From: Buchnera aphidicola (Hyperomyzus lactucae)
Lineage (GTDB): Bacteria; Pseudomonadota; Gammaproteobacteria; Enterobacterales; Enterobacteriaceae
Reading direction: 5' to 3'
Length of the DNA stretch: 64,000 bases
Assembly (NCBI RefSeq): GCF_005081705.1
Contig: NZ_CP034876.1
Location: 449,863-513,862 of the forward strand
Shown: positions 1-64,000 of the stretch, piece by piece
How the letters are laid out: each line of letters opens with the position of its first letter
Position numbering within the stretch: position 1 is the first letter of the stretch
The notes under the pieces: generated by a model
The model's database searches: none
The model's input: the letters and a program-made list of their open reading frames with translations, nothing else
Told to the model about the DNA's origin: nothing
Program-made: the position numbers and the translations under genes

Positions 1-1116
1 ATTATTTTTACTGAACATCATCAAACTAGAAAAAAATGGTGCATATATCCTATGTATGATTTTGCGCATTGTCTTTCTGATTCAATTGAAGGTATTACTC
101 ATTCATTGTGCACATTAGAATTTCAAGATAATAAGTGTTTATATAACTGGATATTACAAAATACTAGTGTTAAAAATCATCCCAAGCAATATGAATTTTC
201 TAGATTAAATTTAGAATTTGCAATATTATCTAAAAGAAAACTAAAAGTATTAATTGAAAAAAAAATTATACAAGGATGGAATGATCCTCGTATACCAACC
301 CTTTCTGGTTTAAAAAGAAAAGGATACACACCATCTTCAATTAAAGAATTTTGTCAAAAAATAGGTATTACCAAACAAAACAATTTAATAGAATTTTCTA
401 TGCTAGAACATTGTATTCGAAAAGAATTAAACCAAACTGCCGTACGTACTATGGCGGTATTAGAACCTATTAAAATCATTTTATATAATTTAGAAAAAAA
501 TCATAAAGAAATATTTATAGTTCCAAACCATCCTAATAATCCAGAATTAGGTACTCATAAAATTATTTTTACCAAAATTATATATATTGAACGTTCAGAT
601 TTTAAAGAAAAATATGATCAAAAATACAAAAGATTAAAACTTGGAGAAGAAGTACGTCTAAGATATGCATACATAATAAAAGCAGAAAAAATAGAAAAAG
701 ATGAATATAATAATATTATTAGTATAATATGTTATTGTGATTTAAATACTTTAGGAAAAAAGCCTAAAAATAAAAAAAATCCTGCAGTAATACACTGGAT
801 TTCAGTACAAAATACACTTCCAGCAGAATTTAGATTATATGATCAGTTATTCAACATAAAAAATCCGGAAGAAAAAAAAGATTTTTTATCTTATATCAAT
901 TCAGAATCACTTATAAAAAAACAAGGTTTTATTGAAAAACAAATAGGGATAAATATACAAAAAAATATAGAAAAAGATAATAAAATATCATTTTTTCAAT
1001 TTGAAAGAATCGGTTATTTTTGTATAGATTATCTAGATTCTAAAAAAGAAAACTTAATATTCAATCGAACTGTTAGTTTACGTGATCCATGGAATTTAAA
1101 AAATAAATTCAAATAA
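1..1116 (+). CDS. glnS: Glutaminyl-tRNA synthetase, 3' part (5' end outside window)
   Basis: Charges tRNA-Gln with glutamine in the cytoplasm (class I synthetase). The frame is open from base 1, and residues upstream of the first in-frame ATG (base 52), such as HHQTRKKWCIYPMYD, match GlnRS, so the gene enters from outside the window. The KMSKS-type loop reads LSKRK at 226-240. The rest is the C-terminal anticodon-binding beta-barrel region, ending in the family-typical NRTVSLRDPW. About 371 codons are present of roughly 550 expected, so the Rossmann HIGH region lies upstream. A 134-bp A+T-rich gap separates it from pyrG. Nothing suggests decay. Identification is certain; only the start is unknown. 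Confidence 0.96.
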   Translation: MIFTEHHQTRKKWCIYPMYDFAHCLSDSIEGITHSLCTLEFQDNKCLYNWILQNTSVKNHPKQYEFSRLNLEFAILSKRKLKVLIEKKIIQGWNDPRIPTLSGLKRKGYTPSSIKEFCQKIGITKQNNLIEFSMLEHCIRKELNQTAVRTMAVLEPIKIILYNLEKNHKEIFIVPNHPNNPELGTHKIIFTKIIYIERSDFKEKYDQKYKRLKLGEEVRLRYAYIIKAEKIEKDEYNNIISIICYCDLNTLGKKPKNKKNPAVIHWISVQNTLPAEFRLYDQLFNIKNPEEKKDFLSYINSESLIKKQGFIEKQIGINIQKNIEKDNKISFFQFERIGYFCIDYLDSKKENLIFNRTVSLRDPWNLKNKFK

Positions 1117-1235
1117 AAAAACATTACTAATAATTAGTATCAGTATATAATCTTACAATATATTTAAAAAGTAAAATACCATTAAGAGAAAAAATAAATT
1201 TATTTTTCAATTAAACACTTATTCATTTTAACTAA

Positions 1236-2924
<1,689 letters not shown>

Positions 2925-2932
2925 GGCTAAAA

Positions 2933-4237
2933 ATGTCTAAAATTATCAAAGTAATAGCTCGTGAAATAATAGATTCCCGAGGAAACCCTACTGTAGAATC
3001 TGAAGTTCATTTAGAAGGAGGTTTTGTTGGATTAGCTTCTTCTCCTTCTGGGGCTTCTACAGGCTCTTTAGAAGCTCTAGAATTAAGAGATGGAAACCAA
3101 GATAGATTTATGGGAAAAGGAGTAAAAAAAGCAGTTTCGTTAATAAATAAAACAATATCAAATGCTTTAAAAAATAAAAACGCCCAATATCAAAGTGATA
3201 TTGATCATATTATGATCGATTTAGATGGAACATGTAATAAATCTAAACTAGGTGCAAATGCAATTTTATCTGTATCTTTAGCTGTTGCAAAAGCAGCTGC
3301 TGCATCTAAAAGAATGCCTTTATATCAACACATTGCAGAAATTAATAATACGCCAGGTATGTTCTCCATGCCACTTCCAATGATTAATATTATCAATGGT
3401 GGTAAACATGCTAATAATAATATTGATATTCAAGAATTTATGATTCAACCAATTAGCGCAAAAACAATGAAAGAATCTATACAAATAGGATGTGAAGTAT
3501 TTCATGCACTAGGTGAATTATTAAAAAGTAAAGGAATGAGTACAACAGTAGGAGACGAAGGAGGATATGCACCTAATTTAAAATCTAATGAAGAAGCTTT
3601 AAATCTTATTCAAGACGCTATATCTAAAACTAGATATACATTAGGAAAAGATATACGATTAGCAATTGATTGTGCAGCTTCAGAATTGTATGAAAAAAAT
3701 CAAAAAAGATATGAATTAAAAGGAGAAAAAACTAATTTTTCTTCAAAAGAATTTACTCATTATTTGGAATCACTATCTAACAAATATCCTATAGTATCAA
3801 TTGAAGATGGACAAGATGAATCTGATTGGGAAGGATTTTTATATCAAACAGACGTACTAGGTCATAAAATGCAATTAGTAGGCGATGATTTATTCGTTAC
3901 TAATAAAAATATTTTAAAAAAAGGAATTAAAAAAGGCATTGCAAATTCTATATTAATTAAATTAAATCAAATTGGAACATTAAGCGAAACTATTGAAACA
4001 ATACAAATGGCAAAAAAAGCTAATTATAGTGTCATTATTTCTCATCGTTCAGGTGAAACAGAAGATGCTTCTATAGCAGACTTATCTGTAGGTACTTCTT
4101 CGGGACAAATTAAAACTGGTTCTATGAGCCGTTCTGATAGAACTGCAAAATACAATCAATTAATTAGGATTGAAGAACTTTTAGGTAAAAACAATGCACC
4201 TTTTCACGGTTTAAAAGAGGTCAAATCAGCGGTGTAA
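2933..4237 (+). CDS. eno: Enolase
   Basis: Interconverts 2-phosphoglycerate and phosphoenolpyruvate in glycolysis; in many gammaproteobacteria it is also an RNA degradosome component. At 434 aa it has the usual length (E. coli 432). It starts [20 protein letters not shown]. The metal and substrate motifs [15 protein letters not shown], the [10 protein letters not shown] lysine segment and SHRSGETED are intact. It lies 8 bp after pyrG and is followed by a hairpin, so pyrG-eno looks like one unit. No anomalies seen. Confidence 0.98.
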
Positions 4238-4269
4238 ATTTATAAAAAATAACTCATAGCTTTTTAAAA

Positions 4270-4302
4270 GAATCAGGTATTTTAAAAAATATGCCTGCTT
4301 CT
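4270..4302 (+). terminator. Probable terminator hairpin after eno
   Basis: About 33 bases after the eno stop, the arms GAATCAGG and CCTGCTTC pair with one mismatch around an A/T-rich interior that also pairs imperfectly. A short T-rich tail (TTGTTT) follows. GC-containing stems are rare in these intergenic regions, which makes this one stand out. The tail is weak, so Rho-independent termination is inferred, not certain. Confidence 0.5.
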
Positions 4303-4342
4303 TGTTTACAGAAAATTTTATAATTAATTAACAAGGAAAATT

Positions 4343-5002
4343 ATGTATTATCCAATCAATGAAATGTTTCAAACAATACAAGGAGAAGGCTATTATACTG
4401 GTACTCCATCAATTTTTATTCGATTACAAGGCTGTCCGATTCACTGTAAGTGGTGCGATACTAAATATACCTGGACATGTTTAGATAGAAATGAAATTTC
4501 TTATGATGAATTAATAAAAAAAAATACACCAAGTTCAAAATGGAGTTCTGCTAATGTTAAAAAAATACTCTTTTATATTAAACAAAAAAAATGGACTGCT
4601 AAACATGTAGTCATCACCGGAGGAGAACCATGTATATATGATTTATCGTACCTTACAGAAGAATTAGAAAAACAAGGATATAAATGTCAAATAGAAACTA
4701 GTGGGACACAATTAGTTCAATGTTCTTTAAATACCTGGGTTACCGTCTCCCCTAAAAAAAATCAAAACACATTGCGTGCAGCAATATTACGTTCGAATGA
4801 AATTAAATATCCTGTTTTGAAAAAAGAAGATTTATTGTATTTAGATAAAATTTTACTCGTGCTAAAAAATACAAAAAAACATCACATTTCGTTACAACCT
4901 ATTAGTCAAAATAAAGAAGCTTTAGATATTTGTATAAAAAAATGTACAATTAACAATTGGCGTCTTTCGATACAACTTCATAAATATCTTTTAATACAAT
5001 GA
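4343..5002 (+). CDS. queE: 7-carboxy-7-deazaguanine synthase (radical SAM)
   Basis: Radical-SAM ring contraction of 6-carboxytetrahydropterin to 7-carboxy-7-deazaguanine in the queuosine (tRNA modification) pathway. The CX3CX2C cluster motif is GCPIHCKWCDTKYTW near residue 30, followed by VVITGGEPC. Length is 219 aa against 223 in E. coli. An AAGGA ribosome-binding site precedes the ATG. It converges on queD, which makes its substrate, with 19 bp between the stops. Confidence 0.94.
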   Translation: MYYPINEMFQTIQGEGYYTGTPSIFIRLQGCPIHCKWCDTKYTWTCLDRNEISYDELIKKNTPSSKWSSANVKKILFYIKQKKWTAKHVVITGGEPCIYDLSYLTEELEKQGYKCQIETSGTQLVQCSLNTWVTVSPKKNQNTLRAAILRSNEIKYPVLKKEDLLYLDKILLVLKNTKKHHISLQPISQNKEALDICIKKCTINNWRLSIQLHKYLLIQ

Positions 5003-5021
5003 ATAGAATATTATATTTATG

Positions 5022-5405
5022 CTATAAATTTCTTTTGTTATTTTTCTCACCTTTATAGATACAACCAGACGTACAAGTTTCTTGAATTACTACAGCACTT
5101 AATATAGATAAATTAGGTTTTAATTGAGTCCAAATCCATCGAGCTAAATTTTCACTTGTCGGATTCTCTAAACCAGGTATTTCATTCAAAAAATGATGAT
5201 CTAAACGATCATAAATAGGTTTAAATATTAATTTAAGATCAGCATAATCTATTATCCATCCAGTTTTTTCTTCAATTTGATCTTCTATTTCTAATCGCAC
5301 TAAAAAAGAATGACCATGTAATCGTCTACATTTATGTTCTTTAGAAACATATGGTAAATAATGTGCAGCTTCAAAATAAAAATCTTTAAATATAATAGTT
5401 TTCAT
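5022..5405 (-). CDS. queD: 6-carboxytetrahydropterin synthase
   Basis: Converts dihydroneopterin triphosphate to 6-carboxytetrahydropterin, the step before QueE in queuosine synthesis. The PTPS-fold zinc ligands His15, His30 and His32 and the catalytic Cys26 are visible in FEAAHYLP and [10 protein letters not shown], followed by [11 protein letters not shown] and LDHHFLN. Length is 127 aa, slightly longer than E. coli because of a short Lys/Asn-rich tail. It is the first gene of the - strand set next to nlpD. Confidence 0.95.
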
Positions 5406-5454
5406 ATTTTTTTAAAAACATTGATATTAGTTATAAAAAATTAATAAATTATTT

Positions 5455-6450
5455 TTATTTATTAATATTAGGTAAGACTTTTAATGGATTGATAGATTCT
5501 CCTTTATAGCGTATATCAAAATAAAGTCTTGGTGTATTTGTTTCAGGTGATAATCCCATTGTAGCAATTTGCTGTTGGGGATATACTTTTTCTTTTTGTT
5601 TTACTAGTACTGAATTATTAAAAGCATAAACACTAAAGTAGTTTGCATCATGTTTAATGATAACTAATCGACCATATTTTTCAAATAAATCTGTAATATA
5701 TACAACTTCTCCTGCTTCTGCAGCAAAAACGGGTTGTCCTTTACAACCGAAGATTTCTATATTTTTATTTCCTTCTAATCTAGATTCATGAAAATATTGA
5801 ATATGCGCGCTTTTAATAGGCCAAAACCAATGCTCAGTAAAAGTAAAAGATTTTAACTTCAAAATATCATAATTTTTTTTTAATCCCAGATTGCAAGAAA
5901 AACATATTTTAGTCGGTTTTGTATTTTTATTTAAAAAATTCGATTTCCTCCATGAATTTTCAAAAATCAAGTTACAAGAATTATATTTTTTACTAGTAGT
6001 GTTGTCTGAATTAATGATAGAACAATAATCTATGTTTTTATTAATTAAAATGTCTCCTATCCAAATTTTTTGACCTATAATTATTTTATCAGGTTTTTTG
6101 ATAAAATTGAATTTAGCTAATTCATGATAATTATGACCAGATTTTTTACCAATAGAGTATAAAGTATCTTTTAGTTTTACAATATAAAACATTTGAAATC
6201 TATCTTCTTTAAGAAAACCAATGAAGTTATCATTCTCAATAACTATTGTTTCTTGTTTAAATAAAATTTTTTTTTTAAATGAAAAACACTCATTCTTTTT
6301 CGAAAAAATAAAATTTTGAATATTTTTTTTATCAGAAAAAACATTTAAATTATTTTGATTGGCTGTAGATAAGCTGAATGAAAAACTATCAAAAAAAAAC
6401 AATAAAAATTTCAAAAAAAATAATTTTCCTAAAAAATTTTTTAATTGCAT
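5455..6450 (-). CDS. nlpD: NlpD-like amidase activator (LysM + degenerate LytM), no lipobox
   Basis: Orthologue of the envelope protein that activates the amidase AmiC during septum splitting. A hydrophobic N-terminus (about residues 1-30, Phe/Leu-rich) is followed by a LysM domain (about 87-135: FYIVKLKDTLYSIGKKSG to IIGQKIWIGD) and a C-terminal M23/LytM domain (about 215-330). As in E. coli NlpD, the catalytic metal ligands are absent: NKNIEIFG and LYFDIRYKG stand where active enzymes have HxxxD and HxH. Unlike E. coli NlpD there is no lipobox cysteine, so the protein is probably secreted or membrane-anchored through its signal rather than lipidated. It is 331 aa; the linker is shortened. 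Confidence 0.87.
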   Translation of the reverse strand: MQLKNFLGKLFFLKFLLFFFDSFSFSLSTANQNNLNVFSDKKNIQNFIFSKKNECFSFKKKILFKQETIVIENDNFIGFLKEDRFQMFYIVKLKDTLYSIGKKSGHNYHELAKFNFIKKPDKIIIGQKIWIGDILINKNIDYCSIINSDNTTSKKYNSCNLIFENSWRKSNFLNKNTKPTKICFSCNLGLKKNYDILKLKSFTFTEHWFWPIKSAHIQYFHESRLEGNKNIEIFGCKGQPVFAAEAGEVVYITDLFEKYGRLVIIKHDANYFSVYAFNNSVLVKQKEKVYPQQQIATMGLSPETNTPRLYFDIRYKGESINPLKVLPNINK

Positions 6451-6489
6451 TTATTTTTTCCATTGAATTTTATACTGAATAAATTTACT

Positions 6490-6966
6490 TTATATTTTTT
6501 TTATAAGCATGACAACAGCTTGACAAGCAATACCTTCTTGTCTTCCAATACATCCTATTGATTTAGAACTTGTAGCTTTGATGCTAATATTATCTATTTT
6601 AGTATTAAGATCTGATGATAAGTTTGATCTCATAAAAAAAATATAGGGTGACATTTGTGGATATTCTGTAATAATAGTAATATCGATATTAGAAATAACA
6701 TAATCTATTAATTCAATTTTTTTCCAAATTTTTTTCAGTAAAATTCTACTATCAATATTTTTATACATATTATTATCACTTGGGAAGAAACTACCAATGT
6801 CACCCATAGCAGTAGCGCCTAATAAGGCATCTATTACGGCATGAATTAATAAATCACCGTTAGAATGAGCAATTAAACCTTTTTTATAAGGAATTAAAAC
6901 ACCACCAATAATTAATGGTTTTATACTTCCAAAAGCATGAAGATCAAAACCATATCCAATTCTCAC
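6490..6966 (-). CDS. ispF: 2-C-methyl-D-erythritol 2,4-cyclodiphosphate synthase
   Basis: Forms MEcPP from CDP-ME 2-phosphate, the fifth step of the MEP isoprenoid pathway. The metal ligands Asp8 and His10 (GFDLHAFG) and His42 (LLIHAV) are present, and the C-terminal motif [11 protein letters not shown] is intact. Length is 158 aa, as in E. coli (159). The usual HSDGD is HSNGD here. It lies 21 bp downstream of ispD in the same orientation, the standard ispD-ispF pair, probably translated from one message. Confidence 0.96.
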
Positions 6967-6987
6967 GAATATATTCCTTTTATTCAG

Positions 6988-7692
6988 TTATGAATAATCT
7001 TTCAAATAAAATTTTGCAAGAAGAAGATCTTCAGGCCAAGTAATTTTAATATTTTTACAGCTTCCTGTAATTAATAATGGATTATACCCACAATATTCTA
7101 GTGCTGATGCCTCATCTGTTATACTAACTTTATCGTTAACAATTTTTTTTAAACAATATCGTAGTAAATTTATTCGAAATAATTGCGGGGTTAGGGCATG
7201 CCATAAATTTTTTCTATATACACTATAAAGTACTTTTTTTTGATCAAAACTACTATATTTAATGGTATCAGATACAGGTCTTGCTAAAAGAGCACCTACT
7301 GGATTTTTTTTAATAATAGATATTAGTCTTGCTAAATCTTGATAACTTAAGCAAGGACGAACGGCATCATGAACTATGACCCAATCAGCATCTGTTGCTA
7401 CTATTAAACCTGATAAAACTGAATTTATTCTTTTTTTTCCACCTATAACAGAAATAATACGAATATGCGATGATATAGATAATTGATGAAAATAATCATC
7501 CTTATGATGCAAACTTACAATTATACGAATTATATTAGGATGCAATAATAGTGTTGCTAAAGTATGCTCAAGAATAGTACGATCTTTAATTTTTATATAT
7601 TGTTTTGGTAAATTTGACTCCATTCTACTACCTATTCCTGCAGCAGGTACAATAGCTATAATTTTTGGTTGAAATACATTAACCAAGATCAT
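6988..7692 (-). CDS. ispD: 2-C-methyl-D-erythritol 4-phosphate cytidylyltransferase
   Basis: Transfers CMP to MEP, the third step of the MEP pathway. The nucleotide-binding loop VPAAGIGSRM and the downstream lysine of NLPKQY are intact, as are VHDAVRPC and ITDEASALEYCGY. Length is 234 aa against 236 in E. coli. The start is the ATG at 7692; the next in-frame ATG is inside the conserved loop, so no shorter start is possible. It is followed by ispF and lies downstream of ftsB, in E. coli order. Confidence 0.96.
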   Translation of the reverse strand: MILVNVFQPKIIAIVPAAGIGSRMESNLPKQYIKIKDRTILEHTLATLLLHPNIIRIIVSLHHKDDYFHQLSISSHIRIISVIGGKKRINSVLSGLIVATDADWVIVHDAVRPCLSYQDLARLISIIKKNPVGALLARPVSDTIKYSSFDQKKVLYSVYRKNLWHALTPQLFRINLLRYCLKKIVNDKVSITDEASALEYCGYNPLLITGSCKNIKITWPEDLLLAKFYLKDYS

Positions 7693-7757
7693 TTTATATC
7701 CAAAATAATATTAAAAAATTTTTTATTTAAAGTAATTTGTATTACTTATCTGTTTTT

Positions 7758-7958
7758 TTAATTTTTAATATGATTGTTTAAATTTTTAATGTCTAATATA
7801 ATTTGATTATTACGGATATCAAGATTAGCATTATTTTTTTTTTCTATTATAACTTTTTTATGTATTTTCATGTAATCAACAATACCATTTCTTCCTAACC
7901 AAAGAGAATATTGTAACCAAATTAACAAAGATAACAAAAATATTTTTAATAATCTCAT
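7758..7958 (-). CDS. ftsB: Cell division protein FtsB, C-terminally short
   Basis: Small bitopic divisome protein that pairs with FtsL and FtsQ. The transmembrane segment and the LQYSLWLGRNGIVDY motif match E. coli FtsB closely and are followed by a short Lys/Asn-rich coiled coil. It ends at 66 aa, whereas E. coli FtsB has 103. The missing part is the region that, in E. coli, contacts FtsQ. No continuation of the homology is visible in other frames of the 65-bp gap to ispD, so this is a true truncation, not a frameshift. The conserved ftsB-ispD-ispF order supports the call. Confidence 0.85.
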   Translation of the reverse strand: MRLLKIFLLSLLIWLQYSLWLGRNGIVDYMKIHKKVIIEKKNNANLDIRNNQIILDIKNLNNHIKN

Positions 7959-7999
7959 ATTTACTCTAACTAATTAATGTAATTCTAGATAAATATTTT

Positions 8000-8626
8000 T
8001 TATTTAACATTTTGATCAATAAAAGATATAATATTATAATCATATAGCATGCTAATTAACTTTTCCGAATTTTTTTCTAAAAAATCTGTACCGTCTAAAA
8101 TAATATCAGGTTTTTCTGGGATTTCATATATAGATTGAATACCAGTAAAATTTGATATTTTTCCAAGACGAGCTTTTTTATATAATTTTTTAGGATCACG
8201 CATTTCACAAATACTGAGTGGTGTATCAATAAATATTTCTAATATATTTTCTTTTCCTAACATTTTACAAATCATTTCTCTTTGAGATCTATAAGGAGAA
8301 ATAACTGATACTAATATTATCATACCAGAATCTAAAAATAATTTAACTACTTCTCCAATACGTCTAATATTTTCTTCTCTATCAATAATATTAAAACCTA
8401 AATCAGAACATAAACCAGATCTAATGTTATCTCCATCTAACAAATAAGTACTAATACCATTTTTAAATAATATTTCTTCTAAAAAATTAGCAATAGTTGA
8501 TTTTCCCGAACCTGACAATCCAGTAAACCATAATACAATTGATTTATGACCATTCTTTTGCTCACGTTTCGTACGTGTAATAGAATATTTCTGCCAGAAA
8601 ATATTTTTTTGACAATTATTATTCAT
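8000..8626 (-). CDS. cysC: Adenylylsulfate (APS) kinase
   Basis: Phosphorylates APS to PAPS, the second activation step of sulfate assimilation. The P-loop GLSGSGKST spans residues 36-44, and LDGDNIRSGLCSDLGF and SVISPYRSQRE are the family's APS-binding and active-site segments. Length is 208 aa (E. coli 201). Its start overlaps the end of cysN by 8 bp, indicating translational coupling with the sulfurylase that makes its substrate. Last gene of the cysG-cysD-cysN-cysC series. Confidence 0.97.
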   Translation of the reverse strand: MNNNCQKNIFWQKYSITRTKREQKNGHKSIVLWFTGLSGSGKSTIANFLEEILFKNGISTYLLDGDNIRSGLCSDLGFNIIDREENIRRIGEVVKLFLDSGMIILVSVISPYRSQREMICKMLGKENILEIFIDTPLSICEMRDPKKLYKKARLGKISNFTGIQSIYEIPEKPDIILDGTDFLEKNSEKLISMLYDYNIISFIDQNVK

Positions 8627-10049
8627 GTTGACCAGAAACCTTTTTTATTGCTAATTTTGGTATATTCCAATGTGGAAAATATTTAGAAATTAAAGAATGA
8701 AAATCTGATTCAAAATCTGTTTTGTTATTAGATAATATCTGATTTTCGTTGTTTAAACTATATTTAATCATTCCTGCACCAACTGTAATATTTGTTATAA
8801 GATCAATAAAAATCATACTACCCGTCATTCTATTATCATTATAAGTATCAAAAATAACAGGTTCACTAAATGTCACTTTAATTCGACCAATACCATTTAA
8901 ATTAAGAGAATCACTTTTTTCTTGTACTAAAGTATTAATGTCTATTTTAAATAAGATTTCTTTTATATAAACACGTATTTTTTTACCAGATAACTTAACA
9001 TTATATGATTGTCCTATCAATAAGACATTATTTGTCATCCAAACAACATCAATAATAGCTTCTTGAGAAGGCTTTAAAAAAGAATCAACATTTACAAAAA
9101 AATCTCCTCGATTAATATCTATTTCGTCTCTTAAAACAATGGTAATTGCTTGACCAATTTCAGCTTTTATTAAATCTCCATCAAAAGTTACAATTCGAGA
9201 AACATGAGAATTGATACAAGCAGGTAATATTTTGATAGGCTGTCCAACATATATCGTACCAGAGACTAACATTCCAGAATACCCACGAAAATTAGAATTA
9301 GGACGATTAACATACTGTATTGGAAATCTTATTTCTTTTAAATGAGTACTGTTTTCAATTGTGATTGTTTCTAAAATATTCAATAATGTTGAACCGTTAT
9401 ACCAAGGCATAAGATTATTTTTAAAAACAATATTCTCACCAACCAAAGCGGATACGGGGATGAAAAAAACATTTATATTCTTAGGAAGTTTTTTAGAGAA
9501 TGCCAAAAAATTTTTTTTTATCTTGATAAAGATTTCTTCTTTATAATCAACTAAATCCATTTTGTTAATAGCAACAATTAAGTATTTAATTCCTAGTAGA
9601 GTAGAAATAAAACTATGTCGATAAGTTTGTTCAGACAATCCTTTTCTGGCATCAACTAATAGAATAGACAAATCACATGTTGAAGCTCCTGTTACCATGT
9701 TTCGAGTATATTGTTCATGACCAGGTGTGTCTGCAATAATAAATTTTCTTCTATTAGTAGAAAAATAACGATAAGCGACATCAATTGTAATCCCTTGTTC
9801 ACGTTCAGATTGTAATCCGTCTACTATAAGTGCAAGATCTATTTTAGATCCTTGTGTTCCATGACGTTTGCTATCAGTCTGAAGAGAAGATAATTGATCG
9901 TCATAAATTTGTTTAGTATCATGCAATAAACGACCAATTAATGTACTCTTACCGTCGTCTACACTTCCGCATGTTAAAAATTTTAACAAAGTTTTTTTTT
10001 GATTGAAATCAAACCATTTATGAAAATTATCTTTGATATTAATATTCAT
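8619..10049 (-). CDS. cysN: Sulfate adenylyltransferase, GTPase subunit
   Basis: Regulatory GTPase of ATP sulfurylase; GTP hydrolysis drives APS formation by CysD. It is an EF-Tu-like protein: G1 GSVDDGKST at residues 28-36, G3 DTPGHEQY and G4 NKMD are intact, followed by the beta-barrel domains. Length is 476 aa against 475 in E. coli. It lies 21 bp after cysD and overlaps cysC by 8 bp. Confidence 0.97.
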   Translation of the reverse strand: MNINIKDNFHKWFDFNQKKTLLKFLTCGSVDDGKSTLIGRLLHDTKQIYDDQLSSLQTDSKRHGTQGSKIDLALIVDGLQSEREQGITIDVAYRYFSTNRRKFIIADTPGHEQYTRNMVTGASTCDLSILLVDARKGLSEQTYRHSFISTLLGIKYLIVAINKMDLVDYKEEIFIKIKKNFLAFSKKLPKNINVFFIPVSALVGENIVFKNNLMPWYNGSTLLNILETITIENSTHLKEIRFPIQYVNRPNSNFRGYSGMLVSGTIYVGQPIKILPACINSHVSRIVTFDGDLIKAEIGQAITIVLRDEIDINRGDFFVNVDSFLKPSQEAIIDVVWMTNNVLLIGQSYNVKLSGKKIRVYIKEILFKIDINTLVQEKSDSLNLNGIGRIKVTFSEPVIFDTYNDNRMTGSMIFIDLITNITVGAGMIKYSLNNENQILSNNKTDFESDFHSLISKYFPHWNIPKLAIKKVSGQHE

Positions 10050-10070
10050 CTTTTGAATGTCTCCTTTGTA

Positions 10071-10979
10071 TTAAAAATAACCTTGTCTTTTCTTTAATTC
10101 CATTGAACTTTTTTGATCATGATCAATGGCTCTTCCAGTTCTTTCACTCGTCGTAACTGTTACAGTTTCTTTAATTATGTCTTCAAGATTATTAGCCTCT
10201 GATTCTATTGCACTAGTTAAAGGCCAACAACCTAGTGTGCGAAATCTTACCATTCTTTTTTTAATTACTTCATTAGAATTAATGTTAATACGTGTATCAT
10301 CAATTACAATCAAGGCTCCATCTCTTTCTAATACTGGACGCATAGCAGCAAAATAAAGCGGAACAATTTCAATTTTTTCTAAAAAAATATATTGCCATAC
10401 ATCCAACTCAGTCCAATTAGAAAGTGGAAAAACACGAATATTTTCTCCTTTATTAATTTCTCCATTATAATTCCACCATAATTCAGGACGTTGTTTTTTT
10501 GGATCCCATTGATGAAATGAATCACGAAAAGAATAAATACGTTCTTTAGATCGTGACTTTTCTTCATCTCTTCTAGCTCCACCAAAAGCAGCATCAAAAT
10601 TATACTTATTTATAGCTTCTTTTAACCCTTCGGTTTTCATAATATCAGTATATTTACTCCCTCCACTTTGAAAAGGATTTAAGCCTAATAATTTTCCTTT
10701 TGAATTAGAATGAACTATTAATTCTACTTTGGAAGTATTAGCAATATAATCCCGGAAAATATACATTTCTTTAAATTTCCATCCAGTGTCTATATGCAGC
10801 AAAGGAAATGGTATCCTTCCAGGATAAAAAGATTTTTTTGCCAGATGCAGCATTACTGAAGAATCTTTTCCAATAGAATATAACATGACAGGATTCTGAA
10901 AATCGGCTATTACTTCTCTAAAGATGTAAATACTTTCTGATTCTAATTGACGTAAATAAGTAGTATTTTTTTTAAACAT
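10071..10979 (-). CDS. cysD: Sulfate adenylyltransferase, catalytic subunit
   Basis: Adenylates sulfate to APS together with CysN. It is a PP-loop ATP pyrophosphatase with SIGKDSS at residues 35-41. The segments [20 protein letters not shown] and the C-terminal ELKKRQGYF match the family. Length is 302 aa, identical to E. coli. It starts 15 bp after the cysG stop, so cysG-cysD-cysN-cysC read as one operon. Confidence 0.97.
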
Positions 10980-10994
10980 TATTTCCCCTCAAAT

Positions 10995-12410
10995 TCATTT
11001 TTTATATGAAGATATCATCTGAGTATTATTAAATGCATTTTCATTGTGAAACCAGGATAATTTTTTATGTAAATGAACAACATCTCCAATAATTAATAGA
11101 GAAGGAGTGATAGAAAAATTAATTATTTTTTCAACGTCGTTTAAAGAACTTATAATCACTTTTTGATTGATAGTAGTTCCATGCCCAACAATCGCTATTG
11201 GTGTTGATTTTGAACGACCCAATGCAATAAGTTTTTTAGAAATATCCACGGCTTGTAAAGTACCCATATATATTACTAAAGTATAAGAAGAATCAGATAA
11301 GATTGACCAATTGTTTAAAAAACCATTCTTAGACTTATGTCCCGTAATAAATATCACACCTTGTGCATATTTACGATGCGTTAACGGTATACCAGTATAA
11401 GCTGCAATACCAATTGCAGAAGTGATCCCTGGAACTACTTGAAAATTAATACCTTCTTTTCTTGCTGCTTCTATTTCTTCACCACCTCTTCCAAAAATAA
11501 AAGGATCTCCACCTTTTAAACGTACTACTTTTTTTCCTTGTCTTGCCAAACGTATTAATAGTTCAATGATTTTATTTTGAGTAATATTTTTAAAACCAGC
11601 ACGTTTTCCAACACATATACGCTTGGCATCACGACGAATTAAATCTAAAACATCTGAAGAAATTAAATAATCATACAAAACTACATCTGCTTCTTGAAGC
11701 ATCTGTAATCCTCGTAAAGTTAATAAACCACTATCACCTGGTCCAGCTCCTACTAAAATAATTTCTCCTCTTGATGAATTATTAAAATTCATATTTTCTT
11801 TTAAAACACTAATAGCTTGTTTTTTTTTCCCATTAAGTATATGTTCAACGAACATGCTTTTAAATAATCTTTCCCAAAAATGTCTCCTTTGTAAAAAATT
11901 AGAAAAATGCTTTTTAATTACTGATCTCCATTCACCGGCAATTTGAGCAACATCACCTAATCTCATCGGTAAAATAGACTCAATTTTTTCACGTAAAAAA
12001 CGTAATAAAACAGGAGCAGTACCTCCTGAAGAAATAGCTACAATTATAGGATTACGATCAATAATAGAAGGAAAAATAAAAGAACATTTTAATTTATCAT
12101 CCACTGTATTCACTAATAAATAATGTTTATTACATATATCAAATATATGTTTATTTAATTTTATATTATTTGTAGCTGAAATTACTAGAAATATTTTATG
12201 TAAATACGATGGATTAAATTCTTTAGATATCCAATTCACTTTTTTTTGACTTACAAGCAATTCAACTTCTTGGCATAATTCTTTAGCAATAATATTTATT
12301 TTAGCCTCAGCACGAAGAAGTAATGTAATTTTATTAAATGCAACTTCTCCAGCACCAACAACTAAAACATTTTTAGATTTTAAATCTAAAAAAAGAGGAA
12401 GATAATTCAC
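10995..12410 (-). CDS. cysG: Siroheme synthase (trifunctional)
   Basis: Converts uroporphyrinogen III to siroheme, the cofactor of sulfite reductase. The N-terminal precorrin-2 dehydrogenase/ferrochelatase domain has a Rossmann loop GAGEVA (19-24), and the C-terminal SAM methyltransferase domain begins at VGAGPGDSGLLTLRG with PGITSAIG later. Length is 471 aa (E. coli 457). In E. coli cysG lies with nir genes; here it leads cysDNC, which places cofactor supply with its only evident user, CysI. Confidence 0.96.
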   Translation of the reverse strand: MNYLPLFLDLKSKNVLVVGAGEVAFNKITLLLRAEAKINIIAKELCQEVELLVSQKKVNWISKEFNPSYLHKIFLVISATNNIKLNKHIFDICNKHYLLVNTVDDKLKCSFIFPSIIDRNPIIVAISSGGTAPVLLRFLREKIESILPMRLGDVAQIAGEWRSVIKKHFSNFLQRRHFWERLFKSMFVEHILNGKKKQAISVLKENMNFNNSSRGEIILVGAGPGDSGLLTLRGLQMLQEADVVLYDYLISSDVLDLIRRDAKRICVGKRAGFKNITQNKIIELLIRLARQGKKVVRLKGGDPFIFGRGGEEIEAARKEGINFQVVPGITSAIGIAAYTGIPLTHRKYAQGVIFITGHKSKNGFLNNWSILSDSSYTLVIYMGTLQAVDISKKLIALGRSKSTPIAIVGHGTTINQKVIISSLNDVEKIINFSITPSLLIIGDVVHLHKKLSWFHNENAFNNTQMISSYKK

Positions 12411-12540
12411 GGTTACCTTATTTTAAGTAAATCAAAAAAATTTTAAATTTAAAAAATTTTTTGTGATATAATTATGAATAACTTATAAATATTTTAGATT
12501 AAATTATAAAATCTTAAAATATAATTAAAAAAGAAAAAAC

Positions 12541-12801
12541 ATGTATATATTAGATATAATATACAAGAAGTATATTGATAAAAAAAATATAGTCTCATTA
12601 CAACATATCGAATGGCTAAAATATTATTCTGATAAAAAAATTTTTATTATCATAGGACAAGAAAAAAATTATGATGAAATAATTTTCGTGCAAAATATTA
12701 ATCGTTCGTATCTTGAATATATTTTAAATAAAGATCCAATTCGCGATATAGTAAATTATCGAGTAAAGAAAATAAATATTTTTCCTTATACTTCTATATA
12801 A
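12541..12801 (+). CDS. YCII-domain family small protein
   Basis: A conserved-looking 86-aa frame on the + strand between two - strand cys blocks. Its plan fits the YciI/YCII family: a short N-terminal strand, His22 in the LQHIEWLKYY helix (equivalent to the conserved His of YciI), then KIFIIIGQ, then the DP-containing segment NKDPIRDIVNYRVKKINIFPY that parallels the C-terminus of E. coli YciI. The biochemical function of YCII proteins is not well established. The family call rests on these short motifs only. Start ATG at 12541 follows an A-rich GAAAAAAC leader without a strong Shine-Dalgarno. A profile search would settle the assignment. Confidence 0.62.
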   Translation: MYILDIIYKKYIDKKNIVSLQHIEWLKYYSDKKIFIIIGQEKNYDEIIFVQNINRSYLEYILNKDPIRDIVNYRVKKINIFPYTSI

Positions 12802-12855
12802 AATAAGCAATAATAATTACATGATAATTATTTTTTTATATTTTAAATTAGAAAT

Positions 12856-13593
12856 CTAATTTTCATGCAGACCACATTCTCGTTTTAATCCAAAAAAACG
12901 AGTTTCTTCTTCTAACATTCCAGGAATATGTTTCTTACTTGTATGTATATCTCCCACAGACAAATATCCTTCGTTAAATAAAGGATGGACATCTAACTTA
13001 TTTTTTCTTATATAATGATATATTTTATCTTTAGACCAATCTAATATCGGTAATATTTTAAAAATAGTCGTTTTTTTAATAGAAAGATATGGTAGTAAAC
13101 TCCTACTTTTCGACTGATCATAACGTAATCCAGCAAACCATGTTTTTGCTGATAATTGTTTTAAAGCCAAATTCATTGGTTCTACTTTATTCATGTTATT
13201 ATAAAAATCAATACCTTTTATTCCCTTTTCCCATAATTTTCCATATCGTGCTTCTTGCCATGCAGGAGAGATTTTTGATCTAAAAACCTTTAAATTCAAA
13301 TGAAATTTGTCAGTTAATCTATCAATAAAGTTATATGTTTGAGGAAATAAATAACCCGTATCAATTAATATAATGGGAATATCTGGTTTTTGTTGAATTA
13401 CTAAATGTAATAATACCGTTGAATGAATTCCAAAACTAGATGACATAATATGCGTACAAGGTAAATTTTTTAACGCCCAAGAAATTCTCTCTTCTGTTGA
13501 GTAATTTGATATTGATAAATTAAGTTCAGATAGAATCTTATTTTTTTTTTCAGAATTTAATGAAAAAAATTCTTTATGATTAAATATAGACAT
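12856..13593 (-). CDS. cysH: Phosphoadenylylsulfate (PAPS) reductase
   Basis: Reduces PAPS to sulfite with thioredoxin. The PP-loop-type fold carries [11 protein letters not shown] and DTGYLFPQT, and the C-terminal ECGLH motif has the catalytic Cys240, two motifs that define CysH. Length is 245 aa (E. coli 244). It starts 15 bp after cysI, giving the cysJ-cysI-cysH order. The + strand YCII gene lies just beyond its stop. Confidence 0.97.
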
Positions 13594-13608
13594 TATAATT
13601 TCTCCATA

Positions 13609-15318
13609 CTAACTCCAAAAATCTACAATAGGATTAATGATTTCTTTTACAATACCTTTTCTAATAATAAAATCCCCAAAATCTTCTTGTTTTTTTCTTT
13701 TATTCGACCATATCTTAATTAAATTTTCTAAATGAATTAATATTTCTTTTTCAGTAATATTTTCTTTATAAATTTTGGGAATTCTATTACCTATTCGATT
13801 TCCTCCTATATATAAATTGTATCGACCCATAGATTTTCCAATTAAACCAATTTCGGCTAATAAAGATCTACCACAACCATTTGGACATCCAGAAATACGA
13901 AAAATTATTGTTTCGTTTTCTACATGATATTTTAACATGATATTTTCTAATTGAGTAATAAAAAAAGATAGTACACGTTCGGCTTCAGCCATAGCTAAAG
14001 GACAAGTAGGAAAAGAAACACATGCCATAGAATTTTGACGTAAACTACTCGTTTTTTTTATCAATCCATATGATAAAGCTATTTTTTCTATTTCATTTTT
14101 ATTACTTTCAGATACTTCAGAAATAATTATATTTTGATTAGATGTCAGTCTAAAATTACCTTCATGAATATTTGCTATTTTTGATAATCCCGATTTCAAT
14201 AATTGATTATTATCATCATATATACGTCCATTTGGAATGAATAATGTTAGACTCCAGTTGTTATTAATATCTTGAATCCAACCAAATCTATCTCCTCTAC
14301 TTGTAAAATAGTAATTACGAATAGGTTCAAAAGATATATTTGCTCTGTTTTCTACTTCTTTTTTAAAAGACTCTAAACTGAAGTTGTCAATAGTATACCT
14401 AGTTTTTGCATTAGAACGATCAGTACGATTTCCCCAATCTCTTTGTGTTGTCACTATAGCTCTAGCAACAGATAATGTATCTTGCACAGAAATATAACCT
14501 AATTCTTTTGCAAGAAATGGCCATGTACTTTTATTTCCATGAATGAAAGATAGACCACCTCCTATTAAGAGATTGAATCCAATAATTTTTTTGTTTTTTG
14601 TAATAGCAATGAAATTCATATCATTAGCATATAAATCTACATCGTTATAGGGTGGAACTACTACTGTTGTTTTAAATTTTCTTGGTAAATAAGTTTGTCC
14701 TAAAATGGGTTCTTTATCTGTTGTAGCAATTTTTTTTTGATCTAACCAGATTTCTGCATATGCTTTAGTATGTGGTAATAAAAAATTTGAAATGCTTCTA
14801 GCCCATTCGTAAGCTTCTTGATGAATTACAGATTCCATCGGATTAGATGTACAAAGTACATTTCTATTTACATCATTAGCAGTACCTAATGAATCTAATT
14901 CTATATCATGTAACATTTTGTGTACATCTTTCAACTTTTTCTTTAAAATTCCATGAAATTGAAAAGTTTGACGATTTGTTAATCTAATCGTACCATATAA
15001 CGTGTGTTTACTAGCAAAAAAGTCAATTTTTAACCATTTTTTTGCTTGAATAACTCCACCCGGCAATCGACAACGTAGCATCATTGCATAACGTGGTTCT
15101 AATTTCTGTTCGTTACGTTCTAAACGTAAATCACGATCATCTTGTTGGTACATACCATGGAATCGAATAAGTGAAAAGTTATCTCCACTAAAACCATTGG
15201 TAATTTCATTTTTTAAATCATCAACAATCGTTCCTCTAAGATAATTGCTATTTTTTTTAATACGTTCTGCATCAGTCATTTTTGTTTCTAAAACTGTTTT
15301 TTTATTATTTTTTTTCAT
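13609..15318 (-). CDS. cysI: Sulfite reductase hemoprotein (beta) subunit
   Basis: Six-electron reduction of sulfite to sulfide on a coupled siroheme and 4Fe-4S centre, fed by CysJ. The four cluster cysteines are visible as [13 protein letters not shown] (CX5C) and [11 protein letters not shown] (CX3C). Length is 569 aa against 570 in E. coli. Its ATG overlaps the cysJ stop as TAATG at 15316-15320, so translation is coupled and the two subunits are probably made in step. Confidence 0.97.
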
Positions 15319-17138
15319 TAATATACATCTCTTTGATAACGTTGATTCATACGAAGATTATTTAAATATTCATCAGAATCTTCAAAATTCATACCACTAT
15401 TCTCGCTGATAATATCTAATAATGCTTTTTCAACATCTTTCGCCATTTTAGATGCATTCCCGCAGACATATATTTGAGCTCCATCTTGTATCCAAGACCA
15501 TATTTCTTTTCCATTTTCTCTTATTTTGTCTTGTACATATATTTTGTGTTCTTGATCTTGTGACCAAGCTAAATTCATCTTAGTAAGAAGTCCTTTCTTT
15601 ATATATTGTTGCCATTCTACTTGATATAAAAAATCTTCAGTAAAACTAGGATTCCCAAAAAAAATCCAATTTTTTCCTTTAGATCCATCATTATCTCGTT
15701 GTTGAATAAAAGAACGGAATGGAGCAATACCTGTTCCTGAACCAATCATTATAATGGACGTATCTTTATTAAGAGGTAAACGAAAGTTATTATTAGTTTC
15801 AACAAAAATTCTCACTACATCATCAGGCTTTAACAATTGTGAAAGATAACCAGAAGCCCCTCCTAAATGAAAACAACCAGAAATTAATTTTTTTACTACT
15901 CCAACAGTAATATGAATTTCATTATCAATTTCCGCTTGCGATGAAGAAATGGAATATAATCGAGGAGTCAATGGACGTAAAAAACTAATTAATTGTTCAG
16001 CAGAAATTTTAGATGGATGATTATTTATCATATTAATTAACGGAGTTTCAGAAACATAATTCTGTAAATTAACATCACTACAGATGATGTTTTTTAAAAT
16101 TTTATTTTTTGTAAAATTTGCATAATTTCTCACAATAGGTTTAGTATTATTAGTTAATTCAAAATGATTTCTTAAAGCATCAAAAATTGTCATAGTATCA
16201 GTATTTATCTTAACGATATCAGATGTTTTAATAGAAAGTAATTCTAGTATTTTTTTTACTAAGTGAATATCATTTTTATACCAAACGCCAATTGCATCAC
16301 CAGGTGTATAATTAATGTTTAAATTAGCGATATCAATTTCAATATGATGAACATCTTTTTTAGAAGCACGACCAGTTATTTTTTGATTAGTTAATATGGT
16401 AGCTATAGCAGGGTTTTTTTTTGTATAAATGGGATTAGAAATAATAGATTTATCTTCTTTATCAGAAAATAATGAAGAAGAATTTGAAATGATATTTTTA
16501 TTATTAATAGATATTAATAACTCTTTAGACCATTGATTATACATATCTTCATATTCAATATCAGCATCAAGTCGATCTAGTAAAGAACTGGCACCTAATT
16601 CTTTAAATCTTTTATCAAAATCCTTTCCTGCTTGACAAAATAGATTATAGGATGTATCTCCCAATCCAAAAATACTATAATATAAATTGTCTAATTTTGG
16701 AGCTTTTTTTGACATTATAAATTTATATAGAGATAGCGCCTCTTCTGGAGGTTCTCCTTCTCCTTGAGTGGAAATAATTAAAATTAATATTTTTTCATCT
16801 TTGATTTTTTTAAATTTATAATCGAGAGCATCAATCAAACGACTTTTTTTATTATTTTTATTAAAATATTCATAAAGACGTTTAGATAGTAACTTACCAT
16901 TTCCAGTTTGAGAAGCCGAAATAATAGTTATAACTTGATCCTTATCATTTAATTCATTTATTATTTTGTGAGATACTGAATTAGATGTATGATTAGCTGC
17001 TTTCCAAAAATAACCTGATAACCAAGCACATTGAATATTAGAACAAGTACTTTCAAGTTTTTTTAAACAATTCAATTGCTCTGTACTTAAAGGGACTAAA
17101 AGATCAAGCATATTGTGATTTTTCATCGTACTCAACAT
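15318..17138 (-). CDS. cysJ: Sulfite reductase flavoprotein (alpha) subunit
   Basis: Moves electrons from NADPH through FAD and FMN to CysI. In order: an FMN flavodoxin domain ([31 protein letters not shown]), an FAD domain with [11 protein letters not shown], and an NADPH domain with [12 protein letters not shown], ending RYQRDVY as in E. coli. Length is 606 aa (E. coli 599). The ATG at 17138 is taken; a second ATG four codons later (17126) is possible. It heads cysJ-cysI-cysH, 157 bp downstream of mutS. No CysB site could be identified by eye. Confidence 0.96.
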
Positions 17139-17294
17139 CCACGTTTCATCGCATTAAACACTTAATATTATTAATAAAATATAATTTACAGAAAATATTG
17201 ATTTTTTTCTACTATATAAATAGTAAAGTTCAATTTTTATGTAAAAAATATTTATATATTCTTAGTAAAAAAAGTAGTGATTATAAATAAAAAA

Positions 17295-19700
17295 TTATGT
17301 ATTTTCTAATTCTATTAGTTTTTCTTTTGAATTTTGTATAACAATATCAGGCAATCCAGATAATGAAGCTACTGATATACCATAACTTTTTTTTGAAACA
17401 CCACGTTGAATTTTATATAAAAAAGCTATATGTAAATTTTTTTCCACTGCAGTAAAGTAGAAATTTTTTACAAACTTTTCTATTAATTCTAATTTTGTTA
17501 ACTCAAAAAAATGAGTAGATAATAACGTCATAGATTTATTCTTATTAATTAAGTATCTTGAACACGACCAAGCTAAAGATAATCCTTCATTAGTAGAAGT
17601 TCCTCTACCTAATTCATCAATCAAGACTAAACTATTAGATGTTGCATTATGAAGAATATTAGATATTTCTGTCATTTCCATCATAAATGTTGAATATCCA
17701 TTACTCAAATCATCAGAAGAACCAATTCTTGTAAATATCTTATCAATTAAACTGATAGATGCATATTCAGCAGGAACAAAACTACCTATCCAAGCCATTA
17801 TTGTAATAAGAGCAATTTGACGCATATAAGTACTTTTCCCACCCATATTCGGACCCGTTATGATAATCATTCTTTGTTTTTTCGATAAAACTATAGAATT
17901 TTTTATAAACGGTGTTTTTAAAAAACATTCTACAACTGGATGACGGCTTTCTAATATGGAAATACCATATTTTTTAGTCATAACAGGCTGAACATAATTT
18001 AAAGATATAGCACGCTCAGATAAATTTACTAATACATCTAATTCTGACAATGCTAATGCACTATCTTGTAATTTTTCTAAAAATGGCTCTATAATATCAA
18101 AAATTTCTTCATATAATTTTTTTTCTAAAAATAAAGACTGTGTTTCTGATTGAGAAATTTTCTCTTCATATTCTTTTAGCAAAGGAATGCTATAACGTTC
18201 TGTATTTTTTAATGTTTGTATTTTGATATAGTATTTTGGAATTAAATGAATATGACGTTTGCTAACCTGAATATAATATCCAATAATTTTGTTGAATTTA
18301 ATTTTAAATGATTCAATCATTAATTTTCTTTTTTCTTCTTTTTCAAAATTAGTGATGTATTCATTCGAATTAATTTTAATAGCTCGTAACTCATCAAGAG
18401 TAATATTGTAATTTGATGCTATTACACCACCATCTCGAATAGATGAAGATGGCTTTAAGCTAATAGCTTTATTTAATAAAAATAAAATTTTTGTAAAATA
18501 ACCAATAGATAAACGTATTTTTTTAATATGCTTTACCTGTATTTTTTTTAAAATTATATGCAAATCAGGTAAAATTTTTAATGTAGAACGCATTCTTACA
18601 AAATCATGAGGAGAAGCGGTACGCAAAGATAACCGAGAGTAGATTCTTTCTAAATCATTAACTTGACGCAGAATAGGCTGTAATTCTTTATAAAAAAACT
18701 GTAAATTTTTAACACTTTCATGACGTTTTTTAACTATATCAAAATTCTTTAATGGGGAATGTAACCAGCGATTTAACATTCTACCACCCATAGATGTTAC
18801 TGTTTTATTTAATATTGAAGACAAAGTATTTTTTTTTTCTCCTAAAGAATTTTGAGTAAGTTCAAGATTTTTGCGTGTACTAGCGTTCATTGAAATATTA
18901 TCTTCTATATAGTTGTATTTTATTTCACGAATATTAGGTAATGCAGTCATGTGTGTTGTTTTAACATATTCAAGTAAACAACCAGCTGGACGTATTATGA
19001 AATTATTTTTTTCTATACCAAATCCATTTAAACTGTAAGTTTTAAATTGCAAATTAAGTAATTTATAAGATGTTTCTAAATCAAATTCTAATAATGAACG
19101 TGGACGAATACATACTCTATTTTCAATCAAAAAAATATCAGAAAAATTTTCTGGATAAAGTATCTCTTTAGGATTAGTACGTTCGATTTCTGATAGCAAA
19201 GAATTAACATCAGAATATTTAGAAACACCAAAAAAACCTAAAGAAATATCTAATATAGAATATCCAAATTCATTTTTTTCTTTCCAAATAGAAGCTATAA
19301 AATTATCTTCACTTTCTTCAAGAAAAGCTTCATCTGTAACGGTACCAGGGGTGATAACACGAACAATTTTACGCGTAATTAATTTATTTTTAGAACATTT
19401 TTCTCTCATTTGATCGCATACTGCAACAGATTCACCTAATTTTATTAGTTTTGATAAATAATATTCCGCTGTATGACATGGAACTCCAGCCATTGGTATA
19501 ATTTTATTATTTGAAAATCCTTTTTTTGTTAAAGTGATTTTTAACAGTTCTGAAATACGTTCAGCATCTTTATAAAATAACTCGTAGAAATCACCCATTT
19601 GATAAAATAGTAACATATCAGGATATTTTGCTTTTAAAGATAAATACTGTTTTATCATTGGAGTGTGGTTATTAACCTTAATATTTATTTTTTTTTTCAT
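17295..19700 (-). CDS. mutS: DNA mismatch repair protein MutS, C-terminally short
   Basis: Recognises mismatches as a clamp-forming ATPase. The mismatch-binding FYE (residues 38-40 in MGDFYELF), the Walker A GPNMGGKST, Walker B-type LVLIDELGRGTS and the STHFFELT segment are intact. Length is 801 aa against 853 in E. coli: it stops at KLIELENT, lacking the C-terminal tail used in E. coli for tetramerisation and clamp contact. The ATG is followed at once by ten A residues on the coding strand, a slippery tract in codons 2-5. Divergent from dsbA. Confidence 0.96.
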   Translation of the reverse strand: MKKKINIKVNNHTPMIKQYLSLKAKYPDMLLFYQMGDFYELFYKDAERISELLKITLTKKGFSNNKIIPMAGVPCHTAEYYLSKLIKLGESVAVCDQMREKCSKNKLITRKIVRVITPGTVTDEAFLEESEDNFIASIWKEKNEFGYSILDISLGFFGVSKYSDVNSLLSEIERTNPKEILYPENFSDIFLIENRVCIRPRSLLEFDLETSYKLLNLQFKTYSLNGFGIEKNNFIIRPAGCLLEYVKTTHMTALPNIREIKYNYIEDNISMNASTRKNLELTQNSLGEKKNTLSSILNKTVTSMGGRMLNRWLHSPLKNFDIVKKRHESVKNLQFFYKELQPILRQVNDLERIYSRLSLRTASPHDFVRMRSTLKILPDLHIILKKIQVKHIKKIRLSIGYFTKILFLLNKAISLKPSSSIRDGGVIASNYNITLDELRAIKINSNEYITNFEKEEKRKLMIESFKIKFNKIIGYYIQVSKRHIHLIPKYYIKIQTLKNTERYSIPLLKEYEEKISQSETQSLFLEKKLYEEIFDIIEPFLEKLQDSALALSELDVLVNLSERAISLNYVQPVMTKKYGISILESRHPVVECFLKTPFIKNSIVLSKKQRMIIITGPNMGGKSTYMRQIALITIMAWIGSFVPAEYASISLIDKIFTRIGSSDDLSNGYSTFMMEMTEISNILHNATSNSLVLIDELGRGTSTNEGLSLAWSCSRYLINKNKSMTLLSTHFFELTKLELIEKFVKNFYFTAVEKNLHIAFLYKIQRGVSKKSYGISVASLSGLPDIVIQNSKEKLIELENT

Positions 19701-19866
19701 AATATATAATATATATCTCTCTTTTAAATTATTAAGGAACTATTTTACAAGGTATAAAATATACAGATATAATATTTATACTTATATGTTATTAAAAAAT
19801 TATTTCTCATTACTTTTAAAAAACTTATAATATAGAATTAATAACAAATTAAATTAGAAAATTTAG

Positions 19867-20481
19867 ATGAAAAAAATATTAATTATAATATGCAGTATCT
19901 TCTTATCTTGCAATACTTCTGCTTATGAATTTCATAATCAAAAAGATTATATTATAAAACATAAAAGTATACACAATGTTCCTAAAGTCATGGACTTTTT
20001 TTCATTTTTTTGTCCATATTGCTATGAATTTAAAAAAATACATAATACTAAAAGTTTAATAAAAAATATAAACGTTCAAACATATCATGTTAATTTTTTC
20101 GGAGGGGAATTAAGTCATATTTTAACAAAATCTTGGATAATAGCCGAACAAATTGGGATCGAAGAAAAAATCGTGCTCCCTATCTTTAAAGCCATTCAAG
20201 AAACTCATACAATTAATAATATCGATAGTATAAAAAAAATCTTTAAAAAAGATGGAGGAGTTAGTGAAAAAAAATTCAATAATTTTTGGAACAGTCTAAC
20301 ACTTAAAATACTCGTGCAAAAAAAAAATAAAGATGTTGAAAAATCTAACTTAGATCATGTTCCAACAATGCTTATTCATGGAAAATACATTATTGATTAT
20401 GCAAAAATAGAAAATGCTTTTAAAGAAAATTTTTCTCAAAAATATATTGAATTAATTCAATTCTTAATTAAAAAGAAATAA
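19867..20481 (+). CDS. dsbA: Periplasmic thiol:disulfide interchange protein DsbA
   Basis: Introduces disulfides into exported proteins. A cleavable signal peptide (about residues 1-19, cut near TSA/Y) precedes a thioredoxin fold with CPYC at Cys49-Cys52 in FFSFFCPYCYEF and the cis-proline loop HVPTMLIHG. E. coli DsbA has CPHC; the His to Tyr change in the dipeptide should make the enzyme less oxidising, by analogy with studied dipeptide variants. Length is 204 aa (E. coli 208). The dsbA-polA neighbourhood is as in E. coli with one gene missing between. Confidence 0.93.
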   Translation: MKKILIIICSIFLSCNTSAYEFHNQKDYIIKHKSIHNVPKVMDFFSFFCPYCYEFKKIHNTKSLIKNINVQTYHVNFFGGELSHILTKSWIIAEQIGIEEKIVLPIFKAIQETHTINNIDSIKKIFKKDGGVSEKKFNNFWNSLTLKILVQKKNKDVEKSNLDHVPTMLIHGKYIIDYAKIENAFKENFSQKYIELIQFLIKKK

Positions 20482-20628
20482 AAAATACACAGTAAATCGC
20501 GTAATTGTTTAAAAAAATTTTATATAATAAAATGTTTTATATGAGAATATTTAATCAAGACTACTTATTTAAATAAACATTTTTTGTAGAGATAATTTTT
20601 ATTTAAATTCAAAAATTAGGTAAAAAAT

Positions 20629-21492
20629 ATGCATCAAATAAAAAAACCTCCGGTTATTATCATTGACGGAAGTCTGTACTTATATTCATCTTTTTATGGA
20701 TTTCGTAACTTTGAAAGCATTTTAGGAGAACCATCTGGTGCAATATATGGTATATTAAAAATGATTCATAATATTTTACAAAAATACAAAAATTCAAAAA
20801 AAATTATTATTGTTTTTGATTCTTCTAAAAAAACATTCAGAACGAAACTTTTTAAAGAATATAAAAATAATCGACCTTCTATGCCTAACGAACTTTTTAT
20901 TCAAATTAAACCCCTTTTTAGAATACTTAAAAAAATTGGCATTAAAATATTAACGATTCCAGGAATCGAAGCAGATGATATTATTGGAAGTTTAGCACAT
21001 AAATTAGAACAAAAAGGAGAAAAAATTTTAATTATCAGTCATGATAAAGATATGCTACAACTTGTAACACGAAATATTAGTTTACTAAACAAAAAAAGTA
21101 ATAGTGTCGTTACACCAGATATAATAAAAAAAAAATATGGTATACAACCCAAAGAATTTATTGATTTTCTAGCTTTAATGGGAGATGTTTCTGATAATAT
21201 CCCAGGAATCCCTAAAATTGGAATAAAAACTGCATTATTCTTAGTTAATAAGTTCTCTAATATTAAAAATATTTATGAAAATATTGAAAAAATATCATTT
21301 TTACCACTTAGGAATGCTAAAAATATTGCTATTCAGCTGAAAAATAACAAGGAAATAGCTTTTCTATCATATCAACTGGCAGCTATAAAATTAGATATTC
21401 CCATTGAAATAACATCAAAAGATATGCTTATAAAATCAAATTGTTCCGAAAATTTATTTAAAATTTTTAAAAATTATATTTTAAAAAAATAA
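20629..21492 (+). CDS. polA: 5'-3' exonuclease (PolA N-terminal domain only)
   Basis: Flap/5' nuclease that removes RNA primers and repair flaps. The FEN-type fold shows IIDGSLYLYSSFYG, FDSSKKTFR, the acidic GIEADDIIG and SHDKDM sites and the helix-hairpin-helix GDVSDNIPGIPKIGIKTA. It is 287 aa and corresponds to the first third of E. coli Pol I (928 aa). Proofreading and polymerase domains are absent and nothing like them follows before engB, so this is a stable reduced form. A TAGG ribosome-binding site lies before the ATG. Position between dsbA and engB fits polA. Confidence 0.93.
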   Translation: MHQIKKPPVIIIDGSLYLYSSFYGFRNFESILGEPSGAIYGILKMIHNILQKYKNSKKIIIVFDSSKKTFRTKLFKEYKNNRPSMPNELFIQIKPLFRILKKIGIKILTIPGIEADDIIGSLAHKLEQKGEKILIISHDKDMLQLVTRNISLLNKKSNSVVTPDIIKKKYGIQPKEFIDFLALMGDVSDNIPGIPKIGIKTALFLVNKFSNIKNIYENIEKISFLPLRNAKNIAIQLKNNKEIAFLSYQLAAIKLDIPIEITSKDMLIKSNCSENLFKIFKNYILKK

Positions 21493-21575
21493 TGAATTAT
21501 ATTTCAATAACAATTTTTTAAAAACTACTTTTTAATACTAGTATTTTTTATATTTTATTTATTCTATGGACATAA

Positions 21576-22193
21576 TTAATTATTTAAAATAAAATATGTT
21601 TTATACCAATGATCTAACTTTAGTTGTAATTTTTTAATGCCAATCTTTTTCACAGACGAAAATAATTCAATTTCAAAAGAATTGAATAATGTGTATAATT
21701 TTTCATATACTTTATTTAATTGTATTTTTTGTTGAACTTCTTTCATTTTATCACATTTATTTAATAAAACAAAAACAGAGATTTTTTTACTGGTAGCTAT
21801 ATTGATTATTTTTTGATCAAGCGTTTTAAGAGGATGTCTAATATCCATTAACAGTACTAAACCTTTTATTTGATCTCTTTTTTCTAAATAATAATATATT
21901 TTTCTTTGCCATTTTTCTCTTACTAATAAAGGTACTTTAGCATAACCATATCCCGGAAGATCAACTATTCTAAAACCAGAAACTATTTCAAAAAAATTAA
22001 TGAGTTGAGTTCTACCGGGAGTTTTGCTAAAACGAGATAATTTTTTTTGATTAGTTAATGCATTAATAGCACTAGATTTTCCTGAATTAGAATAACCAAC
22101 AAATGCAATTTCAACACCATCTTGGATTTCTATATCAGTCGCTTGTGAATAACTTTTTAAAAAATTTGTTTTTGTATAGTCTAATGCGTTCAA
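21576..22193 (-). CDS. engB: Ribosome biogenesis GTPase EngB (YihA)
   Basis: Essential GTPase acting in large-subunit assembly. The G motifs are G1 GYSNSGKSS, G3 DLPGYGYAKV and G4 LLNKCDK, with the TRSK-family KTPGRTQLINFF switch segment. Length is 205 aa (E. coli 210). It converges on the PolA exonuclease gene across 83 bp, where E. coli has the Spot 42 RNA; no such RNA is seen here. It diverges from typA across a 268-bp gap. Confidence 0.95.
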   Translation of the reverse strand: MNALDYTKTNFLKSYSQATDIEIQDGVEIAFVGYSNSGKSSAINALTNQKKLSRFSKTPGRTQLINFFEIVSGFRIVDLPGYGYAKVPLLVREKWQRKIYYYLEKRDQIKGLVLLMDIRHPLKTLDQKIINIATSKKISVFVLLNKCDKMKEVQQKIQLNKVYEKLYTLFNSFEIELFSSVKKIGIKKLQLKLDHWYKTYFILNN

Positions 22194-22269
22194 TTTTTCA
22201 TCCTAATTATTAAAATTTTAAAACATTTCATGGTTTATATAAATAAATTTGTAATTTAGAAGCACTGTT

Positions 22270-22368
22270 ATAATCTTAATAAGATTATGATTGTATTTTG
22301 TATAATTTATTTTAAAAAAAGTGTTTTTATGTGTGTTTATGTCTTACTATTAAGACAGTATATATACT
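22270..22368. promoter_or_regulatory. Palindrome-rich typA leader/promoter region
   Basis: The 268-bp gap between divergent engB and typA carries three perfect symmetric elements: a 9-bp-arm palindrome ATAATCTTAATAAGATTAT (22270-22288), a hairpin GTCTTA-CTAT-TAAGAC (22341-22356), and directly after it AGTATATATACT (22357-22368). A TATAAT sits at 22301-22306, with no good -35 box at the normal distance; the first palindrome covers that position. An operator, an mRNA structure or A/T-rich chance are all possible. Confidence 0.4.
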
Positions 22369-22461
22369 ATACTCCTCAATAATTGATCTTTTCTTTTAAT
22401 TCTATCTTAAACTAGTCTGAAGTATATCTTGTTATTCATAAAGGGTTTGTGGAAGGAAAAA

Positions 22462-24291
22462 ATGTATCATAATATAAGAAATATTGCCATTATAGCACAT
22501 GTTGATCATGGAAAAACTACATTACTTGATCAACTATTACGACAATCAGGAACATTTCAAGAACATGAAGAAAAAACTGAACGAATCATGGATTCTAATG
22601 ATTTAGAAAAAGAACGAGGAATTACTATTTTATCTAAAAATACTTCCATAAAATGGGGGGAATATAAAATAAATATAGTAGATACTCCTGGACATGCTGA
22701 TTTTGGTGGTGAAGTAGAACGTGTGATGTCTATGGTAGATTCTGTCTTACTAGTAGTAGATGCATTAGATGGACCTATGCCACAGACTCGTTTTGTAACT
22801 AAAAAAGCATTTAAGTATGGTCTAAATCCTATTGTTGTAATAAATAAAATTGATAGAATAAATTCTCGTCCTGATTGGGTAGTGGATCAAGTTTTTGATC
22901 TTTTTGTTAATCTCGATGCTAATGATCAACAACTTGATTTTCCTATTATCTATACTTCTGCTGTTCTTGGTACATCAGGGGTAGATTATCTTAAAATGCA
23001 GAATAATATGATTCCATTATATGAATGTATTATTAAATATGCACCTGCTCCTAATGTTGACCCAAATCAAAAATTTCAAATGCAAATTTCACAACTAGAT
23101 TATAATAATTATTTAGGAGTTATTGGAGTCGGTCGTATCAAACAAGGATGTATAAAAGCACACGATCAAGTAACTATTATTAATAATTTAGGAAAAACCC
23201 GTAACGGAAAAGTTAATAAAATTTTAAGTTATGCAGGACTAAAAAGAACAGAAATAGATTGTGGAGAAGCAGGAGATATTATTGCTATTACAGGTCTTGA
23301 TAAATTAAATATCTCTGATACTATTTGTCATCCAGATAATTTAAAACCTCTTCCAATACTGAATATAGATGAACCGACAGTAAATATGTTTTTTTCAGTT
23401 AACACTTCACCATTTTCAGGGAAAGAAGGAAAGTATATAACTTCTCGTCAAATTTTAGAAAGATTAAAAAAAGAAACAATGCATAATGTTGCATTGCAGA
23501 TAAAAGAAACAAAAGATGCGAATATTTTTTCTGTTTCTGGACGAGGTGAATTACATTTATCTATATTAATTGAAAATATGCGTCGTGAAGGTTTTGAATT
23601 AGAGGTATCTCGTCCAAAAATCATTTTTCGCGAAATTAATGGATTTAAAAAAGAACCTTTTGAAAATGTAATATTAGATATTGAAGAAAAACATCAAGGG
23701 AATATTATGCAATTTATAGGGATAAGAAAAGGTGAATTAAAAAATATGACTATAGATTCTAAGGGAAGAGTACGTCTAGAGTATGTATTATCTAGTAGAG
23801 CGTTAATTGGTTTTCGTACAGATTTTATGAGTATAACTTCAGGAACTGGACTCTGCTATTCATCTTTTAGTCATTACGATAATGTTCAAGAAAATAATAT
23901 TGGACAAAGAAAAAATGGAGTGTTGATAGCTAATAGTAAAGGTATGGCAGTTGGTTTTGCTTTATTTAATTTACAAGAAAGAGGAAAATTATTCATAGGA
24001 CACGGGGCTCAAGTATATGAAGGACAAATAATAGGACTTCATAGTCGTTCTAATGATTTAACGGTTAATTGTTTAACTGGTAAAAAGCTAACTAATATGC
24101 GAGCATCTGGTACTGATGAAGCTATAATGTTAACTACACCTATTAATCTAACATTAGAAGAAGCACTCGGATTTATTAATGATGACGAACTTGTAGAAGT
24201 TACACCTAACTCAATTCGTTTGCGTAAGCGTCATCTGAAAGAAAATGAAAGAAAAAGAGCTAATCGCAATAAAAACATTGATTTAAAATAA
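22462..24291 (+). CDS. typA: Ribosome-associated GTPase TypA/BipA
   Basis: Translational GTPase of the EF-G type implicated in ribosome assembly and stress adaptation. G1 [10 protein letters not shown]3 [10 protein letters not shown] and G4 NKIDR are intact and followed by beta-barrel, EF-G III/V-like and the BipA-specific C-terminal domain. The start is the ATG at 22462: GGAAGG at 22451-22456 is a good ribosome-binding site, and the protein then begins [15 protein letters not shown] like E. coli. An upstream in-frame TTG at 22429 would add 11 unaligned residues and is rejected. Length is 609 aa (E. coli 607). Confidence 0.96.
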
Positions 24292-24323
24292 AAAAATAAA
24301 TCTACTGAACTTTATATATTTAA

Positions 24324-24358
24324 TTATATAATTCTATTTTTTCAATAGAATTATATAA
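24324..24358. terminator. Perfect 15-bp hairpin between convergent typA and gmk
   Basis: TTATATAATTCTATT (24324-24338) and its exact reverse complement (24344-24358) flank a 5-base TTTTC loop, between the typA stop and the gmk stop. On the + strand a T-rich segment follows within about 10 bases. Placement between convergent genes and the perfect stem suggest a terminator or 3'-end stabiliser for typA, possibly bidirectional. Confidence 0.65.
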
Positions 24359-24376
24359 AAGATATTTTTTGAAAAA

Positions 24377-25003
24377 CTAACTTTTTAATAAATTAGAAAT
24401 TAGTAGATCATATTTATTTTGTTGACGAAATAAACATAAATGTTCTGCGTTGATAATTGTTGTTAAATCATTAACAGCTTGTTTGAAGTTATCATTAATA
24501 ATAAGATAATCATATTCTGAATAATGTTTCATTTCATCTACTGCTTTTTCCATTCTTTTTGCAATAACTATATCACTATCTTGACCTCTTTTCCTCAATC
24601 TTTTATATAATATATCTTTAGATGGTGGTAATAAAAAAATACTTTTTGATTTTGGCATTTTATATCGAATTTGTTGAGCTCCTTGCCAATCAATATCGAG
24701 AAACACATCAGTTCCAGAAAATAACATTTGTTCGATATATTGACGTGAAGTTCCATAATAATTACTAAAAACTCTTGCATATTCTAAAAAAGATTCTTGT
24801 TCAATCATAATCTGAAATTCTTTTTTTGATATAAAGTAATAATGTTCTCCATTTGATTCACCAGGCCTCATTATTCGAGTAGTATGAGAAATAGATACTT
24901 GAATATTAGATAAAGTAGTTTTTGATTTTAATAATCCCTGAATTAAACTTGATTTTCCTGTTCCACTCGGAGCTGAAATAATAAAAAGAATGCCTTGAGA
25001 CAT
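24377..25003 (-). CDS. gmk: Guanylate kinase
   Basis: Phosphorylates GMP to GDP. The P-loop [10 protein letters not shown] and the GMP-binding [19 protein letters not shown] region are intact; [12 protein letters not shown] and GRGQDS-like RKRGQDS follow. The ATG at 25003 gives 208 residues beginning [14 protein letters not shown] and aligns with E. coli (207 aa). An in-frame TTG three codons upstream (25012) is less likely. It converges on typA. Confidence 0.96.
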
Positions 25004-25112
25004 AATATTCAAAAAAAATTAGCTAAATTTTATAAAAAATAAATATTTATCGTAATCAAATGATAAATACTTTATATCGTTGAATACAAAAATATAATTT
25101 TCACGAAATCAT

Positions 25113-26072
25113 TTAATGATTTATTAAAAAAATGTTTTTAAATCCATGTATTCTAAATAAATTATTTACATCTACAGGTTTATATAAAACAACCTGTATG
25201 CAAGTTTCTTCGTTTTTAATATTAACTATAGATAATAAAATACCAATTTTACACCATACATTCTCTATCTGAACTTCAAGAAGAGAGCCTACTTTGGGAG
25301 AAATATTTCCCTTTCCAATCAAAGAACATAAACAACTTTTATTTAAATTTTTAAAGAATATTCGTGCTATTATTTCTTGCCCATAATAACATCCTTTTTT
25401 AAAACTTATACCTTTAAGTTTATCTAAATTAATTGCTTGTGGTGTAAATTTTTCAGAAGATTCTTTTTCAATAATAGGAAAACCAGCTTCTATGTCTAAT
25501 AATAACCACTGTTTACTATTATTAAAAAAAATATTTTCATTTATTGCTTTTTTTAAGAATAAAAAATCAGTTACAGATAAAACTAATAAAAATCGCTCTT
25601 CTGGTTTTTTAAACCATAGTATCGTTGTGTTTTTTTCATGAATTACTGGGCATTTTTGATTCGGTATTTTAATAAAAAACTTTAATAAAAATGCTCTAGC
25701 ATTTAATCCCGCTAATCCTATTAAATAAATATTATTTAATTCAGTAATTTTTATCTTTGAAAAAATAGAATATTTTTTTAATTCTTTTATTTGAATTTGA
25801 GATATACTTTTTCTTTGAATATAAGCATAGCCTTGACAATAATGAAATAAACGTATAACACTCCATACTTTTCCATTAAAGTTACAGTGAGCACAAAGAG
25901 TATGATCTGTGTTAGGAAGCAAATTTACATCAATAGTCAATTGGTTTTGAAGATATTTTTTACTATCACAACCTTCTACATAAATTATAGACCATTCTTC
26001 AAGAAATATCATTGTTAATGATAATTCACTTGAAGGATAAATAATATTTTGTAAAGATATAAATGATGACAT
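25113..26072 (-). CDS. ygfZ: tRNA-modifying protein YgfZ (folate-binding)
   Basis: Folate-dependent protein that supports Fe-S enzymes, including the radical-SAM tRNA thiotransferase MiaB in E. coli. The GcvT-like fold carries the signature KKGCYYGQE with the conserved Cys in the C-terminal third; WLLLDIEAGFP precedes it. Length is 319 aa (E. coli 326). miaB is also retained in this window (31944), consistent with the known link. It is divergent from prfB across 171 bp. Confidence 0.92.
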   Translation of the reverse strand: MSSFISLQNIIYPSSELSLTMIFLEEWSIIYVEGCDSKKYLQNQLTIDVNLLPNTDHTLCAHCNFNGKVWSVIRLFHYCQGYAYIQRKSISQIQIKELKKYSIFSKIKITELNNIYLIGLAGLNARAFLLKFFIKIPNQKCPVIHEKNTTILWFKKPEERFLLVLSVTDFLFLKKAINENIFFNNSKQWLLLDIEAGFPIIEKESSEKFTPQAINLDKLKGISFKKGCYYGQEIIARIFFKNLNKSCLCSLIGKGNISPKVGSLLEVQIENVWCKIGILLSIVNIKNEETCIQVVLYKPVDVNNLFRIHGFKNIFLINH

Positions 26073-26243
26073 TTTTTCTATTTCCTAAAAAATATTTAAA
26101 ATAACTATATCAAATCAAAATAAATGCATCTATATAATTAAATATATATAATAAAAAGAATGTTTTTATATCTGTTTAAAATACACGAAAAAAATTTAAA
26201 ATTCTTATAATTTACTTTTTACTAATAGAAGAATCATAAAATT

Positions 26244-27342
26244 ATGCTAGAAATAAATATTATTAATAATAAAATTAAAAATTTTAAAAAACGTATGGAA
26301 GATCTTAAGAGGTATCTTTGACTATACTCAAAAAGAATATCGAATTGAAGAAATTAACTTGGAATTATTATCACTTAAAACATGGGAAAAACAAACATCC
26401 ATAAAAAAACTAAATCAAGAAAAATATTTATTAAATTCAATCATTAAAAATATTAACGATATAGAAATAAAAATAAAAGAAGTAATTATTTTTTTAGAAT
26501 TAGCAATAGAAACAGAAGATAATATAGTATTCAAAGATACAATTACAGAAACACAAAAAATAGAAAAAAAAATAAAAAAACTTGAGTTTTATCGCATGTT
26601 TTCAAAAAAAAATGACATCTGTAATTGTTACCTTGATATACAATCTGGATCGGGAGGAACAGAAGCACAAGATTGGGCTAAAATATTACTTAGAATGTAT
26701 CTAAGATGGGCTGATAAAAAAGGATTTAAAACAGAAATTATTCATGAATCTATTGGAGAAATAGTTGGAATCAAATCATCTACTGTTAAAATATATGGAG
26801 AATATGCTTTCGGATGGCTAAGAACAGAAACAGGCGTACATCGTTTAATTAGAAAAAGTCCATTTGATTCAGGCAATCGACGTCATACTTCATTTAGTTC
26901 AGTTTTTATATATCCAGATATCGATGATAAAATTTATATAAATATTAATTCTTCTGATTTAAGAATTGATGTATATAGAGCATCTGGAGCTGGAGGTCAA
27001 CATGTAAATCGAACTGAATCAGCTGTTCGTATTACTCATTTACCCACGAATACTGTTACTCAATGTCAAAGTAATCGTTCTCAACATAAAAATAAAGAAC
27101 AAGCAATAAAACAAATGAAATCAAAATTATATGAGATGCAAAGTAGGAAAAAACAAGAAGAAAAGCAAAAACTAGAAAAAAATAAATCAGATATAACATG
27201 GGGGAATCAAATACGTTCATATATATTAGATAACTCAAAAATTAAAGATCTCCGTACTGGTATTGAGAAAAATCATACTCAATCTGTTTTAGATGGTGAT
27301 TTAGATGATTTTATTGAACAAAGTTTGATAATTGGAATATAA
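26244..27342 (+). CDS. prfB: Peptide chain release factor 2 (programmed +1 frameshift)
   Basis: Releases proteins at UGA and UAA codons. Codons 1-25 run from ATG 26244 to an in-frame TGA at 26319-26321 and end KRYL. A +1 shift at CTT TGA C moves into the frame starting at 26320 ([11 protein letters not shown]) and continues to 27342, giving 365 aa, exactly the E. coli length. The anticodon-like tripeptide SPF (RKSPFDSG) and the catalytic GGQ ([10 protein letters not shown]) are present. lysS follows 9 bp later, the conserved prfB-lysS pair. The frame after the shift also offers a TTG at 26359, but it cuts into the conserved N-terminus. Confidence 0.96.
26308..26322 (+). promoter_or_regulatory. 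RF2 autoregulatory frameshift site
   Basis: The sequence AGAGG TAT CTT TGA C keeps the slippery CTT-T and the slow UGA-C context of E. coli prfB. The upstream internal Shine-Dalgarno, AGGGGG in E. coli, reads AAGAGG here (26307-26312), so its pairing with the 16S anti-SD looks weaker. In the established mechanism, low RF2 makes the ribosome pause on UGA and shift +1, restoring RF2. Confidence 0.9.
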
Positions 27343-27351
27343 GGAATACAA

Positions 27352-28872
27352 ATGTTAGAAATAAAAAAAATACAAAATAGTAATATTGTTAATGATGAAA
27401 TAATAAGAAGAGAAAAAAAACTTCTTAGTATGAAAAAAGAAGGATTTTCTTTTCCAAATTCTTTTCAAAGAAATACTACTTCAAAAAAAATTCATAAAAA
27501 ATATTCTATAAACAATAGAGATGAACTTAACACATTAAATATTGAAGTTTCTGTTGCTGGTCGAATGATACAAAGACGTATTATGGGAAAAGCTTCTTTT
27601 TTTACAATACAAGATATGGAGGGGACGATACAAATCTATGTAAAAGAGAAAAATATATCATCTGAATTATATAATTCTAATTTTAAAAAATGGGATATTG
27701 GAGACATTTTAGGTGTAATAGGTATATTATTTAAAACTAAAACAGGAGAGTTATCTATTTATTGTAATAATATAACGATATTAAATAAATCATTAAAACC
27801 TTTACCAGATAAATTTCACGGTTTATCTAATCAAGAAATACGTTATCGAAAACGTTATCTAGATTTAATCAGTAATAACAAACTATTTAATATTTTTAAA
27901 ACTCGCTCTAATATTATTATGGCTATTCGAAAATTTTTGATAAAAAATAATTTTTTAGAAGTAGAAACTCCCATACTACAAAATATTCCAGGAGGCGCAA
28001 ACGCTCGTCCTTTTATTACGTATCATAATGAAATTAAAGAAAAAATGTATTTAAGAATAGCACCGGAATTATATTTAAAAAAATTAATTATTGGTGGTTT
28101 TGAACGTATTTTTGAACTGAACAGAAGTTTCCGAAATGAAGGAGTATCTACTCGACACAATCCAGAATTTACTATGATGGAAGTATATATTGCATATTCT
28201 AACTATAAAGATATGATGCAATTAATAGAAAATATTTTTAAAAATATTACAAAAGTCATCTTTAAAAATACTAAGATTAAATATCTTAAATATAATTTTG
28301 ACTTTAACAAACCATTTAATAGATTGACTATGAAGGATGCCATTCTTCAATTTAATCCTACAATAACACTATCTGATTTAGAAAATATCAAAACAATAAA
28401 AAAATTTGCAAAATCTATAGGAATAAAAATAAAAAAAACTTGGGGAAATGGTAAAATAGAGACTGAAATTTTTGAAAAAACAGTAGAAAAAAAATTAATT
28501 CAACCTACATTCATTACTGAGTACCCAGTAGAAGTTTCTCCACTAGCAAGACGTAACGATACAAATCCAAATATAACTGATAGATTTGAATTATTTATTG
28601 CTGGATATGAAATAGCAAATGGATTTTCAGAATTAAATGATGCAGAGGATCAAAAAATTAGATTTTTAAACCAAATAAAACAAGAAAAAAAATCAGATCA
28701 AAAAAATATATTTTATGATCAAGATTACATAGAAGCATTAAAGTATGGTTTGCCACCAACATCAGGATTAGGAGTTGGAATCGATCGTTTAATTATGCTA
28801 CTAACTAATCAAACTAGCATTCGTGACGTGATTTTATTTCCAACACTTCGCTCATATGAAAAATTATTTTAA
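27352..28872 (+). CDS. lysS: Lysyl-tRNA synthetase (class II)
   Basis: Charges tRNA-Lys. An OB-fold anticodon domain (about residues 65-145, with VAGRMIQRRIMGKASF) is followed by the class II core: motif 2 FELNRSFRNEGVSTRHNPEFT and motif 3 GLGVGIDRLIMLLTN. Length is 506 aa (E. coli 505). A GGAATACAA leader precedes the ATG 9 bp after prfB, so it is probably cotranscribed. Confidence 0.97.
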   Translation: MLEIKKIQNSNIVNDEIIRREKKLLSMKKEGFSFPNSFQRNTTSKKIHKKYSINNRDELNTLNIEVSVAGRMIQRRIMGKASFFTIQDMEGTIQIYVKEKNISSELYNSNFKKWDIGDILGVIGILFKTKTGELSIYCNNITILNKSLKPLPDKFHGLSNQEIRYRKRYLDLISNNKLFNIFKTRSNIIMAIRKFLIKNNFLEVETPILQNIPGGANARPFITYHNEIKEKMYLRIAPELYLKKLIIGGFERIFELNRSFRNEGVSTRHNPEFTMMEVYIAYSNYKDMMQLIENIFKNITKVIFKNTKIKYLKYNFDFNKPFNRLTMKDAILQFNPTITLSDLENIKTIKKFAKSIGIKIKKTWGNGKIETEIFEKTVEKKLIQPTFITEYPVEVSPLARRNDTNPNITDRFELFIAGYEIANGFSELNDAEDQKIRFLNQIKQEKKSDQKNIFYDQDYIEALKYGLPPTSGLGVGIDRLIMLLTNQTSIRDVILFPTLRSYEKLF

Positions 28873-28929
28873 TAAATAAAAAATATATCATTTAATAGAT
28901 GTGATTATTAATATTTAATAGGAAAAAAA

Positions 28930-30183
28930 ATGCCACAAGATTTAAATAATACTAAAAATAACTTTAATAGAAAAAATATTAAAGATTTAATCAAAAAATA
29001 TAAACCTCCATTTTGGGTTTATGATGCCAATACTATTTATAAAAAAATAAAATTATTAAGACAATTTGATGTTATTAGATTTGCTCAGAAAGCGTGTTCT
29101 AATATTAATATATTACGTTTAATGAAGAATAAAAACGTAAAAATAGATGCCGTTTCATTAGGTGAAATTGAAAGGGCTTTATCATCTGGATTTGAATCAA
29201 AAAAAAATGAAATAATCTTTACTGCAGATATTTTAGATGAAGAAACTTTATCTAAAATAGTTGAATATAAAATACCAGTTAATGCTGGATCTTTAGACAT
29301 GTTAAAACAATTAGGGAAAGTTTCTCCTGGCCATCGTGTGTGGCTGAGAATTAATCCACGATTTGGATATGGGCATAGCAAAAAAACTAATACTGGAGGA
29401 GAAAACAGTAAGCATGGGATTTGGGAACCTCTACTAGCAATACCAATTATAAAAAAATATAAACTAAAATTAGTGGGTTTGCATATGCATATAGGTTCAG
29501 GAGTAAACTATATACATTTAAAAAAAGTTTGTAAATCTATGATAGAAAATGCATTTGAATTAAATCAAAAAATATTATCTATTTCTGCAGGTGGAGGATT
29601 GCCGATACCTTACAAATTTAATGATAAACCAATTGATATAAAAAAATATTTTATGTTATGGGATCAAGCAAGAAAGAAAATATCTGCATTTTTAGGGAAA
29701 AAAATTGAATTGGAGATTGAACCTGGAAGATTCTTAGTTGCAGAATCAGGTATTTTAATTGCAAAAGTATGGGCTACAAAAAAAACAAGTAATAAAACTT
29801 TTGTTTTAATAGATGTTGGATTCAATGATTTGATGAGACCAACGATGTATGGTAGCTACCATCATATATCGGTAATTTCTGGAGATAATAGGATTATTAA
29901 TGAAGAAGAAACTATTGATACTATTATTGCAGGTCCATTATGTGAATCAGGAGATATTTTTACACAAAAAGAAGGGGGAACTATTCAAACTAGACGATTA
30001 CCAATTATAAAAATAGGGGATTTTTTAATCTTTCATGATACAGGTGCTTATGGTGCCTCAATGTCATCTAATTATAATACTAGACCACTTATTCAAGAAA
30101 TATTATTAGAAAATAATAATTCTACTATTATTCGCAGACGCCAAAAAATAGAAGAAATATTAAATCTAGAAAAAATTAGATAA
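28930..30183 (+). CDS. lysA: Diaminopimelate decarboxylase
   Basis: PLP enzyme that makes L-lysine from meso-diaminopimelate, the last lysine step. The PLP lysine is Lys54 in IRFAQKACSN, the same position as in E. coli; SAGGGLPIPY, ELEIEPGRFLVAESG and PLCESGDIF are the phosphate, arginine and cysteine motifs. Length is 417 aa (E. coli 420). A GGAAAAAAA leader precedes the ATG. Lysine is one of the amino acids such symbionts supply to their hosts; asd (39.5 kb) belongs to the same route. Confidence 0.96.
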   Translation: MPQDLNNTKNNFNRKNIKDLIKKYKPPFWVYDANTIYKKIKLLRQFDVIRFAQKACSNINILRLMKNKNVKIDAVSLGEIERALSSGFESKKNEIIFTADILDEETLSKIVEYKIPVNAGSLDMLKQLGKVSPGHRVWLRINPRFGYGHSKKTNTGGENSKHGIWEPLLAIPIIKKYKLKLVGLHMHIGSGVNYIHLKKVCKSMIENAFELNQKILSISAGGGLPIPYKFNDKPIDIKKYFMLWDQARKKISAFLGKKIELEIEPGRFLVAESGILIAKVWATKKTSNKTFVLIDVGFNDLMRPTMYGSYHHISVISGDNRIINEEETIDTIIAGPLCESGDIFTQKEGGTIQTRRLPIIKIGDFLIFHDTGAYGASMSSNYNTRPLIQEILLENNNSTIIRRRQKIEEILNLEKIR

Positions 30184-30222
30184 TATAAAATATTTTTTAA
30201 TAAAAGGATATTGCATCAACTA

Positions 30223-31080
30223 ATGTACATTTTTTTTCCAAACTTGAATCCTGTTATTTTTTCTATCGGATCTGTTTCTGCTCGTTGGTACGGGCTTATG
30301 TATTTTATTAGTTTTTTATTTGCTATCTGGTATGGAAAAAAAAATAGCATTAAAAATAAAGAAATATGGTATAAAAAAAAAATAGAAATATTATTATATG
30401 CTGTTTTTTTAGGATCATGTATTGGCGGTAGAATAGGATATGTAATCTTTTATAATTTTTCATATTTTTCTCAAAATATATTATGTATATTCTATGTCTG
30501 GAAAGGTGGTATGTCATTTCATGGAGGATTGATAGGAGGCATGATTACAATATTATATTTTTCTTTAAAATATAAAAAAAAAATATTAGAAATATCTGAT
30601 TTTATAACTCCTTTAGTACCCTTTGGTTTAGGTGCTGGAAGATTGGGAAATTTCATCAATAGTGAACTATGGGGGCGTGTTTCGCCAAATTTTTCATATG
30701 CAGTTATTTTCCCTAATTCTCAATATCAAGATTTAGAAGCAATAAAAAAATATCCGCAATTAAAAACGCTATTCGATGAATATGGAGCACTGCCTCGTCA
30801 TCCTTCTCAATTATATGAATTTTTTTTCGAAGGTTTTATTTTATTTTTTATAATTTATTTTTTTTCAAAAAAAAACCGACCAACAGGAAGCATCAGCGGC
30901 TTATTTCTAGTTTCTTATGGTATATTTAGAACTATTCTAGAATTTTTTAGAGAACCTGATCCTCAATTAGGCCTGTTAAATAATATATTCACTATGGGAC
31001 AAATACTATCAATTCCAATGATTATTACTGGATTGATTATTATGTTTAAAGTTTTTTATAGAAATAAAATAGATTATTGA
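30223..31080 (+). CDS. lgt: Prolipoprotein diacylglyceryl transferase
   Basis: Inner-membrane enzyme that attaches diacylglycerol to the lipobox cysteine of prolipoproteins. About seven membrane segments are visible, with the active-site GGMSFHGGLIGG and the Lgt signature GLGAGRLGNFINSELWGR, and RHPSQLYE later. The ATG at 30223 aligns with the E. coli N-terminus (MYIFFPNLNPVIFSIG) and gives 285 aa. A TTG at 30211 would add four residues but sits only 2 bases after GGA; ATG is preferred. It contains an A10 tract. thyA follows at 6 bp, as in E. coli. Confidence 0.94.
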   Translation: MYIFFPNLNPVIFSIGSVSARWYGLMYFISFLFAIWYGKKNSIKNKEIWYKKKIEILLYAVFLGSCIGGRIGYVIFYNFSYFSQNILCIFYVWKGGMSFHGGLIGGMITILYFSLKYKKKILEISDFITPLVPFGLGAGRLGNFINSELWGRVSPNFSYAVIFPNSQYQDLEAIKKYPQLKTLFDEYGALPRHPSQLYEFFFEGFILFFIIYFFSKKNRPTGSISGLFLVSYGIFRTILEFFREPDPQLGLLNNIFTMGQILSIPMIITGLIIMFKVFYRNKIDY

Positions 31081-31086
31081 GGAATA

Positions 31087-31881
31087 ATGAAACAATATCT
31101 TAAACTAATCAAAAAAATAATCAAAATTGGAAATCAAAAAAAAGATCGCACAGGTACAGGAACATTATCTATTTTTGGCTACAATATGAGATTTAATTTA
31201 AAAACAGGTTTACCTCTTCTAACAACAAAAAAATGTCATATTCCATCTATTATTTATGAACTATTATGGTTTTTAAAAGGAGATACAAATATTAACTATC
31301 TCAATAGAAATAAAATATCAATTTGGAATAATTGGGCAGATAAATCAGGAGATGTTGGTCCAATTTATGGGAAACAATGGAGAAGTTGGAATACAGAAAA
31401 AGGTGAACCAATTGATCAAATAAAAAAGATATTAATACAATTAAAAGAAAATCCGGATTCACGTAGGATACTAGTGTCTAGTTGGAATGTTGGTGAAATA
31501 GACAACATGAGATTACCACCTTGTCATGTACTTTTTCAATTTTATGTTTGCAACAAAACACTAAGCTGTCAACTTTACCAACGTTCTTGTGATGTATTTC
31601 TAGGACTCCCTTTTAATATAGCCAGTTATTCAATACTAGTACATATGATAGCACAGCAATGTAATTTAAAAGTTGGAGAATTTTTATGGACAGGAGGTGA
31701 TGTTCATTTATATAACAATCATATTGAATTAGCAAAAAAACAAATACTTAGAATTCCTAAAAAACTTCCGAAATTAATAATCACCAGAAAACCTCAATCA
31801 TTATTTGAATATTCTTTTAAAGATTTTAAAATTATCGGTTATGATCCTCACCCAACGATTAAAGGGAAAATATCTATATAA
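31087..31881 (+). CDS. thyA: Thymidylate synthase
   Basis: Methylates dUMP to dTMP with methylenetetrahydrofolate. The nucleophile is Cys146 in [11 protein letters not shown]; the dUMP site [17 protein letters not shown] and the N-terminal KDRTGTGT loop are intact. Length is 264 aa, the same as E. coli. GAGGAATA at the lgt stop supplies the ribosome-binding site, so the pair is probably coupled. Confidence 0.98.
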
Positions 31882-31943
31882 AATTAAAGTTTTATATTAA
31901 ATCGAATATATTTATACATTCAAGGGGATTAATTTTTAAAAAG

Positions 31944-33263
31944 ATGAAATTTATATACATAAAAACTTGGGGTTGTCAAATGAATGAATATGATTCATCT
32001 ATGATAATCTCTTTATTACAAAAAAAAAATGAATATTCACTCACTGAATCCGTAGAAAATGCTGACATTTTAATATTAAACACTTGTTCAATTAGAGAAA
32101 AAGCTCAAGAAAAACTGTTCCATCAACTAGGAAGATGGAAAAAAATAAAAAACAAAAACCCTGAAGTTATTATTGCTGTAGGAGGTTGTGTAGCAACTCA
32201 AGAAGGTAAGGAAATTTTTAAAAGAGCAAATTATGTAGATATTATATTTGGCACTCAGACTTTACATAGATTGCCAAAAATGATTACTGAAGTAGAAAAA
32301 CATAGAAACTTATCTATAGATATTAGTTTTCCTAAATTAGAAAAATTTAAATATTTTTTACAACCTAAAAAAACAGGATATACAGCATCTATTTCTATTA
32401 TGGAAGGATGTAATAAATACTGTTCATTTTGTGTAGTACCTTATACGAGAGGAAATGAAATAAGTCGTCCATGTGATGATGTTCTATTTGAAATATCAAT
32501 GTTAGCAGAAAATGGTGTAAGAGAAATAAACTTATTAGGACAAAATGTCAATGCATATCAAGGTCCAACCTTTGATGGAAAAGTTTGTTATTTTTCAGAA
32601 CTAATAAGATTAGTAGCAGAAATAGATGGTATCGATAGAATACGTTTTACTACTAGTAATCCATTAGAATTTACTGATGACATTATTGAAGTATATAAAG
32701 ATACACCAAAATTAGTAAGTTTCTTACACCTTCCCGTACAAAGTGGTTCTAATAAAATACTCAATTTGATGAAACGTTCATATACAGTAGAAGAATATGA
32801 GTCTATTATTAAAAAATTAATCATTGCTAGACCTAATATTCAGATTAGTTCTGATTTTATTGTAGGATTTCCTGGAGAATCTGAAAGAGATTTTCAAGAA
32901 ACTATTCTGTTGATAAAAAAGATTAACTTTGATATGAGTTTTAGCTTTATATATTCTGCTCGACCTGGAACGCCTGCTTCAGAAATAGAAGACAATCTTA
33001 ATATTGAAGAGAAGAAAAAACGATTATATATTTTACAAAACCATATTAATGTACAAACCATGTCATGGAGTAGAAAAATGTTTGGAAGCATACAATCTAT
33101 CTTAGTAGAAGGTGTTTCTAATAAAAATATCATGGAATTATATGGTAGAACAGAGAATAATAGAATTGTTACTTTCAAAGGTTCACCGAATATGATCGGA
33201 CAATTTGCTAATTTAAAAATTAAAAAAATACATACACATTCATTAAAAGGCGAACTTATTTAA
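31944..33263 (+). CDS. miaB: tRNA-2-methylthio-N6-isopentenyladenosine synthase
   Basis: Radical-SAM methylthiotransferase that modifies A37 of tRNAs reading U-starting codons. The N-terminal domain carries the auxiliary-cluster cysteines in [19 protein letters not shown] and GGCVA; the radical-SAM CX3CX2C is CNKYCSFC; the C-terminal TRAM domain ends the protein. Length is 439 aa (E. coli 474, which has a longer tail). In E. coli ybeZ and ybeY follow; here ybeZ is missing and ybeY is next. Confidence 0.96.
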
Positions 33264-33280
33264 ATAATTTAATTGAAAAT

Positions 33281-33749
33281 ATGAAAAACATTATTGTAAA
33301 CCTTCAAATTTGCTGTAAAAAAAATCAATATATACCAAAAAAATTACATTTTAAAAAATGGATACAAAAAATTTTATTAAAAAAAAAAAAATATTAATAT
33401 AATAACAATTCGTGTTGTAGATGAACTAGAAATTCAGTATTTAAACTATACTTATAGAGGCCAAAATAAATCAACAAATATTTTATCATTTCCTATTAAT
33501 AAATTTATTAAAATGAATCATAAATTATTAGGAGATTTAGTTTTATGTAAAAACATAATAAAAAAAGAATCTTTAAAATACAATAAAACCTTAGAGGCAT
33601 ATTGGGCACATATGACTATACACGGAACACTGCATTTATTGGGATATGATCATAAAAACAATAAAGAAGCAAAAGCTATGGAAAAAATGGAAAATCAAAT
33701 AATGTTATCTTTAAATTATTATAAACCATATACTTTAAAAAATTTCTAA
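33281..33749 (+). pseudogene. ybeY: Endoribonuclease YbeY, frame broken in an A13 tract (may be rescued by slippage)
   Basis: YbeY is a zinc endoribonuclease of rRNA maturation and ribosome quality control. The ATG at 33281 opens MKNIIVNLQICC and runs to thirteen A residues (33379-33391), after which the frame ends at TAA 33395-33397. Removing one A restores a 155-codon frame, exactly the E. coli length, through TIRVVDE, LNYTYRG, STNILSFP and the zinc motif HGTLHLLGYDH. A downstream ATG at 33513 would miss the N-terminal half. Conservation beyond the tract argues the gene is still under selection and may be expressed by -1 slippage. A sequencing error in the homopolymer is the alternative. 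Confidence 0.88.
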
Positions 33750-33830
33750 TCTTTGATAAAAAATATTTTAACTAATGCTTTTCTACCATAGAATAGTAAG
33801 ACATATATTTTAAATAGATAATCTAATACT

Positions 33831-34703
33831 ATGAGTGATAATCATTCACAAAACTGCGATAAAATAAATAGAAAAGGTTTCTTTTCTATTTTATTAAATC
33901 AAATTTTTCATGATGAACCTAAAAACAGAGAAGAACTATTATTATTAATTCGTGATTCAGAACAAAATGAACTTATTGATCAAGATACTTGTGATATGTT
34001 AGAAGGTGTCATGCATATCGCAAAAAAAAGAATCAAAGATATCATGATTCCTAGAACACAAATGATAACATTAAAGTTGAATTATAATTTAAACAAATGC
34101 CTTGATATTATTATTGAATCTGCACATTCACGTTTTCCAGTAATGAGTCCTGATAATAATTATGTAGAAGGATTTTTAATGGCTAAAGATTTATTACCTT
34201 TTATGAAAAATTTAACAAATATATGCCATATAAAAAATATATTAAGACCAGCCGTTGTAGTTCCAGAAAGTAAATATGTAGATAGAATGTTAAAAGAATT
34301 TCGTTCACAAAGAAATCATATGGCAATAGTAATTGATGAATTTGGAGCTGTTTCCGGATTAGTGACTATAGAAGATATACTAGAATTGATTGTTGGAGAA
34401 ATTGAAGATGAATATGATGAAGAACAATTGAATATTCGAAAATTACAAAAATGTACATTTTCTGTCAGAGCGCTTACAGAAATCAAAGAATTTAATGAAA
34501 CTTTTAATACTAATTTTAGTGATATAGAAGTAGATACAATAGGAGGATTAGTAATGAAAGAATTTGGTCATTTACCAAGTCGTGGTGAAAGTATTAATAT
34601 TAATGGATACTCTTTTAAAGTATCTATAGCAGATAGTAGAAAAGTAATACAAATACATGTAACAGTTCCAGAAAATAAAACACCAAATTTGTCAGAAATA
34701 TAA
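33831..34703 (+). CDS. ybeX: CorC/YbeX CBS-domain protein
   Basis: Cytoplasmic protein associated with Mg2+/Co2+ efflux and, in E. coli, with ribosome metabolism of the miaB-ybeZ-ybeY-ybeX operon. Paired CBS domains (about residues 65-190: IMIPRTQMITLK, SRFPVMSPD, AIVIDEFGAVSGLVTIEDI) precede a CorC_HlyC domain. Length is 290 aa (E. coli 292); no membrane segments. In E. coli lnt follows; here leuS follows, so lnt is missing from this site. Which of the two roles applies here cannot be read from sequence. Confidence 0.9.
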   Translation: MSDNHSQNCDKINRKGFFSILLNQIFHDEPKNREELLLLIRDSEQNELIDQDTCDMLEGVMHIAKKRIKDIMIPRTQMITLKLNYNLNKCLDIIIESAHSRFPVMSPDNNYVEGFLMAKDLLPFMKNLTNICHIKNILRPAVVVPESKYVDRMLKEFRSQRNHMAIVIDEFGAVSGLVTIEDILELIVGEIEDEYDEEQLNIRKLQKCTFSVRALTEIKEFNETFNTNFSDIEVDTIGGLVMKEFGHLPSRGESININGYSFKVSIADSRKVIQIHVTVPENKTPNLSEI

Positions 34704-34792
34704 CAATATTTTTTAAAAAAAATATAGTGCTATTTATTTTAAAATTAATAAATATTATTTTTGTTAAAAATTTTATTTCAGAGATAATAAAG

Positions 34793-37372
34793 ATGGAAAA
34801 AGAATATTCCCCAAAAAAAATAGAACCTTTCGTACAAGAATATTGGAAAAAAAATAAAACTTTTCAAGTTAATGAAAACTCTAAAAAAGAAAAATATTAT
34901 TGTCTTCCTATGCTCCCATATCCTTCTGGAAAATTACATATGGGTCATGTTAGAAATTATACTATTAGTGACGTTATAGCTCGCTATCAAAGAATGTTAG
35001 GAAAAAATGTTTTACAACCAATGGGTTGGGATGCTTTTGGTTTACCTGCTGAAGAAGCAGCTATAAAAAATGATACTCCTCCTTTATATTGGACTGAAAA
35101 AAATATAAAACATATGAAAAAACAGCTTCAACTACTTGGTTTTGGTTATGATTGGAGTCGTGAAATAACTACATGTAAGCCAGAATATTATCGTTGGGAA
35201 CAATGGTTTTTTACTGAATTATATAAAAAAAAATTAGTCTACAAAAAAAATAGTTTAGTAAATTGGTGCTCTTATGATAAAACCGTTTTGGCTAATGAAC
35301 AAGTTATCGATGGTTGTTGTTGGAGATGTCAAAATAAAATAACAATAAAAAAAATTCCACAATGGTTTGTAAAAATAAGAAGTTATGCTGAGTCTTTATA
35401 CCAAGATTTAAATAAACTTACTCATTGGCCTGAAAATGTAAAAAACATGCAGAGGAATTGGATAGGAAGAATAGAAGGATTTGAAATTACTTTAAAGGTT
35501 TTTAATGCTTCTGAAAAATTAAAAACATTTACTGATAGATTAGATACTATAATGGGTGTTACATATATTGCTATATCTCCTTGTCATCAATTATCTATAG
35601 ATTTATCAAAAAAAAACGAATCTATAAAAAAATTTATAAAAAAATATGAATATATTTCAAAAGAAGAAAAAGAAAAAATAAAATACAAGGGAATTAATAC
35701 AAATATTTTTGTTATTCATCCAATTACAGAAAAAAAAATACCTATTTGGATTGCAAATTTTACTACACAAGAACATGGAACTAATTCGGTTCTTTCTACT
35801 CCTGCACACAATGAAAATCATTGGAATTTCGCAATTAAAAATAATTTAAAAGTAAAATATGTTATTTTAAATCCAAATAATAAAGAAATTAAACCTTATT
35901 GCTCTTATATGAACATAAAAGGAATACTATTTAATTCAAAAGAATTTAATGGGTTAAATTTTCAACAAAGTACCGAAAAAATAAAAAAAACATTATTGCA
36001 AAAAAAAATATTAAAAAATAAAATTAATTATAAATTACAAGACTGGTGTGTCTCAAGACAACGCTATTGGGGTGCTCCTATTCCAATGGCAACATTACAA
36101 AATGGAGATATAATACCTATATCAAAAGAAAAACTACCTGTACTTTTACCAGAAATTGACAAAAAAAATCATTTATTAAAGCAACCTATTAATCCTAATT
36201 CTAAATGGGCTAAAATTTTTATCAAAAAACAAAAAGCTATTAGAGAAACAGATACTTTTGATACATTTATAGAATCATCTTGGTATTATGTAAGATATAC
36301 TTGTCCACATTTTAACACGGGAATGATTGATCCAATAGCATCAAAATACTGGCTTCCTGTTGATCAATATATTGGTGGCATAGAACACGCTACTATGCAT
36401 TTAATGTATTTTAGATTTTTTCACAAATTATTGCGTGATTTTAAATTAGTCGATTTTGATGAACCAGTTAAAAATTTATTATGTCAGGGTATGGTTCTTT
36501 CTGATGCTTTTTACGAAATTGATGAAAATTCTCAAAAAAATTGGATTCATTCATCATCAGTTTTAATAAAACGTAACTTAAAAGGAGAAATCATTAAATC
36601 GTATAACAAACAAGGAAAAGATTTATTTTATGCCGGAATGATTAAAATGTCTAAATCTAGAAATAATGGAATAGAACCAGAATTAATCATTAAAAATTAT
36701 GGTGCAGATACAATTCGTCTATTTATCATGTTTGCTGCTCCTGTAGAAGCCTCACTAGAATGGAAAGAATCTGGAATTAAAGGAATACATCGTTTTTTAA
36801 AAAAACTTTGGTTATTAGCTTATAATTACATTAATTTAAAAAATAAACATGAAAAAATAGATTTTAATTTTTTAAATGATAAACAGAACGAATTACTCTG
36901 CCAATTACGCAAAACTATTACTAAAGTTTCTGATGATATCAGTCGCCGGCAAACATTTAATACTGCGATTTCTGCAATTATGGAATTGGTAAATAAATTA
37001 ATAAAAGCTCCCATGCAAGAAAAACAAGATCAATCAATTATGCGAGAATCTTTAATTTGCATAATTAAGATGCTTTATCCATTTACACCTCACTTTTGTT
37101 TTGTTGTTTGGAAATACTTCTGTAAAAATAGTTCAATTGAAGATCAAAAATGGCCTATTTTTAAAACAAAAACACTTTCAAATAAATATAATATTATTGT
37201 TATTCAAATTAATGGTAAAAAACGGTGTACTATAAAAATTTCTAACAATTTAAATAAAGAAGAAATATTTTTACATGCAAAAAATCAAACTATTATTAAA
37301 AAATATTTACAAAATATCAACATTAAGAAAATAATATATATCCAAAATAAAATAATAAATTTTGTAATATAA
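34793..37372 (+). CDS. leuS: Leucyl-tRNA synthetase with degenerate editing site
   Basis: Class I synthetase that charges tRNA-Leu. HIGH appears as HMGH in YPSGKLHMGHVRN and KMSKS as KMSKSRNNG, both intact. The CP1 editing domain is changed: E. coli TTRPDT reads TDRLDT, and the GHDQRD segment reads AHNENH, so the two aspartates (E. coli D342 and D345) are Asn340 and His343. Charging should work; proofreading of mischarged tRNA probably does not. The ATG at 34793 gives 859 aa (E. coli 860). An upstream TTG at 34727 would add 22 hydrophobic, unaligned residues and is rejected. Confidence 0.96.
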   Translation: MEKEYSPKKIEPFVQEYWKKNKTFQVNENSKKEKYYCLPMLPYPSGKLHMGHVRNYTISDVIARYQRMLGKNVLQPMGWDAFGLPAEEAAIKNDTPPLYWTEKNIKHMKKQLQLLGFGYDWSREITTCKPEYYRWEQWFFTELYKKKLVYKKNSLVNWCSYDKTVLANEQVIDGCCWRCQNKITIKKIPQWFVKIRSYAESLYQDLNKLTHWPENVKNMQRNWIGRIEGFEITLKVFNASEKLKTFTDRLDTIMGVTYIAISPCHQLSIDLSKKNESIKKFIKKYEYISKEEKEKIKYKGINTNIFVIHPITEKKIPIWIANFTTQEHGTNSVLSTPAHNENHWNFAIKNNLKVKYVILNPNNKEIKPYCSYMNIKGILFNSKEFNGLNFQQSTEKIKKTLLQKKILKNKINYKLQDWCVSRQRYWGAPIPMATLQNGDIIPISKEKLPVLLPEIDKKNHLLKQPINPNSKWAKIFIKKQKAIRETDTFDTFIESSWYYVRYTCPHFNTGMIDPIASKYWLPVDQYIGGIEHATMHLMYFRFFHKLLRDFKLVDFDEPVKNLLCQGMVLSDAFYEIDENSQKNWIHSSSVLIKRNLKGEIIKSYNKQGKDLFYAGMIKMSKSRNNGIEPELIIKNYGADTIRLFIMFAAPVEASLEWKESGIKGIHRFLKKLWLLAYNYINLKNKHEKIDFNFLNDKQNELLCQLRKTITKVSDDISRRQTFNTAISAIMELVNKLIKAPMQEKQDQSIMRESLICIIKMLYPFTPHFCFVVWKYFCKNSSIEDQKWPIFKTKTLSNKYNIIVIQINGKKRCTIKISNNLNKEEIFLHAKNQTIIKKYLQNINIKKIIYIQNKIINFVI

Positions 37373-37409
37373 TTACAAAAAATATTTTAAAAAAAGTGTC
37401 ATTATTTAC

Positions 37410-38405
37410 ATGAAAAATATACATTTATATGAACTCAAAGAATATTTAACCAAAAGATTGAATTTTCTTTATGTATTTTTAGGAGAAGACTTCTTTTTAT
37501 TAAATAAAAGTCAAGAATTAATATTAAATTTTGCATCTCAAAAAGGATTTTTAGAAACATCTACAATAGATATAGAAAAAAATAAAGATTGGGAAAAAGT
37601 TATTTTGTTTTATAAAAAGAAAAATTTATTTTTTCAAAAAACCAGCTTAATTATTAATTTCATTATTAAAAAATTAAACATTGTTTTAATGAAAAATATT
37701 AATAAAATATCTTCTTTATTAAATTCAGATATTTTAATGATATTAAAATTCAATCACTTATCTCTTGCTATTCAAAAAAATAAATCACTTGCTCAATTAA
37801 AAAAAAATACTGATATAGTATCTTGTTTTACACCATATAATTTACAATTTATTAATTGGATTAAATACGAAATTCAAGAAAAAAATATAAATATAGAAGA
37901 AAAAGCATTGTTTTTATTATGTAAGTATTATGAAGGTGATACTTTATTTATATATAATGTTTTAAGTGTACTTGTAATAACTTGGCCTAATACTTATATT
38001 ACAGTCGATAAAATAAAAAAATTTATTATTGATTTTTTTAGTTTTCATCCCTTTCATTGGATCAATGCTATACTTGAAGGTAAAATAAAAAAAGCTATTT
38101 ATATATTAAATTTTTTCCGCAATCATCAATATGATGTTCTTGTTTTAATACGCAGTTTACAAAAAGATTTATTGAAATTAATTTACATGAAACGCGAAAA
38201 AAATATAAATATTAATATGTTTTTAGTAGATGAAAAAATTTCAAAAAAAAGATGCAAATTTTTTATATATGGATTTAAGCACATTAATTATAATGTTTTA
38301 TTTGAAGCGATACAAATGCTTGTAAGAATAGAAATGAACATAAAACAAAAAAATAATAGTGCCGTATGGAATCAATTACAAAAAATAACTTTAATATTAT
38401 GTTAA
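37410..38405 (+). CDS. holA: DNA polymerase III, delta subunit
   Basis: Clamp-loader subunit that opens the beta ring. Similarity is low but the length (331 aa; E. coli 343), the N-terminal FLGEDFFLLNKSQELI segment (compare the family's L-GDE-LL-ES) and the C-terminal collar-like helices fit HolA. The position between leuS and nadD is the E. coli one, with lptE deleted between leuS and holA. The protein is very Lys/Ile/Asn-rich, as expected under A+T bias. Confidence 0.86.
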   Translation: MKNIHLYELKEYLTKRLNFLYVFLGEDFFLLNKSQELILNFASQKGFLETSTIDIEKNKDWEKVILFYKKKNLFFQKTSLIINFIIKKLNIVLMKNINKISSLLNSDILMILKFNHLSLAIQKNKSLAQLKKNTDIVSCFTPYNLQFINWIKYEIQEKNINIEEKALFLLCKYYEGDTLFIYNVLSVLVITWPNTYITVDKIKKFIIDFFSFHPFHWINAILEGKIKKAIYILNFFRNHQYDVLVLIRSLQKDLLKLIYMKREKNININMFLVDEKISKKRCKFFIYGFKHINYNVLFEAIQMLVRIEMNIKQKNNSAVWNQLQKITLILC

Positions 38406-38433
38406 CTAACATTTTATATATCTAGAAATAAAT

Positions 38434-39077
38434 ATGAAAAAATTATATGCAATATTTGGTGGAAATTTTGATCCCATTCATTATGGACATCTTTACTTAG
38501 CTAAAAATTTAGCACAAGAAATCTCTATAGAAAAAATAATATTTTTGCCAAATAAAAATCCTCCTCATAGAGAAAAAAGCAAAACATCCATTGTAGATAA
38601 AGTAAAAATGATTAAATTTGCTATTAATAATTACCGTTTATTTCAAATTAGCTATTTAGAAACAAAAAAGATGAGGTTTTTTTACACTATAGATACGTTA
38701 AAAAAAATTAGAAAAAAAATAGGTCACTCAAGACCTTTATGTTTTATAATAGGGGAAGATAACTTAAAATCTTTTAATCTATGGAAAGATTGGAAAAAAA
38801 TATTATTTTACTCTCATTTGTTAATTTGTCCTAGAAATCATAAAAAAAAAGTAACTCTCAATTAGAAAATTGGATTAATTCTCATCTTGTTAAAGATTAT
38901 CATTTACTACATCAACAATCATGTGGATTGATTTTTTTTTCTAATACACCAATGATTGATATTTCTTCAAGTCAAATAAGAAAAAATTATTCTACCGGTA
39001 AGAATTCTCATGGACTACTACCATCAATAGTAAACAAATATATTCTATTAAAAAAATTGTACCATGACGAAGATTAG
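38434..39077 (+). pseudogene. nadD: Nicotinate-nucleotide adenylyltransferase, frame broken at an A9 tract (may be rescued by slippage)
   Basis: NadD adenylates nicotinate mononucleotide in NAD synthesis. The first frame (ATG 38434) has the adenylyltransferase signature FGGNFDPIHYGH and CFIIGEDNL, then passes nine A residues (38842-38850) and stops at TAG 38863-38865. The homology continues in the next frame (LENWINSHLV, then MIDISSSQIRKN, the second conserved motif) to TAG 39075-39077. Adding one A gives 214 aa against 213 in E. coli. The unbroken part alone would lack the ISSSxIR substrate motif. Either polymerase slippage restores enzyme, or the gene is newly dead, or the homopolymer was misread. 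Confidence 0.87.
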
Positions 39078-39078
39078 C

Positions 39079-39095
39079 ATCTCTTTTTTAGAGAT
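39079..39095 (+). terminator. Small hairpin with T tail after nadD
   Basis: ATCTCT and AGAGAT pair perfectly around TTTTT immediately after the nadD stop at 39077, followed by TTTTATATTATTT. Short stem, but the T-rich tail and position fit a Rho-independent terminator. Confidence 0.45.
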
Positions 39096-39158
39096 TTTAT
39101 ATTATTTATCATAATACAAGTGATATAATACTAATTTACAATACATTTAAATTGAACA

Positions 39159-39395
39159 ATGATAAAAAAAAACCATATTATATTGAACTTAATTGGTCTT
39201 CGATGTCCTGAACCAATTATGATTATTAGGAAAACACTTCGTAATATGAAAAAAAATCAAATAATATTAGTTATAGCAGATGATCTATCAACAACAAGAG
39301 ATATTCCAAACTTTTGTTATTTTATGCAACATCAATTATTAGAACATGAAATAAAAATTAAACCCTATCGTTACTTATTAAAAAAGGGATTATAA
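39159..39395 (+). CDS. tusA: Sulfur carrier protein TusA
   Basis: Accepts persulfide sulfur from the cysteine desulfurase IscS and passes it on for 2-thiouridine formation at the tRNA wobble base. The active Cys16 lies in [28 protein letters not shown] is the second conserved segment. Length is 78 aa (E. coli 81). tusE, at the far end of the relay, lies at 63.6 kb, so the pathway is probably complete elsewhere in the genome. Confidence 0.95.
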
Positions 39396-39439
39396 TGTTT
39401 TTATATAAAATCTTTTAAAGATTACATATAATAAAATAT

Positions 39440-39505
39440 TTAATATATACACATAAAATTTAATATATAGTAGTTTTATATTAAAATGTAGTGTATATAT
39501 TAAAA
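39440..39505. repeat. Long nested inverted repeat between convergent tusA and asd
   Basis: Outer arms TTTAATATATACAC (39440-39453) and GTGTATATATTAAA (39492-39505) are perfect 14-bp complements. Inside, TTTAATATA (39460-39468) and TATATTAAA (39478-39486) are perfect 9-bp complements with a 9-base loop. The left inner arm also repeats the left outer arm directly (TTTAATATATA at 39440 and 39460, 20 bp apart). The result is a two-level hairpin or cruciform of 66 bp. A bidirectional terminator or mRNA 3'-end structure is the simplest reading. Confidence 0.6.
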
Positions 39506-39541
39506 ACTGATATTATTATAATAATTGATAAAAAATTATAA

Positions 39542-40654
39542 TCAATTAATTAATATGTTTAACATTCTTCTTAAAGGTTCTGCTGCACCCCATAATAGTT
39601 GATCTCCTACAGTAAAAGCAGATAAGTATTTCGGACCCATATTTAATTTTCTTAATCGACCTATTGGTATATTCAATGTATTAGTTACAGCAGATGGAGT
39701 CAGTTTTAACAATGTATCTCGCATATTATTGGGAATAATATTAACCCATCTATTGTGAGTACTTATAATTTCTTCAATATTTTCTAAGGATATTTCTTTT
39801 TTTAATTTAATAATAAATGATTGACTATGACATCTAAGTGAACTAATTCGTACACATGTTCCATCAATTAAAACTTTATTTTTTAAACCTAAAATTTTAT
39901 TTGTTTCAGCTTGGCCTTTCCACTCTTCTCGAGTTTGACCGTTAGTCATTGCTTCGTCAATCCAAGGTATTAAGCTACCAGCTAAAGGTACAGAAAAATA
40001 TTTTATAGGAAAAAGAGAACTTCGGGATATTTGAGTTACTTTTTGTTCGATATCTAAAATTGATTTTGAACCATTTAACAAGTCTGTATTTACACTATTA
40101 AATAATGATCCCATTTGCTTTAATAATTCTATTACATGACGTGCACCCGCCCCAGAAGCTGCTTGATAAGTAGCAACAGAAATCCATTCAATTAATTTTT
40201 TTTCAAATAATCCACCTAAAGACATCAACATTAAACTAACAGTACAATTTCCTCCTATAAAAGTTTTAACACCTGTTTTGATTGAGTTTTTTATAATATG
40301 ATGATTAACTGGATCTAATATAATGATAGAATCACTTTTCATTCTTAAGGTTGAAGCTGCATCTACCCAATAACCTTTCCAACCATTTTTTCTTAAATAT
40401 GGATAGATTTTATTAGTATACACACTTCCTTGACATGTAATTATAATATCCATTTTTTTCAATAGATTAATATCATACGCATCTTTTAAAATATTATGTC
40501 GCACATTATTTATTACAGGACCATCTTGACCGGATTGAGATGTTGAAAAAAAAACAGGATTAATTTTTATAAAATCATTTTCTTCTTGCATTCTTTTTAA
40601 TAAAACCGATCCAACCATTCCACGCCAACCAACTAATCCAACAAGTTTTATCAT
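39542..40654 (-). CDS. asd: Aspartate-semialdehyde dehydrogenase
   Basis: Reduces aspartyl phosphate to aspartate semialdehyde, the branch point to lysine, threonine, methionine and diaminopimelate. The NADP loop [13 protein letters not shown], the catalytic Cys in [17 protein letters not shown] and the SSLRCHSQ segment are intact. The ATG at 40654 matches the E. coli start (370 aa; E. coli 367); a GTG four codons upstream (40666) is possible. It diverges from yhgN, the E. coli arrangement. Confidence 0.96.
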
Positions 40655-40997
40655 TAGTAAATACACGGATTATTTTACATTGAAAATAACATTTTATTAA
40701 AATTGATAATAAAAGTACTTAAGGTAAAGATTTCCGGCTCCTGAAATAATTAGAAAAAATATTAATAAATACACATGTTATGTTGTAAATATATATCACC
40801 TCTAATAAGAGATTGAAAATTTTAATCAAAAATACATAAATAAAAAGATCTATTTTAAATATACTATAAATTATAATTTTATATTAAAAAAAAATTTTTA
40901 TATAATTAATTGTGAAAAAATTAATTAGTATATATTCAAAAAAATAAGAATTTTATATGTAAATATAATAAATCAAAAAAGGACACGATCAATTAAA
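40655..40997. other. 343-bp asd/yhgN divergent intergenic region
   Basis: Extremely A+T-rich; no tRNA, no plausible small coding frame and no lysine-riboswitch-like structure seen. A small CTCT-AATA-AGAG hairpin lies at 40800-40811, and one short less A+T-rich patch (TTTCCGGCTCCTG) near 40730. It presumably holds the promoters for both genes, but no convincing -35/-10 pair was found by eye. AAAGGA at 40977-40982 is a distant ribosome-binding site for yhgN. Confidence 0.5.
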
Positions 40998-41591
40998 ATG
41001 ACTGAAATAATTTCTACGACTATATTGCTAATTCTAATTATGGATCCTTTGGGAAATCTTCCAATATTTATGACCATATTAAAACATATAGAAGCTAAAA
41101 GAAGAAGAATGATAGTTATACGGGAAATGATTATAGCATTAATTGTCATGCTATTATTCTTGTTTGTTGGAGAAAAAATACTAATTGTTTTAAACTTAAA
41201 AACTGAAACCGTTTCTATATCTGGAGGTATTATTTTATTTTTAATCGCTATTAATATGATTTTTCCTTCCGAAAATAGTAACAGTAATAAAGTATCTAAA
41301 AATGAAGAACCTTTTTTAGTTCCTCTAGCTATTCCATTAGTTGCTGGACCATCTTTATTAGCAACATTAATGTTACTATCGCATCAATATCTAAATCATA
41401 TCTCTTATTTAGTTGGATCTCTATTAATAGCATGGTTCTTTACTGTTATAATACTATTATTATCTGGTTTATTTTTAAAGTTATTTGGTTCTAAGGGTGT
41501 TAATGCTTTAGAACGTCTGATGGGTTTAATCTTAATTATGCTTTCTACTCAAATGTTTCTTGATGGAATCAAGGCATGGTTTAAAAATTAA
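40998..41591 (+). CDS. yhgN: MarC-family integral membrane protein YhgN
   Basis: Polytopic inner-membrane protein of unknown transport activity. About six hydrophobic segments are seen, with the family's LLILIMDPLGNLPIF near the N-terminus and PLAIPLVAGPSLLATLMLL in the middle. Length is 197 aa, the same as E. coli YhgN. The divergent yhgN/asd pair is conserved with E. coli. A strong hairpin follows, so it is probably monocistronic. The function is not established for the family. Confidence 0.9.
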   Translation: MTEIISTTILLILIMDPLGNLPIFMTILKHIEAKRRRMIVIREMIIALIVMLLFLFVGEKILIVLNLKTETVSISGGIILFLIAINMIFPSENSNSNKVSKNEEPFLVPLAIPLVAGPSLLATLMLLSHQYLNHISYLVGSLLIAWFFTVIILLLSGLFLKLFGSKGVNALERLMGLILIMLSTQMFLDGIKAWFKN

Positions 41592-41671
41592 ATCTATATT
41601 TAGATCAAAAAAAATAAATTATTTTTCACTTTTCTAATAAGTTTTTTATTAAAATATGTTATTTTTTTAAT

Positions 41672-41696
41672 ACCTGTTATTAATATAGTAACAGGT
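41672..41696 (+). terminator. Terminator after yhgN
   Basis: ACCTGTTA and TAACAGGT form a perfect 8-bp stem around a 9-base loop about 80 bases after the yhgN stop, followed by TAAAATAGTTTTTT. T residues also precede it on the other side. This is the best GC-containing stem plus T tract in the window. Confidence 0.65.
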
Positions 41697-41774
41697 TAAA
41701 ATAGTTTTTTACAAAAAATCAAATTACAAATAATACTAAAAATTGAATATAATTATATTACACAAGGAGTTTTT

Positions 41775-42944
41775 ATGCATATCAGAAAAATGACTGAATT
41801 AAATCTAACAGGGAAAAGAGTATTAATAAGAAGTGACTTAAATGTTCCTATAAAAAATGGAATTATCCAATCTGAAGCTAGAATATTAGCGGCTCTTCCT
41901 ACTATTAAACTAGCTATTGAAAAAAACGCAAAAGTTATTATTATGTCTCATTTAGGGAGACCAAAGGAAGGATGTTATACAAAAAAGTATTCTTTACTAC
42001 CTATATTCGAATATTTAAAAAAAAAACTTAATAATACGAAAATGTATTTTTCTCAGAATTATTTAAATGATATTACGCTTAATTCTGGAGAAATACTAAT
42101 GTTAGAAAATGTTCGTTTCAACAAGGGAGAATTAAGCAATAGCAATAAACTGTCTAAAGAATATTCTAGTCTCTGTGATATATTTGTAATGGATGCTTTT
42201 GGAAGTGCACATAGAATGCAGTCATCCACTTATGGTATTGGAGAATTTGTTAAAATTGCATGTGCGGGACCCCTTTTGATAAATGAAATTAGTGCTTTAA
42301 AAAAAGCACTAAAAGAACCAAAACGTCCCATGGTAGCAATAGTAGGCGGCGCAAAAGTATCAACTAAATTTAATGTATTGCATAAATTATCTAAAATTGC
42401 AGATACAATTATAGTTGGAGGGGGTATAGCAAATACTTTTTTAGCTATTGATTATAAAATAGGAAAATCATTACATGAACCAGATTTTATACCTGAAGCT
42501 AAAAAATTACGTGATAAATATAATATTATTACACCAATTGATTCTCGAGTAGGAAAAAATTTTTGTAAAACTGAAAAATCCATAATCCGATTACCCTCTA
42601 ATATTAAAAAAGACGAAGAAATCATGGATTTTGGAGATGAAACTATTACAAAAATTACTAATATTCTTAAAAACTCGCAAACTATTATTTGGAACGGACC
42701 TGTTGGAGTATTTGAATTTCCACATTTTAGAATAGGTACTGAAAAAATTGCAAAAACTATTGCTCGTAGTCATGCATTTTCTATAGCTGGAGGAGGAGAC
42801 ACGCTATCTGTTATTGACATGTTTAATATAAAAGATTGTATTTCTTATATTTCTACTGGAGGAGGAGCGTTTTTAGAATTTATAGAAGGGAAAAAATTAC
42901 CTGCAATAGATATGTTAGAAAAAAATTTTAAAAAAATAAATTAA
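41775..42944 (+). CDS. pgk: Phosphoglycerate kinase
   Basis: Glycolytic ATP-forming enzyme. The N-domain shows LIRSDLNVPIKNG, SHLGRPKEG and LENVRFNKGE; the C-domain shows WNGPVGVFEFP and the nucleotide-binding SIAGGGDTLS and STGGGAFLEF. Length is 389 aa (E. coli 387). AAGGAG lies at a good distance from the ATG, the strongest ribosome-binding site in the neighbourhood. fbaA follows 40 bp later in E. coli order. Confidence 0.97.
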   Translation: MHIRKMTELNLTGKRVLIRSDLNVPIKNGIIQSEARILAALPTIKLAIEKNAKVIIMSHLGRPKEGCYTKKYSLLPIFEYLKKKLNNTKMYFSQNYLNDITLNSGEILMLENVRFNKGELSNSNKLSKEYSSLCDIFVMDAFGSAHRMQSSTYGIGEFVKIACAGPLLINEISALKKALKEPKRPMVAIVGGAKVSTKFNVLHKLSKIADTIIVGGGIANTFLAIDYKIGKSLHEPDFIPEAKKLRDKYNIITPIDSRVGKNFCKTEKSIIRLPSNIKKDEEIMDFGDETITKITNILKNSQTIIWNGPVGVFEFPHFRIGTEKIAKTIARSHAFSIAGGGDTLSVIDMFNIKDCISYISTGGGAFLEFIEGKKLPAIDMLEKNFKKIN

Positions 42945-42984
42945 TTAATTCATTTTGAATCTCACATAATAAATAGGAAACACA

Positions 42985-44061
42985 TTGAATATTTTAAATA
43001 TTATTAATCCTGGTGTTATCAATGGTGATGAAGCTCGTATAATATTTGAACTAGCCAAAAAAAAACAGTTTGCAATACCAGCCATTAATTGTATAGGAAC
43101 AGACTCTATCAACACTGTACTAGAAACTGCTGCTAAAGTACGATCCCCGGTTATAATACAATTTTCTCATGGAGGAGCTTCTTTTATTGCAGGTTATAAA
43201 AATAGATTTTCAATTAATCAAGAACAAGCGATTCAAGGAGCTATATCAGGCGCTAATCATGTACATTTAGTTGCTAAGTACTATAAAATTCCAGTAATAC
43301 TTCATACTGATCATTGTCCCAAAGAAACATTATTATGGATTGATGGATTATTAGAAGCAGGTAAAAGATATTATATTAAACATAGGAAGCCTCTTTTTAC
43401 TTCTCATATGATTGACTTATCAAAAGAAACTTTACAGGAAAACATCTATACTTGTAGTAAATATTTAAAGGAAATGAAAAGCATTAACATGATGTTAGAA
43501 ATAGAACTAGGATGTACAGGAGGAGAAGAAGATGGTATAGATAATACTAAAATAGATAAAAAATTACTTTATACGCAGCCTCAAGATGTTAACTATGCTT
43601 ATGAAAAATTAAATAAAATCAGTAAAAATTTTAGCATTGCAGCTTCGTTCGGTAATATACACGGTGTATATGAACCTGGAAATGTTGATCTTCAACCTAT
43701 TATTTTAAAAAATTCACAAGAATATGTTAGTACTAAACATAATTTACAAAAAAATCCATTAAATTTAGTTTTTCACGGAGGTTCGGGTTCTAACTTAAAA
43801 GAAATAGAAGAATCTATTCAATACGGTATTGTTAAAATGAATATTGATACTGATATGCAATGGGCAACGTGGCAAGGTGTATTAAAATTTTACAAAAAAA
43901 ACAAAGAATTTTTACAAAATCAATTAGGAAATAATAGTAATAAACATAAACCAAATAAAAAATATTATGATCCAAGATCATGGATAAGAGCATCACAAGA
44001 ATCAATGTCAATCAGGTTGGAACAATCTTTTAAAGAATTAAACGCTTTTAATATTTTATAA
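42985..44061 (+). CDS. fbaA: Fructose-bisphosphate aldolase, class II (TTG start)
   Basis: Zinc-dependent cleavage of fructose 1,6-bisphosphate. ILHTDHC carries a zinc histidine and the catalytic Asp; EIELGCTGGEEDG, SFGNIHGVY, VFHGGSGS and NIDTDMQWATW follow. Length is 358 aa (E. coli 359). The start is TTG at 42985 with AGGA 7 bases upstream. The residues after it (NILNIINPGVINGDE) align with the E. coli N-terminus, and no ATG precedes residue 100 (the first Met encoded is in SHMIDLS), so TTG is the true start. Operon with pgk. Confidence 0.95.
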   Translation: MNILNIINPGVINGDEARIIFELAKKKQFAIPAINCIGTDSINTVLETAAKVRSPVIIQFSHGGASFIAGYKNRFSINQEQAIQGAISGANHVHLVAKYYKIPVILHTDHCPKETLLWIDGLLEAGKRYYIKHRKPLFTSHMIDLSKETLQENIYTCSKYLKEMKSINMMLEIELGCTGGEEDGIDNTKIDKKLLYTQPQDVNYAYEKLNKISKNFSIAASFGNIHGVYEPGNVDLQPIILKNSQEYVSTKHNLQKNPLNLVFHGGSGSNLKEIEESIQYGIVKMNIDTDMQWATWQGVLKFYKKNKEFLQNQLGNNSNKHKPNKKYYDPRSWIRASQESMSIRLEQSFKELNAFNIL

Positions 44062-44092
44062 AAATATTTTATTAAATATTTCAATATTATTC

Positions 44093-44118
44093 CGGGGAAT
44101 AAATCAAAATATTCTCCG
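44093..44118 (+). terminator. Possible terminator after fbaA
   Basis: CGGGGAATA (44093-44101) pairs with TATTCTCCG (44110-44118) over 9 bp with one G-T pair and an 8-base loop, 32 bases after the fbaA stop. Only a loose T tail follows (AAAAATCATTTTAT), so termination is plausible rather than clear. Confidence 0.45.
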
Positions 44119-44177
44119 AAAAATCATTTTATATTTTAAAAAATTATCAATAAAGATAAAAATATACAGAGATAATA

Positions 44178-45023
44178 ATGGACGAATTAAATGTCGTAAA
44201 TGATATTAATCACGCAGGAAATTGGTTAATACGTAATCAAGAATTACTTCTTGGATATATGGTAAACCTAACATCTGCAGTTATTATTTTAATTGCGGGA
44301 ATGTTTATAGCTAAAATAATATCTAATGGTGTTAATCAAGTATTGATTACTCGTCGTATTGACGCTACTATTGCTGGTTTTCTTTCTGCATTAATGCGGT
44401 ATATTATTATTACTTTTACATTAATTGCTGCATTGGGTAGAATTGGAGTACAAACAACATCAGTTATTGCTATATTAGGAGCGGCAGGTATGGCAATAGG
44501 TTTAGCTTTACAAGGTTCATTATCTAATTTTGCAGCTGGTGTATTACTAGTCACACTAAGACCATTAAAAACAGGAGAATATGTTGATCTAGAAAGTGTT
44601 TCAGGAACTGTATTAAATATTCATATTTTCTATACAACACTACGTACTTTAGATGGAAAAATTGTAGTAGTTCCAAATAATAAGATTATTTCTGGTAATA
44701 TTATTAATTATTCAAGAGAACCAGCGCGTCGTAATGAATTTATTATAAGTGTATCATATAACAGCGATATTGATTTAGTAATTAAAATTTTACGTGCAGT
44801 AATAGAAAAAGAAGATAGAGTTATTAAAGATAGAGATATTATTATCGGTCTTAGCGAATTGGCTCCGTCTTCTTTAAATTTTATAGTACGTTGTTGGAGT
44901 AGTACTAATGATTTAAATTCAGTATACTGGGATTTGATGGCTAAGTTTAAAAAAGAATTAGATAAAAATAATATCAATATTCCTTATCCTCAAATAGATG
45001 TACATCTTTACAAAAATAAATAA
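44178..45023 (+). CDS. mscS: Small-conductance mechanosensitive channel MscS
   Basis: Heptameric inner-membrane channel that vents solutes on hypo-osmotic shock. Three N-terminal membrane segments are seen (about 25-50, 65-85 and 95-127), with TM3 carrying the Gly/Ala-packed pore helix [21 protein letters not shown]; the cytoplasmic cage follows with [15 protein letters not shown]. Length is 281 aa (E. coli 286). It lies after fbaA as in E. coli (pgk-fbaA-mscS). Confidence 0.95.
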
Positions 45024-45076
45024 AAAATTATCTTTAAAAATCTTTTATATTTATTCAATAAAAAAATTAGGTACTT

Positions 45077-48000
45077 ATGTTTTCAGTTTATCAATCTAAT
45101 CAACTTACTGTACTACTATCAAAAGTATGTCAAATTATTCAGAAAAAACCTCTTCCTAATATTTTTGAAAAAGAGATTTTTATTCATGATAATAAGGTAT
45201 TATTTCAATACTTGAATATATTCATTGCTGATAAAATAGGAATTTCTACTGGTTTTAACCTATATCATCCTAATGATTTTATATGGAAATTGTTTCGAAA
45301 ATTTTCATATAAAAAAGACTTAAAAAATATTTTTACTCATTCTATCATGACATGGAAAATCATGAAAATTTTAAAAGAAAATTCCTCTCAAAATTTCTAT
45401 CAAAATAACAATAGTATGAATAATTTTAAATTTTCATGTTTAATGGCTCAAATATTCGAACAGTATCTTTTATACCGTCCTAATTGGATTAATACATGGG
45501 AGAAAAATGAAAAAATACTAAATATTGATGCCAATGAGAAATGGCAAAAAAAATTATGGATGGAAATAATAAATCAAACTACAAAATATAATAAGTACTA
45601 TTGTCATTTTTCAAATCTATTTTATCTTATTCAAGAATTAATTAAAAAAAAAATAAAAAAAAAAGATTGTCCTAAACGTTTGTTTATTATCTCTTGTTTT
45701 TCGTTAAATCCTTCTTATATAAAGATTTTTAAAAAAATTAGTCCATATATTCATATTTATTTTTTATATATTACACCTTTTAGACAAAATATACTTCATA
45801 TAATTAAAGAAGAAAAAGATTTTTTAAAGAAAAAACATAAAGAATACATATTCGGTGATTCACTGATAAAATTATGGGGAAAATATGAAAAAATTTACTC
45901 ATTATATATTATACAATCTAAAAAAACAAAAATAATTACTTGTTTCAAAAAAAATAGAAATATTAATCTGCTTAATAATATTAAAAATGATTTTTTTTTA
46001 GAAAACAGATTAAATACTAACAAAACTAAAAAAAAATATTTTATTTTGACAGATAATTCTATTTCTATACATATTTGTTTTAATAAAAAACATGAGATTG
46101 AAATACTATACGAAAAACTATTAACATTTTTTTTAGAGCATCCAAATATTAAAGCAAAAGATGTAGTAGTTACTTCTTTTTCAATTGATTCTTATATTCC
46201 TTATATTAATTCAGTATTTAAATCATTGAGTAAAAAAGAGCAAATTCCTTTTTTTATCTCCAAAAAATTCTCTAAAAAAACAGAAATAATATTATCTTCT
46301 TTTAATACAATATTAAATTTATCCAATAACCGTTTTAAAAACGAAGAAATATTAGCATTACTTGATATTCCTGAAATAGCAAAGAATTTTGATATTTCAG
46401 AAGAAGAAATAAACATTTTATACAATTGGATAGAAGAAACAAATATTAGGTGGGCAATTGACGAAAAACATAAAGATTATTTATCTTTTCCTAAAATCCA
46501 CCAAAATACTTGGTTGTACGGTATTGAAAAATTACTTCTTAGTTATGCAATGAATAATACAGAAAATATTTGGAATAATGTTTTATCATGTAGTTTAATT
46601 AATGGTTCGAGAACGGAATTATTAGAAAAATTAATTATATTTATAAAAAAACTCGAGAAATGGCAAAAAAAACTATCCAAAACACAAAATCTTATTTATT
46701 GGCGTTCATTGTCTAAATTAATAATTAATGATTTTTTTCATATAAACGCAAAAACAGAAGAATCTATTCAAATTATTCAAAAAAATTGGATAGAAATGAT
46801 TGATGACGGTTTATTGTCTAATTATTCATATAAAATTTCAATTAAAATATTACAAAAAAAATTTATCAACAAATATAATCATACTAACAATCAAAAATTT
46901 TTACCTGACGTACTAAATTTTTGTCATCCCTCTGCTATATGTTATATTCCATTTAAAATAATATGTATTATTGGTGCTGATTATCAAAGTACTCAAAGTA
47001 CAAATAATATGGAGAGTGTTAATTTTCTACATAAATATCCATTAATTGGAGATGTAAATATTTACCAACAATATTGTTATTTATTTCTTCAAAGTATATC
47101 TTGTACTCAAGAATATTTTTATATAAGTTATGTTGGTTATTCTATTAAAGATGCAAGCAAAACATATCCCTCCGTTCTAGTAGATCAACTATTAAATTAT
47201 ATAGCAATACATTATTGCTTAATAGGAGATAAAAATTTATCTTTAGATAAAAACATTGCAAAGATTTCTAAGCAATTATGTACAAAATATAAACAAAATT
47301 ACTTTTATGATAAAAAAAATGTAAATATTTTTAAAAAAAAACTAGAAAAAACACCTATCAACATAGATACAAAAAAACACAATAAAAATGTTTTTAATAA
47401 AAAAGAATTAAAAAAAAATCATTTTAATAAAATTAATTTAATTGATTTGATAAGTTTTTGGAAAAATCCAATACGCTATTTTGTTAAAAATACTTTAAAA
47501 ATAAAATTTAATCTAAAACAACAAAACATTAATATTACAGAACCTTTTGTAGTAAATATACTAGACTCTTTCAAGATAAGAAATCTTTTGTTAAACAAAA
47601 TAATAAATAATCAAGATACAACGAAATTATTTAAATATTATGTACTTTCTGGAAAGTTGCCTTATAAATTTTTTGGAATGAATTTCTGGAATAAAAATAT
47701 TAAAGAAATAAATTCTATAGCAAAAAAAGTTATTCAAAATAAACACGACACAGAAGAAAAAAAGATTTGTTTAAAAATACAGAATTATCAAATAAATGGT
47801 ATTTTATCTGAAATACAGAGCACAGGTTTGTTACGTTGGAAACCAAGCTTAATTAACTATAGTGATCGTATTTCTCTATGGTTAGAACATTTAATTTACT
47901 CCATATCAACAGGTTGTGGAGAAAGTAAAATTATAGGTTATAAAAATCAAACATGGTCTTTTTCTCCGTTAAAATCTGATATCGCATATGCTTATCTTTT

Positions 48001-48304
48001 AGAATATATTGAAGGATATATAAGAGGTATAAAAACTCCTTTATTTTTGATAAAATCAGGTGCTTGTTGGCTTGATCAAGTTTATGATAAAAGTGATAAT
48101 TGTATTAAAGATGATGAGAATATAAAAAGAAAAGCATATAAAAAACTATTAGAATGTTGGATAGGAAATAATTATATTAAAGGAGAAAAAAAAGATTTTT
48201 ATATTAATACTATAATCAAAAAACTCAATACTAATAATATAAAAGAAATATGCAAAATAGCTAAAAAATGGTTAATACCAATCTTGAAGAATAGAAAAAA
48301 ATAA
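45077..48304 (+). CDS. recC: Exodeoxyribonuclease V subunit RecC
   Basis: Non-catalytic subunit of RecBCD that scans the 3' strand for Chi. The N-terminus aligns without gaps to E. coli over the first 70 residues: Gln44 and Trp70 of the Chi tunnel are kept while Leu64 is His64. The segment equivalent to E. coli D133-L134 reads Gln125-Ile126. Length is 1075 aa (E. coli 1122), very Lys/Ile/Asn-rich. Two A10 tracts separated by one T (45644-45664) sit in frame. recB starts 1 bp after its stop; ptrA, which lies between recC and recB in E. coli, is gone. Confidence 0.94.
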   Translation: MFSVYQSNQLTVLLSKVCQIIQKKPLPNIFEKEIFIHDNKVLFQYLNIFIADKIGISTGFNLYHPNDFIWKLFRKFSYKKDLKNIFTHSIMTWKIMKILKENSSQNFYQNNNSMNNFKFSCLMAQIFEQYLLYRPNWINTWEKNEKILNIDANEKWQKKLWMEIINQTTKYNKYYCHFSNLFYLIQELIKKKIKKKDCPKRLFIISCFSLNPSYIKIFKKISPYIHIYFLYITPFRQNILHIIKEEKDFLKKKHKEYIFGDSLIKLWGKYEKIYSLYIIQSKKTKIITCFKKNRNINLLNNIKNDFFLENRLNTNKTKKKYFILTDNSISIHICFNKKHEIEILYEKLLTFFLEHPNIKAKDVVVTSFSIDSYIPYINSVFKSLSKKEQIPFFISKKFSKKTEIILSSFNTILNLSNNRFKNEEILALLDIPEIAKNFDISEEEINILYNWIEETNIRWAIDEKHKDYLSFPKIHQNTWLYGIEKLLLSYAMNNTENIWNNVLSCSLINGSRTELLEKLIIFIKKLEKWQKKLSKTQNLIYWRSLSKLIINDFFHINAKTEESIQIIQKNWIEMIDDGLLSNYSYKISIKILQKKFINKYNHTNNQKFLPDVLNFCHPSAICYIPFKIICIIGADYQSTQSTNNMESVNFLHKYPLIGDVNIYQQYCYLFLQSISCTQEYFYISYVGYSIKDASKTYPSVLVDQLLNYIAIHYCLIGDKNLSLDKNIAKISKQLCTKYKQNYFYDKKNVNIFKKKLEKTPINIDTKKHNKNVFNKKELKKNHFNKINLIDLISFWKNPIRYFVKNTLKIKFNLKQQNINITEPFVVNILDSFKIRNLLLNKIINNQDTTKLFKYYVLSGKLPYKFFGMNFWNKNIKEINSIAKKVIQNKHDTEEKKICLKIQNYQINGILSEIQSTGLLRWKPSLINYSDRISLWLEHLIYSISTGCGESKIIGYKNQTWSFSPLKSDIAYAYLLEYIEGYIRGIKTPLFLIKSGACWLDQVYDKSDNCIKDDENIKRKAYKKLLECWIGNNYIKGEKKDFYINTIIKKLNTNNIKEICKIAKKWLIPILKNRKK

Positions 48305-48305
48305 C

Positions 48306-51300
48306 ATGAATACTGATTATTTTAAAAAAAAACTTGATGTTTTTAAAATATTGCTCAATGGTATAAATTTAATAGAAGCTTCTGCTGGAACAGGGAAAAC
48401 TTTTACAATTGTACTATTATATCTCCGTTTATTATTAGGTATAGGCAATAAGCAAAAAAAACTTTTAGTACATCAAATACTCGTAGTCACTTTTACTAAT
48501 ACAGCAAAAGAAGAATTATATATACGGATTAAAAATGGAATTCAAAACTTATATTTCACCTGTATTAATAAGACAACTTCAGATCCTATTCTCGAATTAT
48601 TTTTAAGAGAAATAAATGACATAGATGAGGCTGTTGATATTTTAAATAAAGCACAAAATGATATAAACCATTCTTCTATTTATACAATACATAGTTTTTG
48701 TCAAAAAATTTTGCAATGGTATACTTTTGATTACAATATTATTTTTAAAGACGAAATAATTGAAAATGAAGATGATTTATATTTACAAGCTACAGAAGAT
48801 TTTTGGAGACGTTTTTTTTATAACTTACCAGAAAACATTGTGAATGTTATTTGTCAAGATTATAATAGTCCAGAAAACCTTCTAAAAAAAATAAAACCAT
48901 TATTACATATAAAATCAATAAACTTTAAAAAAAGACTTTTAAAAAACGAAACATTACTTTCATATCACGAAAACAATATAAAGAAAATAAATAATTTTAA
49001 AGAAATTTGGTTAAATAACTATCGAGCAATATCAAGATTAATGTATCTATTAAAGATAAATAAAAAAATATATAGTAAGTTTAATCTTTCTAGATGGATT
49101 AATGATATTACAATCTGGGCAAAATCTGAAACGAAAGATTATACACTTCCTATTGCATTAAAATACTTTTCCAAAAATTACATAGAAAAAAATACAACTA
49201 ATAATATTAGTTCAGAATATATTATATTTAAAGAAACTGAAAAAATATTAAATAATAATTTTTCGTTAAAAAAAATTATTATATTAAATGCCATAAAAAA
49301 TATTAATAGATTTTTACTTAAAGAAAAAAAAAATCAATCATTATTAAGTTTTAATGACTTGCTAAGTATTCTTTTGGAAACTATAAAAAAAAATCAGTAT
49401 TTAAGAGAATTAATAAGAAAAAAATACCCTGCTGCATTTATTGACGAATTTCAAGATACTAATATTGAACAATATAAAATATTTGATTTATTATACAAAA
49501 AAAATGAAAAAACAGTATTATTTCTTATTGGAGATCCAAAACAAGCAATATACAGTTTTAGAGGAGCTGACATTTTTTCTTATTTATACGCTAAATCTAA
49601 AATAAAAAAACATTACTATCTTGATACTAATTGGCGCTCTTCAACTAAAATGTGTAAAAGTATCAACTTTTTATTCTCTCAACATAATAATCCATTCATA
49701 TTTAAAAATCTTTCATTCAAAATTATTAAGTCTTCCTATAAAAATTCAAAAATGGACTTTGTAATCAACAAAACTTCTCAAATTCCAATTAAATTTTTTT
49801 TACAAGAACAAAAAGAAGTTTATATAGATGATTATCAAGTTTGGATTTCAAAACAATGTGCAAACGAAATTAGTTATTGGTTGGCTTGTGCAAAAGAAGG
49901 AAATGCTATAATTAAAACTAAAAAAGGAGAAAAAACTCTGACATATAAAGATATTGCTATATTAGTGAGAAATCAAAAAGAAGCAAATCTGATTACACAA
50001 GAACTTAAAAAACTTAATATCATGTCAATATATTCATCTTATAAAGACAGTATATTTCAAATTTTTGATGCTCAAGAATTACTTTGGATACTTAAAAGTA
50101 TTCTAGAACCAGATAATGAAAACTTATTAAAACAATCTATTTCTACACATATTTTAAAAAAAATAAATAATAAAGAAAAGTCTTTTTTAATAATAGAAAA
50201 ATTATATGAATATAATAATATATGGCAAAAAATAGGGATTTTTAATATGATTAAAACTATGATATTAGAATATCAAATGAATTCTAATATTATAGACCTC
50301 AAGATGTATTACGAAAAAAATTTGAATTTTCTTCATATAGCAGAATTATTAGAAGAAAAATTTCAATTTTTTGATAAAAAAGAATCTTTAATTCGTTGGT
50401 TTCAAAAAAAAATATTAGCAATAAAACAGCCTTCACATAATGAACGTATCAGATCTTTAAGTGAATCTCAATCAATTAAAATTGTCACTATACATAAAGC
50501 AAAGGGATTAGAATATCCTATTGTTTGGATACCTTTTAGCATAGATTTTAATCAATCCAAACTACCTGTTTATCATAAAAAAGAAAATTTTAAAGTATTT
50601 TTTGATACAGAAAAAAATCAAGCAAGCTTGAAAATATCTGATAAAGAAAGACTTGCAGAAGATGTACGTTTTTTATATGTTGCACTCACAAGAGCAATTG
50701 TTCATTGTAGTATTGGAATAGCATGCTTAATAAAACAAAAAATAAAGAATCGAGACTATAGTGACATTCACAATAGTGGTCTAGGATATATTATACAAAA
50801 TGGTAAAATTATGAATTATAAAAATTTGTTTGATCAATTGAGCAAATTAAGTATGAATAATTTTATAGAAGTACAAAATAGTGCAAATAATTCTATGCTA
50901 TCTATTAATAAAAAAAATATTCATTTAATATCTAAGAGGAATATGTTCAAAGAACATATACATAATATTTGGAAGGTAATAAGTTTTACTAAATTAAAAA
51001 AAGAGAATAAATCATCAGCATATGAACAAAAAGAAATTATTCTAGATAATGCTTTAAATATAAAAAAAAATCAAAAATTAACAGTACATAATTTTCCGAC
51101 AGGAAAAAAAACTGGAATAATGATTCATTATATACTAAGAAATTTACATGATTTAAATGAAAAAAAATATGATTGGTTTTCTAAGATTTTAGAAAAATAT
51201 AATATCTCTTCTAAATGGACTCCAATATTAATGTCTTGGGTAGAAAATATTATAAATACTCCTCTTAATAACGAAAATATTGTTTTATCAAAGATAAATA

Positions 51301-51782
51301 AAAAATTATGTATTAAAGAATTAGAATTTTTTTTGCCTATAAAAAATATTCTATATAGTACAGAATTAAATAAAACACTTCAATCTTCTGATTCAATATC
51401 AATTCTTTCTCCAAAATTATCTTTTGATCCAATAAAGGGAATATTAACAGGATCTATTGATTTACTTTTTTGTTGGAAAAAAAAATATTATATAATAGAC
51501 TATAAATCTAATTGGTTAGGAAATAATAATAGTATTTATTCCGATGAGAATATAAAAAAAGAAATAATTAATCAAAGATATGATTTACAATATCAAATAT
51601 ATACTGTAGCAGTACATACATATTTACAAAAAAAAATCAAATACTACAATTATAGAAATAATTTTGGTGGCGTTTTTTATATTTTTTTACGTGCTGTTAA
51701 TAATCAAAAAAAAAATAATGGTGTTTTTCACACTATTCCAAATTTTTCATTAATAGAAAAAATAATTGATTTAATTTCATAA
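48306..51782 (+). CDS. recB: Exodeoxyribonuclease V subunit RecB (helicase-nuclease)
   Basis: UvrD-type 3'-5' helicase plus nuclease of the RecBCD end-repair enzyme. Walker A is EASAGTGKTFT near residue 25, with AFIDEFQDTN, LIGDPKQAIYSFRGAD, TIHKAKGLEYP and FLYVALTRA as later helicase motifs. The C-terminal nuclease site GSIDLLF and IIDYKSNWLG keeps the metal-binding Asp/Asp/Lys. Length is 1158 aa (E. coli 1180). It is translationally adjacent to recC and recD. Confidence 0.97.
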   Translation: MNTDYFKKKLDVFKILLNGINLIEASAGTGKTFTIVLLYLRLLLGIGNKQKKLLVHQILVVTFTNTAKEELYIRIKNGIQNLYFTCINKTTSDPILELFLREINDIDEAVDILNKAQNDINHSSIYTIHSFCQKILQWYTFDYNIIFKDEIIENEDDLYLQATEDFWRRFFYNLPENIVNVICQDYNSPENLLKKIKPLLHIKSINFKKRLLKNETLLSYHENNIKKINNFKEIWLNNYRAISRLMYLLKINKKIYSKFNLSRWINDITIWAKSETKDYTLPIALKYFSKNYIEKNTTNNISSEYIIFKETEKILNNNFSLKKIIILNAIKNINRFLLKEKKNQSLLSFNDLLSILLETIKKNQYLRELIRKKYPAAFIDEFQDTNIEQYKIFDLLYKKNEKTVLFLIGDPKQAIYSFRGADIFSYLYAKSKIKKHYYLDTNWRSSTKMCKSINFLFSQHNNPFIFKNLSFKIIKSSYKNSKMDFVINKTSQIPIKFFLQEQKEVYIDDYQVWISKQCANEISYWLACAKEGNAIIKTKKGEKTLTYKDIAILVRNQKEANLITQELKKLNIMSIYSSYKDSIFQIFDAQELLWILKSILEPDNENLLKQSISTHILKKINNKEKSFLIIEKLYEYNNIWQKIGIFNMIKTMILEYQMNSNIIDLKMYYEKNLNFLHIAELLEEKFQFFDKKESLIRWFQKKILAIKQPSHNERIRSLSESQSIKIVTIHKAKGLEYPIVWIPFSIDFNQSKLPVYHKKENFKVFFDTEKNQASLKISDKERLAEDVRFLYVALTRAIVHCSIGIACLIKQKIKNRDYSDIHNSGLGYIIQNGKIMNYKNLFDQLSKLSMNNFIEVQNSANNSMLSINKKNIHLISKRNMFKEHIHNIWKVISFTKLKKENKSSAYEQKEIILDNALNIKKNQKLTVHNFPTGKKTGIMIHYILRNLHDLNEKKYDWFSKILEKYNISSKWTPILMSWVENIINTPLNNENIVLSKINKKLCIKELEFFLPIKNILYSTELNKTLQSSDSISILSPKLSFDPIKGILTGSIDLLFCWKKKYYIIDYKSNWLGNNNSIYSDENIKKEIINQRYDLQYQIYTVAVHTYLQKKIKYYNYRNNFGGVFYIFLRAVNNQKKNNGVFHTIPNFSLIEKIIDLIS

Positions 51783-51786
51783 AAAA

Positions 51787-53586
51787 ATGATTATATTATT
51801 AGAACAAGCTGTAAAAGAAAAAATTATACGTCCAATTGATTTTTATTTTTCACAATTTATTGCAAAAACAAATACTATAGCAATGTTAGTTTCTGCTTGT
51901 CTGAGTTATGAAAGTAGAAATGGTTATATTTTTTTACCTATAGAATATTTTAAAAAAAACTCTTTTTTTTCTACTTCAAATAAAGAATTTATAAAAAAAA
52001 TTGTAATAGTTTTAGGAAAAAAAATAAATTGGTCAGCTGAATTATTAAAACATTCATCTGTAAGTGATGGTTCTATTATTACACCTTTAATTTTATATAA
52101 TAAAAAAATATATCTTTATAAGATGTGGAAAGCTGAAAGTAATATTTTTAATATGTTACATAAAAATTATAAAAAAAATAAAATTAATAAAAAAAAATGT
52201 TCTCAAATGTTAAATAATTTATTTCCTAATGAAAAAAAAAGTCTTCAAAAAATAGCAGTAGCACTAACTTTGATAAATAAAATAACATTTATTATTGGTG
52301 GGCCCGGAACTGGAAAAACTACTACTATAGTCAAAATAATTATTGCATTAATCAAAAAATCAAATAAACCAATAAACATTCAATTATCTGCACCAACAGG
52401 AAAAGCAACAACACGTTTAAGTAATATGATGCAAAATAATATTTTTAATTCTTTTCTTTCTAAAAAAGAAAAAAAATATCTTCCATCTCATGCTGTCACT
52501 ATACATCAATTATTAGGAATTCAAAAAATATCTCAGAAAAGTCTTGTAAATAAAAACAACTTATTAAGTTTAGACGTATTAATCATTGATGAAACTTCAA
52601 TGATAGATATTTTAATGATGGAAAAAATATTTTTTGCAACATCGGAAAAGACCAAATTAATTTTCATAGGAGATCATAATCAATTATCTCCAATAGAATC
52701 AGGATCTATCTTAAGGAATATTTGTTATTATGCGCACGGTGGATATAGTTTAAAAACTATATCTGATCTTAAAAAACTGATTAACTATAAAATATCAAAA
52801 AAAATTAAGACAAAAAAAACAAACTTTATTAGTAATAATATATGTATATTAAAGAAAAACTATCGTTTTAACAAAAAATCAGGCATTTATACATTATCAT
52901 ATGCAATAAAAAATAAAAAAATAGATATTATTCAAAATTTATTTCAAAATTCAATAAAAAATATTTTTTTTTATGAAATAAATTCAACTCAAGAATATAA
53001 AAAAATGATTGAAAGAATTTCTTTAAACTATGAAGATTTTTGGAATAAAATTAACCAACAAGAAAAAATAGAAGAAATAATAAAAGCTTTTCAAAGTTAT
53101 CAAGTATTATGTATATTACGTGATAGTTTATTCGGAATAAATTTTTTAAATAAAACATTAGAAGAAAAAATGCGTAGAACAAAAAAGATAAAATATTTTT
53201 ATATTAATAATCAACAATGGTACATAGGAAAACCTATTATGATTACTAAAAACAATAAATATTTAGATTTATCTAATGGAAATGTAGGTATTACTAACAT
53301 GAGTAAAAACGGTTTTTTGCAAGTATCTTTTTTAAGAGAAAACCAAACAATTAATAATATTCCTGCAAGTATTTTAAAGAATTATGAAACTGCCTGGGCT
53401 ATTACTGTTCATAAAGCGCAAGGGTCAGAATTTACTAATACCGCTTTAATACTACCTAATTTTGATTCAAATTTATTAAACAAAGATATTTTATATACTG
53501 GTATAACAAGATCTCGGAATACATTAAGTATTTTTTCAAATAAAGATATTTTCATAAAAACCGCTTTAAAAAGTACAGATAAATAA
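51787..53586 (+). CDS. recD: Exodeoxyribonuclease V subunit RecD
   Basis: Superfamily 1B 5'-3' helicase, the fast motor of RecBCD. Walker A is IGGPGTGKTTT in the first third, followed by SAPTGKA, VLIIDETSMID, IFIGDHNQLSPIESG and the C-terminal AITVHKAQGSEF and YTGITRSRN. Length is 599 aa (E. coli 608). It starts 4 bp after recB. The full recCBD set indicates that double-strand-end repair is kept even though recA is not in view here. Confidence 0.96.
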   Translation: MIILLEQAVKEKIIRPIDFYFSQFIAKTNTIAMLVSACLSYESRNGYIFLPIEYFKKNSFFSTSNKEFIKKIVIVLGKKINWSAELLKHSSVSDGSIITPLILYNKKIYLYKMWKAESNIFNMLHKNYKKNKINKKKCSQMLNNLFPNEKKSLQKIAVALTLINKITFIIGGPGTGKTTTIVKIIIALIKKSNKPINIQLSAPTGKATTRLSNMMQNNIFNSFLSKKEKKYLPSHAVTIHQLLGIQKISQKSLVNKNNLLSLDVLIIDETSMIDILMMEKIFFATSEKTKLIFIGDHNQLSPIESGSILRNICYYAHGGYSLKTISDLKKLINYKISKKIKTKKTNFISNNICILKKNYRFNKKSGIYTLSYAIKNKKIDIIQNLFQNSIKNIFFYEINSTQEYKKMIERISLNYEDFWNKINQQEKIEEIIKAFQSYQVLCILRDSLFGINFLNKTLEEKMRRTKKIKYFYINNQQWYIGKPIMITKNNKYLDLSNGNVGITNMSKNGFLQVSFLRENQTINNIPASILKNYETAWAITVHKAQGSEFTNTALILPNFDSNLLNKDILYTGITRSRNTLSIFSNKDIFIKTALKSTDK

Positions 53587-53615
53587 AAAATATTTTTTTG
53601 TTAAAAATAAATATC

Positions 53616-54944
53616 TTAAAATACATCAATCATTAAAATTTTTGAACGACGCTGATAATTATACATTTTCTTTTTGCTTTCAGGTAATACTTCAATATCT
53701 ACTAAAACAAAACCTCTTTCTTGAAACCAATGAATACTTTGAGTAGTTAATACAAAAATTCTTTCTAAATGTATTTCTTTAGCATGACTTTTTATTTTCT
53801 TTAATAGTAAATCTCCGCGAGATGAATTTCTATAATCAGGATGAACAGCTACACATGCCATTTCACCTATTCTTTCTTTTAAAAAAGGATATAATGCGGC
53901 ACAAGCAATAGTTAAATTATCACGCTCAATAATAGTAAATTTATCTACTTCAATTTCTAATTGTTCCCTTGATCGACGGACTAAAATGCCTTTTTTTTCC
54001 AAGGGACGAATTAATTCTAATATCCCTCCAATATCATTAATACTAGCTCGTCTTATTTTTTCTGCTGATTCCATTACCATCTGTGTACCAATACCGTCTC
54101 GAGAAAACAATTCTTGTAATAATGCTCCATTTTCGTAATAGCTAATTAAATGACTGCGATTTACTCCACTTTGACAAAATTTTATTGCTCCTCTTAGAAA
54201 ACGAACAGTTGAAGAAATATAATCACCTTTTTTTTCTAGTTTTTTAATAACATCTTTTATATCATTGGGTAATAATTCAGAAATAATTTTACCTTTATGA
54301 TCTATAACTCCTTGATTACTGCAAAAACCGATCATTTTTTCTGCTTTTAATTTAATACCTACTTGAGTTGCGATTTCTTCAGAAGTTAAATTAAAACTTT
54401 CTCCTGTTACAGAAACAGCAACTGGACCAATTAAAACTATAGCTCCATTATTTAATTGGCACTCAATTGCATTTTTATCAATTCTTCTAATTCGTCCACT
54501 ATGACAATAATCAACACCATCATCGACCCCTAGTGGTTGAGCAATAATAAAATTACCACTAACTACATTAATATTTGCTCCTTGAAGAGGAGTATTAGTC
54601 AAACTCATTGATAAACGAGCTGTAATATCTAGTTGTAATCTTCCAGCGGCTTGTTTAACTTGCTCTAAAGATGCTGAATCAGTAATACGGATATATTTAT
54701 GGTATATTATTTTAATATTTTTTTCATTTAAATTAGTGTTAATTTGTGGACAAGAACCATATACAACAACTAAACGAATACCTAAGCTATGTAATAATCC
54801 TATATCATTAATAATACCAGAAAAATTTCCATGTTTAATTGCTTCACCACCTAACATTATTATAAAGGTTTTACCTCGATGAGCATTAATGTAAGGAACG
54901 CTGTGACGAAAACCCTGAACTAATTCAGTAGTACGTTCTTTCAT
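53616..54944 (-). CDS. argA: N-acetylglutamate synthase (amino-acid N-acetyltransferase)
   Basis: First step of arginine synthesis: acetyl transfer from acetyl-CoA to glutamate. An amino-acid-kinase-like domain (about 1-290: [28 protein letters not shown]) that holds the arginine feedback site in relatives is followed by a GNAT domain (about 295-440: [23 protein letters not shown]). Length is 442 aa (E. coli 443). The E. coli YGARPQ segment reads YGSCPQ. It converges on recD, as in E. coli. Confidence 0.96.
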
Positions 54945-55105
54945 AACAATCCTCTTGCATTTTTACTGCAACCTATATATTATTTTTTACTAATAAAAAT
55001 TTTGTATCTTTAAAAGATATTAAAATTTTATAAAATTTTGGAAGGTTTTTAAAAAGATGGGATTAAATTAAAAGATAATTTTTTATAAGTAAAATTTTTA
55101 CTAAT

Positions 55106-55182
<77 letters not shown>

Positions 55183-55197
55183 CTTGTAGTAATTAAT

Positions 55198-55226
55198 ATA
55201 TTACATCTTTATTAAAAGATTTGCAA
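55198..55226 (-). promoter_or_regulatory. Sigma-70-type promoter of tRNA-fMet
   Basis: Reading the - strand: TTGCAA (55226-55221), a 17-base spacer, TAATAT (55203-55198), then 15 bases to the tRNA 5' end. The spacing is ideal and the boxes are close to consensus, with transcription expected to start a few bases before the mature tRNA. Confidence 0.7.
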
Positions 55227-55303
55227 CCTTTTTCCCAAATTAAATAGTTTTTTAAAAAATGCAAAATATTTTTTTAACCTAATAAGTTATTTTATCAATT
55301 AAA

Positions 55304-56377
55304 ATGAAAAAGATAATAATTACAATAGTTTTTTTAAGTTCGTTTTTTTTTTCACAAACATATGCAAATGAACCTATAAATCGAGGAAAACAATACAAAA
55401 AAAAATTACTCACGAACTTTACTGAAATAAAAAATCTAAATATTCAAAGTAAATTGATTAATTCACAATCGTTTCTCATTCAAATTCAAGAAATTAAAAA
55501 ACATTCTCCATCTTTATATTTTAAAAATAAATATATTTATAACGCAATTATAAATTGGTTAAAAAAAAACGAGAACATTAATGAACTTAATACATTTGGA
55601 ATTAATTCTTTTCAAATGAAAGGAATAGATAACTATGGAAATGTTAAAATAAGTAGCTATTATACTCCAGTAGTAGAAGCAAGAAAAAATAAAAATACTA
55701 TTTTTAAATATCCAATATATTCAATGCCTTTTCATCTTGAAAAAAATACACTTTTACCAAAAAGAAAAGACATATACAATGGAGTTTTAGATAAAAAATA
55801 TATTCTGGCTTATAGTAATTCTTTAATAAATAATTTTATTATGGAAATTCAAGGGAGTGCTTTTATAGATTATGGAAGTAATAAACCGTTAACTTTTTTT
55901 AGTTATTCTGGAAAAAATGGCTGGCCTTATAAAGGGATCGGACAAATTTTAATTAATAGAGGCGAGATCAAGAAGAAAAACATGTCCATGCAAGCTATTA
56001 AGAATTGGTGCGCAAAACATACAGAAAAAGAAATAAGAAATTTATTTGAAGAAAATCAATCTTTTGTATTTTTCAAAGAAACAAAAAAAAAACAAGTATA
56101 CGGAGCTAGTGCTGTTCCATTGGTAGCGAAAACATCAGTAGCCGCAGACAACTCGATAATTAAAAATGGCAGTGTAATTTTATTACAAGTGCCTTTACTT
56201 GATAAAGATGGTATATTCATTAATAAATATGAAATGCGTTTAGTAATTGCATTAGATGTAGGAGGTGTCATTAAAGGACAACATTTTGATATTTATGAGG
56301 GAATTGGTGAAAAATCGGGTATATTAGCAGGATATTACAATCACTACGGATATGCTTGGGTTCTAAATAATAAATAA
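55304..56377 (+). CDS. mltA: Lytic murein transglycosylase A, no lipobox
   Basis: Cleaves peptidoglycan glycan strands with anhydro-sugar formation. The barrel domain shows [31 protein letters not shown] and [17 protein letters not shown]; the catalytic-Asp region [19 protein letters not shown] is intact. The N-terminus is an ordinary signal peptide (hydrophobic to about residue 20, cut near TYA/NE), whereas E. coli MltA is a lipoprotein with a lipobox Cys. This form is therefore probably soluble in the periplasm. Length is 357 aa (E. coli 365). Confidence 0.94.
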
Positions 56378-56416
56378 TTAATTGTATAAATTCTAACTAT
56401 AAGTAAACATGAAAAT

Positions 56417-56893
56417 ATGAATATAATCCAATCAGGAATTACAGCTAAAGATGCATTTATTGCTATAATAGTTTCTAGATTTAATGAATTTATTAATAAT
56501 AATTTATTATCAGGAGCATTAGATACATTAAAAAGAATAGGAAAAGTTAATGAAAAAAATATTTTAACAGTATATGTTCCAGGAACCTACGAAATAGCCC
56601 CTGTAGCTAGTTATATTGCAAATTCCAGTAAATATGATGCTATTATTGCTATCGGAACTATTATACAAGGAGATACTGATCATTTTAAATATATTGCTAG
56701 TGATACTAGTAGTAGCATTTCAAGAATTAGCACTAAATATTGTTTACCTATTACATTAGGTATATTAACCACAAAAAATATTGAACAATCTATTGATAGA
56801 TGTGGTACAAAAATGGGAAACAAAGGTTCTGAAGCTGCTTTAGCAGCATTAGAAATGATTAATGTTATGAAAAAATTAGAAAAAGTACTATAA
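56417..56893 (+). CDS. ribH: 6,7-dimethyl-8-ribityllumazine synthase
   Basis: Penultimate step of riboflavin synthesis, from the pyrimidine made by RibD and the four-carbon unit made by RibB. SRFNEFINNNLLSGALDTL, the phosphate loop IGTIIQGDTDHF with the catalytic His, and NKGSEAALAALEM are family-typical. Length is 158 aa (E. coli 156, also called RibE). The 39-bp gap upstream is too short for an FMN riboswitch. ribD lies 1.1 kb downstream, with thiL between, so the E. coli ribD-ribE-nusB-thiL order is rearranged. Confidence 0.95.
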   Translation: MNIIQSGITAKDAFIAIIVSRFNEFINNNLLSGALDTLKRIGKVNEKNILTVYVPGTYEIAPVASYIANSSKYDAIIAIGTIIQGDTDHFKYIASDTSSSISRISTKYCLPITLGILTTKNIEQSIDRCGTKMGNKGSEAALAALEMINVMKKLEKVL

Positions 56894-56942
56894 TCTGAAA
56901 TGTATGTTTATTCAATACTTATTTTAAAATTTGACTTTAACT

Positions 56943-57914
56943 ATGAATTACACTGAATTTGAAATTATTTCACAATATTTCCAACGCAATCAAAGAAAAG
57001 ATCATAATGAAATTCAAGGAATTGGCGATGATAGTGCCTTAATAAAAATACCTGAAAAAAAAATTCTTGCAATTACTACTGATACATTAGTCGAAGGTAC
57101 TCATTTTTTAAGAAATATATCTGCCAAAGATTTAGCGTACAAAACAGTAGCAGTGAATCTTAGCGACCTCGCTGCAATGGGTGCCAATCCTAAATGGACA
57201 ACACTATCTATTACTATGCCTAAATCTGATAGTATATGGCTAGAAAAATTTAGTATAAGTTTGTTTCACGTTTTAAAAAAGTTCAATATCAAATTAATTG
57301 GTGGTGATACCAACTGTGGACCTTTAAGTATTACTTTAAGTCTTTATGGACTATTAGAAAAAAATACTGCATTATTAAGAAGTAATGCTAGAGTAGGAGA
57401 TTTAGTTTATGTTACGGGAACTCTGGGAGATAGCGCTGCAGGTCTTTTTTTACTTAAAAAAAAAATATTCATAAAAGATTTAAATATAAAAAATTATTTA
57501 ATTAAAAAACATCTACATCCTATTCCTAGAGTACATGAAGGGAGAGCTTTAAGAAAAATTGCTAATTCAGCAATCGATATATCAGATGGATTGATTTCAG
57601 ACCTAGGTCATATCTTAAAAAATAGTAAATGCGGAGCAAATATTAACTTAAATACACTCCCTATTTCTAAAGTTTTAACTGATAATTTTAAAAATCACTA
57701 TTGCTTAGATTGGGCACTAAGTGTAGGAGAAGATTATGAATTATGTTTTACTATTCCCCCTAAAAATATACAAAAACTAGATTTAATGATAAAAAAATGT
57801 TTAATTAATTGTACATGTATTGGATACATTACACACTTTGAAAAAGGCTTGAATTTATTTTTTAACAAAAAAAAAATTATTTTCAAAAAAAAAGGTTTTA
57901 ATCATTTTAATTGA
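56943..57914 (+). CDS. thiL: Thiamine-monophosphate kinase
   Basis: Phosphorylates TMP to thiamine diphosphate, the cofactor used by Dxs in this window. GIGDDSALIKIPEKK, the metal-binding TTDTLVEGTHF, AVNLSDLAAMGA and SAIDISDGLISDLGH are intact. The ATG at 56943 gives 323 aa (E. coli 325); an in-frame TTG at 56931 adds four residues and is rejected. It contains two A10 tracts and one A9 tract in frame. Confidence 0.95.
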   Translation: MNYTEFEIISQYFQRNQRKDHNEIQGIGDDSALIKIPEKKILAITTDTLVEGTHFLRNISAKDLAYKTVAVNLSDLAAMGANPKWTTLSITMPKSDSIWLEKFSISLFHVLKKFNIKLIGGDTNCGPLSITLSLYGLLEKNTALLRSNARVGDLVYVTGTLGDSAAGLFLLKKKIFIKDLNIKNYLIKKHLHPIPRVHEGRALRKIANSAIDISDGLISDLGHILKNSKCGANINLNTLPISKVLTDNFKNHYCLDWALSVGEDYELCFTIPPKNIQKLDLMIKKCLINCTCIGYITHFEKGLNLFFNKKKIIFKKKGFNHFN

Positions 57915-57954
57915 AATATTTCCACAAAAATACACAATATATGTTGGTTAAAAA

Positions 57955-58398
57955 ATGAATGATATATTTTACATGAAAAGAGCAATAGAACTGAGCAAAT
58001 TAGGAGAGTTTACTACTTCACCTAATCCTAACGTAGGATGTGTAATTGTAAATAATAATAACATTGTTGGAGAAGGATGGCATGAACAATCGGGTAAAAA
58101 TCATGCAGAAATTAATGCGTTAATAATGGCTGGTAACAATGCAAAAGGAGGAACAGCCTATATAACACTTGAGCCATGTAATTATTTTGGTAAAACCCCT
58201 CCTTGTTGCAATGCACTTGTTACAGCAGGTATAAATCGTGTTATAATTTCTAATATAGATCCTAATCCTAAAGTTTCCGGAAATGGAATTTTATATTTAA
58301 AAAAAAACGGTATTTCTGTAAAAACTGGATTATTATCAAAAGAATCAAAAAAATATAATAAAGGTTTTTTTAAAAGAATGAAAACTGGATTACCATGA
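57955..58398 (+). CDS. ribD1: RibD deaminase domain (diaminohydroxyphosphoribosylaminopyrimidine deaminase)
   Basis: Deaminates the product of GTP cyclohydrolase II in riboflavin synthesis. Zinc motifs HAEINAL and the PCNYFGKTPPCC cysteines are intact. It ends at TGA 58396-58398 after KRMKTGLP, precisely at the linker where E. coli RibD continues RMRTGFPYIQLKLG into the reductase domain. The reductase half follows in the same frame. Length is 147 aa. Confidence 0.93.
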   Translation: MNDIFYMKRAIELSKLGEFTTSPNPNVGCVIVNNNNIVGEGWHEQSGKNHAEINALIMAGNNAKGGTAYITLEPCNYFGKTPPCCNALVTAGINRVIISNIDPNPKVSGNGILYLKKNGISVKTGLLSKESKKYNKGFFKRMKTGLP

Positions 58399-58416
58399 AC
58401 TCAACTTAAATTAGGA

Positions 58417-59076
58417 ATGTCGCTAGATGGAAGAATAGCGATGAAAAACGGTGAAAGCAAATGGATTACTTCAAAGTATGCACGTCAAGATGTTCAAAAA
58501 TTTCGAGCAAAAAGTTCAGCAATTCTCAGTAGCAGCGCTACTATTTTAAGTGACAATTCTTTATTAAATGTACGTTATAAAGAATTTAATGAAGAAACAC
58601 GATCTATTTTTCCTCAAAAAATATTTCAGCATCCAATAAGAGTAATTATAGATAGTAAAAATCGAATTAAACCATCACATAAAATTATTCATACTAAAGG
58701 AAAAATATGGTTAATAAGATTAAAATTAGATACTCATATATGGCCTGATAATACAACACAAATTATAGGAAACGAAGATAACAAAAAAATTAATATTTTA
58801 TCTGTTTTGAAACTTCTAGGAAAATTAGAAATAAACAAGGTATGGATAGAAGCAGGAAGTACTTTGTCTGGATTTTTATTGAATTCACATTTAATAGATG
58901 AACTGATTATATATATCGCTCCTAAAATACTAGGACATGAGGGACGGCCATTATGTATGATTTATAATCAACTAAAATTATTAGATTCTCTTCAATTTAC
59001 TTTTCAAAACGTTCGCCAAATAGGTCCAGATATAAGATTGATTTTATCTGCTAAAAAAAATACATATAATATATAA
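58417..59076 (+). CDS. ribD2: RibD reductase domain (5-amino-6-(5-phosphoribosylamino)uracil reductase)
   Basis: Second activity of RibD: NADPH reduction of the ribose side chain. [44 protein letters not shown] and YIAPKILG follow the family in order; 219 aa. It is in the same frame as the deaminase half, and homology (TQLKLG) extends upstream of its ATG to the TGA. GGA directly abuts the ATG, too close to act as a ribosome-binding site, so initiation may be coupled to termination upstream, or the TGA may be read through. Confidence 0.9.
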
Positions 59077-59094
59077 TTAAGAGAAATTTTATTC

Positions 59095-59526
59095 ATGAAA
59101 CCATCTTCTCGACGAAAAGCACGTGCATGTGCATTACAAATGCTATATTCTTGGGAAATATCTCATAATAACATTAAAGACAGTGCTATTCATTTCTTAA
59201 AAGAAAGAAATAAAAAAAATATTGATATTATATACTTTTATGAATTAATTTTTGGAATTACATGTAACTGTGAAAATATAGATAATTTAATGAAACCTTA
59301 TTTATTTAGATCACTAAAAGAATTGGGACAAATAGAAAAAGCAATCTTGAGAATTTCATTCTATGAATTACATAACAGAAATGATATTCCTTATAAAGTA
59401 TCTATTAATGAAGGGATTGAATTAGCTAAATTATTTGGTTCTGAAGATAGTCATAAATTTATAAATGGTGTTTTAGATAAAGCAGCATTAAAAATGGGGT
59501 ATAATAAAAAAAATATTACTACATGA
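59095..59526 (+). CDS. nusB: Transcription antitermination factor NusB
   Basis: Binds boxA with NusE (S10) in rRNA antitermination. The all-helical fold is recognisable by [21 protein letters not shown] at the N-terminus and [19 protein letters not shown] with [10 protein letters not shown] near the end. Length is 143 aa (E. coli 139). It lies after ribD as part of the conserved rib-nusB-thiL cluster, with gene order partly rearranged. Confidence 0.96.
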
Positions 59527-59558
59527 AAATTTATATTTAATATATTAATATTTTTTTA

Positions 59559-61385
59559 TTATTTTATTAGCCAAGAAAAAATTTGTTTATAAATACCTTC
59601 TTCATCTAATTGATAATCATGTCTAATTTCTTCTTGTGTACCTTGTGGAATAAAAGCATCTGGTAATCCAATATTCAATACTGGCAAAAAAATCTTTTTT
59701 ATCATAAGAAATTCATTTACAGAACTTCCTGCTCCACCAGAAATAATACCTTCTTCAAGAGTTACAAAAAATTTATGTTTATAAGATAATTTTAAAATCA
59801 TATGCTGATCTAAAGGTTTAACAAAACGCATATCAACTAATGTAGCATTTAAATTATCTGCTGCGAAAACAGCATTCTTTAATAAAACACCAAAATTTAA
59901 AATAGCTATTCTTTTTCCAATTCTCTTTATTAAAGATTTTCCTAACGGGATTTTATTCATTGGCAGCAATAATGTTCCAATACCATTACCTTTAGGATAT
60001 CTTACTACACTAGGACCATCATTATGCATATAACCAGTATAAAGCATTTGTCGACATTCATTTTCATTACTAGGAGTCATAATTACTATACCAGGAATAC
60101 ATCTTAAATAAGCTAGATCAAAAATTCCTTGATGTGTTTGTCCGTCATTCCCAACAATCCCGCTCCTATCAATAGCAAACAAAATAGATAATTTCTGCAA
60201 TGCAACATCATGTATAAGTTGATCATAAGCGCGTTGTAAAAAAGTAGAATAAATAGCAACAACAGGTTTATAACCACTAATCGCAAAACCCGCAGCAAAA
60301 GTAACTGCATGTTGTTCGGCAATAGCAACATCAAAGTATTGATTGGGAAAAAGACGAGCAAATTTGCTCATACCAGAACCTTCACACATGGCAGGTGTAA
60401 TCGCTATTAGCTTTTTATCAAATTCAGCTACTTCACAAAGCCAAGAACCAAAAACATCTGAATAACTAAGAAATTGTGAAACTGATAATTTACGTGGAGA
60501 TATTGCATGCCATTTAACGGGATTTAATTCTGCTGGAAGATAACCCTTTCCCTTTTTAGTCACAAGATGCAATAAATAAGGACCTTTTTTATCTTTTATT
60601 TTTTTTAATATACTAATAATAAAAAAAACATCATGTCCATCAAATGGTCCTAAATATTTAAAACCTAAATTAGAGAAAATTGAATTAAAAGAAAAAAAAT
60701 TATTTTTAATATTTTTATTTTTTCTTAAAAATTGTTTCTTAAATAAATATAATATTTTTTTATAATTTTTGATGCTCATTAATTGTCTCAAATTTTTTAA
60801 GTGCCGATGTAAAGCACCTACATTTTTTGAAATAGACATTTTATTATCATTTAATATAACTAATAAATTAGATTTAATTACCCCAGCATGATTCATTGCT
60901 TCAAATGCCATACCTGCAGTCATTGCGCCATCACCAATAACACAAATAGTTTTTCTATTTTTTCCTTCCTTGTTCGCCGCAATAGACATACCTAAACCTG
61001 CACTAATAGAAGTAGAAGAATGACCAACGCTTAAAGTATCGTATTCACTTTCTTCTCGACAAGGAAATGCATGTAATCCATTTTTTTTTCTAATACTACT
61101 AATTTGTTTAATTCTTCCAGTTAATATCTTATGAGGATATGCTTGATGTCCTATATCCCATAATAAATTATCAAATGGTGTATTATAAATGTAGTGTAAC
61201 GCTACAGTAATTTCAATTACACCTAATCCAGAAGCAAAATGTCCTAAAGAAACAGACACTACATCTAATAGATATTCACGCAACTCAATACATAGTTTTG
61301 GTAATTGATCAATAGGTAAAAGACGTAAATTTTCTACTGAATTAGCAAAAGATAAAATGGGGTATTTTTTAAAATTAACATTCAT
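59559..61385 (-). CDS. dxs: 1-deoxy-D-xylulose-5-phosphate synthase
   Basis: TPP-dependent first step of the MEP isoprenoid pathway, from pyruvate and glyceraldehyde 3-phosphate. The TPP/Mg motif [16 protein letters not shown] with the downstream [22 protein letters not shown], the [13 protein letters not shown] glutamate and [15 protein letters not shown] are intact. Length is 608 aa (E. coli 620). It lies 13 bp after ispA, in E. coli order; ispD and ispF lie at 7 kb. Confidence 0.97.
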
Positions 61386-61398
61386 CAGACACTCTTTA

Positions 61399-62277
61399 TT
61401 AAATTGATTTACTATTTTTAATTATAAATTGTGTTAAATTTTCTAATACGCTAATATTAAAATCTTTTTTTTTTAAACAATTCAAAGCTGAAAACGATTT
61501 TTCATATAATTGTTTAACTTTTTTTCTTGATTGATCTAGACCTATTATCAACGGATAAGTATTTTTATTCAGTGTTTTTAAAATATCATTTTCAATATCT
61601 AAAATATCATCTTGAATTTGAAAGGCTAAACCAATAGAAGTTGCAAAACAATCTAAAGTAGATAATATAGATTTAGAAAAATTATTTGTAGAAAAATATG
61701 TTAAACGTACAGCAGAACGCATTAAAAAAGCAGTTTTATATAAATTAATAATATCTAATTCAGATACATTAACTACTTTTTTTTCCGCTTCTAAATCTAA
61801 CATTTGGCCCATACACATACCTGATGAACCAATAGAAGTAGATAATTCAGAAATCATTTTAATACGTTCTAAATTAGAGATATTTGGCATAAAGCTTTCT
61901 GATAAAAGATTAAATGCAAGACTTTGTAAAGCATCACCAGCAAGTAAAGCAATATTTTCTCCATACTTTATATGACAAGAAATTTTGCCTCTTCTAAAAC
62001 AATCATTATCCATACATGGTAAATCATCATGGATTAAAGAATAAGAGTGAATACATTCAATAACTGTAGATATTACATCCAATGTAACTATATTCACTTT
62101 AAATGTTTCTCCAGTTGCATATACTAAACATGAACGCAATCTCTTTCCACCTGAAAAAATACTATATTTCATCGCTTTTAAAAGATTGGAATTTTGAAAA
62201 GGTAAACTGTTTAATGTATAAAGAATTTTTTTATTTATACGATTTTTATAAATGTTATAGAGCTGAAAAAAATGCAT
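61399..62277 (-). CDS. ispA: Farnesyl diphosphate synthase
   Basis: Condenses IPP with DMAPP and geranyl diphosphate. Both aspartate-rich motifs are intact: the first reads DDLPCMDND, the second [26 protein letters not shown] supplies the substrate-binding Lys/Arg. Length is 292 aa (E. coli 299). Its leader contains one copy of a 23-bp direct repeat whose partner is inside yajR. Operon with dxs; E. coli xseB, which precedes ispA there, is absent. Confidence 0.95.
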
Positions 62278-62287
62278 ATTTAAATAC

Positions 62288-62310
62288 TCAAATAAAAAAA
62301 TTTCTGCTAT
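62288..62310. repeat. 23-bp direct repeat, copy in ispA leader
   Basis: Identical over 23 bases to 62394-62416, 106 bp away. This copy lies 11-33 bases upstream of the ispA ATG. The flanks are still partly similar (TAAATA precedes both), as if a slightly longer segment had been duplicated and then diverged. Confidence 0.75.
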
Positions 62311-62341
62311 TTATTAAAATATATTGTACTATAAATACAAG

Positions 62342-63502
62342 TTACTTTTTACAAAAAATACTACACATTAACCATATCAAAACAATAAATATTTCAAATA
62401 AAAAAATTTCTGCTATATTTAAAAAACTATATAACCAGCCACTAATAATACCACCAAAAGAAATCCCTAAAAATTGACTAGTAGAATAAATACTCATCAC
62501 ACTTCCTTTATAATTACTTAGTAATTGTTTATTCAAATAAGAAGGTAAAAAAATTTCAAGAAAATTAAAAGCTATAAAAAAAACTTGCAAAGAAATTATT
62601 AAAAAAAATAAATTATTGTTAGCTTCTTGAAACATCAATACTGAAAATAAAATAAATACAATACAAATTTCAATAATATTTTCTAAGAAATATTTATGTT
62701 TACAGTAAAATATAAACAAAAATAAAATTAAAAAAGAAATTAATATAGTACTTGAATATACTTTCCAATGATTTTCAAAAGACAAACCAGATATTTCAAA
62801 CTGATTAGGTATAACCATAAAATTAATCGTTAATAAAAAATGCAGAAAAAATATACCCAGATAAGATCTAAAAAATTTTTTATTAAAAATAAATTGCAAC
62901 TTTTTACTAAACAAACTATTTTTATTGTTTTTAGATAATGAATAATTTTTAGAAGAAGGAACAATAAAAAAAACAATCAACATACAAAAAATAGAAAAAT
63001 ATGCAGATATCCAAAAAATAGAAAAATATCCAAAATACCGAATAATAAAAGGCCCAATAACCATAGAAATTAAAAAAGAAAAAGCAAAGCTTACACCTAT
63101 AGCAGCAATCGATTTAACATGGTTTTTTTTTCGAATTACATCAGATAAACAAGCCATACATACACCAGAAATAGCTCCAGAACCTTGAAAAAACCTACCA
63201 ATTATTAACCCCCAAATTGAATGCATAGTAGCAGAAAAAATATTTCCAATAAAAAATAGAAACAGACCTATTAAAATTATTTTTTTTCTATCAAATTTAT
63301 CTGATAACATTCCAAATGGAATCTGAAAAATCACTTGAGCAATACCATATATTCCTATAGATAAACCAATTAAAAATTCATTTGCATCATCTAAAAGTAT
63401 TCCATATTTACTTAAAACAGGAAGAATCATAAACATTCCAAGCATGCGTAATAAAAAAATTATACAAAAACTTAATGTGACTTGTAATTCTAAAAAGTTC
63501 AT
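62342..63502 (-). CDS. yajR: MFS transporter YajR, lacking the C-terminal YAM domain
   Basis: Inner-membrane major facilitator transporter of uncertain substrate. Twelve hydrophobic segments; motif A between TM2 and TM3 is GMLSDKFDRKK, and FSLRMLGMFM-like FLLRMLGMFMILPVLSKYG, ACLSDVIRKK and YSTSQFLGISFGG match E. coli YajR. The ATG at 63502 gives 386 aa; an upstream GTG at 63544 is possible. E. coli YajR (454 aa) ends in a cytoplasmic YAM domain, which is missing here: this protein stops at the end of TM12. One of few transporters in the window. Confidence 0.87.
   Translation of the reverse strand: MNFLELQVTLSFCIIFLLRMLGMFMILPVLSKYGILLDDANEFLIGLSIGIYGIAQVIFQIPFGMLSDKFDRKKIILIGLFLFFIGNIFSATMHSIWGLIIGRFFQGSGAISGVCMACLSDVIRKKNHVKSIAAIGVSFAFSFLISMVIGPFIIRYFGYFSIFWISAYFSIFCMLIVFFIVPSSKNYSLSKNNKNSLFSKKLQFIFNKKFFRSYLGIFFLHFLLTINFMVIPNQFEISGLSFENHWKVYSSTILISFLILFLFIFYCKHKYFLENIIEICIVFILFSVLMFQEANNNLFFLIISLQVFFIAFNFLEIFLPSYLNKQLLSNYKGSVMSIYSTSQFLGISFGGIISGWLYSFLNIAEIFLFEIFIVLIWLMCSIFCKK
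62394..62416. repeat. 23-bp direct repeat, copy inside yajR 3' end
   Basis: Second copy of the repeat, located within the last coding portion of yajR (encoding part of AEIFLFEI on the - strand). Being in a reading frame, this is more likely the source copy. Confidence 0.75.
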
Positions 63503-63571
63503 TTTATAATTCTCTTTATTCAATTTAATTTTATTAAAACTCACATTTAAGAAACAATATAATTGTAAAAA

Positions 63572-63916
63572 ATGGATATTAAAAATAAAAAACTATATAC
63601 ATATGAAACAATAGAAAAAGATTCCGAAGGATATTTAAAGAAAACTAAAGATTGGAATATGATATTGGCAGAAGAAATTGCGAAAACAGAAAACATCAAA
63701 CTAAATGCTGATCACTGGCAGATAATAATTTTTATACGAAATTTTTATTTTAAATTTAATATGACACCTTCTATGAGAATGTTGATTACCAGCATGAAAA
63801 AAGAAATGGGTATATCTAAAAGTAATAGTATTTATTTATTTAAACTTTTTCCTAAAGGACCAGCCATACAGGCTAGTAAAATTGCAGGAATACCTAAACC
63901 CGTGAAATGTTTGTAA
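63572..63916 (+). CDS. tusE: Sulfurtransferase TusE
   Basis: DsrC-like last carrier of the Tus sulfur relay, handing persulfide sulfur from TusBCD to MnmA for wobble 2-thiouridine. ADHWQIIIFIRNFYFKFN, PSMRMLI and LFPKGPAIQASKIAGIPKP are conserved, and the active Cys113 is the penultimate residue, as in E. coli. Length is 114 aa (E. coli 109). It diverges from yajR. After it, 84 A+T-rich bases run to the window end without a recognisable gene. Confidence 0.95.
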   Translation: MDIKNKKLYTYETIEKDSEGYLKKTKDWNMILAEEIAKTENIKLNADHWQIIIFIRNFYFKFNMTPSMRMLITSMKKEMGISKSNSIYLFKLFPKGPAIQASKIAGIPKPVKCL

Positions 63917-64000
63917 AATATAAATAAAATATTTTTTAAAATAAAAAATCTATTGACATCAAAAAATTTAAAAAAACAACAACTATTATAGAATAATAAA

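Follow-up and report, generated by a model that had tools for sequence, protein, structure and literature searches.

The ybeY gene of Buchnera aphidicola (Hyperomyzus lactucae) carries a run of 13 A residues that leaves its two halves in different reading frames. The locus raises the question of whether a gene broken in this manner still yields its protein and, if so, at which step the frame is restored. We analyzed the locus within a stretch of 64,000 nucleotides from this genome (here called the window) and compared it with its counterparts in the genus and beyond.

The ybeY locus in the window

The genome that contains the window consists of one chromosome and two small contigs, and a sequence search with the larger of the two contigs matched Buchnera plasmids exclusively (47 of 47 records, best identity about 85%). 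Gene names in the window were read from the open reading frames, and ybeY was named via Pfam. The gene order is miaB - ybeY - corC - leuS - holA - nadD, which contains the neighbor set of YbeY, miaB - ybeY - corC - leuS. The features of the locus are as follows.

31944 to 33263, + strand: miaB, the upstream neighbor, intact; open reading frame of 439 aa; a single open reading frame spans 0.99-1.00 of the gene in 36/36 loci
33281 to 33378, + strand: 5' segment of ybeY, residues 1-32 (MKNIIVNLQ...FKKWIQKIL), from the ATG start at 33281 up to the tract
33379 to 33391, + strand: A13 tract as assembled, out of frame; A12 or A15 would fit
33395 to 33397, + strand: TAA that closes frame 0 just past the tract, at codon 39 of the translation
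33381 to 33749, + strand: 3' open frame of ybeY, 122 codons and a stop at 33747-33749, with HGTLHLLGYDH inside and a match to PF02130
33831 to 34703, + strand: corC/ybeX, the downstream neighbor, intact; open reading frame of 290 aa; a single open reading frame spans at least 0.95 of the gene in 36/36 loci

Frame 0 from the ATG at 33281 gives MKNIIVNLQICCKKNQYIPKKLHFKKWIQKILLKKKKY and then the stop at 33395-33397; i.e., the ybeY of the window has no single continuous reading frame, and frame 0 ends at codon 39 after the A13. The ybeY span of 33281-33749 is 469 nt long, and one base fewer therefore corresponds to 155 codons and a stop. The downstream frame matches the Pfam YbeY family PF02130 (E = 3.1e-32, 110 bits against a cut-off of 25, model positions 25-127 of 129). 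It contains HGTLHLLGYDH, which conforms to HGxLHLLGYDH, the three-histidine zinc motif of the YbeY endoribonuclease family. The two halves were aligned separately with P0004, the full-length YbeY of 155 aa in UniRef from the A. pisum symbiont; the 5' half shows 78% identity over 32 aa (P0004 residues 1-32) and the 3' half 77% identity over 117 aa (P0004 residues 39-155), with both halves in register. An earlier note on this DNA had described ybeY as split by the tract with both halves encoding conserved YbeY, had obtained 155 codons by removing one base, and had pointed to a retained zinc site, all of which agrees with the present results.

Apart from the A13 tract, no A/T run in the 64-kb window exceeds 10, and 20 reach that length; in 35 comparable 15-kb stretches (532 kb), A/T runs of 12 occur six times and a run of 13 once. 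Over its full length, the intact relative P0001 can be aligned with the E. coli YbeY of known structure (1xm5). The tract is located just ahead of the strand VTIRVVD, and because the alignment of P0001 and 1xm5 has an indel at this position, extra or missing lysines are likely to be tolerated there.

Phase and age of the frame break in Buchnera

The phase of the tract was defined as the offset between the conserved TGG codon and the ITIR codons that flank it and was taken in 36 genomes of the genus, all of which have a YbeY above the family cut-off. The gene is out of frame at the tract in 26 of the 36 genomes (the window included) and in frame in 10. The phase of 24 of the 26 shifted copies needs a change of +1 or -2 (A10 in 23 and A9 in one, G026), whereas the window (A13) and G013 (A9) have the phase that needs -1 or +2. 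Counted among the other 35 genomes, the out-of-frame tract is A10 in 23 and A9 in 2. Across species, the tract forms a series of A10, A9, A13, in-frame A8, and loss of the tract; an in-frame A11 copy was not found among the 36 genomes, and P0007, which reads full length with KKKN, may be such a copy. The symbionts of A. pisum (G030), A. kondoi (G002), and S. graminum (G001) are among the 24, and their common A10 phase spans the Aphidini-Macrosiphini split, which is set at 65 My in the main analysis according to passages of PMC3164680. The copy of the U. ambrosiae symbiont (G017) is in frame.

An ATG or TTG is kept 26 or 29 codons ahead of the TGG in the upstream frame of 24 of the 26 shifted copies, and in G026 and G031 (L012 and L017) none of ATG, GTG, and TTG is present at the position where the gene usually starts. 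A full-length protein of 154 aa (P0011) is recorded as the counterpart of the G026 copy. The databases disagree on the shifted YbeY, which is given as 154-155 aa in P0004 (UniRef) and P0011 (NCBI) and as pieces of 102-111 aa in other NCBI records. P0004 has no listed contig, and its sequence was therefore probably corrected by someone. G016 and G022 are in frame at the internal tract, but each has its ATG thrown out of phase by an A10 that adjoins the start codon. P0006 (a cluster of 5 members) is a full-length protein otherwise identical to that of G016, and the start-proximal A10 break of G016 may be within-species variation or an assembly matter.

The age of the break was reconstructed on a midpoint-rooted FastTree tree from six neighboring proteins (lgt, thyA, miaB, corC, leuS, and holA), in which entries with less than 80% coverage were left as gaps. 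Parsimony gives six binary changes with a shifted root, or eight changes with three states, and label permutations need 8.9 changes on average, with six or fewer in 1.4% of 1000. A two-state model with equal rates has a shifted root with P 0.98; when the rates are left free, the gain rate falls to zero, so that a single ancestral break is followed by six restorations of the frame. As reconstructed from these sequences, the out-of-frame state appears to be ancestral to Buchnera, with six later returns to frame, and since six lineages are back in frame, the shift is not required. The phase split of 24:2 corresponds to one inherited phase and two switches on the tree and therefore counts species, not events. 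The tract of the window appears to be a derived, longer form that needs a correction opposite to that of A10.

Constraint, tract length, and frame breaks in other genes and genera

The used downstream frame has zero stops in all 26 shifted copies, the other two downstream frames having means of 14.0 and 11.9 stops (ranges 11-17 and 8-16), and the 25 codons ahead of the TGG are likewise free of stops in the used upstream frame of these copies. Nei-Gojobori (NG86) dN/dS ratios were pooled over all pairs, 325 of them shifted and 45 in frame. Downstream of the tract, the ratio is 0.25 in shifted species versus 0.30 in in-frame species, and upstream of it 0.44 versus 0.40; the yardstick values are 0.17 for miaB and 0.44-0.47 for holA. 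Because the pairs are not independent and the synonymous sites are partly saturated, these ratios show unrelaxed constraint and not an exact rate. Together with the stop-free frames, they show purifying selection on either side of the tract in the shifted gene. The ratio of 3.5 for the 5' part between the window and its sister comes from almost no synonymous change, as a single pair offers too few synonymous sites. The earlier note had held the halves to be equally conserved and unlike a decaying pseudogene. The first statement holds in part, since the 5' half evolves faster than the 3' half, as it also does in the in-frame species; the second is borne out by the stop-free frames and the unrelaxed ratios, and the relaxed dN/dS past the tract that the note had named as contrary evidence is absent.

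Each of the 26 shifted copies, including the window with its A13, has a long uninterrupted A run of at least 9 at the frame break, which is found in 4 of the 10 in-frame copies (Fisher p 0.0001, uncorrected for kinship). AAA makes up 95.3% of the Lys codons in six control genes, and the purity of the tract is therefore expected and is weak evidence. The alignment of the lgt-leuS region contains 55 clusters of A runs that reach A9 or more in one species or several, and the ybeY tract is the most widely shared of them; it is at least A9 in 30 of the 36 genomes and exactly A10 in 24, including the in-frame copy of G005. It shows 10 length changes on the tree. Eleven clusters reach A>=9 in 8 or more species, and this is the lowest count among them (the remaining 10 have 11, 11, 12, and 16-23), so that no tract of this set is steadier than the out-of-frame A10. 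Tract lengths were also compared within twelve hand-picked pairs of sisters or near relatives, ten of which have a ybeY run of at least 9 in the first member. Equal length within the pair was observed for the ybeY tract in 7/10, for other coding runs in 55/110, and for the remaining runs in 31/83; because 7/10 is not clearly higher than 55/110, short-term stability alone does not decide the matter.

The ybeY gene is not unique in this respect, since lgt and nadD also shift. The lgt gene is out of frame at A-rich tracts near codons 40-60 in 15 (L119, L127-L129, L131, L133, L134, L136-L139, L146, and L149-L151) of the 34 genomes of the genus that gave a call, out of 36. Eight of these copies are shifted one way and seven the other, and 14 of the 15 make up the whole of one clade; in the window, lgt (30211-31080, upstream of ybeY) is intact. 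The nadD gene of the window (38434-39077) is frameshifted at an A9 (38842-38850), and the same shift is present in the sister G012 (L145). It is shifted nearby at A9-A11 in G023, G027, G009, and G003 and is in frame in 20 of the remaining genomes of the genus, three doubtful ones and 7 without a call being left out.

A tblastn scan detected no frame break in lysS, lysA, miaB, corC, holA, or tusA; the same scan recovers 21 of the 26 ybeY breaks, and its zeros for other genes are therefore not proof. A single open reading frame spans at least 0.92 of lysA, miaB, corC, leuS, and holA in 36/36 genomes. The leuS gene is listed at 34727-37372 from an upstream GTG, and relatives match in frame only from approximately codon 23, which is probably close to the true start; frame breaks that the scan gave at the leuS start were taken as artifacts of the long annotation in the window. 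In L150 (G019), the frame of thyA changes near codon 189, where no long A run is present.

In other genera, 79 genomes were searched and 50 ybeY loci were examined, of which 24 are in frame between the anchors, 8 have a non-zero offset, and 18 have no call. Four of the 8 offsets were judged real, i.e., those of three g110 genomes (L154, L161, and L184) with A11 and one g45 genome (L186) with A10; the offsets of L160, L165, L173, and L179 were set aside as wrong anchors or doubtful. In g110, which belongs to the same family as Buchnera, the A11 break is at the homologous place of ybeY in 3/3 genomes examined, with two genomes sharing one phase and the third having the other. The breaks of g110 and g45 may have arisen independently or may have been inherited from deeper in the tree.

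Restoration of the frame and comparison with known systems

Taken together, the sequences suggest that ybeY is probably a working gene that is out of frame in the genome and is expressed via transcriptional slippage at the A tract. RNA polymerase would slip on the tract and produce mRNAs with differing A counts, and the fraction of mRNAs with a fitting length change would yield full-length YbeY with one lysine more or fewer. The altered lysine count would be located in a stretch between helix 1 and strand 2 that is presumably tolerant of length. In most relatives, the A10 would be corrected by one added A (or two fewer), and in the window, loss of one A (or gain of two) would correct the A13. 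The A run in ybeY is about as long as the RNA:DNA hybrid, and slippage would explain a run of this length in every shifted copy. Both correction signs are found, which slippage fits and one ribosomal mechanism does not easily. What the sequences show directly is the frame shift, how widely and deeply it is distributed, purifying selection on either side, and a run of at least A9 in every shifted copy; that slippage occurs at this site, at what rate, and during RNA synthesis instead of on the ribosome, is inferred from them.

Rescue of poly(A) frameshifts by slippage in other genes of Buchnera and Blochmannia is attributed to Tamas et al. 2008 in passages of PMC5009743, PMC3164680, PMC3017870, and PMC6260861. 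The earlier note was thus right that slippage at poly(A) is known in Buchnera, and its proposal that RNA polymerase slippage rescues ybeY is still the best explanation. It had missed that the state is ancestral, 26/36-wide, and mostly an A10 that needs +1 or -2; comparison of the tract in relatives, which it had advised, revealed a more widespread break than it had seen. In the Buchnera RNA data presented in passages of PMC5574713, 151 of 157 insertions but only 16 deletions are in homopolymers, and the overall per-nucleotide rates of insertion and deletion are similar. The commoner phase of ybeY, which needs an inserted A, agrees with these homopolymer insertions. The polymerase of E. coli is deletion-prone on an A11 tract in vitro, as cited in a passage of PMC6260861, and the insertion bias is therefore not general. 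According to the same passages of PMC5574713, no frame-restoring transcription error was detected in those Buchnera data; ybeY may lie below their detection depth.

A broader reading, which we regard as possible but doubtful, is that ybeY is a gene of programmed slippage throughout the genus. Selection would have kept the A10 in place from the common ancestor of the genus onward (at least 65 My on the calibration given in passages of PMC3164680), because the slip rate would itself set or buffer the level of this RNase of ribosome maturation in a bacterium that no longer has most of its regulators. The lineage of the window would then have been re-tuned to an A13 of opposite sign, and lgt and nadD would behave alike in other clades.

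The first alternative is ribosomal frameshifting, in which a -1 slip on A_AAA_AAA in the tract, as in dnaX, would give full-length YbeY from unedited mRNA. A -1 slip restores the phase of 24 of the 26 shifted copies, all with an A9 or A10 run, but the opposite sign is needed by the window and G013 and by 8 of the 15 shifted lgt copies; i.e., the carriers do not all have the -1 sign that a programmed site of this kind would require (2/26 opposite). A Shine-Dalgarno (SD)-like motif that could serve as the stimulator is near the tract in 1 of the 26 shifted copies only. When 10 of the 26 were folded, no more than a weak five-pair stem emerged (-1.09 kcal/mol), a coarse value from intervals without a common register, one of which lay largely upstream of the tract. 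The run of at least A9 in all 26 exceeds the length that a slippery heptamer needs. Ribosomal frameshifting in place of transcriptional slippage is thus unlikely and alone fits the window badly, although it may contribute besides slippage.

An assembly artifact confined to the genome of the window, where the true tract would be A12 or A15 and ybeY in frame, is less likely again and would be compatible with slippage in the rest of the genus. Homopolymer lengths are error-prone and the A13 is the longest such run in the window, and the break of G016 next to the otherwise identical P0006 indicates that single assemblies or strains can differ. On the other hand, an artifact leaves unexplained both the other 25 out-of-frame genomes and the truncated gene calls that exist for the symbiont of A. 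pisum, among others, in the 90% clusters P0012 (9 members, 5 contigs) and P0098 (8 members). Assembly error as a general explanation was ruled out, the break being common to 26 genomes.

Much less probable is a split gene in which internal initiation at a weak start past the tract gives a C-terminal YbeY of 100-120 aa. NCBI records do hold a YbeY of 102-111 aa for several Buchnera (P0012, P0013, P0015, P0017, P0019, and P0098), but these calls begin at differing codons, and the ATT of P0012 and P0013 is GTT in the window. An ATG, GTG, or TTG lies within 25 codons past ITIR in only 8 of the 26 shifted copies, the SD-like motif is as rare here as noted above, and the 5' segment, which is part of the solved E. 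coli fold, remains open and constrained. That ybeY is an inactivated, decaying pseudogene is scarcely credible. In favor of this reading, pseudogenes in Buchnera often arise through homopolymer indels (passages of PMC3164680), and a standard start codon is missing from two shifted copies. It was ruled out by the inferred root-level age of the break, the stop-free used frames in 26 copies, and dN/dS values like those of in-frame copies; over up to 70 My, inactivated DNA is largely gone according to passages of the same paper.

No earlier report of the Buchnera ybeY frameshift was found in the mostly open-access literature searched; ybeY is absent from the main text of PMC3164680 and from the text of PMC10851558. 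Passages of the former paper state that 42 of 69 pseudogenes are restricted to single genomes, unlike the ybeY break with its 26 of 36 Buchnera genomes, and its discussion suggests regulation by slippage; its Table 1 gives 1-18 homopolymer frameshifts per Buchnera genome. The Buchnera ybeY shift appears to be new and stands out by its age, by its breadth, and by a tract that is nearly constant at A10, while kept poly(A) frameshifts and slippage rescue were already known. A seemingly broken core gene stays out of frame across most of the genus without decay, and gene-loss counts and essential-gene lists of endosymbionts therefore undercount working genes. The species series is a natural experiment on slippage as tolerated noise versus a regulatory setting, and on slippage of the polymerase versus that of the ribosome.

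Protein evidence for murF is said to exist among the cases of Tamas et al. 2008, and ancient frameshifts maintained by selection in Blochmannia were reportedly described by Wernegreen, Kauppinen & Degnan 2010. Like the former cases, ybeY belongs to an AT-rich endosymbiont and is intact apart from an out-of-frame A run; they have transcript evidence, with 12-50% corrected as cited in a passage of PMC5009743, whereas ybeY is known from comparison, though throughout the genus. Buchnera mur genes with A10 are cited as an example of slippage in a passage of PMC6260861, which also lists slippage at A9-A11/T9 runs in Thermus dnaX and Shigella spa13 and mxiE. The shift site of ybeY is likewise an A run of 9-11 in most copies, although two functional products are not indicated for it. 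In Blochmannia, a frameshift and its tract persist between species without decay (passages of PMC3017870), and the tract and shift of ybeY do the same in another genus and gene set, with the shift placed at the root of Buchnera and a length of mostly A10. The same gene is listed as frameshifted in the independent lineage of Blochmannia turneri in a passage of PMC4389277, which counts homopolymer-frameshifted genes as intact. Since maintained ancient frameshifts are known in Blochmannia, ybeY of Buchnera is an unusually widespread further case.
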